IMG/VR virus record: IMGVR_UViG_3300047157_000049
Location: 1-47,567 of that record
Source: a virus
Reading direction: 5' to 3' (one strand)
Length of the DNA stretch: 47,567 nt
Shown here: positions 1-47,567 of the stretch, piece after piece
How positions within the stretch are numbered: the stretch's first letter is position 1
How the letters are laid out: each line of letters opens with the position of its first letter
Program-made: the position numbers and the translations under genes
Notes under the pieces: model-generated
Seen by the model: only the letters and a program-made list of their open reading frames with translations
The model's database searches: none
Told to the model about the DNA's origin: nothing

Positions 1-685
1 CTTTATTAAAACCAAACACTTGACCTTGAAACGCGCCCGATCTACCTACAGTACATAAGTCCTGTGAATAAGACATTATAGATGGAGCAATAGCAGAAGC
101 AGGAGGGGCTTCTGATTTTACGTTTTGGTTGATTGTTTGAGTTGAGTTCGACTCATTAATGTTTCTGTTCGTGTTGTCAGATTTTGAGTTGTTCTCATTA
201 ACATTCCTATTATCCGTTGTAACATTTGAATCCGACGTCGATTTATTGATATTCGTATTGTTGTTAGTGTTAGTGTTAGTGTTGTTAGAAGTGCTCGTAT
301 TGTTGACATTTTGATTTACCGTAGAATTAACAGTTGAGTTAGAAGTCGAAGTATTAACATTGTTGTTTGTGTTGGTGTTATTAGAAGTCGACGTATTTGT
401 ATTGGTGTTATTGTTGGTGTTTGTTGCCGTATTAATGTTTGTATTCTGATTGGTACTAACATTAGTATTTGTATTTACATTAGTATTTGTATTTACGTTG
501 GTATTGCTGTTGGTGTTATTATTGGTGTTAGTATTAGTATTGGTGTTATTTGTGGTGGTATTGTTAGTAGTATCCAAACTATTTTGCTCGCAATACTGAG
601 AGCCAGCAGTACAGTTACCTGTCTGATCCCCATAAGAATTAAAAGAAAATACCAATCCTAAAGCTAGAAGTGCACGTTTGTTCAT
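1..685 (-). CDS. Secreted Asn/Thr-rich low-complexity protein, 3' end cut by window
   Basis: An uninterrupted minus-strand frame runs from an ATG at 685 off the window edge (228 codons seen). Residues 1-19 look like a signal peptide: Lys-Arg, then a hydrophobic stretch, then a Ser/Tyr/Gly cleavage region. Next come a short Cys-containing segment, about 160 residues made almost only of Asn and Thr with Val, Ser and Ile in alternating patterns such as NTNVNTNTN, and a more complex end starting SYSQDLCTVG. From memory, marine phages carry proteins with this layout (signal peptide, low complexity, conserved Cys-containing end), with no function I can name. It starts 9 bases after the preceding small gene. 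I infer export to the periplasm or outer membrane, perhaps at lysis. The function is unknown. Confidence 0.75.
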   Translation of the reverse strand, partial: MNKRALLALGLVFSFNSYGDQTGNCTAGSQYCEQNSLDTTNNTTTNNTNTNTNTNNNTNSNTNVNTNTNVNTNTNVSTNQNTNINTATNTNNNTNTNTSTSNNTNTNNNVNTSTSNSTVNSTVNQNVNNTSTSNNTNTNTNNNTNINKSTSDSNVTTDNRNVNENNSKSDNTNRNINESNSTQTINQNVKSEAPPASAIAPSIMSYSQDLCTVGRSGAFQGQVFGFNK

Positions 686-694
686 AAATTTTTA

Positions 695-996
695 TTAACA
701 CTTCCAACGCCTTCTAGCTTGCCTTAGCCTTGAGTTAGGATTTTTTGCAGCTTTAGGAAATTTCTTCATCTGCCCTGCAGATCTAGCGCAATAAGATTTA
801 CGTCTTTTAGCAGCTTTACTTCCCTTTTTAACTTTTCCTGTTACTGCGGTTTTTAAGTTTAGATCCTGGGTTTGCTCTGCGATAGAGCAGCAACGCCCTT
901 CGCAGTCATGCCTGCGCCCTGACTTTTGTCTTTACGGTAGTTGGCGCCCTTACCTCTTGTTGTTTTTCGTATTGGGTTTTCTTTTTTGCGGGGCAC
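695..996 (-). CDS. Small basic phage protein, DUF6321-like end; two frameshifts
   Basis: The reconstructed protein has 99 residues, but its reading frame is broken twice: one extra base near 884-891 and one extra A in the A-run read from 850-854. After both corrections the frame is open from a GTG at 996 (AAGGAAG upstream) to TAA at 695-697. It contains KGANYRKDKSQGAGM, then GVAA, YRRANPGSKLKTAVTG and a C-terminus with RRKSYCARSAGQMKKFPKAA and a final RRRWKC. This C-terminus matches a conserved pattern I recall from many marine phages (DUF6321-like). It is strongly basic with two conserved Cys. The role is unknown; nucleic-acid binding is a guess. The start codon is less certain than the rest. 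Confidence 0.7.
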
Positions 997-1106
997 GTTT
1001 TCTTCCTTACTGGTTGTTTTAAATTCTTCTTAAACAGCTTTGCATAGGCTTTTTTTACCTTATCCAAAAACTTTTCAATATATTCGATATACATAATTAT
1101 ACTCAT
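906..1106 (-). CDS. Possible small amphipathic/basic protein
   Basis: A 66-codon frame starts MSIIMYIEYIEKFLDKVKKA, an amphipathic helix with a hydrophobic start, and becomes Lys-rich. Its second half overlaps the preceding DUF6321-like gene in another frame, and that other frame is the one with recognisable protein there. The N-terminal half has no competing gene, so either a short real gene lies here with a disturbed end, or its end has been displaced by another indel. No clear ribosome binding site precedes ATG 1106. I do not recognise it. Confidence 0.35.
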   Translation of the reverse strand: MSIIMYIEYIEKFLDKVKKAYAKLFKKNLKQPVRKKTCPAKKKTQYEKQQEVRAPTTVKTKVRAQA

Positions 1107-1144
1107 TAATAAAAGAGCTAAGACAATAGTATAGCAAATTACAG

Positions 1145-1436
1145 TTATTTTCGTCTCCTAGTTGTCTTTTTTTTAGCCATTGTTCTGACTCTTGTAGGTT
1201 TACCGCCTACACCTTGGGCCTTAGCACGTTTGCGTTTAACTGCACTTCGTTTTTTGTGCGGCTGTCATGCTAGCTGCTTTAGACTTAGGAACACATTTAG
1301 GATAACCTTTTTTCTTAGTAGAAGCTTTTTTTCTACCACAAGGCGCGTGTCCACCGCCTTTTTTCTTTCTTCCTATATCAACCCATTCTTCTTTAAACCA
1401 TTTTGTTAAGCCGCCTTTGGGTTTAGCACTAGCCAT
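1145..1436 (-). CDS. Small basic Cys-containing phage protein; one frameshift
   Basis: ATG at 1436 overlaps the stop of the upstream gene (TAATG). The first 66 residues include KWFKEEWVDIGRKKKGGG and GYPKCVPKSKAASMT. The raw frame then stops early. Removing one A from the A-run read from 1250-1255 continues it as QKRSAVKRKRAKA and on to TAA at 1145-1147, giving 96 residues. The motif series (EEWVDI, the Cys at HAPCGR, YPKCVP, SAVKRKRA) is one I recall from many marine phage structural arms. It is highly basic, with no enzyme motif. The function is unknown; it sits in a coupled cluster of similar tiny basic genes. Confidence 0.75.
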
Positions 1437-1574
1437 TACTTGTACTTCCCGCCCCTAGCTTTATAGGTTTTAGTTAACCAACCAGATGCATAAGCGGACG
1501 GCCAAACTTTGTATTTTCTTTTAGCCTCTGCTTTTACTCTTGCATATAGTTTTTTTATTTGTAGGTGTTGGCAT
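1436..1574 (-). CDS. Tiny conserved basic phage protein; one frameshift
   Basis: The reconstructed 45-residue protein starts at an ATG (1574) that overlaps the upstream stop as TAATG, and ends in TAA that overlaps the next ATG the same way. One extra A in the 7-base A-run read from 1550-1556 breaks the raw frame after residue 8. The corrected frame reads KKLYARVKAEAKRKYKVWPS and then ASGWLTKTYKARGGKYK, a pattern I recall as widespread in phage and giant-virus small proteins (YARVKAEA..W.SAYASGWL..YK.RGG.Y). No function is known to me. Confidence 0.75.
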
Positions 1575-1825
1575 TATGCTCTCCTTGCTGCTTTCGGTTC
1601 TTTTAAAAGAACGATTTGATTTCTTCTTTTCCATTCTAATATTTTTAGGGTTATTGTTCAAAGGGTTGTTGTCTTTGTGTGCAACGTCTTTACCGTCACC
1701 TTTTTTGGCTTTGCCTTTAGCTATCATTAAACGGCGTGCTTTATTACGAGCGGCTCTACGTTTCTTTTTGTGCGGCTGGTGCCTTGGTATCTATCGTATT
1801 CTTGCCGATAGTTTCTGGTAGCCAT
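1574..1825 (-). CDS. Small HNH-like/basic phage protein; two frameshifts
   Basis: The reconstructed 83-residue protein starts MATRNYRQEYDRY, followed by Lys/Arg-rich sequence, then GDGKDVAHKDNNPLNNNPKN and a basic tail ending PKAARRA. The DVAHKDNNPLNNNPKNIR segment resembles the His-Asp-Asn core of HNH-type proteins (H.D..P.NN...N), but the protein is short and lacks zinc-binding Cys pairs, so nuclease activity is doubtful. One missing A at the run read from 1765-1769 and one extra A at 1601-1604 break the raw frame. Both ends use TAATG overlaps with the neighbours, which supports the reconstruction. Confidence 0.7.
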
Positions 1826-2018
1826 TACTTGCCAGTTTTTAGCCATAGCTTTTTTGTGTGCTTGTCTCATGGTATCACCCATAAGCATACGCCTCTTCAT
1901 AAAAGCCATGTGCTTTGCGCTGTGGTGTTTTGCTATGTCTTTTTAGGGATGCCTCTTGGCGTTTAGAAATGCTTTTCTTTTTAACCTGTTGGGAGGGTCT
2001 TTTAGCTTTTCTAGGCAT
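1825..2018 (-). CDS. Small basic helical phage protein; two frameshifts
   Basis: The reconstructed 63-residue protein starts MPRKAKRPSQQVKKKS. After removing one A from the run read from 1928-1931 it continues as RHSKHHSAKHMAFMKRRMLM, then GDTMRQAHKKAMA. A second extra A, in 1836-1840, must be removed to reach the natural end KTGK-stop, which overlaps the next ATG as TAATG. The H-S-K-H-H...KHM...M..G.T..QAHK.A pattern is one I recall from other marine phages. The function is unknown; it is Met/His/Lys rich and probably helical. Confidence 0.7.
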
Positions 2019-2127
2019 TATTTTTTCTTTTTCTTTTTTTAGCAATTTTTTTCTGTAAAAATGTGGGCAAAGTTTTTTGTTTTGCTGTAAGTTTTTTAGC
2101 CGGTTTCTTTTTTTTCATCATTTTCAT
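2011..2127 (-). CDS. Very small Lys-rich protein
   Basis: ATG at 2127 overlaps the upstream stop (TAATG). As read, it encodes 38 residues starting MKMMKKKKPAKKLTAKQ, with LPTFLQKKIAKK in the middle. Three A-runs of 5-7 bases near the end make the exact stop uncertain: one additional A would end it at the TAA at 2018-2020, overlapping the next ATG like its neighbours. About half the residues are Lys. The role is unknown. Confidence 0.55.
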   Translation of the reverse strand: MKMMKKKKPAKKLTAKQKTLPTFLQKKIAKKRKRKNNA

Positions 2128-2318
2128 TACTTTCCTTTGGGTTTTTTAGGTTTATAAACAATGTTGTCTAATTTTTCTGATACTTCAGCTTCGCTCATAA
2201 TAGTATAACCATCAGTAGAAAGTTCTTGGTTAGGCACATTAGGTTGCATTTTAGTTTCTTCAACCTTCATGTCTCCTACTTTACCGGGTTTTTTTGGTCC
2301 TGGTGTTCTAGACGCCAT
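2127..2318 (-). CDS. Small hypothetical protein (63 aa)
   Basis: It encodes 63 residues. I chose the ATG at 2318 because AGGAG lies 8 bases upstream; an earlier ATG is possible but has no binding site. The N-terminus is Pro/Lys-rich (RTPGPKKPGKVGD), the middle is acidic with an SEAEVSEKL helix, and the C-terminus is Lys/Pro rich. It overlaps the previous gene by 11 bases and the next by TAATG, so it is part of the coupled small-gene cluster. I do not recognise it. Confidence 0.65.
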   Translation of the reverse strand: MASRTPGPKKPGKVGDMKVEETKMQPNVPNQELSTDGYTIMSEAEVSEKLDNIVYKPKKPKGK

Positions 2319-2532
2319 CTGTTTTCTCCTGTGCAATTAAAAAATCAACTAACTTTATTTTATCATTAATCTCAACTAATTTACCAACCAGTTGGTCTAA
2401 GTACTCTGTAAAGTTAATGTGCTCTGGTATTGAAGTAGGGTTAGAAGTAAGGACTTCTAGGTCTAAACTGACCTGGGCCCGTTGTCCTTCAAGCGATGCT
2501 TTATAAGCTGTGTAGATAGATCCTTTATCCAT
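2308..2532 (-). CDS. Small coiled-coil-like hypothetical protein (74 aa)
   Basis: It encodes 74 residues with GGAGAG just upstream of ATG 2532. The sequence is helical with heptad-like spacing of Leu/Ile (LDQLVGKLVEINDKIKLVDF), consistent with a short coiled coil. It has no Cys, signal peptide or membrane segment. It lies between the Lys-rich 29-residue peptide and the 63-residue protein, all co-oriented and closely spaced. The function is unknown. Confidence 0.7.
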   Translation of the reverse strand: MDKGSIYTAYKASLEGQRAQVSLDLEVLTSNPTSIPEHINFTEYLDQLVGKLVEINDKIKLVDFLIAQEKTDGV

Positions 2533-2574
2533 TTATCTCTCCTTAGAAGTGTTCTATTACTTCATCTTCCACGG

Positions 2575-2664
2575 TTAGTAACCGTATGAAGATTTCTTTT
2601 TACCTTTTTTAGCTGGCTTTTTCTTTTTAGCAGGCTTCTTTTTGTACATTCCTTTCATACCCAT
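2575..2664 (-). CDS. Lys-rich micro-protein (29 aa)
   Basis: GGAGG lies 10 bases upstream of ATG 2664, and this decides the start over an in-frame ATG at 2688. The product starts MGMKGMYKKKPAKKKK and ends KKSSYGY: a Met-Gly start, a Lys/Pro/Ala repeat and an aromatic tail. I recall very similar peptides beside tail genes of marine phages. Its charge suggests binding to DNA or another polyanion, but nothing in the sequence proves it. Confidence 0.65.
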   Translation of the reverse strand: MGMKGMYKKKPAKKKKPAKKGKKKSSYGY

Positions 2665-2703
2665 TTGATTTATACCTCCGCATTTCATAATATTTATAGT
2701 ACC

Positions 2704-3072
2704 TTAACTAGGTTCTGTTGGAAAGACTACATCGTCAAAAGATGATTTACTTGAATTGTTTGCAGGTACATCTCTTAATGCTTGTCTGTATGTAGCCCAT
2801 TCTGTCTTTTTTTCTGTCGTCAAAGGGCTATCAGAACTTTGTGTCCAATCACATCCTGTTAACAAAAAGTCTCTATCTCTTCTAACTTTAGGCCAAAAAT
2901 CAGGAGTAAAAGCTACTGGACTACCATCTACAAATTTATACTGGCCTGGAGGGTACGTCCCTTCTACAGCTGTTTGTCCACTAGCTAAACCTATGTCAGA
3001 TGCATTAGTAACATTAGAACTTCCTATGCTAATTACTTCGCCAGTTGATGTTGTATATACAGTGTATTTCAT
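2704..3072 (-). CDS. Tail assembly chaperone-like protein
   Basis: The 122-residue protein has a C-terminal half carrying the pattern RRDRDFLLTGCDWTQSSDSP, then LTTEKKTEWATYRQALRD and VPAN. This R.RD.LL...DWTQ..DsPL...W..YRQALRD.P block is typical of phage tail assembly chaperones or tail-fibre assembly proteins (Phage_TAC families). The N-terminal half is small beta-rich sequence. It follows the tip protein gene by one base, fitting a role in folding or assembling tail parts. Family assignment is good; exact partner unknown. Confidence 0.75.
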   Translation of the reverse strand: MKYTVYTTSTGEVISIGSSNVTNASDIGLASGQTAVEGTYPPGQYKFVDGSPVAFTPDFWPKVRRDRDFLLTGCDWTQSSDSPLTTEKKTEWATYRQALRDVPANNSSKSSFDDVVFPTEPS

Positions 3073-3073
3073 T

Positions 3074-4969
3074 TTACGTCCCTTGCGTATTATCCATAGT
3101 TACGTATAAAGCTGCATAAGTGGAGTTAACTTGCCCGCCCGAGACATTCCAATTAATTCTCCAATACACAGTGCTTTGAGTAGAACTTAATCCTGATATA
3201 TTACCATCCCAAACATACACATAAGACCTATAAGTACCTGAATCTGCATTTATTAAAGGACTAAGACTTGTAAAGTTAGAATTATCAAAACTATATTGAA
3301 TAGTGCCGTTTCTAACATCACCAAGCACCGCAGAGTATATAACTCTATACCCCGCTCCATTTCTTACATTAGTAATAGTAACCCCAAAATTTACAACAGA
3401 ACTAGTTTCTAAGGAAACAATAGTGCTACCGGGGTATGTACCTGACCAAGAAGAATTTTCTCCGGTAACTTGCAAAGGCACTTCAGCAGCATCTGCTCTA
3501 TGGCTTATTATTTTAGTTTCTACATCAGCAAACTTTTTAACTGCTAAAGTATCTACATTTATTTCTGTACCTGTAATAGTCTCAGCGGCTATTTGAGTAG
3601 CTGTAATAGTATTACCGGCTATTTGATCGGCTGTAATAGTCTCAGCGGCTATTTCAGTAGCTGTAATAGTGGCACTATCTATTTGAGTAGCCGTAATAGT
3701 ATCCGCTATAATTTTTCCACCATGCAAAGTGTCAATCTTTGCATTTGTAATATCCCCGTCTTTAATTCGCGCTTGGTCTATGTAAACCACACCACCATCA
3801 ACAATAAAAGGAGCTATGTTTGAAGACCCACTCCAAATAGCAAATTTGTCAGCTTGAAACTGTACGTAGGACTGGGCCCCTGAACCACTGCTCGCGTTTG
3901 AACCAATTACCATACCAGCAGCTGACTTACTGCCATTGGATTCAGTTGCAACTGTAAGCACAAACATAGCATTTACATCACCGTTAAGATTAGCTGTGGT
4001 AGTATTTAACGTGTTAACACTAGCAGTTAAAGTATTATTGTTGCTGGTAACGGTGGAAGTTAAGTTGGTAACTGCAGTAGCAGTAGAACTTTGTGAGTTT
4101 GTAACAGTAATAATATCTGCTTGTGCACTAGCCATAGCAGCAGTCAAAGTACTACCTGTAAAACTAGTAGCTCCAAATAAATTAACTAGGGTTGAATCAC
4201 GTCCTGCTACCCAAGCATTGTTTGCTGCATTCCTCGTATAGATTTGACCATCATCTGTATCAAACCAAAAATCATGTATTCCTAATGCAGAACCGTCGGT
4301 TCTGGTACTTGGAGCACTGCTTTGTTTAATAACAGTAGCCGCTGCTGCGCCTGTGGCAATTAAATTATACCCAGGTAAGTCTGCTAATGTTTCGCTAAGG
4401 GCGGCCATAGTCGCCCCTATGTTTTCTACGGTTGTAGCACTAGCCATGTTTGACCAAGGCCCTGGATTGTTAGAAGTGCTTACAAACCTTACCCAATAAT
4501 AATAAGTACTATCATACTCAAGTCCTTTGTCTGTATATATAAAAGCATTAGTAGTACCAACTAATACAGCACTACTTAAATCTTCTGCTTGAGATCGCCA
4601 AATTTCTGTAAAAGCGTGATTGCCATAAGGAGCAGTATTAGTAGATTGGTTCCAAGATAAAAGAACATCGGTAAATAAGCCACTAGCAGTAAGAGATGTA
4701 GGAGCTGGGGGCACTACAACGTCTCCAACTTCATCTGTAGCTGGGCCAAAGCCGGTTGCGCCAGTGTTAGGGTTGTAGGGGGATTGAGCTAAATCTGTAG
4801 CTAAACCGCTGTCTATAAGCTCCCGTAAAGTTACGGCTCTATCTTTAGGATCGCCCCTCCTGCCAAGCTGCACCTCAAGTGCTTCTTTCATAGATTCTAA
4901 AGCTAGTCCTGTTTCTCTATCTACTTGAGCCGGAATGTTCTTAATCGCTGGGACTTTAGTCTTGGCCAT
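3074..4969 (-). CDS. Tail tip/central fibre protein with FN3 and gpJ (DUF1983)-like region
   Basis: The 631-residue protein has, in order: residues 1-60, a helical start; about 88-180, a fibronectin type III-like domain (PPAPTSLTASG ... YYYWVRFVS); about 185-300, a linker with an Asp-Trp-Phe segment; about 300-410, a helical/Thr-rich coiled region; about 345-415, a region like lambda gpJ DUF1983 (AGMVIG ... FQADKFAIW ... PFIVDGG ... YIDQARIKDGDITNAKI); then tandem repeats of the type ITATQIAAET, six to seven copies; and a beta-rich C-terminus. It is probably a trimeric straight fibre at the tail tip. Its start overlaps the upstream stop by TAATG. A gpJ-like module beside podovirus-type head and ejection genes is notable. 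Confidence 0.75.
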   Translation of the reverse strand: MAKTKVPAIKNIPAQVDRETGLALESMKEALEVQLGRRGDPKDRAVTLRELIDSGLATDLAQSPYNPNTGATGFGPATDEVGDVVVPPAPTSLTASGLFTDVLLSWNQSTNTAPYGNHAFTEIWRSQAEDLSSAVLVGTTNAFIYTDKGLEYDSTYYYWVRFVSTSNNPGPWSNMASATTVENIGATMAALSETLADLPGYNLIATGAAAATVIKQSSAPSTRTDGSALGIHDFWFDTDDGQIYTRNAANNAWVAGRDSTLVNLFGATSFTGSTLTAAMASAQADIITVTNSQSSTATAVTNLTSTVTSNNNTLTASVNTLNTTTANLNGDVNAMFVLTVATESNGSKSAAGMVIGSNASSGSGAQSYVQFQADKFAIWSGSSNIAPFIVDGGVVYIDQARIKDGDITNAKIDTLHGGKIIADTITATQIDSATITATEIAAETITADQIAGNTITATQIAAETITGTEINVDTLAVKKFADVETKIISHRADAAEVPLQVTGENSSWSGTYPGSTIVSLETSSVVNFGVTITNVRNGAGYRVIYSAVLGDVRNGTIQYSFDNSNFTSLSPLINADSGTYRSYVYVWDGNISGLSSTQSTVYWRINWNVSGGQVNSTYAALYVTMDNTQGT

Positions 4970-6982
4970 TAAATCCCTCTTAGTTCATCTATTGATTCAG
5001 CAATACAAACTTCATTAACTACTTTTGCAGAAGATACTTCTATTGCAAAGTCTTTAAAAACTCTCGGTGGTAGCCTAAGAACGGGTTCGGGTATATTAGT
5101 AGAGCTTATACTTACAGAACTGCCAGCAGCATTAATATAACTGCCTGAAACTGAGTGTTGTGTGCCAGAGAGAGCAATAGTTCCTGTATAAAACAGTGTG
5201 CCATCTCCATATACTTTTACTGTAACAGGAAAGGCTTCAGCATCTACTTTTACAAAACCCATGCTGGTTGGTTTAGACGGAACAAAGTCTTTAGATTTCC
5301 AAGTATATGTTTGGTCTGTTGTACCACCTTGAAACTTTTTAATTTGGTTTGCAATAATTAAATAGGCGTTGCCGTCATCAGGATCAGTAAACGTACCTCT
5401 AATAAGTGCACTTGCAGTTAACTCAGTTAGTGCATTTTTACCCCCTCTAGGGTCAAATATAAAACCACCAAATCCAGAACCTGTATTGTAAAAACCTAAA
5501 TATCTACCTTTCCACAAAGTAGCATTAATAGTGCTTGGGTAGTAAGTAGATTGCCATTGGTCTGGGCTTATTAGTCCTTCAGTAATAATTTGTACGTCTG
5601 TACCCGCAGCTGCAACTAACCCTTCTGCCCCTGCATAAATAACATATTGGCCCATATCTACCATTGATGTTTTACTTAAACAGGCTTGAGTAGATTCAAT
5701 TTTAATTGCACTCATAGAGGCAGGATCCGACCCTGCAACTAAATATGGCGAGCCCTCAGTAGTTACAATTAAACCATTACCAACAGCTTTCATGCCTACA
5801 ATGTTATCTTCTATAGCTGTGCGATAAGAAGTAGGCCAAGCATGAGGTAAAAAGGGTTCAGAAAAACATATACGCTTACCAGTAAAACCTGCCATTATGC
5901 CATTTGGTAAAGCCGTTAGACCCTTCATCGGACCATCGGGGTATGTAGAACTATCATCATCTGGTGGCGCTACCCAATAGTAAGAAGGTATAACTTCAGC
6001 TAACTCATCATTATTAGATGTATCATCATAACTAGTAGTTGCCATTGCAACTTCCGCAACAAACTGAAAAGCTGTGGTATTAGAACCTGTATTAGATCTG
6101 TATATGCGTTTTGTACCAGCACTAGAACCAAAATTGTTATTTGATTTAGCGCCAGCTGTTGATAAATTACTTACAGTAATTACAGCGTTGTCATCAGTTG
6201 TAAGTACAGTAGAAGCTGCCGATGGAGGTCCTTCTTCGCCGTACGCACTTACAAAGGTATAAACATAAGAAGTAGAAAAATCAGGTAGTTGATCTGCAAG
6301 GCCTTTAAATGTAGCACCATCACTAATAGTTCCCGACGTGCTTGCGCCCGTAGCTGATACTGGTACTTCTACAGTTAAAGTAGTTGCACTGGGTACAGTA
6401 GCTATTTTGTGTGTTTGGTTTATATCATCTGCTGGTACAGCGTTTTGAGCACCAAAACCTGCAAGCGTTACATATTGACCTACCGCCGCACCGTGATCAC
6501 TGGCCGTGGTCACTGTCAGCACTGATGAACTGCTGGACGTAGTTAAAGTGGCGTTAATTGATACCGGTGTTTTAATTGCAACGGCTGGTGTATTTGGGGG
6601 GCTTCAATTCCCAACCTAAAAAATGCGTTAGGGTATACAGTTCCACCTATTATATTGGTGCTTCTGCCCATACGTGGAAAGATTGCCCCGTCCAATAAAC
6701 AGTGTTGTTTGTATCACCTGCTATAGGCCCAGGTACAACATCTACGTCTTCATCGAACTGTAGCCATTGAGTATCAGTGTATTTGTATATGCTTTGTCTA
6801 TTAGAATTAGACAAAGTAGTTACATCTGCTTTTGGGTTTACAACTGTGTCATCAGTTATAGGGGTTAAACGTTGACTCTCTAAGTTAACGTTTGAAGCTG
6901 TTTGGGCTAGGGTGTCTTCTAGTAATCTAGGTGAGACCTGCGGAGCAATTCCACCAAACTGGATAAGTTTAAAATACGCCAT
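4969..6982 (-). CDS. Tail nozzle/stabilisation-like structural protein; two frameshifts
   Basis: Two frames (start 6982, and the frame ending 4969) are parts of one gene. Adding one G to the G-run read from 6686-6689 and one C to the C-run read from 6596-6601 gives a continuous 671-residue protein through AIFPRMGRSTNIIGGTVYPN and TPAVAIKTPVSINA. The N-terminus (LIQFGGIAPQVSPRLLEDTLAQ) is typical of a marine-podovirus tail protein; the body is beta-rich with repeated strand patterns (SYVYTFVSAYGEEGPPSAAS, GLTALPNGIMAGF), compatible with a beta-propeller nozzle such as T7 gp12 or P22 gp10. Assignment rests on pattern and context only. Confidence 0.6.
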
Positions 6983-6983
6983 A

Positions 6984-7055
6984 TCATCTGAAAGTATACA
7001 CGATTATGCTAATGATTCCTGCCGAAGACAACCCAAAAGGCACACGTTCAAACAT
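6984..7055 (-). CDS. Possible 23-residue membrane peptide
   Basis: ATG 7055 overlaps the end of the coiled-coil gene. The product MFERVPFGLSSAGIISIIVY (three further residues follow) has one hydrophobic segment long enough to lie in a membrane. It ends just before the nozzle-like gene. It could be a lysis accessory because it is next to the endolysin and holin genes, but it is too short to be certain it is a gene. Confidence 0.4.
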   Translation of the reverse strand: MFERVPFGLSSAGIISIIVYTFR

Positions 7056-7264
7056 GCTTAACCCCTTTTGAATTTACTATAGCTTTTTGTTCGACAGTTT
7101 CTACTCTGTTTTCAAGTCTATCCATTCGCATAATAAATCTGTCATTTTGTTTCAATACAGTCGTTACCCTTTCTTCTATACGAGCAATAGCAATGACAGC
7201 ATCTGATAGTCTTATCTATTTTGCTTTCTAGTTTGTCTAGTCTATTTGATACTTCGTCGATCAC
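7048..7264 (-). CDS. Short coiled-coil protein in the lysis cluster; one frameshift
   Basis: GTG 7264 overlaps the endolysin stop (GTGA). With one surplus base removed near 7208-7213 the frame gives 71 residues: VIDEVSNRLDKLESKIDKL, then SDAVIAIARIEERVTTVLKQ and a further helix with heptads (RMDRLENRVETVEQKA). The entire protein is predicted to be coiled coil, with no membrane segment. Similar short coiled coils accompany phage lysis genes, but no family name can be assigned safely. Confidence 0.6.
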
Positions 7265-7650
7265 TTGTAACTCCATATATGTGGTCGAGGTCTGCTTGGT
7301 TGTGTGTCAAGCGTATCAAGGTGAATGAATCTGCCATCACCATGTTGTTTTACTCCTAACCCTGTAATACCATGTTTAAGGGCTACTTCAATTAATTTTA
7401 AAGCGTCCTTGCCACGTATTAGTATATCTATTGCTTTACCAGAAGCATGGGCTCCTGGTGTTTTTTTCTTGGCTTCTATTGGATGAGTTTTATCTCTATA
7501 AGCACTAGTTACAACAAAAGGCACTCCTACCTCTTCTCGTATTATATCCAGTTTTTGCATGAAGTCATCATCCATTTCACACAAACCGGTGTGTTTACAC
7601 TTTACTTCGTCTTCAGTAAAGTACTTCCAATTATTCTTCTTTTTCCACAT
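7261..7650 (-). CDS. M15-type peptidase endolysin
   Basis: The 129-residue protein matches the peptidase M15 (M15_3) pattern: FTEDEVKC at the start, LDIIREEVGVPFVVTSAYRD, then PGAHASGKAIDI (HxxGxAxD zinc site) and FIHLDT with the last His ligand. These enzymes cut peptide bonds in peptidoglycan cross-links (L-Ala-D-Glu or D-Ala-D-Ala type). All zinc ligands expected for the family (His, Asp, His) are visible. It overlaps the DUF6447-like gene by 20 bases and lies two genes from the holin, so it is the lysis endolysin. No signal peptide is seen, so release through the holin is expected. Confidence 0.88.
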   Translation of the reverse strand: MWKKKNNWKYFTEDEVKCKHTGLCEMDDDFMQKLDIIREEVGVPFVVTSAYRDKTHPIEAKKKTPGAHASGKAIDILIRGKDALKLIEVALKHGITGLGVKQHGDGRFIHLDTLDTQPSRPRPHIWSYK

Positions 7651-7861
7651 GTTTTACTTTGTCTTCCTTAAGAAACACTTTAAGTTCTTCAGATATTACT
7701 TTTTGTGCCGCTTGATTAACTTTTAAATCATAAGAAATTTTAGCAATATCTTGTTGTAATTTAACAAGCATATTAAAACCTTCTATTGTTCTTGGGGTTA
7801 AGTCTTCAATTTTATATTCTAAACCATCAAAATTAACGGTTTTTAGTTCGTTGTCAGTCAT
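7631..7861 (-). CDS. DUF6447-like small protein
   Basis: The 76-residue protein has an N-terminal TVNFDGLEYKIEDLTPRT segment followed by a long helix (MLVKLQQDIAKISYDLKVNQ) and a charged end. This gives the layout of DUF6447, a small phage/bacterial family of unknown function with a short beta hairpin then a coiled-coil helix. It is encoded between holin and endolysin genes and overlaps the latter. The family call is from memory of the pattern. Confidence 0.65.
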   Translation of the reverse strand: MTDNELKTVNFDGLEYKIEDLTPRTIEGFNMLVKLQQDIAKISYDLKVNQAAQKVISEELKVFLKEDKVKHVEKEE

Positions 7862-7876
7862 AAATTACTCCTTAAT

Positions 7877-8362
7877 TTAATCTTCTTTTTTGTCAGATGT
7901 GTTTGACGCTCCAAAATAAAATGATATCACAGCGCTAGCTAATCCTCCAAGATACCCAAGAACTAAATTAATAAGGGCCTCAGAATTTTGTTCTGGTGGT
8001 TGTAGAGTCACTAAAAATATATAACCCATAAATCCGCCTACAACAGCAATACCCATTACTCTGGCTGTCCAGTCTTTATTAAACTTTGCTCTAGCATCTT
8101 GTTTGTCTGCTGTCTCTAAAGCAAAAATGTCAACCTCTAGTTCTTTCATTTGAACTTCAAATTGTTTTTCAGCTTTTTTAAGTTCAAGCATTTGTTCTGG
8201 ACTTGCAGTTTGTATTGCCTGACTAATTGCTTTAGGTTCTGGAGCACACCCAAGAACTTGTGCAACGACTGAAGCCGCTTGCCCACCTAAAGGTCCACCT
8301 AATGCAGATCCTAGTGTTGGTGCAACTGCACCTATTACGTTCTTAATTAAATTAAACTTCAT
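7877..8362 (-). CDS. Holin of the GTA/3TM type
   Basis: The 161-residue protein has a hydrophobic Gly/Ala-rich N-terminus (residues about 5-40), a charged helical middle (LELKKAEKQFEVQMKELEVD), then two membrane segments near residues 105-125 (RVMGIAVVGGFMGYIFLV) and 130-152 (INLVLGYLGGLASAVISFYF), with a charged tail NTSDKKED. The order and the WTARVMG...GYLGGLASAVISFYFGAS signature match the three-TM holin family found in gene transfer agents and many marine phages. It sits in the lysis cluster upstream of DUF6447-like and M15 genes. It would permeabilise the inner membrane to release the endolysin. Confidence 0.8.
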   Translation of the reverse strand: MKFNLIKNVIGAVAPTLGSALGGPLGGQAASVVAQVLGCAPEPKAISQAIQTASPEQMLELKKAEKQFEVQMKELEVDIFALETADKQDARAKFNKDWTARVMGIAVVGGFMGYIFLVTLQPPEQNSEALINLVLGYLGGLASAVISFYFGASNTSDKKED

Positions 8363-8381
8363 GTTTACTCCTTGTTATAAA

Positions 8382-8432
8382 TTAGTTAGCTGAAATATAA
8401 GTCTTGCCTGTTGCTATGGCTGTGTTTGCCAT
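8382..8432 (-). other. Remnant copy of the end of the 99-aa tail gene
   Basis: A 16-codon frame MANTAIATGKTYISAN is almost the same as the C-terminus of the protein at 11914-12213 (TAIATGTTYITENS). The DNA shares at least 18 identical bases (cctgttgctatggctgtg) at 8405-8422 and at 11940-11957. It has a weak start and is probably a decayed duplicate left by recombination, although a tiny expressed peptide cannot be ruled out. Confidence 0.45.
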
Positions 8433-8433
8433 G

Positions 8434-8526
8434 TTATTTAAACCTTATCCATTCAGAAGCATCTATGTCTGAATTTATTGTTACTAAGTTAAAAATTACT
8501 AATGTTATTAATAAAAATTCAATCAT
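8434..8526 (-). CDS. 30-residue single-pass membrane peptide
   Basis: ATG 8526 overlaps the stop of the upstream gene as ATGA. The product MIEFLLITLVIFNLVTINSD is a hydrophobic helix followed by a charged tail ending EWIRFK. It lies just before the holin gene, so an accessory lysis role (antiholin or pinholin-like) is possible. The evidence is only topology and context. Confidence 0.5.
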   Translation of the reverse strand: MIEFLLITLVIFNLVTINSDIDASEWIRFK

Positions 8527-8882
8527 TCCCACTCTCCGTTATCTTCGTTCCATGTTGTTTTTGATTCGTCTGTAGGGTGTCCTATGGGTGAATCCCAACA
8601 TTTTTTCTCTGTATTCCAAACCCAACTAGGAAAAGGTTTTGGTGGATAAAAAGCATCATCCTCTATGCTGTAACTAAATTGTGGTGATGGCATCATGTTT
8701 CTTATGCGATTATTGTAAGAACATTGAACCCAATTAGCATCATCTTCATTGTGTACTGTTCGTAGAAATTCAACTCCGAGAGACTCTTGCTCATCTCCGT
8801 TTACATCTCTTATAACAGCGTTTTCAACAACCGCTATTTGTATAACGATATTATCTTTATCTAGTTTTGCAAAGTGTGCCAT
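8523..8882 (-). CDS. Conserved tail-associated phage protein
   Basis: The 119-residue protein starts MAHFAKLDKDNIVIQIAVVE and ends with a Trp/Pro-rich half (DAFYPPKPFPSWVWN ... CWDSPIGHP). This MAHFAKLD.NN.V..V..V.N ... F.PPKPFPSW.....W..P pattern is common in cyanophage and other marine phage tail-fibre regions. Its biochemical role is not known to me. It immediately follows the Gly-rich adhesin-like gene (one base apart), so it may assist that protein or form part of the fibre. Confidence 0.7.
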   Translation of the reverse strand: MAHFAKLDKDNIVIQIAVVENAVIRDVNGDEQESLGVEFLRTVHNEDDANWVQCSYNNRIRNMMPSPQFSYSIEDDAFYPPKPFPSWVWNTEKKCWDSPIGHPTDESKTTWNEDNGEWE

Positions 8883-8883
8883 A

Positions 8884-10095
8884 TTAACTTGTGTATGTTC
8901 CTGTTCCTGTAAATTTAATAACTGTAAAGCTGCCGTCTGTTGTAACAGTGGGTGAACCTGATGTTGTGCCTGAATAGTTTGCAGTTGGGACTCTTAATAT
9001 TACTAACCCTGAGCCACCGCTACCACCTGCATTACCACCGCCTGCAGCTTTTGATGCTGCTCCGCCACCGCCACCTGTGTTAGCTGTTCCTGATACACCA
9101 ATTCCATTTGCATTGTTTTCGTTATCTCCTGCTGTACCGCCACCACCATTACCGCCTGCACCTTTTACATAACCGCTAATGTTGGTTTCTCCACCACCGC
9201 CACCGCCACCTGCGTAGTATGTTGATGATCCTGTAATAGATGATGTACCACCTACTCCGCCCGTTCCACCTGTATTGTTTCCACCATTACCGCCTGCAGC
9301 ACCTTTTCCGCCACCGCCACCGCCAATGATTGAACCTGAACTAGATTTGTTACCGCCGTCATTACCTTGTCCTGATGTTCCGCTTCCTGCACCGTTAACA
9401 CTACCTTCGCCACCACCTGAACCACCATTCAATGTTCCTGTAGATTGTCCACCACCACCACCGCCACCAGTTGATGTGACTGTTGTTAGACCTGATCCAG
9501 CTAAAGATGAGTTTGAGCCTGCTGCACCTACGCTGTGAAAAGAATATGCCCCTGCACCACCTGCTCCTATTGTTGCTGTAAATTGTATTCCTGCAGCAGT
9601 TGAGTGCGTACCTGTTAACATACCACCTGCACCACCGCCACCCATAACTGAACTATATTGACCACAACCTGCACCACCGCCTGCAACTACAAGATATGAC
9701 ATTGTATATGGAGCAAATATATTTCCACTTCCACCACCAACATTAAACCAATCATTAGCATCTGTGGTAGCTGTGATACATACATAAACTTCACCACTTG
9801 TAGAATTAATCCAAAGTGAACCCACACCGCCTGATGGGTTAGTGTCAACAGCAGGGTCAGACGCATTAACAGTTGCATTGCTTAGATCATTTATACCCAA
9901 AGCATTAGCAGCAATCTGTGCAGCACCAACGGCATCATCAGCAATCTTGGCTTGGGTAACAGCATCATCAACTATAGAAGCCGTTACTACCGCATTAGAT
10001 GCTAGCTTGTCTGCGTTGACCGCATCATCCGCAATCTTAGCCGTAGCTACACTGCTGTCTGCTAGGAGTTCACTTGGTATTACTGTGTTTGCCAT
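8884..10095 (-). CDS. Gly-rich receptor-binding tail protein
   Basis: The 403-residue protein has repeats of the type AKIADDAV (residues 15-65) that are also at the start of the neighbouring fibre protein. A short beta segment follows, then about 250 residues with many poly-Gly runs (positions 120-370) starting SYLVVAGGGAGC and ending GSGLVILRVPT. Such Gly-rich sandwich domains (polyglycine II-like helices) form the tips of phage S16-like adhesins and other marine phage fibres. It probably touches the host receptor. The shared N-terminal repeats suggest a common docking site for alternative tips. Confidence 0.7.
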   Translation of the reverse strand: MANTVIPSELLADSSVATAKIADDAVNADKLASNAVVTASIVDDAVTQAKIADDAVGAAQIAANALGINDLSNATVNASDPAVDTNPSGGVGSLWINSTSGEVYVCITATTDANDWFNVGGGSGNIFAPYTMSYLVVAGGGAGCGQYSSVMGGGGAGGMLTGTHSTAAGIQFTATIGAGGAGAYSFHSVGAAGSNSSLAGSGLTTVTSTGGGGGGGQSTGTLNGGSGGGEGSVNGAGSGTSGQGNDGGNKSSSGSIIGGGGGGKGAAGGNGGNNTGGTGGVGGTSSITGSSTYYAGGGGGGGETNISGYVKGAGGNGGGGTAGDNENNANGIGVSGTANTGGGGGAASKAAGGGNAGGSGGSGLVILRVPTANYSGTTSGSPTVTTDGSFTVIKFTGTGTYTS

Positions 10096-11914
10096 TTATC
10101 CCTCTAGTGTCTCTATTCTTTTTGTTAAGGCTTCTATCTTATCGTCTGCTTCTTGTAATGCTCTTATTAAAGGTAATATAAACATCTCCCTTGAAACCAT
10201 TTGCATACCGTCAGTTTGTGTATGCCAACCTGCAAAGGTTGATACTCCTGCGTTGTCCAGAGCTGTTTTTACTTCTTGTGCAACCATTCCATGCATGACA
10301 ACATCTGTGTCTTGCGTGTTTTCTTCACTATAATCAATCCACTCTGTAGGAAAATCTGCGGAAGATTTCCACTTGTAGGTTACTGTCCTTAAATCATTAA
10401 TAAAGTCTAAACCTAAAGTGTCATTTTGTATGTTTTGTTTTTTTCTCTCGTCTGAAGATTGAGACCATGAACCGCTACTTGTAAAGTTTAGACTAACAGC
10501 ACTTCCGTTTTTACCTATAAATACTTTGTTATTGCCGTCTGCGTTTAAGTCTGGACCAATAACAATTCTGTTTGTACCTGCATTGTATTCTGCACCACCT
10601 GCCCCTCTGCCTATGTAAATATTATCTCCACCAGTTGTAAAAACATGTCCTGCTCCATAGCCAATACATACATTACCACTCCCTGTTGTAAGTGAGTCGC
10701 CTGCTGCTGAACCAACAAGAGTATTTGTAGTACAAGATGACATTGCTCGCCCTGAGCCATGCCCAATCACAGTGTTTCCATATCCTGTAGCGGTTGAATT
10801 GTCCATAGCATAACTGCCATAGACTGTATTTGAATAACCTGTTGTTATACTCATTCCTGCACGATAACCAAATGCTTCATTTGGGGTCCCAGTAGTCAAG
10901 TTGCGTAAAGACATGTAGCCAACCGCAGTATTGTCATTTGATGTGGTAGCTACAGACATTGAACCAGATCCAATAGCAACATTATGATTGCCTGTTGTAT
11001 TTGTTTTTAAAGGTTGTAGTTGAGCATTGTCATAAGTACCTATAGCAACATTTCCTGTTCCAGTAGTATTCGCAATCATTGCTGCTTGTCCTATCGCAAC
11101 ATTTTGACCTGTAGTGTTTGCTTTTAAGGCTAATTCACCTACAGCGACACTATAACTTCCTGTGGTATTTGCTTCTAAGGCTTGACTTCCTACTGCTGTA
11201 TTACTTATACCTGTTGTGTTTGATACTAGTGAACTTGTGCCTACAGCAGTATTAGCAGCACCAGTCGTGTTTGCTGTTAAAGCACTCCAACCCATTGCTA
11301 CATTGTTAGATGCTGTGGTGTTTGCTAATAAAGCTCCGTGACCCAACGCTGAATTTTTTGTACCTGTAGTAGTTGCTCCTAAAGCATGTTTTCCTATACC
11401 AGTATTAGAAGAACCACTAGTATTTGCATCACCTGCATTTGCTCCAACAAAAGTATTGTTATTACCTGTGGTTAATGCTGTTCCTGCGGCAAACCCTACT
11501 GCAACATTGTTATCAGCACTTGTTAAAGCTGCAAAAACATCTATCCCCAAACCTGTGTTGTAATTAGCTGCATCAATCGTGCCTGTAGCATCATCACCAA
11601 CCATGAATGGATGAAGTACCAAATGTTTTAAATGTAGGTCCACCTGCAGGAGCATCTTCCCAAGCAACTCCACTACCAGTGGATGTTAGAAGTTGACCGT
11701 CTGAACCTTGACCACCGTTTACTTTAAAGTTAACACCATCAATAATCGCTGCATCAACAAGTCCAGTGAATGTTCCTGTGCCTGCTACAGATAAAGTTCC
11801 TGCTACGGCAATATTAGTATCTAATTTAGCAGAGGTGATGGCATCATCCGCAATCGCTGCAGTGGTTACTGCATCGTCCGCTATAACTCTTGATGTGATC
11901 TTAGTGTTTGCCAT
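10096..11914 (-). CDS. Tail fibre with S74 chaperone domain; one frameshift
   Basis: Two frames join at 11606-11607, where one surplus base (minus strand ATTCATG for ATCATG) breaks a segment that is intact in the related fibre at 12215-14449. The joined protein has 605 residues: AKIADDA-type repeats; the block GVNFKVNGGQGSDGQ; about 15 repeats of a NTTGxxNxAxGxxAL type (YadA-head-like beta roll); and a C-terminal intramolecular chaperone/peptidase S74 domain starting at SDERKKQNI and including VMHGMVAQEVKTALDNAG. S74 domains trimerise the fibre and then cut themselves off using a Ser-Lys dyad, consistent with SDERKK here. Its start overlaps the upstream stop as TAATG. Confidence 0.75.
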
Positions 11915-12213
11915 TAACTATTTTCCGTTATGTATGTGGTTCCTGTTGCTATGGCTGTGGTGCAGTCTGTTTTTTTACTATTAGATGAGCCTTTAACATT
12001 AGGGTCTGTATATTCAAGTATTATTTTAAGGTGATCTACATTTCTTTGTACCATCTCGTTTATCTCTGCTTGCGACATGTCACCTGCTACAGAGTTACCG
12101 TCTGCATCAGTTGTACCACCAGCATACTTTGATTTATTCCCATTCGTATTGATGTCGTTGGTAAGCGTTACGCTATCCATTGCTGCTGTTAATACTTCTG
12201 TTACTGTTGTCAT
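11914..12213 (-). CDS. Small fibre-associated protein (99 aa)
   Basis: The 99-residue protein starts MTTVTEVLTAAMDSVTLTND and has QAEINEMVQRNVDHLKIILE in the middle and TAIATGTTYITENS at the end. It lies between the two S74 fibre genes, joined to the next gene by TAATG. I recall similar short proteins between fibre genes of marine phages, with no known function. A decayed copy of its end is at 8382-8432. Confidence 0.65.
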   Translation of the reverse strand: MTTVTEVLTAAMDSVTLTNDINTNGNKSKYAGGTTDADGNSVAGDMSQAEINEMVQRNVDHLKIILEYTDPNVKGSSNSKKTDCTTAIATGTTYITENS

Positions 12214-12214
12214 T

Positions 12215-14449
12215 TTATTCTCCTAGTTGTGATTTAAGTGTTTCAACTTCTGCTGAAAGTTCTTGTAATGCTTTTACTAGCATTGGTATTAAAGCACTTT
12301 CTGCAAGTTCTTGCTGTCCTGTTTCTCTTACATCCCACATTTTAAAGCCGTCTGCAATTTCAGTGTGGTTATCAATAACTTCTTTAACTTCTTGTGCAAT
12401 AAAACCATGATTAGTCGTAGAGTATTTATAAATCTCTGTAGAACCTTCTTTATATCCATGAAATTCTTTTGGTATATCTCCTTTATTTCTATAATTAAAA
12501 GTAACAGGTCTTAGGTCATTAATAAATGCTAAACCTACTGTAGAATCTGCAATGTCTTTTTTAACTCTTCTATCTGAGACTGTTGCCCAAGTAGCCGTTC
12601 CATGTGCTGCCCTTATATCAGAGCTTGATAAGCCAACAGTAGTATAATTTGTTTCGCTTTTAACACTAGACCCAAAAGCATTTCCATTTGTTGTATCAGT
12701 AGCCGTTCCACCACTAGCAGCTCCAACAAATGTATTATCAGACCCTGTGGCGTGTATAACTCCAGACCCCCCTGCTGAAGAACCAACAAATGTATTATTA
12801 TAACCAGTTGTATTTCCATATCCTGCAGAGTAACCAAGTCCTGTATTGCTTGCAGCGGTAGTGTTTCCACCTAAGGCATTTTGACCAACTGCAACATTGT
12901 ATAGACCTGTTGTGTTGGTTTCTAAAGCAATGTAACCAACCGCAACATTAGAAGATCCTGTATTATTAAACAGTGCGTTTGCACCCAAAGCTACATTTGA
13001 AGCACCTGTCGTATTTTTAAATAGTGCGTAAGTACCGATTCCTGTATTATGACTTCCTGATGTTAAATCAGGTAATGCGGAAAAACCGACAGCAACATTG
13101 TTATCTCCTGAAGTTAAATCTGCAAAAATATCTATGCCTAGACCTGTGTTGTAGTTAGCATTACTAATAGTCCCTGTTGCATTATCACCAACCATAATGG
13201 AATCTATACCAAAGGTTTTAAATGTTACGCCACCACCTGCTGCATCTTCCCAAGCTACTCCACTTCCTGTTGAAGTAAGCACCTGTCCATCGCTACCTTG
13301 ACCACCATTAACTTTGAAATTTGCGCCGTCAATAATCGCAGCATCAACCAAGCCTGTGAATGTAGCTGTTCCCCCAACATTAAGAGTTGTTGCCATATCT
13401 ACTGCACCATCAATGTCTACTACATCTAGATTGGTTGTACCATCTACATCTACATCACCTGAAATATCTAAGTTAGTAAATACTGAAGTTCCTACTGCTG
13501 TAATTGTTCCTGTAAAAGTTACATTTTCACTTGAATCAATAGTAATAGCTGTAGCATCTGCACTTGTGCTAATTGATGTGGCTGATTCTAAAACATCTGA
13601 TACCAAAGATTTCTTTAACGCACTGTCGGTTGCATCAAAAATCATAAAGTGATCCGCGCCTACAGCTGTAACTTGTGTTAAGCCTGACACGAAAGATGCC
13701 GGTAGAGTATTTACTTCTGTTTGAGTAAAGGTCATGACCTCTAAGATTGCACCGTTTGCTGGTGCGGTATCCATGGTTAAAGTTGTACCACTTACTGCAT
13801 AGTCTGTTTTTTGTTGGTAAACACCATCTAAAAATACCTGTGTATTGTTTTCATGTATTGGAGAAAGGCTTAGAGTAAAAGCTGTGGTACTGCCATTACA
13901 AGTAAATTGATTGTGGGCTAGGTTATTGCCTGAAACTAAATGCGATACATGGTAAACAATTACTTTACGACTGTTAGCAGGTGCAACATCTAAAGTAAGT
14001 GTAGTTCCTGATAGAGCAAAATCACCAGGGTTCTGGTAAACACCCTCAATAAATACAATTAAGTTGTCTTCACTTGCTGGTGCAACACTGAGCGTAAATG
14101 CAGTTGCACTACCATTACCTGTAAATGTATCAACAGTTAAGGTAGAAGAGACATCAGTCTTAACATCATCTAATAAAGCCGCAACGATTCTTAGTTCTGC
14201 TTTATCTCCAGAACTAAACGCCCGTGCAGTTGTATTATCATGGCCTCTAACTACGGTCAGTGTGTTACCACTTCTTGCTGTTACCTTTACGATCTCCTTG
14301 TTGGTAGTATCGTCAAAGGTTACATAGAAGTGATCACTACCTGTTATGGTAGGGAAAACAGAACCATCGGTTACAGCGATACTCGTGACGCTGCTATTGA
14401 TTCCTGCGGCAAGAGTTGTCGCTGCGTTGTTGGTAAACTTAACAGCCAT
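12215..14449 (-). CDS. Tail fibre with S74 chaperone domain
   Basis: The 744-residue protein starts after a good ribosome binding site (GGAG before ATG 14449). Residues 1-80 are an attachment-like domain (TNNAATTLAAGINSSVTSIA ... VVRGHDNTTARAFSSGD), followed by two related repeats of about 60 residues (FTGNGSATAFTLS, FTCNGSTTAFTLS), a linker, the NFKVNGGQGSDGQ block, about ten NTTGxxNxAxG beta-roll repeats, and a C-terminal S74 domain with VSDRRVKKDI, TNHGFIAQEV and a terminal coiled coil. The SDRRVKK motif has the expected Ser-Lys pair for self-cleavage. It is the longer, probably baseplate-attached of the two fibres. Confidence 0.85.
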   Translation of the reverse strand: MAVKFTNNAATTLAAGINSSVTSIAVTDGSVFPTITGSDHFYVTFDDTTNKEIVKVTARSGNTLTVVRGHDNTTARAFSSGDKAELRIVAALLDDVKTDVSSTLTVDTFTGNGSATAFTLSVAPASEDNLIVFIEGVYQNPGDFALSGTTLTLDVAPANSRKVIVYHVSHLVSGNNLAHNQFTCNGSTTAFTLSLSPIHENNTQVFLDGVYQQKTDYAVSGTTLTMDTAPANGAILEVMTFTQTEVNTLPASFVSGLTQVTAVGADHFMIFDATDSALKKSLVSDVLESATSISTSADATAITIDSSENVTFTGTITAVGTSVFTNLDISGDVDVDGTTNLDVVDIDGAVDMATTLNVGGTATFTGLVDAAIIDGANFKVNGGQGSDGQVLTSTGSGVAWEDAAGGGVTFKTFGIDSIMVGDNATGTISNANYNTGLGIDIFADLTSGDNNVAVGFSALPDLTSGSHNTGIGTYALFKNTTGASNVALGANALFNNTGSSNVAVGYIALETNTTGLYNVAVGQNALGGNTTAASNTGLGYSAGYGNTTGYNNTFVGSSAGGSGVIHATGSDNTFVGAASGGTATDTTNGNAFGSSVKSETNYTTVGLSSSDIRAAHGTATWATVSDRRVKKDIADSTVGLAFINDLRPVTFNYRNKGDIPKEFHGYKEGSTEIYKYSTTNHGFIAQEVKEVIDNHTEIADGFKMWDVRETGQQELAESALIPMLVKALQELSAEVETLKSQLGE

Positions 14450-14467
14450 TAGCTAACTCCTTTAAAA

Positions 14468-14902
14468 TTAACTAACTGTTACAGTCCAAGTAATTGTCAT
14501 TGAGTCAGACGCACCCTTATTAACTACTGAAAAAACAGTTCTACAAAGCAAGTCACCAGAAGAAGAGGCATTTAAAATACCAGCTTCAGTCACAGCACCC
14601 GTACCAGTACCAGCAGGAAATGTTGCTACGTAAGTTACAACAGCACCAGAAACTGTACCACTTGTAAGGGCTACTCTACCTAATTGACTTTCCAGAGCAG
14701 AATTACCTGCTGCAGCTGCGGTAGAACCACTACCAATACCCATGTGTGTCATAGCTGCTGGACTGTTTGAAGTTGTTTTTATCATACTTGAAGCCACAAA
14801 CTCCTTACCATCAGTAACCACAAGGTTATCAATGTTACGCACAACTTCATCATTTAGACGAACTTCTACTTTACCTTTTAGATTAAAACCATCATTAATC
14901 AT
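14468..14902 (-). CDS. Conserved tail protein (144 aa)
   Basis: The 144-residue, beta-rich protein has NLKGKVEVRLNDEVVRNIDN at the start, MTHMGIGSGSTAAAAGNSAL in the middle and VVNKGASDSMTITWTVTV at the end. This pattern (NLVVT.GK..I.S, MA.GTG...A.....L, TEAG..N, CRTVF, V.K...D.LTITW.V.) is frequent in phage tail regions. It is probably a baseplate or fibre-hub part. It lies between the cupredoxin-like protein and the long fibre. The exact role is unknown. Confidence 0.65.
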   Translation of the reverse strand: MINDGFNLKGKVEVRLNDEVVRNIDNLVVTDGKEFVASSMIKTTSNSPAAMTHMGIGSGSTAAAAGNSALESQLGRVALTSGTVSGAVVTYVATFPAGTGTGAVTEAGILNASSSGDLLCRTVFSVVNKGASDSMTITWTVTVS

Positions 14903-14915
14903 AATTTCTCCACTT

Positions 14916-16376
14916 TTAATTTAATACACTAGTGTTAAATGCAGAAGTGTTAAGTACACTACTTGATCCAGAGACCAAGACCACATTTATCGATTCTGTT
15001 ATTGTAGCACTATCTGATAAAGATTTACCAAAAGTATGTGCTAAACTTTCTGAGATAGAAGCACTCTCTAAAAAAAGATTTCCAGCGCCAGAAACAAATA
15101 CATCAGCTAAACTTATAGTCTCGCTAAAAGATGTTGAAAATGAGTGAGCAAGGCTCTCTGTAATTGTAGAGGTATCTGCAAAACTAGTTGAAAATGTAAG
15201 CACAGGAGCACTATCTCCAACACCTACAACATTACCTTTGTTTATACCAAAGTCTGTTTGCAAATCATCAGAAGCACTAGCAGTATCATCTAATGCATAA
15301 CTATCTGAAAAAGCCCGTACAAACGTAGCTACACGACTAAAGGATTCGGACATAACTACGGATTCAGCAACTTGTACGCTAACCGCACCGCCCATACCAC
15401 TGTGGTTTGTACAATAATAATGTAAAGACGCTGGTGTAGATCCAGTTACTTGTATCTCTACATAAGCACCAGAAGACCCAGGTGTACCACTTACAGTCAC
15501 ATTAGTTGTGTATGCAGAGCCCCCACCGTGTGATCCATTTGCTGTTTCTGAAAATCTAAATGGATGTCCGCTAACACTAGAATCCGATAAATCAAACTTA
15601 TATGTTTTACCTACATCTAACGTTAGTGCTGGGCTATTAACACCATCAATGTGATATTTATTACCTGACCCATATGAGTTTGTAGCGGAAGCAACGGTTA
15701 CTGTATAAGTAACTGTACCGCTTTCTGGTATTGCTTTACCTACTCCCAACACATTAGACTCAGAGATAGTCGCTGTTTCAGAGTGCGGTAAACTAATATC
15801 TAAAGCAGGTGCATCAGAGACCGATAAGGTATCACTTTTAGCGGGGTCTATACTCAATACTTCTACATCGCTAAAGGATAAAGTATCGCTTTTTGTTGGT
15901 TCTATACTTAATGCAGGAGCATCAGAAAGCGTACTACTATCATCAAATGCTGTACTAAAAGCAATTGCAGGTGCATCAGAAAGTGTTGGTGTATCACTAA
16001 ATGCCCTAACAAAAGCTACTACTCTGCTAAAAGATTCGGCAATACTAACCGTTTCAGATTTACTGCTAGCAAATGCTGAAGCTAGTTCTTCTGCTATAGA
16101 AACAGTTTCTGTCTTTGTTGTTGTAAATGTAAGTGCTGGTGCATCGGTTAAACCAAAACTTTCAGCATTTGGGTGCCCAGAAAGGAAGTAAAGGTTTTTA
16201 CTATCGGCATCTAATAATACATTTACAGCCGATAAATCTACGTACTGTAATGACGTTTGTAAATTTGTAAACGTAACAAGAGATCTAAGATTTTGAAAAA
16301 CAGAAACGGGTTGAATCGAATCTGTGTCAACAGTAACCTTTAGGTTGACATAATCAACTGTAAACTTGATGGCCAT
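14916..16376 (-). CDS. Repetitive tail protein with a cupredoxin-like domain
   Basis: The 486-residue protein starts with a small domain (1-75). Repeats of about 20 residues built on SDTxTLSDAPA and SESFSRV follow (80-215 and 335-480). Between them, residues about 222-333, is a separate domain: TYTVTVAS, KYHIDGVNSPALTLDVGKTY, SGHPFRFSETANG and HYYCTNHSGMGG. His271, Cys322, His325 and Met328 are placed like the four ligands of type I copper proteins, though C-x2-H-x2-M is shorter than plastocyanin's C-x2-H-x4-M. I recall the same domain in cyanophage structural proteins. Metal binding is inference. Start overlaps the upstream stop as TAATG. Confidence 0.7.
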   Translation of the reverse strand: MAIKFTVDYVNLKVTVDTDSIQPVSVFQNLRSLVTFTNLQTSLQYVDLSAVNVLLDADSKNLYFLSGHPNAESFGLTDAPALTFTTTKTETVSIAEELASAFASSKSETVSIAESFSRVVAFVRAFSDTPTLSDAPAIAFSTAFDDSSTLSDAPALSIEPTKSDTLSFSDVEVLSIDPAKSDTLSVSDAPALDISLPHSETATISESNVLGVGKAIPESGTVTYTVTVASATNSYGSGNKYHIDGVNSPALTLDVGKTYKFDLSDSSVSGHPFRFSETANGSHGGGSAYTTNVTVSGTPGSSGAYVEIQVTGSTPASLHYYCTNHSGMGGAVSVQVAESVVMSESFSRVATFVRAFSDSYALDDTASASDDLQTDFGINKGNVVGVGDSAPVLTFSTSFADTSTITESLAHSFSTSFSETISLADVFVSGAGNLFLESASISESLAHTFGKSLSDSATITESINVVLVSGSSSVLNTSAFNTSVLN

Positions 16377-16750
16377 TAATCGAAGTCATCACGCACTTTA
16401 AATTTTATAAAATCTTGTACTGTTTGAATACCAGATCCAGAAGTTGTGTGTTCAATTTCGCCTTCAAAAGTTCCTGCAGTTGCCCACGTTCCTGTAGGGA
16501 ATGTTAATGCACAAGTGCCATTAGAAGCGCTTGTTATAGTAGCAGTTATTGTAGAAAGAACCGTTGTTGACCCTACCTCACGAATGCGTAGTTTTACAGT
16601 TGCACCAGTTAAGTTGATTGGTGCCCAAGTAGTTTCGTCTTCTACATTTAACGTAGCCCCAGACGCAGCAGTGTTGCTGTCTTTTAGGGTAAAAGTTAGT
16701 TCAGGAAGAGTGTCTCCTACTACTAATTTAATTGTGTCTGAATATGCCAT
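16376..16750 (-). CDS. Ig-like baseplate-type protein (BppU-N-like)
   Basis: The 124-residue all-beta protein has IKLVVGDTLPELTFTLKDSN, then INLTGATVKLRIREVG and GTFEGEIEHT. The GDTLP.L...L.D......LTGATV...... and G.Y.aE.. pattern is that of the N-terminal domain of upper baseplate proteins (BppU/DUF2479-like). It is likely a small tail hub or fibre-attachment piece. It lies between the giant ejection protein and the cupredoxin-like tail protein, coupled to the latter by TAATG. Confidence 0.65.
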   Translation of the reverse strand: MAYSDTIKLVVGDTLPELTFTLKDSNTAASGATLNVEDETTWAPINLTGATVKLRIREVGSTTVLSTITATITSASNGTCALTFPTGTWATAGTFEGEIEHTTSGSGIQTVQDFIKFKVRDDFD

Positions 16751-16784
16751 AAATTACCTCTTATTATACACGCATGTTTCGTTT

Positions 16785-19700
16785 TTAATCTAGCCCGCCT
16801 AATTGTCCATAAATAGGGAACATGTCACTTAAGTCCAAATCACCAGATGTAAAGTCCATAACCCTTTCTACACTTGGGCCCATGGGTTCAACCCAGAAGG
16901 GATCTCCATACTTGCCACCTTGTATTAAAGGTAACCCTAATGCAAAAGCCCCCAAAACCCCACTTCGGTCTAGTATTTCCATAGAATACTCGCCCCAATC
17001 CATATCTAAAGATTTTCTGTAATTTTTTTGTGTAGAATCAATTCCTGGTAAAGCCCAAGCTAAAGTACCTTTAAACCGTTCTCGCAAGTCAAAACCTAAC
17101 ATCGTTAGTGGTAACATTGTAGTTGCGGCTAAAAGTAATGGTACTGAACCGGCTGTTAAGCTACCTGTTTCGTTGTATCTGTTTTGAGATTCTCTTAAAA
17201 AACCACCCACTACGTTTTTACCATAAGCATAGAAGAAAGACTTTAACTGCCATACTAAAGCAAACCTAGGATCAGAAGCCCAAATAGGTCTTTCTGCAGA
17301 ATTAGGTCTTACAACTGATTCATCAACAAACCTATATAAAGCTTGTTTTATTTTTTCTCCATTCTTACCTTTTAGCGCTTGACCACCGTCTTGCCAAGTT
17401 TTTACGTCTTGGGGTGTTAAATCTAACTCTCTTAAAAACCTTATAGAACGCTTGTCTCCACGCAAAGCTTTATTACCATGGTCAACTAAAAACCTTCTCC
17501 CCATACCAGCAGATAAAACCCTAGTAAATCTAGTAAACCATTCTGTCCCTGTGTACTTAAAGAATTTTTCAGAGCCTTTTTTACTCCAGTCTACCATGAA
17601 GTCTAACTCTCCCGCGTTTACATACATGGTGTTAATTGCTTCAGAGGTTGTTACTCCTATCTCCATTGCAAAAGCAAGGGCTTCTTCTGGGTTTTGAAAA
17701 TAGTTTGCAAGCTCCCTTCCCATGTTTTTTAAACCTCGGAAATCTTTAGATCTAATAATAGAACCAGCAAAATCTGGAAAGGATGCAAATACAGTAAAAG
17801 CTAACATACTAATAATGTTTAAGAATAAACCTACACTATTTAGGTTTTTAAAGGTGTTGCTCATTTCGGGGTTTACTTTACCTAAAATAGCTTGAATAGC
17901 ATCAGCAGCTGTTTGTCGTTCGTTTTCTGGCAACTTATTAACTAAAGACTCTAAATAAGCAGCACCTCCCCGTTTGTTCATTTCTACTTTTTTAACAATG
18001 TTGTTTAAGTACTTACGAACAGCTATGTGAGGTTCTTCTAACGCGCTAACCCCATTTGAGTCTTTTAAATTTCTAAGTTCTTTAGTAGGTATATTTTGAA
18101 AGTACTTTGCTCTTTCTTTAGATAACCCAATAGAAAAACGTTCTACTGCGTTTGTGGATATATCGATGTTCATATCTAGATTTCTAGAAAGGTCTGTTAC
18201 TATCGCTCTAGCAGAAGCTTCTTTTAAACCTGGGTTGTTTTTTACGAGTAACTGAACAAGACCATCTTGTAATTCAGCGCTGTTAGCTAGATCGTCACTA
18301 AGAACCCTAGTGTAGAAGTTTTTTTGAAAATTAGTGTTAGTCCATTTTTTTAATTCTAAGTCTTTATATATTTTCTCAAACCACTCTCTGACTTCTCTAG
18401 CTTTAGGGCTTAATTGGTCATTAGATTTAGTATTATCTTCTGCCTCTAATAAAGCATCCATTCCTTCTTGTGGGATATTAGAAAGTGTTTGCGCACCTAA
18501 TATACCGGTAAACTCGTTAATAAGCTCATATATTTTTTGTTGTTTAGTTTGTAAAAAGCCATTTGCTTGGCTTGATTGTGATTGAGCGTAAAAAAATTCA
18601 GCAAGCAGTCTGCCTGTGCCTAATTTTTTACCTAAACTACGCAAAACATTATCTGCTGGTTTTACTATGTGTAAAAGCTTTTTAACCCAATTTGGCATTT
18701 CGTCGTCAGAAGATAATATTTTTTCTGCTGCCCTGTTTAATTTTCTTACAGCTTTAGGATCTGCAACTTTATCTAAATTATTAGGTAATACTTCATCTAT
18801 TATATTGCGCACATATATTTTAGCTTCCATACCCATACCATTTCGTATTGGGTCTTTTGCGCCTTCTCTATAAGATTTAACTACACCGGTTGCGTAATCA
18901 GTAAACTCAGGGTTACGTTGAAAACGTTTAAAGAATATAGGCCCAAGTTTTTTAAACGCAGCTCTTAATTTATTAGCAATTCGTTTAAAAAAGGCTTCTA
19001 CGCCATTAGTGGCTTGTTTAGTTTCGTTTAATAAAAAAGCACCTACTTGGTCTGCATACCATTCTTCAAAACCAAAATGTGTATCTTGATACTGCTCACT
19101 TCCAACTTCTTTTTGGGCTTTTAAAAAAGCATCGTAAAGAGAGTTATAAAGTTTTGGGTTATTTAAAGAATTTCTTAACTCTTGCCTAAAGACCGAATGC
19201 CCAAGTTCATGAGCCAGCGCGATCATAGCAGTGCCTTGTTCTGCTTCAGATGCTCCTTCTTTTAGGTTTACAAGAATAATATCAACATCGCCAAAAGATA
19301 TAACTCTAGCTAAAACCCTAGGGTTTCGTTTTAAATAGGCCTGTTGATTTTTAACTCTTTCATTTGCAGAAGCAACTCCTGTATCAAGATTTTCATTAGC
19401 TTCAAATACTTGAATAGTCCTAGTTTGATTTAGTTTAAAAGATGAGTTAACAATATTAATTAAGTCAGAAATAAAAGTTGGATCATCCAATCTATCAGAA
19501 AGAACAGAAGAAACTAAAGGTTTTGCCCCCGTCTTCTCTCTGTTCTTACCAATAGGCATTTGTAAGTAACTAAATCGTTTGTCCCTGTTTTCAAATTCTA
19601 TATCTATTCTTTCTGATGCTATATCAGAGTTTTGAGCCATTTCAGTAAAAGCAAAATTAGCTAATTCACCGGTTGGTTTTCTTCCTGACTCATCAGCAGA

Positions 19701-22700
19701 GGCAAGTACGCTTTGCGTTTCTAAAGTAGAAGTTTGTTGTAATGCATCATAGTCAGCAATAAAATCTGGATCAGTTGCTACATAGTCTCTTCCTAATCGT
19801 TTAGTGGCCTCATTTAATTGTTCTCTTTGTTTTTTAGATTGTTCTATTAGATTTTCCCTAAGCTGTTGGCGTTCTTGTCTAGCTTCTTCATAAACACTTG
19901 AGTCAAGACCCGTAGGTAAGCCTAAAGGGCCAAATGTATTTTCTATTTTTTGTAGAGTTTCATTTAAATCTTCTCGTAGTTGCTGCACATCTTGATTAAA
20001 CTCACCGCGTTGTTGAGATAACTCAAACATAGTGCGGGGTTCCGGGTTTCCTTTTTCAGTATAAACAGGAGCTTTTTCTTGTTGTGCTCTAGTTAGTTCT
20101 GCAATCGGAGTACCTTCATAAAATAGTTCATAACCTTGGTCTAAAAGTTCAGTTACTGCTACATTAAATCCTATGTTTGCGCTTTCTAGCCCACCTTGCG
20201 CAGTGGTTCCTAATAACCCTTCTCTGTTTGCATGAGTCCTACCAAAGTTAGTAAGAGTCGCCATATCGATAGGTTGAGGAGCTGCTCCTTCTTTACTGGA
20301 AGAAATTGTCCAGCCACTAGCATCTTTACCACCCCTTCTAGTGTTGTAGTTTTCATTTTTCTTAGCGGCTCTAACCCAACGCTGTGTTTCTAATTCCATA
20401 TTAAGAGACCCCATAGGAACTCTTATTTTTTTAATATTAAACCCACCTTCGGTTTCATCAATTCTAAAAAGAAACCCAGGGTTCTCTTCTATGTTTTTTA
20501 TATAGGCTTTCAATAAAGCATCAGAGTACCTACCATCGGCCACTCGTTCATCAAAATCTCGTATGTATTCAGCCGGTGTTAAGGCCTTAGCCTCTTTTAT
20601 TTGTTCTTCATTTATACCCCTGCCTTCTGCCCAGGGTTTTTTACCCCTAGCTAAAATAGGAGTGGCTTCAGAACCTTCGCCTTGCTCTACTACTGTGGGT
20701 TCAAATACACCAAACTCAGAACCAGGAATAGCTGCTTCACGTTCTAATTCTTCTGCGACAGTATCTTCTTCTGGCGCCACAGCTCGCAACTGTTCTTGTA
20801 ACTGGCCATCAGGTGTATCAGTCTGTGTTTCAACTGAATTGGGTTGTAGTGCAAGATAGTCCTGTCTAAGGGTTTGTTGGTCTTCAGCGCTTAAATTATT
20901 TACCCCACCCGCTCTTCTAGCTTTTTCTACAAGTGTTTCATATCTATCAAAAAGCTGTTGATATTGAGCATCTTCTATTTCTAAATTTCTAGTTAAAAGG
21001 TCAAAGTTAGGGGCTACAACAGTAGTAGCCAACGCATTTCTTTGTGCTAAATGTTCTTTTGCTCCTTGATGAGAAACTTTATATTTAGTATTGTCTTTAA
21101 AAAGATTATTAGCCTGTGTATATACAGCATCTAAATCATTTTGATTGGTAGATTGATACCAAACCACATTGTTATTTGCATCTCTAACTTCAACCACAAG
21201 ATCATCTTCTGGTTTTCTATTATGTACATACCCTAATTGGTTTGCTAAAAAGGAATCTAAAGAGCTTTCGTTAAGTTGCCCATTGTTTATAAGCCTTTTC
21301 ATTAAAGCGGCTTTTCTATTATTAGTTGTTAAAAAAACCCCTTTTCCAGTGTCTATACCTATAACATTTTTTCCTTCAAGTCCTCTTTTGTCTATTTCTG
21401 ACGCAACGGTAGCGGCTTGTTCTGTAGAATTAACATCAATCCACATAGAGTCTTTACCCGTTGTGGGGTCTAGCATTGCGTCTAATTGCGCTATAATCCA
21501 AGCTCCAGGTTCTACTGCAACTCCATCTGGAGTTCCTCCTATCTCATCTGCATCAAGGTCTTGTTCGGTTTGGTTCTCATATTGTCGTTGTAAAAGTTCT
21601 CTAGCTTTATTAATGGTGTTTGAACTACCGTCTGCGATTCGCCCGACTGTACCACTAACTGCACCACCAGCGCTACCTATACCAAACCCACCTACAAACC
21701 CAGCAAACGCAGCCTGAAGCCTATCCATTTTAGCTTGTGCTTGAGTATACTCATCATCTATAGAAAATTTTTGTTGGATAGATAGTTCTTCTTGTAAAGA
21801 TTCTGTTCCACCCTCAACTAATCCTGTTTTTAATCCACCTTTACCAAACACTTCATTAATAAAACTTCTATGTAAAGGTCCATTTTTTGCTTTAGCAATA
21901 TTAAACATAGACCTAGCAACAAGAGCTTCTCCACCTACACCAATTGCAGCAAAAGGAACACCAATAGCTAAGGATTGAATTGCTTGATCTGCATCAGTCA
22001 TTCCTTGTTCAGCAAAATTACCAAAGGCTATACCCGCACCTTGTGGGTATTCTTGTGCAATAGCCCCGGTTACCATTCCCCTTTTCATAGTCGAATACAA
22101 ACCATTTAATAGGTTTTCTTCATCAGTAGAAATCCGATAGGGCAATCTTTTTTTACCTTCTCTTTGTGCTTGCATATTTGCAAACTTCTTTTTAGCTACA
22201 TCTCTAATAATTTTATTGGTTGCTGTTTTTGCAAGCAAAGAAGGTCCAGCTATTGCAGATCCTGCATACGTGGCTATACCTGCAGTAGTTCCAGCAGCGC
22301 CAAACACTGCGGCAACGCCCGCTCCTGTTAAAGCGGCTGTAATAGAAGCAGCAGCAGAAGGAACAAACTGTCCTGTCGCACTAAATGCTTGATTTACAAA
22401 ACCACCAAAAGTAGGGGCATCTAAAAACTCTTCAAAGTTTTCTACTGGCGCAAGTATATCTCCGGCTGCTTGTTGTGATGCAGTTGCATCATAAACAGCA
22501 TCTTCTACACCAGACTCATTACCAACTAAACTGTTAGCAATACCCCTAAAATAATTAATGTTAGCGGTTAAGTTGTGTCCGCCAGCTCGCATACCCCTAT
22601 TAAAAATACTAATTGGGTCTTCATCTGCAAATCTTTCCGGGCCTTTTCCAGCTGCAGCAGCATCTTGCTCTCTATAAAATGATGCTTGGGTTCCTCCCCC

Positions 22701-23255
22701 TCTAGACTCTTGCTCAGCAGCAAAATGATTTAAAAAGTTTGGAGAAGGTTCGTATTTAGGTTTTGATTGTGTAAATAATTTAATTGCAGAGTCAGGGTCA
22801 TCTGTAGTACCCGCAACTTTAGCTGTAGGAGAACCTGAACCAGGTTTTAAAATTCTAGACTGTTGAAGTAAATTTGAAGAGTAGTCTTTATAAGCATCTG
22901 GAGTTTCAAACTGAATCATTGCTGCAAGCAGACTTTCCCTAACTCCAGGGTCTTGTAGATCTATTTGTGCATCCCTAGCAAATCCAGTTTTTTGAGCAAC
23001 AAAGTTTATATAATTATCTGTAGGGTTATTATCACTAGGAGGTGCAAACCGGTTAATTGCGCTTTCAATGGTTTTTATCCCATGTCGCTGTCCATAATTT
23101 TTTAGTACTATGTCAGCGGCTCTTAAACCATATTCAGGTGTTTCAAACTGCGCATAATTTTCACCGTCATCACCAGTTTGGCCAAGCCAGTTGTTGTTAG
23201 GGTTATACCTAACATTTAACCAGTTATTGTTAACATATCCTTTTTGCTGGGACAT
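16785..23255 (-). CDS. Giant ejection protein with lysozyme-like and metalloprotease-like parts
   Basis: The 2156-residue protein starts with a domain (about 10-125) of the type NWLNVRYNPNNNWLGQTG ... FETPEYGLRAAD ... INRFAPPSDNNPTDNYI, which matches virion-associated muramidase/transglycosylase-type domains of phages. Gly/Ala-rich hydrophobic stretches follow around 295-345, 425-445 and 515-540. Near residue 1348 is ALAHELGHSVF, an HExxH zinc site, with EEWYADQ about 60 residues later as a possible third ligand. Long helices and a hydrophobic segment near 1815-1840 follow. By size and position (last of the internal genes) it corresponds to T7 gp16-like ejectosome protein. It would be injected to bridge the cell envelope. 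The protease part is unusual. Confidence 0.8.
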   Translation of the reverse strand: MSQQKGYVNNNWLNVRYNPNNNWLGQTGDDGENYAQFETPEYGLRAADIVLKNYGQRHGIKTIESAINRFAPPSDNNPTDNYINFVAQKTGFARDAQIDLQDPGVRESLLAAMIQFETPDAYKDYSSNLLQQSRILKPGSGSPTAKVAGTTDDPDSAIKLFTQSKPKYEPSPNFLNHFAAEQESRGGGTQASFYREQDAAAAGKGPERFADEDPISIFNRGMRAGGHNLTANINYFRGIANSLVGNESGVEDAVYDATASQQAAGDILAPVENFEEFLDAPTFGGFVNQAFSATGQFVPSAAASITAALTGAGVAAVFGAAGTTAGIATYAGSAIAGPSLLAKTATNKIIRDVAKKKFANMQAQREGKKRLPYRISTDEENLLNGLYSTMKRGMVTGAIAQEYPQGAGIAFGNFAEQGMTDADQAIQSLAIGVPFAAIGVGGEALVARSMFNIAKAKNGPLHRSFINEVFGKGGLKTGLVEGGTESLQEELSIQQKFSIDDEYTQAQAKMDRLQAAFAGFVGGFGIGSAGGAVSGTVGRIADGSSNTINKARELLQRQYENQTEQDLDADEIGGTPDGVAVEPGAWIIAQLDAMLDPTTGKDSMWIDVNSTEQAATVASEIDKRGLEGKNVIGIDTGKGVFLTTNNRKAALMKRLINNGQLNESSLDSFLANQLGYVHNRKPEDDLVVEVRDANNNVVWYQSTNQNDLDAVYTQANNLFKDNTKYKVSHQGAKEHLAQRNALATTVVAPNFDLLTRNLEIEDAQYQQLFDRYETLVEKARRAGGVNNLSAEDQQTLRQDYLALQPNSVETQTDTPDGQLQEQLRAVAPEEDTVAEELEREAAIPGSEFGVFEPTVVEQGEGSEATPILARGKKPWAEGRGINEEQIKEAKALTPAEYIRDFDERVADGRYSDALLKAYIKNIEENPGFLFRIDETEGGFNIKKIRVPMGSLNMELETQRWVRAAKKNENYNTRRGGKDASGWTISSSKEGAAPQPIDMATLTNFGRTHANREGLLGTTAQGGLESANIGFNVAVTELLDQGYELFYEGTPIAELTRAQQEKAPVYTEKGNPEPRTMFELSQQRGEFNQDVQQLREDLNETLQKIENTFGPLGLPTGLDSSVYEEARQERQQLRENLIEQSKKQREQLNEATKRLGRDYVATDPDFIADYDALQQTSTLETQSVLASADESGRKPTGELANFAFTEMAQNSDIASERIDIEFENRDKRFSYLQMPIGKNREKTGAKPLVSSVLSDRLDDPTFISDLINIVNSSFKLNQTRTIQVFEANENLDTGVASANERVKNQQAYLKRNPRVLARVISFGDVDIILVNLKEGASEAEQGTAMIALAHELGHSVFRQELRNSLNNPKLYNSLYDAFLKAQKEVGSEQYQDTHFGFEEWYADQVGAFLLNETKQATNGVEAFFKRIANKLRAAFKKLGPIFFKRFQRNPEFTDYATGVVKSYREGAKDPIRNGMGMEAKIYVRNIIDEVLPNNLDKVADPKAVRKLNRAAEKILSSDDEMPNWVKKLLHIVKPADNVLRSLGKKLGTGRLLAEFFYAQSQSSQANGFLQTKQQKIYELINEFTGILGAQTLSNIPQEGMDALLEAEDNTKSNDQLSPKAREVREWFEKIYKDLELKKWTNTNFQKNFYTRVLSDDLANSAELQDGLVQLLVKNNPGLKEASARAIVTDLSRNLDMNIDISTNAVERFSIGLSKERAKYFQNIPTKELRNLKDSNGVSALEEPHIAVRKYLNNIVKKVEMNKRGGAAYLESLVNKLPENERQTAADAIQAILGKVNPEMSNTFKNLNSVGLFLNIISMLAFTVFASFPDFAGSIIRSKDFRGLKNMGRELANYFQNPEEALAFAMEIGVTTSEAINTMYVNAGELDFMVDWSKKGSEKFFKYTGTEWFTRFTRVLSAGMGRRFLVDHGNKALRGDKRSIRFLRELDLTPQDVKTWQDGGQALKGKNGEKIKQALYRFVDESVVRPNSAERPIWASDPRFALVWQLKSFFYAYGKNVVGGFLRESQNRYNETGSLTAGSVPLLLAATTMLPLTMLGFDLRERFKGTLAWALPGIDSTQKNYRKSLDMDWGEYSMEILDRSGVLGAFALGLPLIQGGKYGDPFWVEPMGPSVERVMDFTSGDLDLSDMFPIYGQLGGLD

Positions 23256-23267
23256 GTTAGCTTCCTG

Positions 23268-24989
23268 TTACTTCTTTACAGGTTTGTTTTTTACAAGATC
23301 TGGAACTTGTGTAAGGGTAAAATTGTAGCTAGGTGTTCCTACAAGTTCTACAAATTCATCAGGAAGCACACTAAACTCTGTTTCCGCTCCAGGCTCACTT
23401 GCATTTACAAAAACTAATTCAACATCACCCTTACTGTTTGTTCTTCTACGGATTCTGTTCATTACCTCACCTGCTGCAGGTATAACAGTATCTCCAGCAG
23501 GAAAGTCTCCAAACCAGTCCATAAAGCCGACTGAACCCTGTGAACCTAAAGATAAAAGAATTTCGCCCATCATATGTGACACCGCCGGATTAGCTGAGTT
23601 CGCCGTACCAAAGGCTTTGTTAGTATTAATATCCAAAAAGAAATTCCTCATGGCTTTTTTAGCTTGTGCAACACCTGGAGCATCTTCATCTCGTAGATCT
23701 AAAAACTCCCCTTTATCGTTTATTAATAAGTCAGTTGCTTCTTTAGCCGCATCTGCATATTTTTGCATACCGGTCTGTAAAAACTTACTTTGCGCTAAGG
23801 CTGCAGATTGCTGCCTAGAGGCTATTAAACTTTGCGTGTTTGCAGCCATGTTACTATCAACACTTGGATCACCTTGTAAGAACGTATTTGCTAAAGTCCC
23901 AAACATGCTTTGTTGTCTACCAATTGCAGCTTGGTCTCCAGTAGCACCAGCATTCACAGTAAAGGCAATCAAAGCGGCTGCTTTTAAAGCATCTTTACGT
24001 TGTAGTGCTCCTTCTCTAACGGCTTTAGCCATATCATCTGCGGAATTAATATTTTTTTCCTGTAGAAGAGTTTGAATTTTGTTGTAATCTTCTTGTGGAA
24101 GATTTTTTAAAGTCTCTTGGTTATTTGTAAACCAAGACCTTGCATCATCCATATTGTTAGTATCAGGAAGATCTGGCAAGTTAGCTATAGCTAACTCAGA
24201 TTCTGTTGGCCCGACTCCAAGTTCTTGTTGTAAAGTATCTAACTCTTTTTGTACTTCTTCTTTTCTTTCAGGGGAAAGTTTAGAGTTATTTAACTGACGT
24301 TTTTTTGCATCAATTGCGTTTTTAACTTGTTCTTTTTTTCTTTTGTTTGTTGTTTCAGTTTTTTCTAACTCAGGAATAACTTTATCCAATTGTTTTTTAT
24401 GAAAAGGTAAGATGTATTTTTCTTGCCTTGTTTTTAGCCTTGCTAATTCTTTTTCTTCTGAAGGAGAAAGGCTATCTTTTGCTTCTAAGTCAAGAATTTG
24501 TTTTTGATTAGCCTCTAAGCTAGCTTGATTAGAAGTAAAGTTTTTAATAAAAGCAGCTCTTTTGCCCTGTGGCATAGCTTTCGCTAACGTAGCTATTTCG
24601 TTTTTACTTAATAATATACTTGGGTCGGCTTGTTGTTTTACCGCCATTTCTGCTGCTTTTGTTATTTCAGGATCGCCGTAGTCTCCTTTTGTGTAGTCTT
24701 TGGTGTCCATAGAACCAAACTGTTCTTCTTTAGCTAACTGACGAGTGCCAGGTAAGTCTTTTTCTGTTACTGTTCCGCTGGCTAAAGCTGCATTTGGACC
24801 TTCTATCTCTAAACCATCATCCATATTAGCAATAGCCTCTTTTTCACCATCGCTTCGGTTTTGATCAATGATAGATGCAATTTCTCCAAAAGCATCAATT
24901 TGTTCTTCAGGCTCTAAATTTTCGTCAGATAATGCCTTTCCACCTAGCTCGTAAGCTTGGTTAAACTGTTCGTCTTGAAAATTTCCCAT
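23268..24989 (-). CDS. Internal virion (ejection) protein, possibly 3' part of a larger gene
   Basis: From ATG 24989 this gives 573 residues, mostly long helices rich in Glu, Lys and Gln (IDAFGEIASIIDQNRSDGEK ... LEANQKQILDLEAKD). It has a coiled-coil middle and an ordered end (GFMDWFGDFPAG). No good ribosome binding site precedes this ATG, and removing one A from the run read from 24992-24996 would join it in frame to the upstream 183-residue frame, giving one 747-residue protein. That fused size and its place before the giant protein fit a T7 gp15-like core protein. I think the fusion is the more likely original gene. Confidence 0.7.
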   Translation of the reverse strand: MGNFQDEQFNQAYELGGKALSDENLEPEEQIDAFGEIASIIDQNRSDGEKEAIANMDDGLEIEGPNAALASGTVTEKDLPGTRQLAKEEQFGSMDTKDYTKGDYGDPEITKAAEMAVKQQADPSILLSKNEIATLAKAMPQGKRAAFIKNFTSNQASLEANQKQILDLEAKDSLSPSEEKELARLKTRQEKYILPFHKKQLDKVIPELEKTETTNKRKKEQVKNAIDAKKRQLNNSKLSPERKEEVQKELDTLQQELGVGPTESELAIANLPDLPDTNNMDDARSWFTNNQETLKNLPQEDYNKIQTLLQEKNINSADDMAKAVREGALQRKDALKAAALIAFTVNAGATGDQAAIGRQQSMFGTLANTFLQGDPSVDSNMAANTQSLIASRQQSAALAQSKFLQTGMQKYADAAKEATDLLINDKGEFLDLRDEDAPGVAQAKKAMRNFFLDINTNKAFGTANSANPAVSHMMGEILLSLGSQGSVGFMDWFGDFPAGDTVIPAAGEVMNRIRRRTNSKGDVELVFVNASEPGAETEFSVLPDEFVELVGTPSYNFTLTQVPDLVKNKPVKK

Positions 24990-25512
24990 GGTTTTTGCTA
25001 TTGACCTTCCAGTAAGGACCACCCTTTTGCAATAAGTTTTCAGATTGGGCTTCATAAAAAGAAACTAAATCTGCTTTGCTAAATACTAAAGGCGCATCGT
25101 CTGCATCAGCGCTTCGGCGTTGTGTAAGGGGCACTATTTTTCCATTTCGTTTTTGAACATTAAAAGTGTATTGATCCTCTCCAACTTTTGTTGGTCTTAA
25201 TAAAGTTCCTTTTTCTTTTACACCAAATTTATTTCTAAATTGATTTGCAACAGATGCCGTATTCATAAAATTAACATACTGCTCAGATATGTTTGGGTCA
25301 TGCATAGCAGCTAAACCGGTTGTTTTATTTAATCGTCCAGAAGAGTCAAATATTTTTTCGTTGTTATGCAGTTCACTTATGGTGTCAGAAATTTTATTTT
25401 TATTAACATCCATACGAGCTTGATCAGCTTTTGCTCTATTGTAATCAGCTGTGTTTCTCGCACCAATTTGGTTTGTGTAAGCTGCTAAAAAATCACCAAA
25501 TTTACTTGCCAT
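24961..25512 (-). CDS. N-terminal part of ejection protein, probably broken by an indel
   Basis: It encodes 183 residues from ATG 25512, starting MASKFGDFLAAYTNQIG, helical, with FYEAQSENLLQKGGPYWKVN near the end. The last 10 residues (NHGKFSRRTV) look unlike coding sequence of this genome. In the alternative frame the protein goes on as MGNFQDEQFNQAYELGGKA, so an extra A at 24992-24996 probably ended it early. It follows the 192-residue internal protein by 9 bases. It is probably part of the virion core released into the host during infection. Confidence 0.65.
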   Translation of the reverse strand: MASKFGDFLAAYTNQIGARNTADYNRAKADQARMDVNKNKISDTISELHNNEKIFDSSGRLNKTTGLAAMHDPNISEQYVNFMNTASVANQFRNKFGVKEKGTLLRPTKVGEDQYTFNVQKRNGKIVPLTQRRSADADDAPLVFSKADLVSFYEAQSENLLQKGGPYWKVNSKNHGKFSRRTV

Positions 25513-25521
25513 AATCTATAC

Positions 25522-26100
25522 CTAAATTGCAAACGCTAAAATAGCTGCACTTGCTAATGAACTACCCATTCCAACCATATTGGAAGTATGTTGTGCTTTT
25601 GCATTTTTATATGCTGCGGCTTTTGATGCAGCGTTTGCAGAAGCAGTGCCTAACCCCTCGATTGAAGACCTATTTACGCCCTGTCCTATATTAATTAAGT
25701 CTGCTAGTGTACGCTGATTAATATCTTTTTGTGCAATACGCGCAGTGTTTAAGCCCCCAGCTAAACCAATTTGCCCTTGCCTTTGTAAAGCTCTTTGTTG
25801 TTCTTGTCTTTGAGCAATACTTAATCCAGCACCACCATAACGAGATATATTTCTTTCTTGTACACCCCTAGCAATTTCTGCTTGTTTAGCTGCGTCTTCT
25901 GGTGCTCTATCTACTAAAGAAGTATCGTTTCTAGCTTCAATTAATTGTTTTTCAAAACCACTAAAATCTTGAAGATAGCTTTCATAATCTTGTCTTGTTA
26001 TATTAGCGAAGGTTTTTTCTGGGTCATCTACGCTTGGCAAAGTAGAAGTTGAATAACTTCTAGTTTGGGCCATATTACTTTGATAGTCTTGTAAAGCCAT
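25522..26100 (-). CDS. Internal virion protein (T7 gp14-like position)
   Basis: The 192-residue helical protein is rich in Ala and Gln, with AQRQEQQRALQRQGQIGLAG, repeated AlaAla segments and a hydrophobic end (NMVGMGSSLASAAILAFAI) that could insert in a membrane. Together with the next gene it occupies the place of T7 gp14 among the internal proteins, and T7 gp14 also forms an outer-membrane channel. ATG 26100 overlaps the upstream stop as TAATG. No sequence motif proves the homology; the call is by position, composition and C-terminal hydrophobic segment. Confidence 0.55.
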   Translation of the reverse strand: MALQDYQSNMAQTRSYSTSTLPSVDDPEKTFANITRQDYESYLQDFSGFEKQLIEARNDTSLVDRAPEDAAKQAEIARGVQERNISRYGGAGLSIAQRQEQQRALQRQGQIGLAGGLNTARIAQKDINQRTLADLINIGQGVNRSSIEGLGTASANAASKAAAYKNAKAQHTSNMVGMGSSLASAAILAFAI

Positions 26101-26717
26101 TAGTCACCATCCCCCTTTCCTGTAGTATCAAACCTTCCCGCGTTAGGTCTAAAAAGTTTACTAAAAAACCCACCTGTATCAGCTTGGTCACTTACTCCAC
26201 TATAACTACTTAAGTTATCTCGACCCTGTGCTATTAATGCACCTCCAATTTGTTCAGCAGCATTAAATTTAGCTTGTCTAACCATTTGTTTAGCTTTCGC
26301 AGCTTGTAAATCTTTTGTGTTCTGTATTCTTGATGCTTGTGCCAATCCAGACATAGCTTCGCCTGCCTGGCCCCGTGCTGTACCTAAAACCCCAGTTTGT
26401 TGTTTTCTAGAAGCCGCTAAACCTTGCGCACTTGCAGCGGCCATTTGTCCTACTGCTGCTGATGCTAAGTCAGCAGATTCATCTACTGATCTTGCGCCAG
26501 ATAAAGTCGGCTTGCCGGTTAATGATTGCATAGTATCTGCACCTGCAACGCCCCGCGCTACACCACCTAAATCTTCTTGCATAGATTGGTCGCGCATCTC
26601 TCTAAGCAAAGGTGCATAATTTTCATTAAAGTAATTTTTTTCTGCCTGCGCTACAGAAGCTTGTGTTTTTTCTGCTTCGCTTGCTTTGTACTCTGATGCT
26701 TTTGGTTTACTACTCAT
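26100..26717 (-). CDS. Internal virion protein, Ala/Gln-rich
   Basis: The 205-residue protein is rich in Ala, Ser and Gln with little hydrophobic core, with SAAVGQMAAASAQGLAASRK and KFNAAEQIGGALIAQGRDNL. Its composition is like the next gene's, and the two may be related or partner core proteins. ATG 26717 overlaps the stop of the GNAT-like gene (ATGA). I infer that it is packaged in the capsid and delivered with DNA. Not identified with certainty. Confidence 0.5.
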   Translation of the reverse strand: MSSKPKASEYKASEAEKTQASVAQAEKNYFNENYAPLLREMRDQSMQEDLGGVARGVAGADTMQSLTGKPTLSGARSVDESADLASAAVGQMAAASAQGLAASRKQQTGVLGTARGQAGEAMSGLAQASRIQNTKDLQAAKAKQMVRQAKFNAAEQIGGALIAQGRDNLSSYSGVSDQADTGGFFSKLFRPNAGRFDTTGKGDGD

Positions 26718-27157
26718 ACTTCTTTTTTATAAACATAACTTGTTAACTTAAATCCATTAGCAGTTGCAGTCTTTGCCCATCCTGGACGACTTGTGTGAAA
26801 CTCAATTACTTTCACATTTTTTTCTAAAGCGAGTTTATCTAAAAAGGTAAACCCTACTTTATTATAATTATACTCTGGTTTTTGGTAGGTTGCCCAGACA
26901 AAAAGTGTTGGCTCGCCGCCAGGGTCTGCTATCATGGAGCAAATTATAAATCCAATATATATGTCTTCTTTATAAAACATATACAAAGTTGCATTACTGT
27001 TTCGTAATGCTAAGTATATATCTGCTGGAATCCAGTCAGAATAACTTTTCTTCCTTATAACATGTAGATCAGATTCGATTGTTTCATACGCATATCGGAT
27101 CTCATCTACAGGTATTTCTTCAACAGAGACTCCATTAATAGTCAATCTCTGAACCAT
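26714..27157 (-). CDS. GNAT-fold-like protein (T7 gp13-like position)
   Basis: The 147-residue protein has YAYETIESDLHVIRKK, ATLYMFYKEDIYIGFIICSM, then GEPTLFVWATYQKPEYNYNK, GFTFLDKLALEKNVKVIEFH and GWAKTATANGFKLTSYVYKK. The order of strands and helix, with the end G(W)...ANGFKL.......KK, resembles N-acetyltransferases of the GNAT superfamily. The usual Q/RxxGxG/A acetyl-CoA loop is not visible, so it is likely structural rather than enzymatic, as in other phages where a GNAT-like protein precedes the ejection genes. It overlaps the preceding connector gene by 23 bases. Confidence 0.55.
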   Translation of the reverse strand: MVQRLTINGVSVEEIPVDEIRYAYETIESDLHVIRKKSYSDWIPADIYLALRNSNATLYMFYKEDIYIGFIICSMIADPGGEPTLFVWATYQKPEYNYNKVGFTFLDKLALEKNVKVIEFHTSRPGWAKTATANGFKLTSYVYKKEV

Positions 27158-27818
27158 ATCTCTTATATCGTTTACGAGGAGACATTCCTGCTCCTTTATA
27201 TTTTACAACTCTACGTACACCTAAGTCTCCGCCCCTAGCTTTTAACTCAGCTTGTACTACTTCTTGATTGAATAAACTTAAATAATCTGCTGCTGCTTGT
27301 GGATCGGTCCAATCTTTTGCAGGTATTCTAAGTAATCTATACAAAGTCCCATAAACAATTCCATCTCTGTAACTGTTAGAAAAAGTTGTATCAATGTTGC
27401 TAGTAGTTCTGCTTGGCTTTAAAGCCACGCTTAAAAGTAAACCATTAGTGACAGAGCTATTAGGTACTGGAATAACCCAAAAAGTACTTGGGTTTTTTTG
27501 CAAATACACTTGTGGCAAAGATGTTTTATCTCGCCAATCTGGATAATTTAACTCTAAACTTCTAGGACTTATAGGATCTAAATCATCACCATCATAAGTC
27601 ATCCACAAAATTTGATGGACGTCGGTTCCACTTGGTTGATCAAACTCGTATTCATATACACCACTAATTGTTGTAATAGGGTCTAAGTCATATACATAAG
27701 CTTTTGACCTTTCAGCAAACTCTATACAAGCTGACCTTAAAGTAGATTCTACTAAAGAGTCAGGACAATTAGGAACATAGGGTAGTATGTCTTTTACTAA
27801 AGAACTAAAGGATGCCAT
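27135..27818 (-). CDS. Head-tail connector/tail adaptor-like protein
   Basis: The 227-residue protein starts SLVKDILPYVPNCPDSLVES and has ACIEFAERSKAYVYDLDPIT, then a beta-rich middle and YRDGIVYGTLYRLLRIPAKD, and ends in a basic tail (MSPRKRYKRYGSEIDY). Residues 150-200 have the helix-turn-strand layout often found in phage adaptors that sit below the portal. It follows the adaptor-like gene by one base and precedes the GNAT-like gene. Probably a tail tube/adaptor part; not assigned to a named family. Confidence 0.55.
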   Translation of the reverse strand: MASFSSLVKDILPYVPNCPDSLVESTLRSACIEFAERSKAYVYDLDPITTISGVYEYEFDQPSGTDVHQILWMTYDGDDLDPISPRSLELNYPDWRDKTSLPQVYLQKNPSTFWVIPVPNSSVTNGLLLSVALKPSRTTSNIDTTFSNSYRDGIVYGTLYRLLRIPAKDWTDPQAAADYLSLFNQEVVQAELKARGGDLGVRRVVKYKGAGMSPRKRYKRYGSEIDY

Positions 27819-27819
27819 T

Positions 27820-28545
27820 TTATACTCCTAACCCTTGAACAGGGGGTGGAGCAATGTTCTGTCCATTCCTATCAAAGTTTGGGTTAATTAAATTTTTAGA
27901 TGAAATGCCACTAGATACACTATTTAAAAATAGTTGATAGTGTTGGCTAGCTCTTTGTGCATTACCTGCAAACTCAGAGTCTTTCATATAACATCTAAAC
28001 AAAACATAATCTACAAGGGCATTACCATAAATATCATCAATATAAATAGTACTACTTGTAGCACTTAAATCAGTAGGGCTTCTAGAAGTTATTAATTCTA
28101 CGTAAGCGTTTGATCCGGATTTTACACCCGGATACACATAAAACCTTCTTGGGTCATCTGGATCAAAAATATAATGTTTAATTACAGAACCATGAGCTGC
28201 ATCTCCTGTAACAGTAGGATCATGCCAATCAGGTTCTATAGAATTTAAAATGTCTTCATCTACTAGCCTAATTGATTTTTTACCTGTTGCACTGCCACCA
28301 GTAGCACTCATGTTGCGTACTACTTTTATTAAAGACAAAGCTACATCTGGTATAGATTGCTCTGTACCAGTAGCTAATTGTACGTTTGAATGATCAGCTG
28401 AAGCTTGAGGTTTAAAGTTAACTACTTCTCTTTGTGCATCATTTATGTACCTAAGCAATTCAGCTTCAGTCCATCGAACGCCAGTTGTATCCTGCAGGCT
28501 GTCCTGTATTCTGGATATTAAGTTAGCGCCCGTTAGTGTGCCCAT
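27820..28545 (-). CDS. Head-tail adaptor protein (DUF6682-like)
   Basis: The 241-residue protein starts MGTLTGANLISRIQDSLQDT, then GVRWTEAELLRYINDAQREV. The R....LQD......W....LL.YIND.QREV segment matches the start of the DUF6682/phage adaptor family, and PRRFYVYPGVKSGSNAYVEL fits the later strands. It would dock below the portal. Start overlaps the previous stop as TAATG (28543-28547). Located just downstream of the capsid gene cluster, as in other podoviruses. Confidence 0.7.
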   Translation of the reverse strand: MGTLTGANLISRIQDSLQDTTGVRWTEAELLRYINDAQREVVNFKPQASADHSNVQLATGTEQSIPDVALSLIKVVRNMSATGGSATGKKSIRLVDEDILNSIEPDWHDPTVTGDAAHGSVIKHYIFDPDDPRRFYVYPGVKSGSNAYVELITSRSPTDLSATSSTIYIDDIYGNALVDYVLFRCYMKDSEFAGNAQRASQHYQLFLNSVSSGISSKNLINPNFDRNGQNIAPPPVQGLGV

Positions 28546-28862
28546 TATTTCTTAGCGGTTTTCTTTACAGTTTTTTTAGCAGCCGGCTTTTTCTTAGCGG
28601 GTGCTTTACCATCTACATAGGCTTCGTTTATATCAGGTGTAGAGGGATCGTCAGGAATATAATGTCCTTTTTCATCTCTAGCTCTAATAGGTTCGCTTGG
28701 CTTTTTATCTTTAATTGAATGGGGTTTGTGTTCTGTACACCCCTCTTGCAAGCACAATAGGCCTATGTCTTGTCCAACTTCTTTTGGTACGCCAGCTTCC
28801 AGTCTGATTGATGCGCCCCAGGTGGTCGAAATATACCTGTCAATATCTGATATTACTATCAT
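28545..28862 (-). CDS. Small structural protein with Lys/Ala-rich tail (105 aa)
   Basis: The 105-residue protein has a small ordered N-terminus (DIDRYISTTWGASIRLEAGV, then Cys-containing LLCLQEGCTEH) and, from about residue 85, an AKKKPAAKKTVKKTAKK tail like a histone H1 tail. It lies between the capsid terminator and the adaptor gene. The tail could bind DNA at the connector or in the head; this is a guess. Not recognised. Confidence 0.6.
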   Translation of the reverse strand: MIVISDIDRYISTTWGASIRLEAGVPKEVGQDIGLLCLQEGCTEHKPHSIKDKKPSEPIRARDEKGHYIPDDPSTPDINEAYVDGKAPAKKKPAAKKTVKKTAKK

Positions 28863-28872
28863 AATTTACTCC

Positions 28873-28904
28873 TTAAAAAGGGGGTGGCTCAAAATGAACC
28901 ACCC
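28873..28904 (-). terminator. Intrinsic terminator after the capsid gene
   Basis: On the minus strand an inverted repeat (GGGTGGTTCA, 3-base loop, TGAGCCACCC; 28895-28904 pairs with 28882-28891) is followed by CC and a five-T run. It lies 13 bases beyond the capsid stop, before the 105-residue gene. It would lower read-through so that capsid mRNA exceeds downstream tail genes. Confidence 0.8.
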
Positions 28905-28916
28905 ACAAAAACATAC

Positions 28917-30062
28917 TTAGTATGCAACATCCAATCTAATGACACCAAAGTCTTCAACGCCACTATTGTAGTCGCTGTTAAACTTAGGCTTCTTAAGACC
29001 GAAGATTTTACCAATGGAGATACCATTTTGGTTACCATAGTCGAAAGTATCTTCAACTATTTGTGGTAGACCAATATCTGCCATAGCAAGAGCTTGAGCT
29101 CCACAGAATAAACAAGCAGAACCGTTGATGTCAGCATCAGCTCCCCACTTGTATCCAGCAGAACCGGCGTTTGAAGATGTTCCAGTAAGTGCATTCTCTG
29201 TATTAAATACATGTCTGAACTCATGGACCATAACACCGTCAACCATTAGACTTGAAGAACCAGAGAACAAGCTCGATTGTGGTCCTCTTATTCCAGCATT
29301 TCTGACGTTAGCCAAGAAATCTGAATCAAGTTTAAGGTCAGCCATTACTTGAGGTGATACAAATAAATGATATACCTCATCTCCACCTGCGCCTCTTACT
29401 CCACGAATGTAGTTGTCTTTAGCATAAGCTTTAAGAGCAACAATACACTCATAAGTAATGGTGTCAGCTGCAACAGTAGCAGTTACGTCACCAGCAACAA
29501 GTTTACTAGTAGCATCCCATCTTCTATGTCTGTTAGAAGTTGGAGCTGTTACATCTGAACCAAAAACCATGTCGCCAAGATTTTGTCCTGAAGTCAGAAC
29601 AGGTCTCAAAGCACCACTGTTTTTGAGTGTGTAAGAAATACCAGAAAGCGTTAAGAACGCTAATTGGTCAATACGATCTGCCATTGCATAAGCAAGTGCA
29701 TCACGTGAGTTCTCACGGAAATTAACAACTGATTTTTGATCAGCTAATCTACCAGAAAGTCTGTTAGCAAATCTCAATTGATCGAGTTGTACAACAATGT
29801 CGTAGGCTCTTAAAGTCTCTTCATTACCTTCTAAAGTGTTGTCTCCAATGATACCGTCACCAGTCATGTCAGCTAAAAGTGTTAATACAGCTCTAGCTCC
29901 TTTTTCTGATTGAGTAAGTTCAGATATTCTCTGAACCATAGCATTAGATCCGCTACCTGCGAATTGGTTAATGAAAGACATATTCCTAGCGACACGCCAA
30001 AAATCACGAGACCAGATCGTTAATTGTTCGCTGGTCAACGCGCTAAAGTTTGTGTTAGCCAT
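28917..30062 (-). CDS. Major capsid protein (N4-gp56/DUF4043 family)
   Basis: The 381-residue protein starts MANTNFSALTSEQLTIWSRD. The segment RNMSFINQFAGSGSNAMVQR, then ELTQSEKGARAVLTLLADM, GDNTLEGNEE, SGRLADQKSVVNFRENSRD and DRIDQLAFLTLSGI are strong signatures of the N4-gp56/DUF4043 capsid family. ATG 30062 has GGAGG 8 bases upstream and follows a 208-base leader; the in-frame TTG at 30077 is not needed. It makes the icosahedral shell with the scaffold encoded just upstream. It has its own downstream terminator, suggesting high expression. Confidence 0.9.
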   Translation of the reverse strand: MANTNFSALTSEQLTIWSRDFWRVARNMSFINQFAGSGSNAMVQRISELTQSEKGARAVLTLLADMTGDGIIGDNTLEGNEETLRAYDIVVQLDQLRFANRLSGRLADQKSVVNFRENSRDALAYAMADRIDQLAFLTLSGISYTLKNSGALRPVLTSGQNLGDMVFGSDVTAPTSNRHRRWDATSKLVAGDVTATVAADTITYECIVALKAYAKDNYIRGVRGAGGDEVYHLFVSPQVMADLKLDSDFLANVRNAGIRGPQSSLFSGSSSLMVDGVMVHEFRHVFNTENALTGTSSNAGSAGYKWGADADINGSACLFCGAQALAMADIGLPQIVEDTFDYGNQNGISIGKIFGLKKPKFNSDYNSGVEDFGVIRLDVAY

Positions 30063-30270
30063 TGGGCTATCCTCCAAAAAAAATAATACCTAGCCAACTT
30101 ATTGGAGCGGCTATTTACCCGTATACCCTTTTTCGTTGGGGAGACGCTTTCATAATTTTACGAACATGACCTCGATCAGTTTTACGCCGTGATAGGCGAA
30201 AACGTTTTTCAGTGGAACGACCACACTAATTATCGTATTAGTACCGAATTCTTATATCTTATACTAAGCC
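30063..30270 (-). other. Leader between scaffold and capsid genes
   Basis: These 208 bases precede the capsid gene. They contain a strong binding site (GGAGG at 30071-30075 on the minus strand), a palindromic GAAAACGTTTTC at 30198-30209, and an open frame (30115-30225) that would encode a very basic peptide ending KASPQRKRVYG but has no ATG upstream. Such a long untranslated leader is the only one in the late arm. Promoter or stabilising RNA structure are possible; no consensus promoter is clear. Confidence 0.4.
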
Positions 30271-31347
30271 TTAACCAAAGTCACCACGCATTCTGCGCAA
30301 TGTCTCGGCTGGAAGAGCATCAAACTCCTCACTTGATAACAATGATAAATCTATTTTCTTCTCACCTTTTGAATTTGACCCCTCACCTTTCATTGCAGGC
30401 GGTTGAGATTCAGCGGCTTGAAGTTTTTTATTAACTGTTGCTGTTTTTTTCTTAGCTTGAAGCTCCGGATCAACTTTTGCTACCGGCGCCGCATCTGCAG
30501 GTTGTAATAATTCTGGCCTTTTTGCTGCTAAAGTGTAATTTGTAGCTTTTGCTAACGCATCGGCTGCAGAATAACCCTGTACAGTAAACGCATCTCTAAG
30601 ATCTATAACTTCAGCTTGTAAATCTGCATCAAAATCAGCGCTATTTTCGTTTAAAACAGGAAAAGTTGCTTCAATTTCAGCTGCTTTAGCCTGTAATTCA
30701 GTCATTTCTTGGCTTTGTTGCACTGTTTGACCCATTTTTGCTTGAACTTCAAACATAAATTGCTCTTTTTCAGCATTTCTTATCTCATTTCTAAGATCTA
30801 CAGCCTTTTCAGTCTCTCCATTAAGCACTAAATCCTGATATTCAACTTCTTTTGCATTAAAATCGTATTCCGGCGCATTTTCTAAAGCTTTTTGCTCTGC
30901 TTCTGTAGCTTCTTGTAGCTTTTTTTGCATAGCTTTGTTTTTAGCCAAGACTTCATCAAGTCTAGACTTAGGCACCATAGGTGCTTTTACTTTATCTTGT
31001 CCGTCAAGGCTTTGCTCGCTTCCTTCAACTGCTGGAATATCTGGTTGTGGAGCTGGCTCGCTGTCTTCATCCACTCCTTCTTCGCTAAGTGCTTCTGGTT
31101 CAGCTGTTTCTTCTTCCGCAACTTCTGGTTCTGGTTCTTCCGCAACAGCTTCTTCTTCTGGAGCGGCGTCAACTTCTTGTTCGACTTCTTCATTTTCTGC
31201 TTCCTCCTCTGGAGCATCTTCTTCAAAGTTTAAATCTACTTCAAAAGGTTTTGCCTCTTCTTCTGAAACTGCATCTGCCCCCGGCATACCATCTAATACC
31301 AATTCTTCTGGTGCTTCTGCATTATCTTGTTTTTTACTTTTAGCCAT
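30271..31347 (-). CDS. Scaffolding protein
   Basis: The 358-residue protein starts MAKSKKQDNAEAPEELVLDG. Residues 30-100 are extremely Glu-rich (EEDAPEEEAENEEVEQEVD) and the rest is long helix rich in Gln/Lys/Ala (SRLDEVLAKNKAMQKKLQEA), with a basic patch near 305-345 and an end DALPAETLRRMRGDFG. Acidic helical proteins placed between portal and capsid genes are phage scaffolds; the basic C-terminal part would bind capsid protein, as in P22. GGAGG precedes ATG 31347. Confidence 0.8.
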   Translation of the reverse strand: MAKSKKQDNAEAPEELVLDGMPGADAVSEEEAKPFEVDLNFEEDAPEEEAENEEVEQEVDAAPEEEAVAEEPEPEVAEEETAEPEALSEEGVDEDSEPAPQPDIPAVEGSEQSLDGQDKVKAPMVPKSRLDEVLAKNKAMQKKLQEATEAEQKALENAPEYDFNAKEVEYQDLVLNGETEKAVDLRNEIRNAEKEQFMFEVQAKMGQTVQQSQEMTELQAKAAEIEATFPVLNENSADFDADLQAEVIDLRDAFTVQGYSAADALAKATNYTLAAKRPELLQPADAAPVAKVDPELQAKKKTATVNKKLQAAESQPPAMKGEGSNSKGEKKIDLSLLSSEEFDALPAETLRRMRGDFG

Positions 31348-31352
31348 TTCTA

Positions 31353-33458
31353 TTACCTCCTGTAGGTTTCATGGCGGCAGTTGCCAACTTGGCTGCTGCC
31401 TGGGTTTCTGATTGTCCTTCTTCGGACTTCATTAGTCATTCCTGCTAATCTTTCTCGTAGTTCAAGCTCTTCTTGCTTCAACTGAATTTTGCTTTGTAGT
31501 TCCGCAACTTTAAGTTGTGGATCAGAAGCTTCACCTTGTGCTTTTGCCATATTAAGTTGAGCAGTAGATTCAAGGTTTTTGACTTCTGCTTCAAGTTTAG
31601 CAATTTCAAGTTGCGTGCTTCTAATTCTAGATTCCATTTCAAACTGTGCAAGTTGTGCTTGTTCTGGAGTTGGTGGTTCAGTACCTTGCATTTGTCTAAT
31701 ACGCTGTGCAATATTTGCTTTACGTGCAAGATGTGAGTACTCAACAATTAAATCATCTGGTATTGGTACGCCAGCTTTTCTAAGTTCTACTGCTTCTGCA
31801 AATTGTACTTCATCAAAATTATCTCTAGCAGGAGCAGTTGCAATAATAACGTCATACTCACCCAAAGTTAAATCATTTATGATTTGACCTTCAGGAGTAA
31901 CTTGATTTACTGCCATTGGCTCTCTTGGTTTAAATGGATCTGTTTCATCGGTAATTTGGATAACCCGCTCTTCGGTGTAATACCTTTGTACAAGGTTCAA
32001 TACTTTTTCTGCTAAGTATTGTCTTGTTTTTTTCAAATTATCCAAAGGAACTTGAATCATTAAAACGCCACGATTTTGTTTTGCTTGTATAGCAACTCCA
32101 GAAACCTCAGCCCCATCTGTCCCCAACATAGAATCACTTATGCCACTAATTTGTTTTATATTAGCAGCAGCTTTTTGTGCAATTCTATCTAGACCGGTGG
32201 GAATCTGATTTGGCGGTATCTTACCAGGGGGAGTACTACCGCGATTAAACTCGAGTACTAAACCAGTTTCCGCACCGTGTTCTTCTAAATCATCTGCATT
32301 CATTCCTGTTAAAGAACCAGACTCTACAATCCAACCGCTATTAGCAGTTGTGTTAACTATGTGTAGTTCTTGAGATGAAATTTTATTTAACTGTTCTTGT
32401 GGTGAAATTAAATTCCTAACCATTCCAAAAGGTTTACCTCTTCTCCAATATGGAAAGTAAGGTACTAAAGTAAAGTGATCATAAGGGGACCAGTCATCAT
32501 GCAGCACTACTGTGTCTGCTGTTACTGTCCAGCGAACCGCTCGCATTTTTTTCTCTACTATATAAAGGCCATAATCATCAGCAAACTTTTCTCTTTTCTT
32601 TTTGCCCCATTCATAAGGAACATTTCTTTGATCACCTGTTACTGGGTCAACATAAAGTATGCAATCTTTTAATTTATAATGCTGTCTTTCTATAACTCGT
32701 ATAGATCTTAACGCTCTCGCGTCTTCCGGATTGTTCGGATAATCTGCCCCATGATAATTTTCTTTATCAGTATCACCATAAGTTTCATCTTCATACTCCA
32801 TAGAATCTGCACCAAGAGTTGTACCAACTTCAGCAATCATTCTTAACTTGTCTGCTTTTTCTTGTCCGTAGGTTTCTTCAATCTCTTCTATGCTCATCCA
32901 CTTGGTTTCAAAAATTTCATTCCAAGTTCTTGGATCATATTCTTTGGCATCTGGGTCAATAATAATATCTAAAGGGTCTTTAGTTTCTACTCTTACTTCA
33001 CCATTAATGTGATCAGAAAAATCTATACGAACATCAAACCATCCTCTATCTTGAATCAACCCATCAGCAAAAGCTTGGCTTTCTAACCATTCTAATTTGT
33101 TGTTGTCTGCAATTTGCATGTACAGCCTAGAAAGTACATCTGCTGTTTCTTGGTTACCATTTCCTCTAGGTTTAAATTGTACATCTGCTCTTCGCGTACT
33201 TTGTTCGCCAAGAACTGTGTTGACTGTTGGTAAAATAGTGTTGATTGTTAATGCTGGTCGACCCTGATCGTCGAGCGCGGATATGTCAGCTTCGTCCCAC
33301 TGTTCGCCGCGGTAAAATGCGTCGCATTGTTGCGCCATTTCTACATAATCTAAATGCCCATGATCTCTAGCTCGGCTGTAAGCTTCCCATTGTCTTTTAG
33401 CAAGAGTTTGTTCTTCCCCTGCGCCGAGTTTCTTTTTTGGTTTTTTATAACTTGCCAT
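31353..33458 (-). CDS. Portal protein, P22 type
   Basis: The 701-residue protein has a portal core: EQWDEADISALDDQGRPALT, then INTILPTVNTVLGEQSTRRA, LTGMNADDLEEHGAE and ISDSMLGTDGAEVSGVAI, and a long C-terminal coiled coil (ESRIRSTQLEIAKLEAEVKN). This is the P22-like portal family, slightly shorter than P22's 725 residues. The last about 24 residues (VRRRTIRNPGSS onwards) look out of frame. A one-base change near 31424-31430 gives EEGQSETQAAAKLATAAMKP and a stop at 31340 overlapping the scaffold start, a likely original end. Start overlaps the terminase stop as TAATG. It forms the 12-fold DNA gate. Confidence 0.88.
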   Translation of the reverse strand: MASYKKPKKKLGAGEEQTLAKRQWEAYSRARDHGHLDYVEMAQQCDAFYRGEQWDEADISALDDQGRPALTINTILPTVNTVLGEQSTRRADVQFKPRGNGNQETADVLSRLYMQIADNNKLEWLESQAFADGLIQDRGWFDVRIDFSDHINGEVRVETKDPLDIIIDPDAKEYDPRTWNEIFETKWMSIEEIEETYGQEKADKLRMIAEVGTTLGADSMEYEDETYGDTDKENYHGADYPNNPEDARALRSIRVIERQHYKLKDCILYVDPVTGDQRNVPYEWGKKKREKFADDYGLYIVEKKMRAVRWTVTADTVVLHDDWSPYDHFTLVPYFPYWRRGKPFGMVRNLISPQEQLNKISSQELHIVNTTANSGWIVESGSLTGMNADDLEEHGAETGLVLEFNRGSTPPGKIPPNQIPTGLDRIAQKAAANIKQISGISDSMLGTDGAEVSGVAIQAKQNRGVLMIQVPLDNLKKTRQYLAEKVLNLVQRYYTEERVIQITDETDPFKPREPMAVNQVTPEGQIINDLTLGEYDVIIATAPARDNFDEVQFAEAVELRKAGVPIPDDLIVEYSHLARKANIAQRIRQMQGTEPPTPEQAQLAQFEMESRIRSTQLEIAKLEAEVKNLESTAQLNMAKAQGEASDPQLKVAELQSKIQLKQEELELRERLAGMTNEVRRRTIRNPGSSQVGNCRHETYRR

Positions 33459-35104
33459 TAAGCGCTCATTGATGATTTACGTTTTCCATCTTTTACTAAA
33501 TGTTTTAATCCATCTCTCCACGACGGAACATGCTCAGGTCTTTCATAAAATGTAGCAAATTCTGTCATCATTAAACCGATCCACGCCAAGGCATCCACTT
33601 GGTCGTCATGTGTACCATTTGGGAAACGTAATAGTTCTGCAACCATTGGTCCAGTCCAAACAGCATCTTGTGGAAAGTATACCATACCTTGTTGCATTCT
33701 ACCCTGGATTGCCCGTGCACGTAACTCCTTATCTCGCCTACCAACTTTTAAGTCTTTAAAGTAAGCTTCAGATAGGCCCCGTTCTCTTGTTCTTTTTTCT
33801 AGAAACGGCCCCAGGGCCATCTCAATATGACCTCTTTCTATTCCCACTATACCCGGACGCCATAGTTCGTACAAGTCTAAAATTTGTTCTACTAATTCAA
33901 AGCCATCGTACTTACCGCGAACGACGTCAACAACAAATAAATTATCGTATTCATCGACACCGACAACAATACCAACTGAGTAATCGTTCCGGTCACGCTG
34001 TCCGATCGCAAGATCCCACGCGCAGTAGTAACGAAGTTTTGAAGTATCGATTTCATCGAAGTCATAATATGCGATCATGTCGCGGTTAAAGTAATCGCCT
34101 TCGTCAGATACTGGATTCTGTTGGTATAGAGCAGACCAATCGCGCGGGCCGATGGCTTTCCTTATCTGCTCGAGAGCGTCTACATTATATCTCTCCGGGT
34201 GTAAACTTTCACCTGTTTTTCTAAAACTTTCGTCTTCTTCTGCAATGGCTGGGTAGCGAATGACTTCCCATTCGTCTGCGCCTTCTTCTGCTTGGGTCAA
34301 CAAGCGACCGGCCAGGTCGTCGTCGTGCCAACGCGTAAGAATTACAAGTATGCCTCCACCTGGGGATAACCTTGTATAAGCTGTGGATGTATACCAATCC
34401 CAGGTCGCATCTCTGTTATTATCAGATTCTGCATCTTCTCTGTTTTTTACTGGATCATCGATCACCATTACGTGCGCACCTTTACCAGTAATACCACCAC
34501 CAACACCCGCTGCAACATAACCGCCGCCTTGAGTTGTTTGCCATGATTCTACTGACTGAGAATCTTTATCTAGTCTAGATTTTTCAAACACATTTTTGTA
34601 TACTGGTTCTCTAAGCAGTTGACGTACTTTTCGTGAAAAGTTCATAGCCAAAGAGCCTGAATAAGAACAACTTATAAACTCATGCTCGGGATGCCGGCCC
34701 AAGTGCCAGGCAGGGAAAGCAATACTAGCTAACGTAGATTTACCATGTCGAGGCGGCATAAAAAGCATCAGTCTTGGTGATTCTTTATTCGCAACCTGTT
34801 CGCTAAATTTCTCTAGTCGTTGACAAATATCTTTGTGTACCCAACCTGCTTGATAGTCTGTATTAAATCGTTCAACAAATGGGAGTAATCTTTTACGTGC
34901 TAAGACTCTTTTCGCTAATTCTTGTTCTGCTTTTGCTTGAGCAGAAAGTTCTGCTTTTTTTGACTTCTGATCAGTCAGTTTTTGGGGCTCGGGTATTGCT
35001 TCAACTTCGTCAGCTCGACAATATACGCAAATTTCGTCAATAAGAACTAAGTTCTCCGGATAGAGCCCGCGACATCTTTTACATTCAGTCTTCGTTACTT
35101 CCAT
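33458..35104 (-). CDS. terL: Terminase large subunit
   Basis: From ATG 35104 (GGAG 5-6 bases upstream) this gives 548 residues. An N-terminal zinc-finger-like segment (CKRCRG ... CVYC) precedes the ATPase: Walker A MPPRHGKSTL (GKS near 121-123) and Walker B VMVIDDPVK (near 213). The nuclease half has AWDLAIGQRDRNDYS, GIVGIERG and NGTHDDQVDALAW with the acidic residues of the RNase H-like fold. It packages DNA into the head with the small subunit encoded just upstream, which overlaps it by 20 bases. An extra N-terminal CxxC/CxxC module is unusual for terminases. Confidence 0.9.
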   Translation of the reverse strand: MEVTKTECKRCRGLYPENLVLIDEICVYCRADEVEAIPEPQKLTDQKSKKAELSAQAKAEQELAKRVLARKRLLPFVERFNTDYQAGWVHKDICQRLEKFSEQVANKESPRLMLFMPPRHGKSTLASIAFPAWHLGRHPEHEFISCSYSGSLAMNFSRKVRQLLREPVYKNVFEKSRLDKDSQSVESWQTTQGGGYVAAGVGGGITGKGAHVMVIDDPVKNREDAESDNNRDATWDWYTSTAYTRLSPGGGILVILTRWHDDDLAGRLLTQAEEGADEWEVIRYPAIAEEDESFRKTGESLHPERYNVDALEQIRKAIGPRDWSALYQQNPVSDEGDYFNRDMIAYYDFDEIDTSKLRYYCAWDLAIGQRDRNDYSVGIVVGVDEYDNLFVVDVVRGKYDGFELVEQILDLYELWRPGIVGIERGHIEMALGPFLEKRTRERGLSEAYFKDLKVGRRDKELRARAIQGRMQQGMVYFPQDAVWTGPMVAELLRFPNGTHDDQVDALAWIGLMMTEFATFYERPEHVPSWRDGLKHLVKDGKRKSSMSA

Positions 35105-35606
35105 CTGGCTCCAAGTAGTTCGTATCGTTACCGGCAAGTTTCAAAAGTTGCGCATCAGTTAATTTTTCTAACTGTTCTACTTTCTCTACATTTATATTAA
35201 TCATGGTCGCTTGTTCAGGAATGTGTAGACCGTGGAGCTTGCACAACGAATCGACGACGTTCTTTTCTTCCGTCGAGTTGGCTGCTTTTGAATGAGCTTC
35301 TAAGTACATGCCAGTTGCTGTGTTCTTATCGAACTTTACCTCTTCGCGCATTTCATTACGTAGATAGGTTAGAGCTTTTTGCATTTTGGGGGTTTTGAAT
35401 ACTTGATAAACACGGTCCATGTCCTTGTACCCCGCAGCACGTCCGGCGGCTGCTTTGCTCATTCCCCGTAGATGAAACAAAACTAGCCGCTCTTCCTGAA
35501 CCGAAAGCTCGTTAAGTTGTAAACCGGCATAAGGCAGGTGAGATTGTAACTCAGTTCTATCTTGTTCGGTCATATCTGTGGGTCTATCTTCGTCTAGTAA
35601 TCGCAT
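35085..35606 (-). CDS. terS: Terminase small subunit
   Basis: The 173-residue protein has a helix-turn-helix-like N-terminus (SVQEERLVLFHLRGMSKAAA, GRAAGYKDMDRVYQVFKTP), a central helix and a C-terminal coil (VEKVEQLEKLTDAQLLKLAG). These match small terminases that recognise pac/cos DNA and load the large subunit. It overlaps the large subunit gene by 20 bases and follows the HNH gene by 14 bases. Start at ATG 35606; no stronger alternative seen. Confidence 0.75.
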   Translation of the reverse strand: MRLLDEDRPTDMTEQDRTELQSHLPYAGLQLNELSVQEERLVLFHLRGMSKAAAGRAAGYKDMDRVYQVFKTPKMQKALTYLRNEMREEVKFDKNTATGMYLEAHSKAANSTEEKNVVDSLCKLHGLHIPEQATMININVEKVEQLEKLTDAQLLKLAGNDTNYLEPDGSNED

Positions 35607-35620
35607 GCTGAAAGATTATA

Positions 35621-36076
35621 TTAAAAATTTTCCTTGTGTGTAACTATATTTTTACACCACCAATATAATTCATCTTCTGTCATTGTATGCTTAATTAAGT
35701 TAACACGCCAACAAACGAGTTGAATGTTAGTTATCATGTATTCGATGTTGGGGTCAATTCTGTCAATTGAAACATTAGTATTTCGTTTTTCTCCACCCTT
35801 GTGCCACGTCATGATGATCCCGGACAACGCACAACGGCCGTCTTGTTTGTCCCATAAATCATTAAGTTGTTCTGGAGTTATTTCAAATAACATACCCTCT
35901 TCCTTTTCTCTTGAATACTTAAGTTGATTCCATAAATTTTTTAAATATTTATATGGGCTTGAACTTTTGGCAATATTAGTAAGTGACAAAGCACAAGCTC
36001 TACACACTCTTCGGTGATTCTCAAAGTCTTTTTTAGGTAGACTTTTTTCACACCTATCACATACTTTATCCGCCAT
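35621..36076 (-). CDS. HNH endonuclease-like protein
   Basis: The 151-residue protein has an N-terminal zinc-binding part (CDRCEKSLPKKDF ... HRRVCRAC). The HNH core follows: DGRCALSGIIMTWH, NVSIDRIDPNIEYMITNIQL, VCWRVNLIKHTM and ELYWWCKNI. The S.DRID.......N.Q.VC...N..K pattern is that of HNH nucleases related to homing and packaging enzymes. Located directly before the terminase genes it may assist packaging (HNH proteins beside terminases cut DNA at the end of packaging), though a homing role is possible. It is the first gene of the late arm. Confidence 0.8.
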   Translation of the reverse strand: MADKVCDRCEKSLPKKDFENHRRVCRACALSLTNIAKSSSPYKYLKNLWNQLKYSREKEEGMLFEITPEQLNDLWDKQDGRCALSGIIMTWHKGGEKRNTNVSIDRIDPNIEYMITNIQLVCWRVNLIKHTMTEDELYWWCKNIVTHKENF

Positions 36077-36107
36077 AATTTTTTTGTGAAAATTTTTTAG
36101 TAAAAAA

Positions 36108-36116
36108 ACTATACCA
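36108..36116 (-). promoter_or_regulatory. Extended -10-like promoter for the late arm
   Basis: On the minus strand TGGTATAGT matches an extended -10 (TGnTATAAT, one mismatch), 32 bases before the HNH gene's ATG and followed by an AT-rich stretch. No clear -35 is seen, which is common with extended -10 sites. It is a plausible host-sigma70 promoter for the late genes; phage-specific activation cannot be excluded. Confidence 0.4.
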
Positions 36117-36127
36117 TATCACACACT

Positions 36128-36340
36128 CATTCTCCCCCCTCCGCGCTGGTCAGCGCACCGTCCCCCGATTCCGTGTTTTGGAACCTTGTTTCTAATTTAC
36201 TGGCCAGGAACCTTGTTTCAGTTTTACCTGACCGCGCGTCAGGCAGAAGAGCTCCGCTCCGCCGAGGCGTCGCTACGCCAGCGCACTCAGCGCCGACGTG
36301 TCGTCGCTTCGTACTCCACTCGCTGGCGCTCGTGGTTTAA
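36128..36340. repeat. GC-rich hairpin cluster and 13-bp direct repeats
   Basis: This stretch is far richer in G+C than the rest. It has a hairpin GCGCTG-gt-CAGCGC (36143-36156), an exact 13-bp direct repeat (36180-36192, 36207-36219), a hairpin CCTGAC-cgcgc-GTCAGG (36227-36243) and multiple CGC/GCG words up to 36325. No credible protein is encoded on either strand. It could be a terminator zone, a structured RNA, or a recent insertion. Confidence 0.5.
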
Positions 36341-36344
36341 TAAA

Positions 36345-36372
36345 CCAGTAACCAGTAACCAGTAACCAGTAG
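36345..36372. repeat. Four 7-bp tandem repeats (CCAGTAA)
   Basis: CCAGTAA occurs at 36345, 36352, 36359 and, with a last-base change, 36366. A further CCAGTAA is at 36973-36979 and its reverse complement TTACTGG at 36197-36203. Such short direct repeats can be operator sites or replication iterons, or slippage products. Confidence 0.7.
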
Positions 36373-36402
36373 ACATGAACGAACGCAAGCGTTAGTTCAT
36401 GT
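36373..36402. repeat. 30-base near-perfect inverted repeat
   Basis: ACATGAAC-g-AACGC, loop AA, GCGTT-a-GTTCATGT: 13 base pairs with one mismatch, directly after the CCAGTAA repeats. There is no T-run after it on either strand, so it is more likely a protein-binding palindrome or RNA hairpin than a terminator. Confidence 0.6.
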
Positions 36403-36514
36403 AAGTCTTAGGTTAGTGTAATCAATAAAGGTTACACATTATAGGATATAGATATGAGTATACATTAAAAGACAGTAGCGACCAAGGCTTAAGCAGCAGA
36501 TGGAGGCTAATAAG

Positions 36515-36604
36515 ATGCATCAGATAACCCAGGTAGCATTAGCATGGCTAACACTTACTAGAAGTCTTCTAGAAAACATGACTATGTCATCAGAAGAATA
36601 CTAG
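36515..36604 (+). CDS. Possible 29-residue peptide
   Basis: ATG 36515 has GGAGG 8 bases upstream. The frame gives MHQITQVALAWLTLTRSLLE then nine residues ending SEEY. It is helical and amphipathic. It is the only reading frame in the switch region with a good ribosome binding site. Not recognised; could be a small regulator or spurious. Confidence 0.35.
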   Translation: MHQITQVALAWLTLTRSLLENMTMSSEEY

Positions 36605-36713
36605 AGCTAGACGAGGAAGAGTCACAGTCTATCCCAAGACAGATGGAGTTAGATCTACAAGATTGCACTCACCTGCCTGTCTGGAATGTATAGACGGACT
36701 ACTATCATCACAT

Positions 36714-36743
36714 GTGTGGACAACATTCAACGGTTGTTCACAC
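36714..36743. repeat. Inverted repeat with DnaA-box-like arms
   Basis: GTGTGGACAAC, 8 bases, GTTGTTCACAC: 11-base arms with one non-matching pair. Read outward, the arms are TTGTCCACA and TTGTTCACA, each one base from the DnaA consensus TTATNCACA. It lies 11 bases before the TGTTCCA array, the order expected of a replication origin, but binding is untested. Confidence 0.45.
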
Positions 36744-36754
36744 TGTGAGAAATA

Positions 36755-37044
36755 TGTTCCACATGTTCCACGGTCTAATCACCTTGTGGAACATTTATGT
36801 GGAACACAGATTTCGTTATAACAACGCATGTTTACAGATGGTATTGGCACGAATGTTCCAATGTTCCATCAAAAACAGAACTTGCGTAAGACTGACCGTC
36901 GACCGTTGTTCGTTGTTATTGATATTTTATTAACCAAAAACTACTGGAACACATGGAACATTTCCCATTTATCCAGTAACCACGCACCTTCCCAGTGTTC
37001 CACGAGGCCCATTTTACGTGGAACATTGTGGAACACGTGGAACA
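36755..37044. repeat. Array of 12 TGTTCCA heptamers in both orientations
   Basis: Forward copies (TGTTCCA) start at 36755, 36764, 36854, 36862 and 36996. Reverse copies (TGGAACA) start at 36787, 36800, 36945, 36954, 37019, 37029 and 37038. The order is FF RR FF RR F RRR, and most pairs are 8-10 bp apart, about one helical turn. Chance would give far less than one copy in 290 bp. No full TGTTCCACGTGGAACA palindrome is present although half-sites extended to TGTTCCACG or CGTGGAACA occur. The array ends 70 bp before the first early gene, so it is an origin, operator or partition-type site. Confidence 0.85.
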
Positions 37045-37113
37045 TTTAGCAACGCACACCGAACGGTGTCCGTTGATCGTTTTTTATTTGTATTATTAAT
37101 TTAGGAGAAACTT

Positions 37114-37476
37114 ATGACTTTTTACATTACAACACAATATCTTGAGAACTATGGAGCTCATAGAGATAACACTACTGGCAAATTTGCTGACGACCAAGCA
37201 CATTGGAAGTTTAAATTTGGAGACACTTATGCTGTCACTGGTTTAGATCGCATTCAAGACGCAGTTGCTTTTGTATGCGCTTTAACCATAGAAAATGGTT
37301 TAGGTATTAAAGAGTTTCCAACATCTTGGAAAACTTATCAGGAGCATCAAGAGTATCTTGCTTCTCTAACACCTGACTATGCAGAGTTTATAGAGGCTTC
37401 GATTTGGCATGTTAATCCCAGATCACCATCTCTAAGGTATAGAGATGAAGAGAATTACATGAAAGCTTGTATTTAA
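37114..37476 (+). CDS. Early hypothetical protein (120 aa)
   Basis: The 120-residue protein starts MTFYITTQYLENYGAHRDNT after AGGAG. It is a mixed alpha/beta protein with several aromatic residues, DAVAFVCALTIENGLGIKEF and SIWHVNPRSP. It has no signal peptide or membrane segment. It is the first gene of the early arm, 70 bp after the TGTTCCA array, and is followed by a strong terminator, so it is a one-gene unit, likely made immediately after infection. I do not recognise it; a host-takeover function is inference from position. Confidence 0.7.
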   Translation: MTFYITTQYLENYGAHRDNTTGKFADDQAHWKFKFGDTYAVTGLDRIQDAVAFVCALTIENGLGIKEFPTSWKTYQEHQEYLASLTPDYAEFIEASIWHVNPRSPSLRYRDEENYMKACI

Positions 37477-37515
37477 ACAGATAACACCATAAACGGTGTT
37501 ATCTGTAGGTTTTTT
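37477..37515 (+). terminator. Intrinsic terminator after the first early gene
   Basis: ACAGATAACACC, 6-base loop, GGTGTTATCTGT is a perfect 12-bp stem (37477-37488 with 37495-37506), followed by AGG and a six-T run. It lies next to the stop codon of the 120-residue gene. Confidence 0.9.
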
Positions 37516-37568
37516 ATTATTGTATTCAATTCCGAATGCAATACATTGCTCATCGAGCAGGATATATC

Positions 37569-37778
37569 ATGGATAACTTAAAGTTATTTCTTCTTGGTTC
37601 AGTATTCACTGGCTCTATTATCTACACGCGCAATTATATACAAACTATATTTGCAGGCGAGTGGATTTCACCAGCCTATGCACTTAGCGCATGCGTAACA
37701 TCAGCTCTAATGCTTGGCTCAATCATCATGTTCTTACTTATAGCAAAGAAAGAGCGTGAAGAAACATGGAGGGACTAA
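37569..37778 (+). CDS. Two-pass membrane protein (69 aa)
   Basis: The start at ATG 37569 is chosen for AGGA 8 bases upstream. It encodes 69 residues with two hydrophobic segments: LKLFLLGSVFTGSIIYT (near residues 4-20) and YALSACVTSALMLGSIIMFL (35-56), and a charged end KKEREETWRD. It may be an inner-membrane protein made early, such as a superinfection exclusion factor; that is a guess. It is coupled to the next tiny gene by TAATG. Confidence 0.65.
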   Translation: MDNLKLFLLGSVFTGSIIYTRNYIQTIFAGEWISPAYALSACVTSALMLGSIIMFLLIAKKEREETWRD

Positions 37779-37831
37779 TGACTAGAAGAGAATTCTTAAA
37801 GATTTTATTTGGTTTATCAACCAGCGCCTAA
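37778..37831 (+). CDS. 17-residue peptide with RREFLK start
   Basis: The TAATG at 37776-37780 ends the membrane protein gene and starts MTRREFLKILFGLSTSA. The T-R-R-E-F-L-K followed by a hydrophobic stretch looks like the start of a twin-arginine signal peptide, but translation stops at residue 17 within a hairpin. It could be a leader peptide acting through the hairpin, or the remnant of a longer exported protein. Confidence 0.4.
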   Translation: MTRREFLKILFGLSTSA

Positions 37832-37850
37832 CGGCGTTGGTTGTAGGTTT
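37818..37850 (+). terminator. Hairpin terminator/attenuator
   Basis: CAACCAGCGCC, TAAC loop, GGCGTTGGTTG (one G-U pair) is followed by TAGGTTTT. The stem overlaps the last codons of the 17-residue peptide, so ribosomes reading the peptide would cover it, a layout known in attenuation. The T-run is weak (four). Confidence 0.6.
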
Positions 37851-37892
37851 TGGAATTGTATTATTAATAACTATACCAAGGAGGTATACATC

Positions 37893-38126
37893 ATGGCTAA
37901 ATCATTTATAGCTAAAGTGAGCAGAGGCACTTTCAAAAACTCTGAAGGTGAAGAGAAAACTAACTTCGTAGAGATTGGAAGAGCAGTAGCTCATGCCAAC
38001 GGCAACGGATTGGATTTCTATCCTAACTTTGCACCTATGGTGGTTAATGGTTCATTTGAAAAAATTAGTTTTTTCCCAATCGAGCCTAAACAACAACCAA
38101 TGGGTGGAGATTCGGCTTCAGCTTAA
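37893..38126 (+). CDS. Early hypothetical protein (77 aa)
   Basis: ATG 37893 follows a strong AAGGAGG. The 77-residue protein starts MAKSFIAKVSRGTFKNSEGE and has NFVEIGRAVAHANGNGLDFY, then NGSFEKISFFPIEPK. It is beta-rich with a pattern of alternating residues, similar to small OB-like or DUF736-like phage proteins that I recall from memory (VSRGTF.NSEGEEKT). No catalytic motif. The function is unknown. A structured intergenic RNA candidate follows. Confidence 0.7.
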   Translation: MAKSFIAKVSRGTFKNSEGEEKTNFVEIGRAVAHANGNGLDFYPNFAPMVVNGSFEKISFFPIEPKQQPMGGDSASA

Positions 38127-38329
38127 CGAACCCCGCCAGTGGTTTATTACTCAAACTGGCGACACTTCATCCCTAACTTATACCTTTCGGGGTTAGGTCG
38201 AAGTAAAAAGAGCAGAAAGGACTAGTTGGTAGATCTACGGAGAAGAACTGCACACGGCACTTGGTAAACAAACGCGCAAGTGCCACTGATTTCAACCGAT
38301 GATAACAGCGAAAGCGGGAGGACATACAC
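38127..38329 (+). ncRNA. Structured intergenic RNA candidate
   Basis: These 203 bases encode no protein but have several strong hairpins: CGCCAGT/ACTGGCG (38134-38140 with 38155-38161), ACTTC...CCTAAC/GTTAGG...GAAGT (38164-38204), and GGCACTTG/CAAGTGCC (38256-38263 with 38277-38284). AACCCC at 38129-38134 can also pair with GGGGTT at 38189-38194, which would compete with the second hairpin, a switch-like arrangement. A ribosome binding site (GGGAGGA) and the next gene follow. It may be a cis-regulatory leader or a small RNA. No Rfam class is assigned. Confidence 0.4.
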
Positions 38330-38557
38330 ATGTTCAATTCATCAATACAATTTCTTGGAAACATATCCGAGAAAACAGTAAATTTAGTTAAACCAATAAC
38401 TAAATCAGTAAAAGGTATACCTAGTGCATTTGCAATTGGTTATACCCAAAGCAAAATCAACAGACATGCTAAAAAAGCTTTTAAAGCTCAGCAAGCTGAT
38501 GTTGAAGTGGCTAATGAATATCAAAGACCAAAGCAAATGGAAATTGATTTCAGTTAA
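38330..38557 (+). CDS. Early hypothetical protein (75 aa)
   Basis: The 75-residue protein starts MFNSSIQFLGNISEKTVNLV after GGGAGGA. It is basic and helical (SKINRHAKKAFKAQQADVEV) with an acidic end QMEIDFS. The middle segment SAFAIGYTQSK is mildly hydrophobic. The gene is preceded by the structured RNA and followed by two hairpins, so it is a separate unit. Not recognised. Confidence 0.65.
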   Translation: MFNSSIQFLGNISEKTVNLVKPITKSVKGIPSAFAIGYTQSKINRHAKKAFKAQQADVEVANEYQRPKQMEIDFS

Positions 38558-38563
38558 AACCAT

Positions 38564-38581
38564 TGGGGGCTTCGTCCCCCA
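38564..38581 (+). terminator. TTCG-loop hairpin
   Basis: TGGGGG-cttcgt-CCCCCA is a very stable stem with a TTCG loop 7 bases after the stop of the 75-residue gene. There is no T-run, so it may protect the 3' end of the mRNA or act as a factor-dependent terminator rather than an intrinsic one. Confidence 0.6.
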
Positions 38582-38616
38582 TACGGGCAAGCTGTGCGTG
38601 CCTTTTGTGCCGAAAC

Positions 38617-38652
38617 CGCAACCGTCGCTTACAGCGCCGGTTGTGTGTTTTT
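38617..38652 (+). terminator. Intrinsic terminator-like hairpin
   Basis: CGCAACCG with an inner CGC...GCG pair and CGGTTGTG (38617-38624 with 38638-38645), then TGTTTTTG. It fits an intrinsic terminator in the 170-base gap between the 75- and 46-residue genes. Confidence 0.65.
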
Positions 38653-38727
38653 GTGTGAGTAATTGTATATAAGCGAGTTGTTGCTTGTGTATTAAAGTAA
38701 TTGGTTTTTATATTATAGGAGATATAT

Positions 38728-38868
38728 ATGCCAGAACATGTAATCGACGAAGACATTCGTCAACAAGCGGTAGGCTACATGCACATACCTGAAGAAAAGT
38801 ATTCAGATATAAAGCGAGTAGTTACTAATAGAAATGAAACTCAAAACACTATAGGAGGTGCTAAATGA
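38728..38868 (+). CDS. Small early hypothetical protein (46 aa)
   Basis: ATG 38728 has AGGAG 8-9 bases upstream. The product starts MPEHVIDEDIRQQAVGYMHI and ends NTIGGAK. It is acidic and helical. The stop overlaps the next gene's start (ATGA), so it is translationally coupled to the 265-residue protein. Not recognised; in other phages such short genes ahead of a large partner are common. Confidence 0.65.
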   Translation: MPEHVIDEDIRQQAVGYMHIPEEKYSDIKRVVTNRNETQNTIGGAK

Positions 38869-39662
38869 GTAAAAAGAAAAGCAGTAATGCTACATTTGTA
38901 GATCCATCAGACTTCGTACAAGAAGTTGACATGGCAAACGGTGAGACTGGTGAATTAGTCAACGGTCAACACACACCAGAAAATGCTTGGAGACCAGATA
39001 CCAATGGTGATCCAGTAGGTTCTGAGCAACGAGCAGAACAAGATCCTGTTCAACTTCCAAACCATTACTACGACAAGTATGGTTTAGATGGCGAAGGCAA
39101 ACCAATCTTTCAGGCTTTCAGAGTCAAAGAGATTATGAAAGTCTTTGCAGACAAAAAGTTATCTCCAGTTGCTTTTGCTACTGACGATGACAAAACTGCA
39201 TCTAAGTTGCAAGAAAAATACAACTTGGAGTTGGAGTTGGTTGTTTCAGGTATCAAGCCTTTACTTGATATTGATGCACCAACTACTGGTTACAATTATC
39301 TTACATTGGCAACCAGAACCTGGGCTGAGTTTGTAAGTATCGCTTACGAGTACAATGAGTCCATGCAACGCGTGAATCCTAAAGATGAGCTACCAACATG
39401 GCTCATTGAGCGCGAAGCAAAAATGTGGGCGCTTGGTCGCAAAGCAAGACTGATCAGAGATGCTATCAAAAGCATTGACAATCTGTTTGGCATTGGCGAC
39501 TTGGGAGTTCAAGCTATGCGAGTACAGACTGAGGTCGAAAGACGCCAGCAACGCATGGCAGAATGGAATTACAACAATTTGGCTGACGCATCAGTCAAGG
39601 TTGCTTCCGAACTCAATGGCGCTACATTGGAACACGCAAAGCAAGTATTCGCTAACGCTTAA
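38865..39662 (+). CDS. Early hypothetical protein (265 aa)
   Basis: The 265-residue protein starts MSKKKSSNATFVDPSDFVQE, with TATAGGAGGT upstream. Residues 1-65 are polar and probably flexible, 65-150 mixed (IFQAFRVKEIMKVFADKKLS, PLLDIDAPTTGYNYLTL), and 150-265 long helices (WLIEREAKMWALGRKARLIR, VERRQQRMAEWNYNNLAD). There is no transmembrane segment or known catalytic motif. Codon use is like neighbours. It may be a DNA- or protein-binding early factor. It ends just before two hairpin terminators. Confidence 0.7.
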   Translation: MSKKKSSNATFVDPSDFVQEVDMANGETGELVNGQHTPENAWRPDTNGDPVGSEQRAEQDPVQLPNHYYDKYGLDGEGKPIFQAFRVKEIMKVFADKKLSPVAFATDDDKTASKLQEKYNLELELVVSGIKPLLDIDAPTTGYNYLTLATRTWAEFVSIAYEYNESMQRVNPKDELPTWLIEREAKMWALGRKARLIRDAIKSIDNLFGIGDLGVQAMRVQTEVERRQQRMAEWNYNNLADASVKVASELNGATLEHAKQVFANA

Positions 39663-39672
39663 GTGTTAATGG

Positions 39673-39700
39673 GGTAGAGGTTCTTGTTAATTCCTCTACC
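39673..39700 (+). terminator. Hairpin after the 265-aa gene
   Basis: GGTAGAGG, 12-base loop, CCTCTACC: a perfect 8-bp stem starting 11 bases after the stop codon. No T-run follows; together with the next hairpin it may end transcription. Confidence 0.6.
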
Positions 39701-39752
39701 GCCCGTCGTCCGTGGAACGTTATCCATGGAAGGTTGCTGACCTAACAGCCAC

Positions 39753-39779
39753 GCAGGGATGAAAAGCCCTGCACTTTTT
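39753..39779 (+). terminator. Intrinsic terminator
   Basis: GCAGGG, 8-base loop, CCCTGC (39753-39758 with 39767-39772), followed by AC and a five-T run (ACTTTTTA). It separates the 265-residue gene from the next group, which starts 20 bases later. Confidence 0.75.
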
Positions 39780-39799
39780 ACACTATAGGAGGTGTGCTA

Positions 39800-40204
39800 A
39801 TGAATAAAACAGACTACGTATATTTAATCGACCCTTTCAAGAAGGATATAACGCTAGTTCATTTGCCTACTGGCAAGTTAGAACTAGAAACTATTTATGA
39901 TCTTGTGCAGTGTGCCACTATCGATATGTATGGCTTGACACACGACACCGATTTAATTATCGATGACGAAGGGTTGTTTGTAGAGGACCAGAAGTTCTTT
40001 GTTATAGAAGACAAAGTATTTGCAGGCCGAGCGTTGATCGTTGGCGCAGCCAATGAAGACGGACACTCAACTACCCCAACATACCCAATGGATTTCCTGC
40101 CAGTGGTTTACACTAGCGAGCATCCTGAAGTGGGTGTTACTGAATTTACAGTAACATCATGGGAAACAGGCGAATCACCTGTTGATGTACAATTAATGGA
40201 GTAA
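39800..40204 (+). CDS. Early hypothetical protein (134 aa)
   Basis: ATG 39800 is chosen because AGGAGG lies 7 bases upstream; GTG 39794 is too close to that site. The protein has 134 acidic residues starting MNKTDYVYLIDPFKKDITLV, with KLELETIYDLVQCATIDMYG and EDGHSTTPTYPMDFLPVV. The mixed alpha/beta pattern with many Asp/Glu is typical of small phage proteins that bind DNA-binding proteins; this is only an inference. Followed 3 bases later by the next gene. Confidence 0.7.
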   Translation: MNKTDYVYLIDPFKKDITLVHLPTGKLELETIYDLVQCATIDMYGLTHDTDLIIDDEGLFVEDQKFFVIEDKVFAGRALIVGAANEDGHSTTPTYPMDFLPVVYTSEHPEVGVTEFTVTSWETGESPVDVQLME

Positions 40205-40207
40205 CTT

Positions 40208-40414
40208 ATGAAAATACTAAAAAATATACCAGTCCCACCTAAACAACAGTTTAAGCCTTTGCTTAAAATGGAGATAGGAGACTGTGTTGAATTTACAAAC
40301 GAAACAAAATGGAAATCAGCCCACGGTTATTTATATATGCAAAGTAATTTTAAACTTAGAAAAAGAACAATATCTAAAGAACCTTTTTTAGGTAGACTTT
40401 GGAGAGTGGAGTAA
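40208..40414 (+). CDS. Small basic early protein (68 aa)
   Basis: The 68-residue protein starts MKILKNIPVPPKQQFKPLLK. It has KMEIGDCVEFTNETKWKSAH, a strand-rich middle, and NFKLRKRTISKEPFLGRLWR at the end, which reads like a small winged or DNA-binding domain (K.R......LWR). The preceding and following junctions share the same element GGAGTAACTTATG. The function is unknown. Confidence 0.65.
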   Translation: MKILKNIPVPPKQQFKPLLKMEIGDCVEFTNETKWKSAHGYLYMQSNFKLRKRTISKEPFLGRLWRVE

Positions 40415-40417
40415 CTT

Positions 40418-40588
40418 ATGACACAACATACCAAGAAGCTTGAACAACGAAAAAAGGAAATTCAACAAGAAAAAGATAACAACACAATAGTCCAGTGGGA
40501 ATACCAAAAAGGCGCAGGGTTACACTTTAGAAAAGTAACCTATGCCAGTGGCAGAGTTGTTACCTTTGATTTAGAGAACAAAAAGTAA
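40418..40588 (+). CDS. Small early protein (56 aa)
   Basis: The 56-residue protein starts MTQHTKKLEQRKKEIQQEKD, a charged coiled-coil-like helix, and continues GAGLHFRKVTYASGRVVTFD. It follows the 68-residue gene by 3 bases and uses the same GGAGTAACTT leader. It was identified by reading the frame directly. Not recognised. Confidence 0.6.
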   Translation: MTQHTKKLEQRKKEIQQEKDNNTIVQWEYQKGAGLHFRKVTYASGRVVTFDLENKK

Positions 40589-40882
40589 TTGACCGGGCGG
40601 TCGCAAGAGCTCACAAACTAGAACAAACATTGCTGCGATTCTATATTAAGTCTCTGATATTACTTTTTTAGGCAAAGGGTTATTTATTCCCCTTCATAAT
40701 ATCTTTGAAGTGCAGGTATTGCCAAAAGCACTTCACTATACAAAATTCCTCGCGGGATAGGGGGTTACACCAAAATAGGAATGACTAGCGTGTGTAATCA
40801 AATAGTCTAGCTGGTTAGCTAAGCAATCAATGGCCAGAATGCACATTGTTCCCCCGCTTTTTAACACACAGGAGGTGTGCTT
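40589..40882 (+). other. Intergenic region with hairpins
   Basis: There is no credible gene in 294 bases. It has GACC-gggc-GGTC (40591-40602), GAAGTGC/GCACTTC (40706-40712 with 40727-40733, 14-base loop) and a C-run with TTTTT before the next ribosome binding site (AGGAGG at 40870). It may contain a terminator and a promoter for the MoxR group. No -10/-35 pair is convincing. Confidence 0.4.
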
Positions 40883-41206
40883 ATGGAACTACAAAATATA
40901 CACATACAAGTATCTATTGATGGCGACGAAGTCGCATGCAAAGAAGAAGACTTTGGTGTGCTTTCTAAAGTTACAACTTATTGTTTAGCTTGGAAAAATG
41001 AAATACTTGAAGAAGAAGATCTTGAAGCCCAGCTTGTAAATGTCATACGTACTTACAGAGAACACAACAACTTAGATCATTCTCATCCAGTAGAAGTTGG
41101 TGTTTGGTTTACAACACCACAACCAGATGCTGTAGAAATACAGTGGGAACCATTGTTAAACACACAACCTGATTTACGAGTCATACAAGGAGGTAAAGAT
41201 GACTGA
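40883..41206 (+). CDS. Early hypothetical protein (107 aa)
   Basis: ATG 40883 is preferred to GTG 40877 because AGGAGG lies 7 bases upstream. The 107-residue acidic protein starts MELQNIHIQVSIDGDEVACK, with TTYCLAWKNEILEEEDLEAQ and PVEVGVWFTTPQPDAVEIQW. It is probably a compact alpha/beta fold. It begins the run of genes that includes the MoxR ATPase and the metallopeptidase and shares the GGAGGTGTGCTTATG leader with the gene at 39800. Not recognised. Confidence 0.7.
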   Translation: MELQNIHIQVSIDGDEVACKEEDFGVLSKVTTYCLAWKNEILEEEDLEAQLVNVIRTYREHNNLDHSHPVEVGVWFTTPQPDAVEIQWEPLLNTQPDLRVIQGGKDD

Positions 41207-41387
41207 ACAAATTAAATGGCGTGCTACTTTAAACTACGAAAATCAACAAATAACTGTAGAGTTTCAAGCACCACGCTATGACAAAAACATAAACTACTCA
41301 CACCTAGCGCGAGTAGTATTTGTACGCATGCTTAGAGACTATGCATCGCCTTTAAAAATAACCAATGTTGAGCCTGTTGAAAGATAG
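41199..41387 (+). CDS. Small early hypothetical protein (62 aa)
   Basis: The 62-residue protein starts MTEQIKWRATLNYENQQITV and has YSHLARVVFVRMLRDYASPL. It has two strands followed by a helix. AAGGAGG precedes the ATG, which overlaps the upstream gene by 8 bases. It ends 26 bases before the MoxR gene. Unknown function. Confidence 0.65.
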   Translation: MTEQIKWRATLNYENQQITVEFQAPRYDKNINYSHLARVVFVRMLRDYASPLKITNVEPVER

Positions 41388-41413
41388 GCTTACTCAAATC
41401 TATAGGAGGATTT

Positions 41414-42437
41414 ATGAACAACATTAACCCAAACGATCTCAAATCAGAGATTAAAGATAACATCCGTACAGGACTTAACACCATGATATGGGGTGGGCCA
41501 GGTATCGGTAAGTCAGACATACCACAACAAGTGGCTGATGACTTAGATATACCATTGCTTGACTTTCGTGCCAACTTATTCGACCCAGTCGATGTGCGTG
41601 GCATACCTCACATCATGCAAGAACAAGAAACAGGGAAGCGTTTTACACGTTGGGCAGTGCCTGATGTGTTTCCTATTGCATCACGTGATGGCGAAACGGG
41701 AATTCTCTTCATCGACGAATTGCCAACTGCACCACCAGCTACGCAGAACGCTTTCCTGCAACTCTTGTTAACTCGACAAATTGGCGACTATGAAATGCCA
41801 GTTGGCTGGTCAATCGTTGCCGCAGGTAACAGACTGACTGACTCAGCTGCTGTCTTTCAAATGCCAACACCAGTACGTAATCGTTTATTGCATTACGAAC
41901 TTGAAGCAAGCATCGATGACTGGGTTGAGTGGGCTTTCAAAAACGGTATCAACTCAGAAGTTATTGGCTTCTTGCGTTACAGACCTGGCTTACTTAACAG
42001 TTTCAAAGCTGACGAGTATGCATTCCCAACACCACGTTCGTGGGCATTCGTTGACAAAAAAGCTATCCAATCGACCGTCGACCGCCAACGACGATACATT
42101 GTTCTTTGGTGTCGCAGCGACAGTCGGCGACGGCCCAGCTGGCGAGTTTGTTGCTTACAAACAAATAGCTGACAAGCTACAAGATGTCGACGAACTTATC
42201 AAAGACCCTGGTAAATACAAGAAAGATGACAACCCAGCTGTCTTGTATGCACTTTCAACATCTATCGCCACCCGAGCGAGTGATGACACTCTCGAAAATA
42301 TTATCAAAGTATGCAACAAACTCCCATCAGAGTTTCAAGTAATACTAATGAAAGGTATTTTTGCAATCAACAAAGACTTTATCAAGAATCAGTTTTGTAC
42401 TAAATGGATTCAAGATAATCACGGCTTATTATCATAG
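41414..42437 (+). CDS. MoxR-type AAA+ ATPase; one frameshift
   Basis: The raw frame breaks after residue 216 because of one extra A in the six-A run 42056-42061. Removing it gives 340 residues ending at 42437. Walker A is GPGIGKS (residues 28-34), Walker B ILFIDEL (97-103) and sensor 1 IVAAGNR, followed by PTPVRNRLLHYEL, the MoxR arrangement. After the break the C-terminal domain continues with FFGVAATVGDGPAGEF and YALSTSIATRASDD. MoxR ATPases remodel proteins together with von Willebrand A-like partners, and the DUF2201-type protein 1.4 kb downstream is the likely partner. GGAGG precedes ATG 41414. Confidence 0.85.
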
Positions 42438-42446
42438 GAGGTAAAC

Positions 42447-42707
42447 ATGCCAAAAACACAATCTATATCTATTCCACAAGCAATAGAAAACATTACAAAA
42501 TCACATGAGTTTCAAGAAACAACTGCTACTTTTTTATTAAAACAAAACTTAAAAGCTATTGCTAGTTCTTTAGAATCTTTATCAATGGCTCCATTTAATC
42601 ATTTAAATCAAGTTGGTTGTAGAACAAAAGAAAGTAATGAATTAGCAAAAGTATTAATGAATCAATTAGATAAAAAAATACTTAAACAATTAAGGAGTTT
42701 AACATGA
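42447..42707 (+). CDS. Small helical protein in the MoxR group (86 aa)
   Basis: The 86-residue protein is almost wholly helical, starting MPKTQSISIPQAIENITKSH, with Thr/Ser and Lys and no Trp or Tyr. It has AGGAGG upstream and overlaps the next gene as ATGA, so it is coupled with the 252-residue paralogue. Not recognised. Could be an adaptor or antitoxin-like small partner; this is only inference from size and coupling. Confidence 0.6.
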   Translation: MPKTQSISIPQAIENITKSHEFQETTATFLLKQNLKAIASSLESLSMAPFNHLNQVGCRTKESNELAKVLMNQLDKKILKQLRSLT

Positions 42708-43462
42708 GCACAGTAAGAATGTCGGATCAACTACAACGTGATATTGCAAGAGAAGCAATAAACACTTACGACAAAGCAAACCCAGAACGAGAAATTCCTT
42801 CTGATATGGGTAACAAAATGTATGACAAGTATCTAAAACAAAAGCATGAAAACATGCAAACGTTTTTGCTTTCTACAGAAAATGTATCAGTTATAGATCC
42901 TGCTTATGCAAAAATTAAATCTATATCTTCATTGCGTTTACGAATTGCGTATAGCGATATTGAAGAACAAACTGATTATGATGGCAACGCTACAATGGAG
43001 ATTGTTGACCAACATATGGACTTTAATTTAGATGTATCTAACAGAGAAGTTATGACTTTGTTATCTAAAAACCCTGATGGTTACAATGATCATGTAACAG
43101 TTGGACTTAAGATAGACATTACTGGTAACAATGAAGACGACAACCCATGTAGAGAACATGCTGATCTTAGTTGTCCTTTAGTTGCTGAGTTAGTTTCTGT
43201 CCAAGAATACAACGATAAAGTATATACCGGCGGTAGGCAGTACAAACAAAAAGTACAAGAAACCATTGCATCTTTTACAACTTTAAACCAAGCACTTAAA
43301 GCTTGGCCTGCACTTAAAGATCTTGTATCTCAATCTAAGTTAGACAAAGTCTACGAAAAAGTAGAACGCAAAGCTAAACAACAGCAACAGCGAGAAGCTA
43401 TTGAAGTGCAAGAGCAAGAACTTAACTCAGTTATTTTAACTGCATCATTACTAGGAGACTAA
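42704..43462 (+). CDS. Paralogue A of an early protein family (252 aa)
   Basis: The 252-residue protein starts MSTVRMSDQLQRDIAREAIN and has a middle of mixed strands, then TTLNQALKAWPALKDLVSQS, KLDKVYEKVERKAKQQQQ and an end NSVILTASLLGD. The protein at 45530-46372 has the same three blocks (start MxxVRMSxxL, WPAxKDxVxQxxLDKxxE, NSaxLTsxLL), so they are paralogues. The WPA block after a helix faintly recalls phage nucleotide-modification-associated (Nmad5-type) proteins; I would not assign it. It lies between MoxR and the metallopeptidase. Confidence 0.7.
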   Translation: MSTVRMSDQLQRDIAREAINTYDKANPEREIPSDMGNKMYDKYLKQKHENMQTFLLSTENVSVIDPAYAKIKSISSLRLRIAYSDIEEQTDYDGNATMEIVDQHMDFNLDVSNREVMTLLSKNPDGYNDHVTVGLKIDITGNNEDDNPCREHADLSCPLVAELVSVQEYNDKVYTGGRQYKQKVQETIASFTTLNQALKAWPALKDLVSQSKLDKVYEKVERKAKQQQQREAIEVQEQELNSVILTASLLGD

Positions 43463-43464
43463 TT

Positions 43465-43839
43465 ATGTTAGAAATAGGCCCACCTAAATACAACCAAGGC
43501 GACTATGTGCGCATAGACTTTGGCTCTGGTCATTGCAAAGCTATGATCAACAAAGTCAAACGTAACCGTAGACATGATAAAGACATTCGCGAAGGACGCG
43601 TGCATCAGTATTACGCAAAACGTAATCCCAATGGTTGGTTTTATCAAGTAGCTAAACACTATGGTACTGGTACAGAAGATGTACCTGATCTACGTAACGC
43701 TCACTGGTCTAGAAACTTAAAACTAGACATCAGTGAATGTGAAATTAGAAAACTTATACCTGCTGATAAAGATTTTAAACTTAAACATCTTAGTCAAGGT
43801 ATGACTGCAGATACTGAAGTATTAGTAATAAGTAATTAG
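43465..43839 (+). CDS. Early hypothetical protein (124 aa)
   Basis: The 124-residue basic protein starts MLEIGPPKYNQGDYVRIDFG, with KAMINKVKRNRRHDKDIREG and NPNGWFYQVAKHYGTG, and the charged end ECEIRKLIPADKDFKLKHLS. The first 45 residues (GDYVRI.FG.G...A.I..V) resemble small SH3/KOW-like barrels that touch nucleic acid or protein. It precedes the metallopeptidase gene by 8 bases. Unknown function. Confidence 0.65.
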   Translation: MLEIGPPKYNQGDYVRIDFGSGHCKAMINKVKRNRRHDKDIREGRVHQYYAKRNPNGWFYQVAKHYGTGTEDVPDLRNAHWSRNLKLDISECEIRKLIPADKDFKLKHLSQGMTADTEVLVISN

Positions 43840-43847
43840 GAGAAACT

Positions 43848-44945
43848 ATGAGTCAAAATTTTACAAATGCACGCACACAACTTGTGCTCAACCAGCCATT
43901 CTTTGGCACCCTTTGTCTTCGCCTCAAACCCGTTGAACGTGATGACATGGATACGGGTGCCACAGATGGTGTGCATCTTTTCTATAATCCCAAATGGTTT
44001 GACAAATTGCAACCCTTAGAACGTATTGGTTTTCTTGCACACGAAGTTATGCATGTTGTGCTTATGCACATATTCCGTAGAGAAGAACGTCAACCACAAA
44101 AGTGGAACGTTGCGTGCGACTATGCAGAAAATTACTTACTCAAACAAGCTAACTTTATATTACCTAAAGGTGCCTTGCTTGATGAGCAATACGACGACAT
44201 GAATGCCGAAGAAATATACAACTTACTTCCTGAACCCGACGGTGGCTGGGAATCGTTGGCCGCTGACTTCGGTAATTGTGGCGCTGTGCTAGATCATCCT
44301 GGCACTGACGACGGTAGCATTGGTAAAGCTAAAGCAGAACTTACTGTTGCAATCAATCAAGCAGCAGAAAGTGCACGCAAAGCCGGCAAGCTACCTGGCT
44401 CACTAGAATCTATACTTGATGAAATTAAAGAACCTAAAGTGTGTTGGAAACAAGTACTTGCTAGGTTCTTGCGTTCTAACAACACAGACGACTTTAGTTG
44501 GCAAAAACCAAACCGTCGTTTCATTGGCCAAGGCTTGTATCTACCTTCTATGTACAACCCATCTATTGATGAAATTGCAGTTGTGTCTGACACATCATGT
44601 TCTAGAACTGACGAAGAACTAAATCAAGATCTTGCAGAAATTTCTTCTATTATTCTTGATGTCAATCCTAACAAAGTTCATTTTGTAGAAGTTGACACTG
44701 AAGTACAAAATTATACTGAGTACACACGCGAGTCTCTTCCTCTTAAAACAACTATGACTGGTAGAGGTGGAACTTGTTTCTCACCTGGCATTGAGTACAT
44801 AAATGAAAATTATCCAAATGTTAGTGCTTTGATCTATCTTACAGATCTTGGTTCTAACGACTTTGGAGACAGACCAAGTTATCCGGTCTTGTGGATAACA
44901 ACACACGAAGGAGAAGCACCTTATGGTGAAATCATCAAAATTTAA
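43848..44945 (+). CDS. DUF2201-type metallopeptidase with VWA-like domain
   Basis: The 365-residue protein has FLAHEVMHVVLMH (HExxH, residues 65-69) typical of the N-terminal DUF2201 putative metallopeptidase, with GVHLFYNPKWFDKL before it and CDYAENYLL after it. From about residue 240 a VWA-like domain follows: IAVVSDTSCSRTDEEL (DxSxS MIDAS at 248-252), MTGRGGTCFSPGIEYI and ALIYLTDLGS. Such proteins are encoded beside MoxR ATPases in bacteria. Zinc and MIDAS residues are kept, so activity is likely. The substrate is unknown. AGGAG precedes ATG 43848. Confidence 0.85.
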   Translation: MSQNFTNARTQLVLNQPFFGTLCLRLKPVERDDMDTGATDGVHLFYNPKWFDKLQPLERIGFLAHEVMHVVLMHIFRREERQPQKWNVACDYAENYLLKQANFILPKGALLDEQYDDMNAEEIYNLLPEPDGGWESLAADFGNCGAVLDHPGTDDGSIGKAKAELTVAINQAAESARKAGKLPGSLESILDEIKEPKVCWKQVLARFLRSNNTDDFSWQKPNRRFIGQGLYLPSMYNPSIDEIAVVSDTSCSRTDEELNQDLAEISSIILDVNPNKVHFVEVDTEVQNYTEYTRESLPLKTTMTGRGGTCFSPGIEYINENYPNVSALIYLTDLGSNDFGDRPSYPVLWITTHEGEAPYGEIIKI

Positions 44946-45108
44946 ACAGAATATTAAAGACTTTGGTCTTTCTGTTTTGACTGGCGGTGCAGTGTTGCTT
45001 GGCTTATTGGCTATCGCAACATCTATGCATCATTTTTTAATGCTAATTGCAATCTCAATATCATTGGGTGCAGTTATATATTTAATCTGGAGGATGTTAG
45101 ATGTCTAG
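44923..45108 (+). CDS. Two-pass membrane protein (61 aa)
   Basis: The 61-residue protein starts MVKSSKFKQNIKDFGLSVLT with two membrane segments (GLSVLTGGAVLLGLLAIATS, FLMLIAISISLGAVIYLIW). AGGAG lies 9 bases upstream and it overlaps the metallopeptidase gene by 23 bases, so it is coupled to it. It is the first of three overlapping membrane genes that could recruit the MoxR/peptidase complex to the membrane. Not recognised. Confidence 0.65.
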   Translation: MVKSSKFKQNIKDFGLSVLTGGAVLLGLLAIATSMHHFLMLIAISISLGAVIYLIWRMLDV

Positions 45109-45256
45109 TACTGTAATAACTAGTATCACCACAGCTATGTGGATCATGATCGAACTAATTCAATTTGCCTATATGGCATATCTTATGTGGAGGGACAGAG
45201 ACAATGTTATTGATCGGCATAATCAGCGCGCTCGGACTGCTTTTGCTTGCGCTTAA
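45101..45256 (+). CDS. Single-pass membrane protein (51 aa)
   Basis: The 51-residue protein starts MSSTVITSITTAMWIMIELI, with a hydrophobic segment (residues 8-29) and a charged end RDRDNVIDRHNQRARTAF. GGAGG is 7 bases upstream of ATG 45101. It overlaps both neighbours. Its reading frame was found by direct translation. A viral membrane protein; function unknown. Confidence 0.55.
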   Translation: MSSTVITSITTAMWIMIELIQFAYMAYLMWRDRDNVIDRHNQRARTAFACA

Positions 45257-45530
45257 AGCAGGCGGGCGTAAAACAATTGGTAATGACATTTTTATAGATG
45301 TCATTATTACAGTCACCTTAATGGTTTGTTTTTATGGCACTTACAGTGGCATGACTGCAGCTATGGTTGGTGGCTTAACCGCATCTATTATTCTTTTTAT
45401 TCTTAAAAAGACTATGGTGCATGAAAAACTAACTGTTACAAAACAACCTAAGCGAGTTTTTAACAAGTTTGTAATTAATACTCCCACAATTAAGTGGCAA
45501 GAAGTAAAACCTACATGGAGGAAAGTGTAA
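45204..45530 (+). CDS. Three-pass membrane protein (108 aa)
   Basis: ATG 45204 is chosen for GGAGGG upstream. The 108-residue protein has three hydrophobic segments: LLIGIISALGLLLLALKAGG, FIDVIITVTLMVCFYGTYSG and MTAAMVGGLTASIILFIL. A cytoplasmic basic end (KQPKRVFNKFVINTPTIKWQ) follows. It overlaps the 51-residue gene and joins the second paralogue by TAATG. Function unknown; holin-like topology but in the early arm. Confidence 0.6.
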   Translation: MLLIGIISALGLLLLALKAGGRKTIGNDIFIDVIITVTLMVCFYGTYSGMTAAMVGGLTASIILFILKKTMVHEKLTVTKQPKRVFNKFVINTPTIKWQEVKPTWRKV

Positions 45531-46372
45531 TGGCAAGTGTAAGAATGAGTGGTGAGTTGCGAAATAGAATTTATTCAAATTTTAAAAAGCAACTTTACAA
45601 AGTATATGAAAACAACAGTGGTCTACAAGATTATCTTAAATCTATTGTAGAATCTTTTTATTCAGTTGAAGAACGTCAAATAATGAAAGATTATTTAGAA
45701 GTGCATGAACGTTTATTCAGGATGAAAAACCCTAATAAAAATCATGAAGAGTTTTCGCCTAAAAAGTATTTTCAAACTAGTTATGGCAGTAGACATTCAG
45801 ATTTTAATTGGGTAAGACAAGTACATTTTATTGTTAATCCTAATCGTCCAGCTACAGAGTCATTAACTTTTATGACAGGCGGAGACTGGCATGAGAGTTA
45901 CACCAATCAATATGATGACAAAGTATCACCAGCAAGTGATAACTATGTAGACGGTGATTTTGGGTTAACGTTAAAGTTAGATGAACCTATTCAACTTGTG
46001 CAACAACACGACTCTTCTCAAATATGGTCTGCTTCAGGTAAAGTAAAATCGTATACAAATCCTATAATTGTTTCATCTGATATAGATGTAGACAATATAG
46101 AAAACTTTGCTGAAGGTACTATAAAAATTAATGAGTCTAAAACTCAGATAAAACATTTGTTAGACAATTGTACAACACTTAAACGTTTTCTAGATACGTG
46201 GCCTGCAGGTAAAGATTCTGTACCACAGGAATATCTAGATAAAATGTTTGAAACAGCTACACCAGCTACACCTTCTACTTTACCTAAGTTTGATCCAAAT
46301 GCTATCTTACCTGACGAAGTTAAAGAACAAATGAACAGTGCTGTATTAACTAGTAAGTTAATGGAGGGTTAA
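45530..46372 (+). CDS. Paralogue B of an early protein family (280 aa)
   Basis: ATG 45530 is chosen over upstream in-frame starts because it overlaps the previous stop (TAATG) and GGAGG lies 9 bases before it. The 280-residue protein starts MASVRMSGELRNRIYSNFKK. Its C-terminal block TTLKRFLDTWPAGKDSVPQE, YLDKMFE and end NSAVLTSKLMEG matches paralogue A at 42704-43462. The middle is different (YSVEERQIMKDYLEVHERLF, GGDWHESYTNQYDDK), so only the ends are shared. The unit probably binds a common partner through the shared ends. Confidence 0.7.
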   Translation: MASVRMSGELRNRIYSNFKKQLYKVYENNSGLQDYLKSIVESFYSVEERQIMKDYLEVHERLFRMKNPNKNHEEFSPKKYFQTSYGSRHSDFNWVRQVHFIVNPNRPATESLTFMTGGDWHESYTNQYDDKVSPASDNYVDGDFGLTLKLDEPIQLVQQHDSSQIWSASGKVKSYTNPIIVSSDIDVDNIENFAEGTIKINESKTQIKHLLDNCTTLKRFLDTWPAGKDSVPQEYLDKMFETATPATPSTLPKFDPNAILPDEVKEQMNSAVLTSKLMEG

Positions 46373-46374
46373 TT

Positions 46375-46596
46375 ATGGGAGCTATGAAACGTTGGATGCA
46401 TGACGTGCATGACGATTGCTTATCTATGGGTGTTCGTAACACTGCTAAAAAGTATGACATTTCTGCTGACGATGTTAAAACTGCAACTATGAATCATGCA
46501 GGTTGGAATAAAACTTGGTCTGAGTTTGTTATAGAAAATAATATAAAACAAACAATGGCTAATGCAAATGAAGCAGCAAAAAAAAGGGGCCTATAA
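46375..46596 (+). CDS. Small DNA-binding-like early protein (73 aa)
   Basis: The 73-residue protein starts MGAMKRWMHDVHDDCLSMGV. The segment CLSMGVRNTAKKYDISADDV looks like a helix-turn-helix (helix, turn, recognition helix) of homeodomain-like type. It lies 2 bases after paralogue B and ends before a bidirectional hairpin. May be a transcription regulator; the HTH is my reading of the sequence pattern. Confidence 0.6.
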   Translation: MGAMKRWMHDVHDDCLSMGVRNTAKKYDISADDVKTATMNHAGWNKTWSEFVIENNIKQTMANANEAAKKRGL

Positions 46597-46606
46597 AGAC
46601 CCCTTT
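46575..46606 (-). terminator. Terminator for the minus-strand decoration gene (bidirectional)
   Basis: AAAGGGG/CCCCTTT pair (46583-46589 with 46600-46606). On the minus strand it is followed by an eight-T run (bases 46589 downward), an ideal intrinsic terminator 15 bases after the decoration gene. On the plus strand the T-run is only TTTAAGATTT, so it is weaker for the early genes. Confidence 0.8.
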
Positions 46607-46620
46607 AAGATTTGCTTAAC

Positions 46621-47031
46621 TTACGATACGTAAATCCACATTTCTAATGTGCCAGTTGCAACATCACCTGCAGGTGCTACTTGACAAGTAATGTCAATAG
46701 TATCATCTGAACTATAGGCAATAGGTGCAAGGTTTGCATCTTCATGGTCTATACCACCGGCTTGGCCGATTGTAGAACCATCAATAAATCTATCTGAATC
46801 TGTACCATCACCGACGTCAAGTACTAGACCTGAGCCTGTGTCTAAATCAGAAGATTTGATTTTGATGTCATGTAAAGTTTCACCAGCAAAGATATCTACC
46901 ATTTGGTATACATCAGCAGCATTTGGTGCAGCAGTTACATTAAACTTAGCATATCTTACGCCAATCGCACCACTAGGAAATGGTTTGAATGATTGATTGC
47001 CTGAAACAGGATCACTTGTAAAAGTTGCCAT
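46621..47031 (-). CDS. Decoration/virion surface-type protein, stand-alone
   Basis: ATG 47031 is chosen because AGGTG lies 7 bases upstream. The 136-residue protein starts MATFTSDPVSGNQSFKPFPS, has NVTAAPNAADVYQMVDIFAG, GSGLVLDVGDGTDSDRFIDG and APAGDVATGTLEMWIYVS, and is all beta with a compact fold. I recall this pattern (T.A.DV.Q..DI.AG......, LDVGDGTD..RF) from capsid decoration and other abundant structural proteins of marine phages. It is alone on the minus strand among early genes, with its own promoter and terminator. Late expression is expected but the promoter looks like a host sigma70 site. Confidence 0.65.
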   Translation of the reverse strand: MATFTSDPVSGNQSFKPFPSGAIGVRYAKFNVTAAPNAADVYQMVDIFAGETLHDIKIKSSDLDTGSGLVLDVGDGTDSDRFIDGSTIGQAGGIDHEDANLAPIAYSSDDTIDITCQVAPAGDVATGTLEMWIYVS

Positions 47032-47079
47032 ATTTTCACCTTTATTGTTATATAACACTTAATTGTGTCATACTTAAAA

Positions 47080-47107
47080 AACATAAAGCATTCAGGATGA
47101 ATGTCAA
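47080..47107 (-). promoter_or_regulatory. Sigma70-like promoter of the decoration gene
   Basis: On the minus strand TTGACA (47107-47102), 16-base spacer, TATGTT (47085-47080). The -35 is a full match, the -10 has four of six. Transcription would start near 47073, giving a leader of about 42 bases. It is the clearest promoter in the window and lies inside the gap between the divergent 70-residue gene and the decoration gene. Confidence 0.65.
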
Positions 47108-47116
47108 CTGTAAATT

Positions 47117-47329
47117 ATGGATAATCGAATCTACGTAAAACGTAATCCCTTAGCCTATTATCGGTACAACACTCCTGAACATCTTCCCTATATACAGTGG
47201 AGGTTGGTCAGCAAAGGTGTTGCCTACAATATGGTCCACAGTAAACAAGTTGGATGGGAGCGTGCAAAAAAGGGGGAGTATGAGGACTGGTGTGTTCGCA
47301 TGGAAAAATTAAGAAAGGAAAACTTATGA
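47117..47329 (+). CDS. Small early protein upstream of DNA polymerase (70 aa)
   Basis: The 70-residue basic protein starts MDNRIYVKRNPLAYYRYNTP, then EHLPYIQWRLVSKGVAYNMV and ERAKKGEYEDWCVRMEKLRK. Aromatic and basic residues dominate; no membrane segment. The stop overlaps the polymerase start (ATGA), so they are coupled. I recall similar short proteins in front of the polymerase of marine phages, with no known function. No strong ribosome binding site precedes it. Confidence 0.6.
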   Translation: MDNRIYVKRNPLAYYRYNTPEHLPYIQWRLVSKGVAYNMVHSKQVGWERAKKGEYEDWCVRMEKLRKENL

Positions 47330-47567
47330 ATTTATTATACTTAGACTTTGAAACTTACTACGACGTACAATTGTCCCTGACTAAAATGACAACTGTACAA
47401 TACGTTAACCACCCTGATTTTAAAATATGGGGAGTAGGTTTAAAATTTAATGAGGGAGATACAGAGTGGTTTGGAGAAGACCAATACCAAGATGCTCTTG
47501 AACAAATACCCTGGGAAGAAACCGCAGTTGTATGTCACAACACTTTGTTTGATGCTTACATACTTAC
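47326..47567 (+). CDS. Family A DNA polymerase, N-terminal exonuclease part (3' end cut)
   Basis: The first 80 residues are in the window. LYLDFET (Exo I, D..E) near residues 4-10 and VVCHNTLFDAYIL (Exo II, N..F/D) near 68-80 are the 3'-5' exonuclease motifs of family A (PolI-like) phage polymerases. The spacing is normal for this group. The polymerase domain lies outside the window. It would copy the phage genome and proofread. AAGGAAAAC precedes the ATG. Confidence 0.8.
   Translation, partial: MNLLYLDFETYYDVQLSLTKMTTVQYVNHPDFKIWGVGLKFNEGDTEWFGEDQYQDALEQIPWEETAVVCHNTLFDAYIL

Follow-up and report, generated by a model that had tools for sequence, protein, structure and literature searches.

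The DEC gene very probably encodes a capsid cement (decoration) protein, judging by its predicted structure and by sequence profiles. It lies within the early (replication) arm of a phage genome, far from the gene of the major capsid protein (MCP). The window, i.e. the whole stretch of viral DNA that was analysed, comprises 47,567 nucleotides. We consider it likely that DEC is the head cement of a podophage, that its gene, formerly in the slot behind the MCP gene, came to lie in the early arm, where it would form a unit of its own, and that its coding sequence was repeatedly swapped within a frame that was kept.

Position of the DEC gene

The DEC reading frame codes for 136 amino acids. The ORF list gave a GTG-started version of 145 amino acids, but the start kept across relatives is the ATG (Table 1). 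All other genes from position 37114 to the end of the window were on the plus strand, which bears out the initial annotation of a lone opposite-strand gene in the early arm. The same annotation had placed the gene between early genes and the DNA polymerase; the location in the early arm was correct, but a plus-strand gene of 70 amino acids, e70, intervenes before the polymerase start. The DEC homologue was likewise the sole sizeable minus-strand ORF within the replication arm of G030 (58.9 kb) and G029 (56.6 kb), two relatives of nearly full length.

Table 1. Features of the DEC region and the MCP region (positions in the window)
Feature	Position	Strand	Basis
DEC, predicted cement (decoration) protein gene, ATG at 47031	46621..47031, stop included	-	ORF list, conserved start, fold, profile matches
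e73, early gene of 73 aa, convergent with DEC	46375..46596	+	ORF list
e70, divergent partner gene of 70 aa	47117..47329	+	adjoins DEC wherever found
DNA polymerase, truncated by the window end shortly after its start	47326..47567	+	phrog_17 DNA polymerase
MCP, presumed binding partner of DEC, about 17 kb from DEC	28917..30062	-	phrog_334; PF13252
Gene of 105 aa in the slot after MCP, without cement-like match	28545..28862	-	PHROGs and Pfam searches; cement profile search
Predicted DEC promoter: -35 TTGACA (47107-47102), 16-nt spacer, -10 TATGTT (47085-47080)	47080..47107	-	sequence and conservation
Inverted repeat within the promoter spacer, CATTC-ATCCT-GAATG	47086..47105	-	mean best stem versus shuffles
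Imperfect inverted repeat TATGACACAATTAAGTGTTATA near the presumed mRNA 5' end	47051..47072	-	sequence and relatives
Predicted ribosome-binding site AAAGGTG	47037..47043	-	sequence
Predicted intrinsic terminator, 10-bp stem and T run	46578..46606	-	sequence; same in closest relatives

Several other features of the window were recorded. An ORF at 2-685 (-), cut by the window end, consists mostly of Asn/Thr repeats after a signal-peptide-like start. Two adjacent tail-type proteins, encoded at 10096-11673 and 12215-14449 (-), have similar repeat stretches and C-terminal ends, and a Peptidase_S74 chaperone domain was confirmed in the second. The plus strand carries a gene pair of an AAA-type ATPase and phrog_1314 (43848-44945 and 41414-42172); N4-like phages often carry relatives of phrog_1314, and in Roseobacter phage CRP-7 one such relative adjoins other early genes.

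A search of bacterial genomes for a host gave one match, PBPT01000002.1 (locus L397), which is filed under a Neomarinimicrobiota MAG and contains the early arm of a window-clade phage. The record probably reflects misbinning or else hints at a host. As the sole bacterial match carries the clade's own phage genes, no host was proposed.

The slot after the MCP gene

Cement genes usually lie directly after the MCP gene (MCP+1), as in Pam5 and BcepMigl; DEC does not. A cement-like gene was present at MCP+1 in 64 of 71 KPP25-like environmental loci versus none of 72 window-like loci. The MCP+1 protein of phiA008 was also examined as a cement candidate and does not resemble one.

In one relative, L366, the MCP+1 product matched the DEC profile with an E value of 1.9e-38, and its gene is separated from the MCP gene by only 15 nt. 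The MCP of L366 groups with the window clade with good support (99 in one tree, 100/98 in another), so that a near relative carries the DEC family at MCP+1 and the window carries it in the early arm. The MCP tree gave no firm branching order among L366, the group of G084, G088 and G078, and the window clade. In four relatives, G078, G084, G088 and G090 (MCP 65 to 75% identical; G090 63.7 kb), neither an MCP+1 cement nor DEC was detected, which counts against inferring a relocation in one step.

Presence of DEC among relatives

DEC was present at all 35 loci that were found via the neighbouring e70. Relatives were also anchored on the polymerase. Near ones, with at least 61% identity in that gene and over 1.2 kb of sequence upstream of it, numbered 31, of which 29 carried DEC beside the polymerase, antisense in every case. 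DEC was found at this site in none of 36 distant relatives (polymerase less than 57% identical). The two closer relatives without DEC at the polymerase site were L460 and L449. In L460 and L413 other small genes lie between e73 and the polymerase, and both DEC and e70 are absent there. In G073 the two genes had moved together to the distal end of the early arm, at a distance of about 8 kb. The position is thus not fixed in all relatives; it was a fixed position, with late-only transcription and no promoter activity, that the initial annotation had named as evidence against a moron-like gene.

At the DEC-less site of L460 (3154-3303) and L413 (265-414) an ORF of 49 amino acids with a zinc ribbon was seen, which by eye resembles the N-terminus of NrdR.

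The closest copies of DEC differed mainly in synonymous codons, and the protein is therefore maintained. The GC content of DEC is 40.2% versus 39.0% for the genome, so that a foreign base composition, as looked for in a moron, was not found. Based on this genome-like composition and the counts among near relatives, DEC appears to be an old resident, and its presence varies mostly at greater divergence; a recent insertion of erratic occurrence is not supported. The proposed moron arrangement therefore holds for the gene's own predicted promoter and terminator and finds no support as to the erratic recent insertion. A true moron, that is, a cement gene from another phage which entered the early arm after loss of the MCP+1 copy and which, being dispensable, comes and goes, is unlikely. 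The transcription signals of DEC would fit such a gene, as would the absence of DEC and e70 between e73 and the polymerase in L460 and L413, the displaced pair in G073 and the four relatives in which neither copy was detected, but the regular presence beside the polymerase, the conserved antisense orientation and promoter, the ordinary GC content and the mainly synonymous changes argue against it.

Promoter, repeats and terminator

The predicted DEC promoter agrees with the sigma70 consensus at 10 of 12 positions. A consensus scan of the window gave 9 promoter-like sites versus 7.9 +/- 2.8 expected, and 1 terminator versus 1.0 expected; as shuffled sequence yields similar numbers, the scan alone proves little. 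It is the conservation across relatives which settles the promoter assignment at the sequence level. TTGAC was found in all 65 distinct upstream regions of relatives, 74 to 79 nt from the ATG in 63 of them, with either TATRNN or TAAAAC 16 to 17 nt further on. In most relatives the last T of the -10 hexamer is missing. The gene's own near-consensus sigma70 promoter, as initially annotated, was thereby borne out as a predicted element. A search of the window for further copies of the motif (regulon search, up to 2 mismatches) gave 4 matches versus 2.65 expected, with the DEC site as the only exact one. A search for a T7-type RNA polymerase, which bears on the question of whether late genes use a phage polymerase, gave no match in the window or in the control genomes.

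The arms of the inverted repeat in the promoter spacer covary between lineages (GACAAAA/TTTTGTC, GACTTTT/AAAAGTC, GACATT/AATGTC and CATTC/GAATG). Among 11 representatives that were less than 75% similar, the best stems averaged 5.0 versus 3.1 in shuffled sequences, and none of 2000 shuffles reached 5.0. For the second repeat, located after the -10 hexamer, the stem was 5.75 versus 4.73 in shuffles of the relatives, with none of 500 shuffles as high. The spacer repeat is a putative operator, and the second repeat may form a hairpin at the 5' end of the DEC mRNA. It seems rather improbable that the spacer repeat acts in the RNA of the early strand as a hairpin before e70 and not in the DEC promoter. 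An RNA hairpin would also give covarying arms, and in some relatives the early-strand sequence of the loop is AGGA, but the distance between TTGAC and TATRNN is kept constant, which a DEC-strand promoter requires.

The stem of the predicted terminator extends from 46606 to 46583, and the structure overlaps the last codons of e73. The T run amounts to eight when the last three T of the stem are included, in agreement with the initial annotation, and the closest relatives have the same terminator. Over all relatives, 66 distinct downstream regions were compared; by the same criteria, 29 contain a U-run terminator and 37 do not.

A conserved two-hairpin element, GCATAGCCCAAG..CTTGGGCTATACTAATGCCACTCCTTGGCAT, was observed downstream of DEC in 44 of 106 flanks, e.g. 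in L093 from about 8412, directly after the DEC stop codon. Paired stem changes occur in L124, L144 and L152, and AGGAG is the early-strand sequence of the second loop. An Rfam search of the 3' hairpins after DEC gave no family at the gathering score.

The model of the e70 product was confident (pLDDT 89) and gave no PDB fold match. As a known DNA-binding fold it was rejected, with no Foldseek match at E 0.001 and a best VIA Z of 4.5. The e70 product may have a regulatory role at the promoter repeat or may aid DEC.

Nature of the DEC product

The AlphaFold2 model of DEC (pLDDT 88) is all-beta, as expected from the initial annotation of a beta-rich gene. The model matched the GP4 cement protein (8h89_J) with a Z score of 16.8 and an rmsd of 2.4 over 133 residues, and the Pam1 cement protein (7eel_H) with a Z score of 15.6. 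The cement proteins of KHP30 and KHP40 ranked next by fold (Z 10 to 11), so that the four top PDB matches were all capsid cement proteins; the remaining matches had Z scores of 9 and below.

A profile of 36 DEC relatives reached E 1.3e-9 with the Pam1 cement and 7.6e-7 with the GP4 cement, and DEC was 31% identical to the 'cement protein' of Pam5. Conversely, DEC was the top match in all three genomes compared with an MCP+1 profile from which DEC-like rows had been removed (E 1e-4 to 0.02). Only DEC gave a significant match to either cement profile within the window. The comparison of the DEC profile with three MCP+1 proteins (KPP25, AP1 and ctwe8250) was not significant, whereas larger (63 sequences) and reduced (55 sequences) MCP+1 profiles did link DEC. 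The MCP family of the window phage was present in all 12 searched DEC-bearing contigs of at least 40 kb. Searches of general collections gave little: no family for DEC in Pfam, a weak match to phrog_8455 (virion structural protein, E 0.0029) in PHROGs, and no match in a close DNA search of phage records.

The proposal that the product may be a virion surface protein is thus supported as to type by the modelled fold and the profile matches. That DEC is another beta-sandwich virion protein of the same fold, such as a tail or fibre head protein or an adhesin, is very unlikely: the fold is common and the fold lists include tail-fibre and lectin domains, but the best matches were all cements, at Z 10 to 17 versus 9 and below, and a DEC homologue occupies the MCP+1 position in L366.

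Exchange of DEC alleles

Relative to the window, L006 showed 94% nucleotide identity in DEC and 68% in the polymerase, while L053 showed 72% in DEC and 82% in the polymerase. In the pair L103/L075 both flanks were mostly 83 to 100% identical and DEC only 56 to 73%. The promoters of these two are identical at every base from -35 to -10, and identity drops from about the ribosome-binding site to just beyond the stop codon. The pair L095/L093 showed the reverse, with 91 to 100% identity over most of DEC and mostly less than 70% outside. In L091/L101 and L128/L099 the switch in identity falls inside DEC. Third-position identity tracks the exchanged block.

The DEC tree rejected the polymerase clade of L090-L092, L095, L096, L101, L125, L149 and L157 (lnL difference 188, p-AU 3.5e-50); this clade, which was fully supported in the polymerase tree, was chosen for the test after the identity table had revealed the conflict. 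Over 18 genomes the Mantel correlation (Spearman) was 0.69 for MCP and polymerase, but 0.21 for DEC and MCP and 0.19 for DEC and polymerase. The distances of MCP and polymerase agree even though these genes are situated in opposite arms. Four control genes correlated with the polymerase at 0.56 to 0.69 versus 0.20 for DEC. Pairs of phages with 95 to 96% identical MCPs had cement proteins that were only 64% identical.

These comparisons showed, as far as trees, distances and breakpoints can, that the DEC coding sequence was replaced between lineages, nearly exactly from start to stop and independently of polymerase and MCP. The initial suggestion of acquisition independent of the head genes therefore holds for alleles, as the DEC tree and distances conflict with those of MCP and polymerase, and does not hold for a recent insertion of the gene. 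DEC is short (408 nt) and many of the metagenome contigs are fragmentary; assembly chimeras could create some of the mosaics, but the pattern recurs in several contigs. That unequal rates or chimeric assembly and not recombination caused the discordant trees, as the short gene and the metagenome contigs might suggest, is highly improbable, since identity changes abruptly at the gene borders with concordant flanks, in both directions and in several contigs, third positions follow the exchanged block, and the conflict is less pronounced in four further genes from these loci. No report of single-gene exchange of cement alleles was found in a limited literature search.

Proposed role and significance

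By fold and by homology to the GP4 and Pam1 proteins, DEC would be located on the virion, where trimers at the three-fold and quasi-three-fold sites would sit outside the HK97-type shell and lock the capsomers. The gene was presumably once located in the usual slot behind MCP and is found in the early arm in the window clade; the route may have been relocation or loss and regain. At the sequence level DEC appears as a one-gene transcription unit in late orientation with its own sigma70-type promoter and terminator. The separate promoter would allow large amounts of DEC to be made outside the late operon, and expression would be late and high. The swaps, which are evident from the trees, distances and breakpoints, may have occurred by homologous recombination anchored in the conserved regulatory frame, so that cement alleles would circulate unlinked to either the early arm or the capsid protein. 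The swaps probably persist through selection on the outer face of the head, which is the weakest step of this proposal.

A more far-reaching reading is put forward tentatively. The cement gene, uncoupled from the head operon, might be a plug-in allele site, i.e. a conserved promoter region of the early arm, common to the cement gene and a dedicated divergent partner gene, into which single genes are swapped. Cement alleles would be exchanged with the MCP near constant, owing to diversifying selection on the exposed surface of the head.

Head genes are commonly regarded as one co-inherited block. Here, the gene of a protein predicted to bind where capsomers join lies in the replication arm, and its alleles move between lineages independently of the shell. 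This makes it possible to test how tolerant cement-shell recognition is and what selects for variants of the outer head in marine phages. It also calls for caution in classifying fragments by decoration genes.

Comparison with known systems

Morons of temperate phages are single genes on the opposite strand with their own promoter and terminator. DEC resembles them in this arrangement and differs from them in its conserved place among near relatives, its genome-like composition and its predicted structural role.

Virion genes that lie in reverse orientation within a replication module have a precedent in the N4-like Pseudomonas phages LIT1 and LUZ7 (PMC3715699). In LIT1, PEV2 and LUZ7 a whole cluster of tail genes is concerned, in contrast to one cement gene here, and no exchange of alleles is described in the passages concerned. 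N4 gp17 is an Ig-like head decoration protein (PMC11768535). In the N4 gene order its gene, like DEC, lies far from the MCP gene among early and middle genes. Unlike DEC, gp17 has 279 amino acids and three Ig domains and is encoded on the same strand as its neighbours. The DEC profile gave no match in the N4 genome at E 10, so that homology to gp17 was not found.

The cements of the cyanophages Pam1 (7eel) and Pam5 resemble DEC, the former in fold and both in sequence. The Pam5 cement gene is located at MCP+1 on the late strand, and DEC lies some 17 kb from MCP within the early arm. The BcepMigl cement gene, which is related to that of GP4, also directly follows MCP. The closest structural counterpart by Z score is the cement protein gp1 of the Ralstonia phage GP4 (PDB 8h89), which shares the fold of DEC over nearly the whole chain; GP4 is a podophage. 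GP4 gp1 has 157 amino acids, belongs to a T=9 shell and is 23% identical to DEC. It forms 180 trimers on the capsid, which occupy the quasi-three-fold sites and strengthen the head (PMC9698820). As both an Ig-like/jelly-roll cement fold and detectable sequence homology were found, DEC is filed with the cement proteins of Pam1 and GP4.
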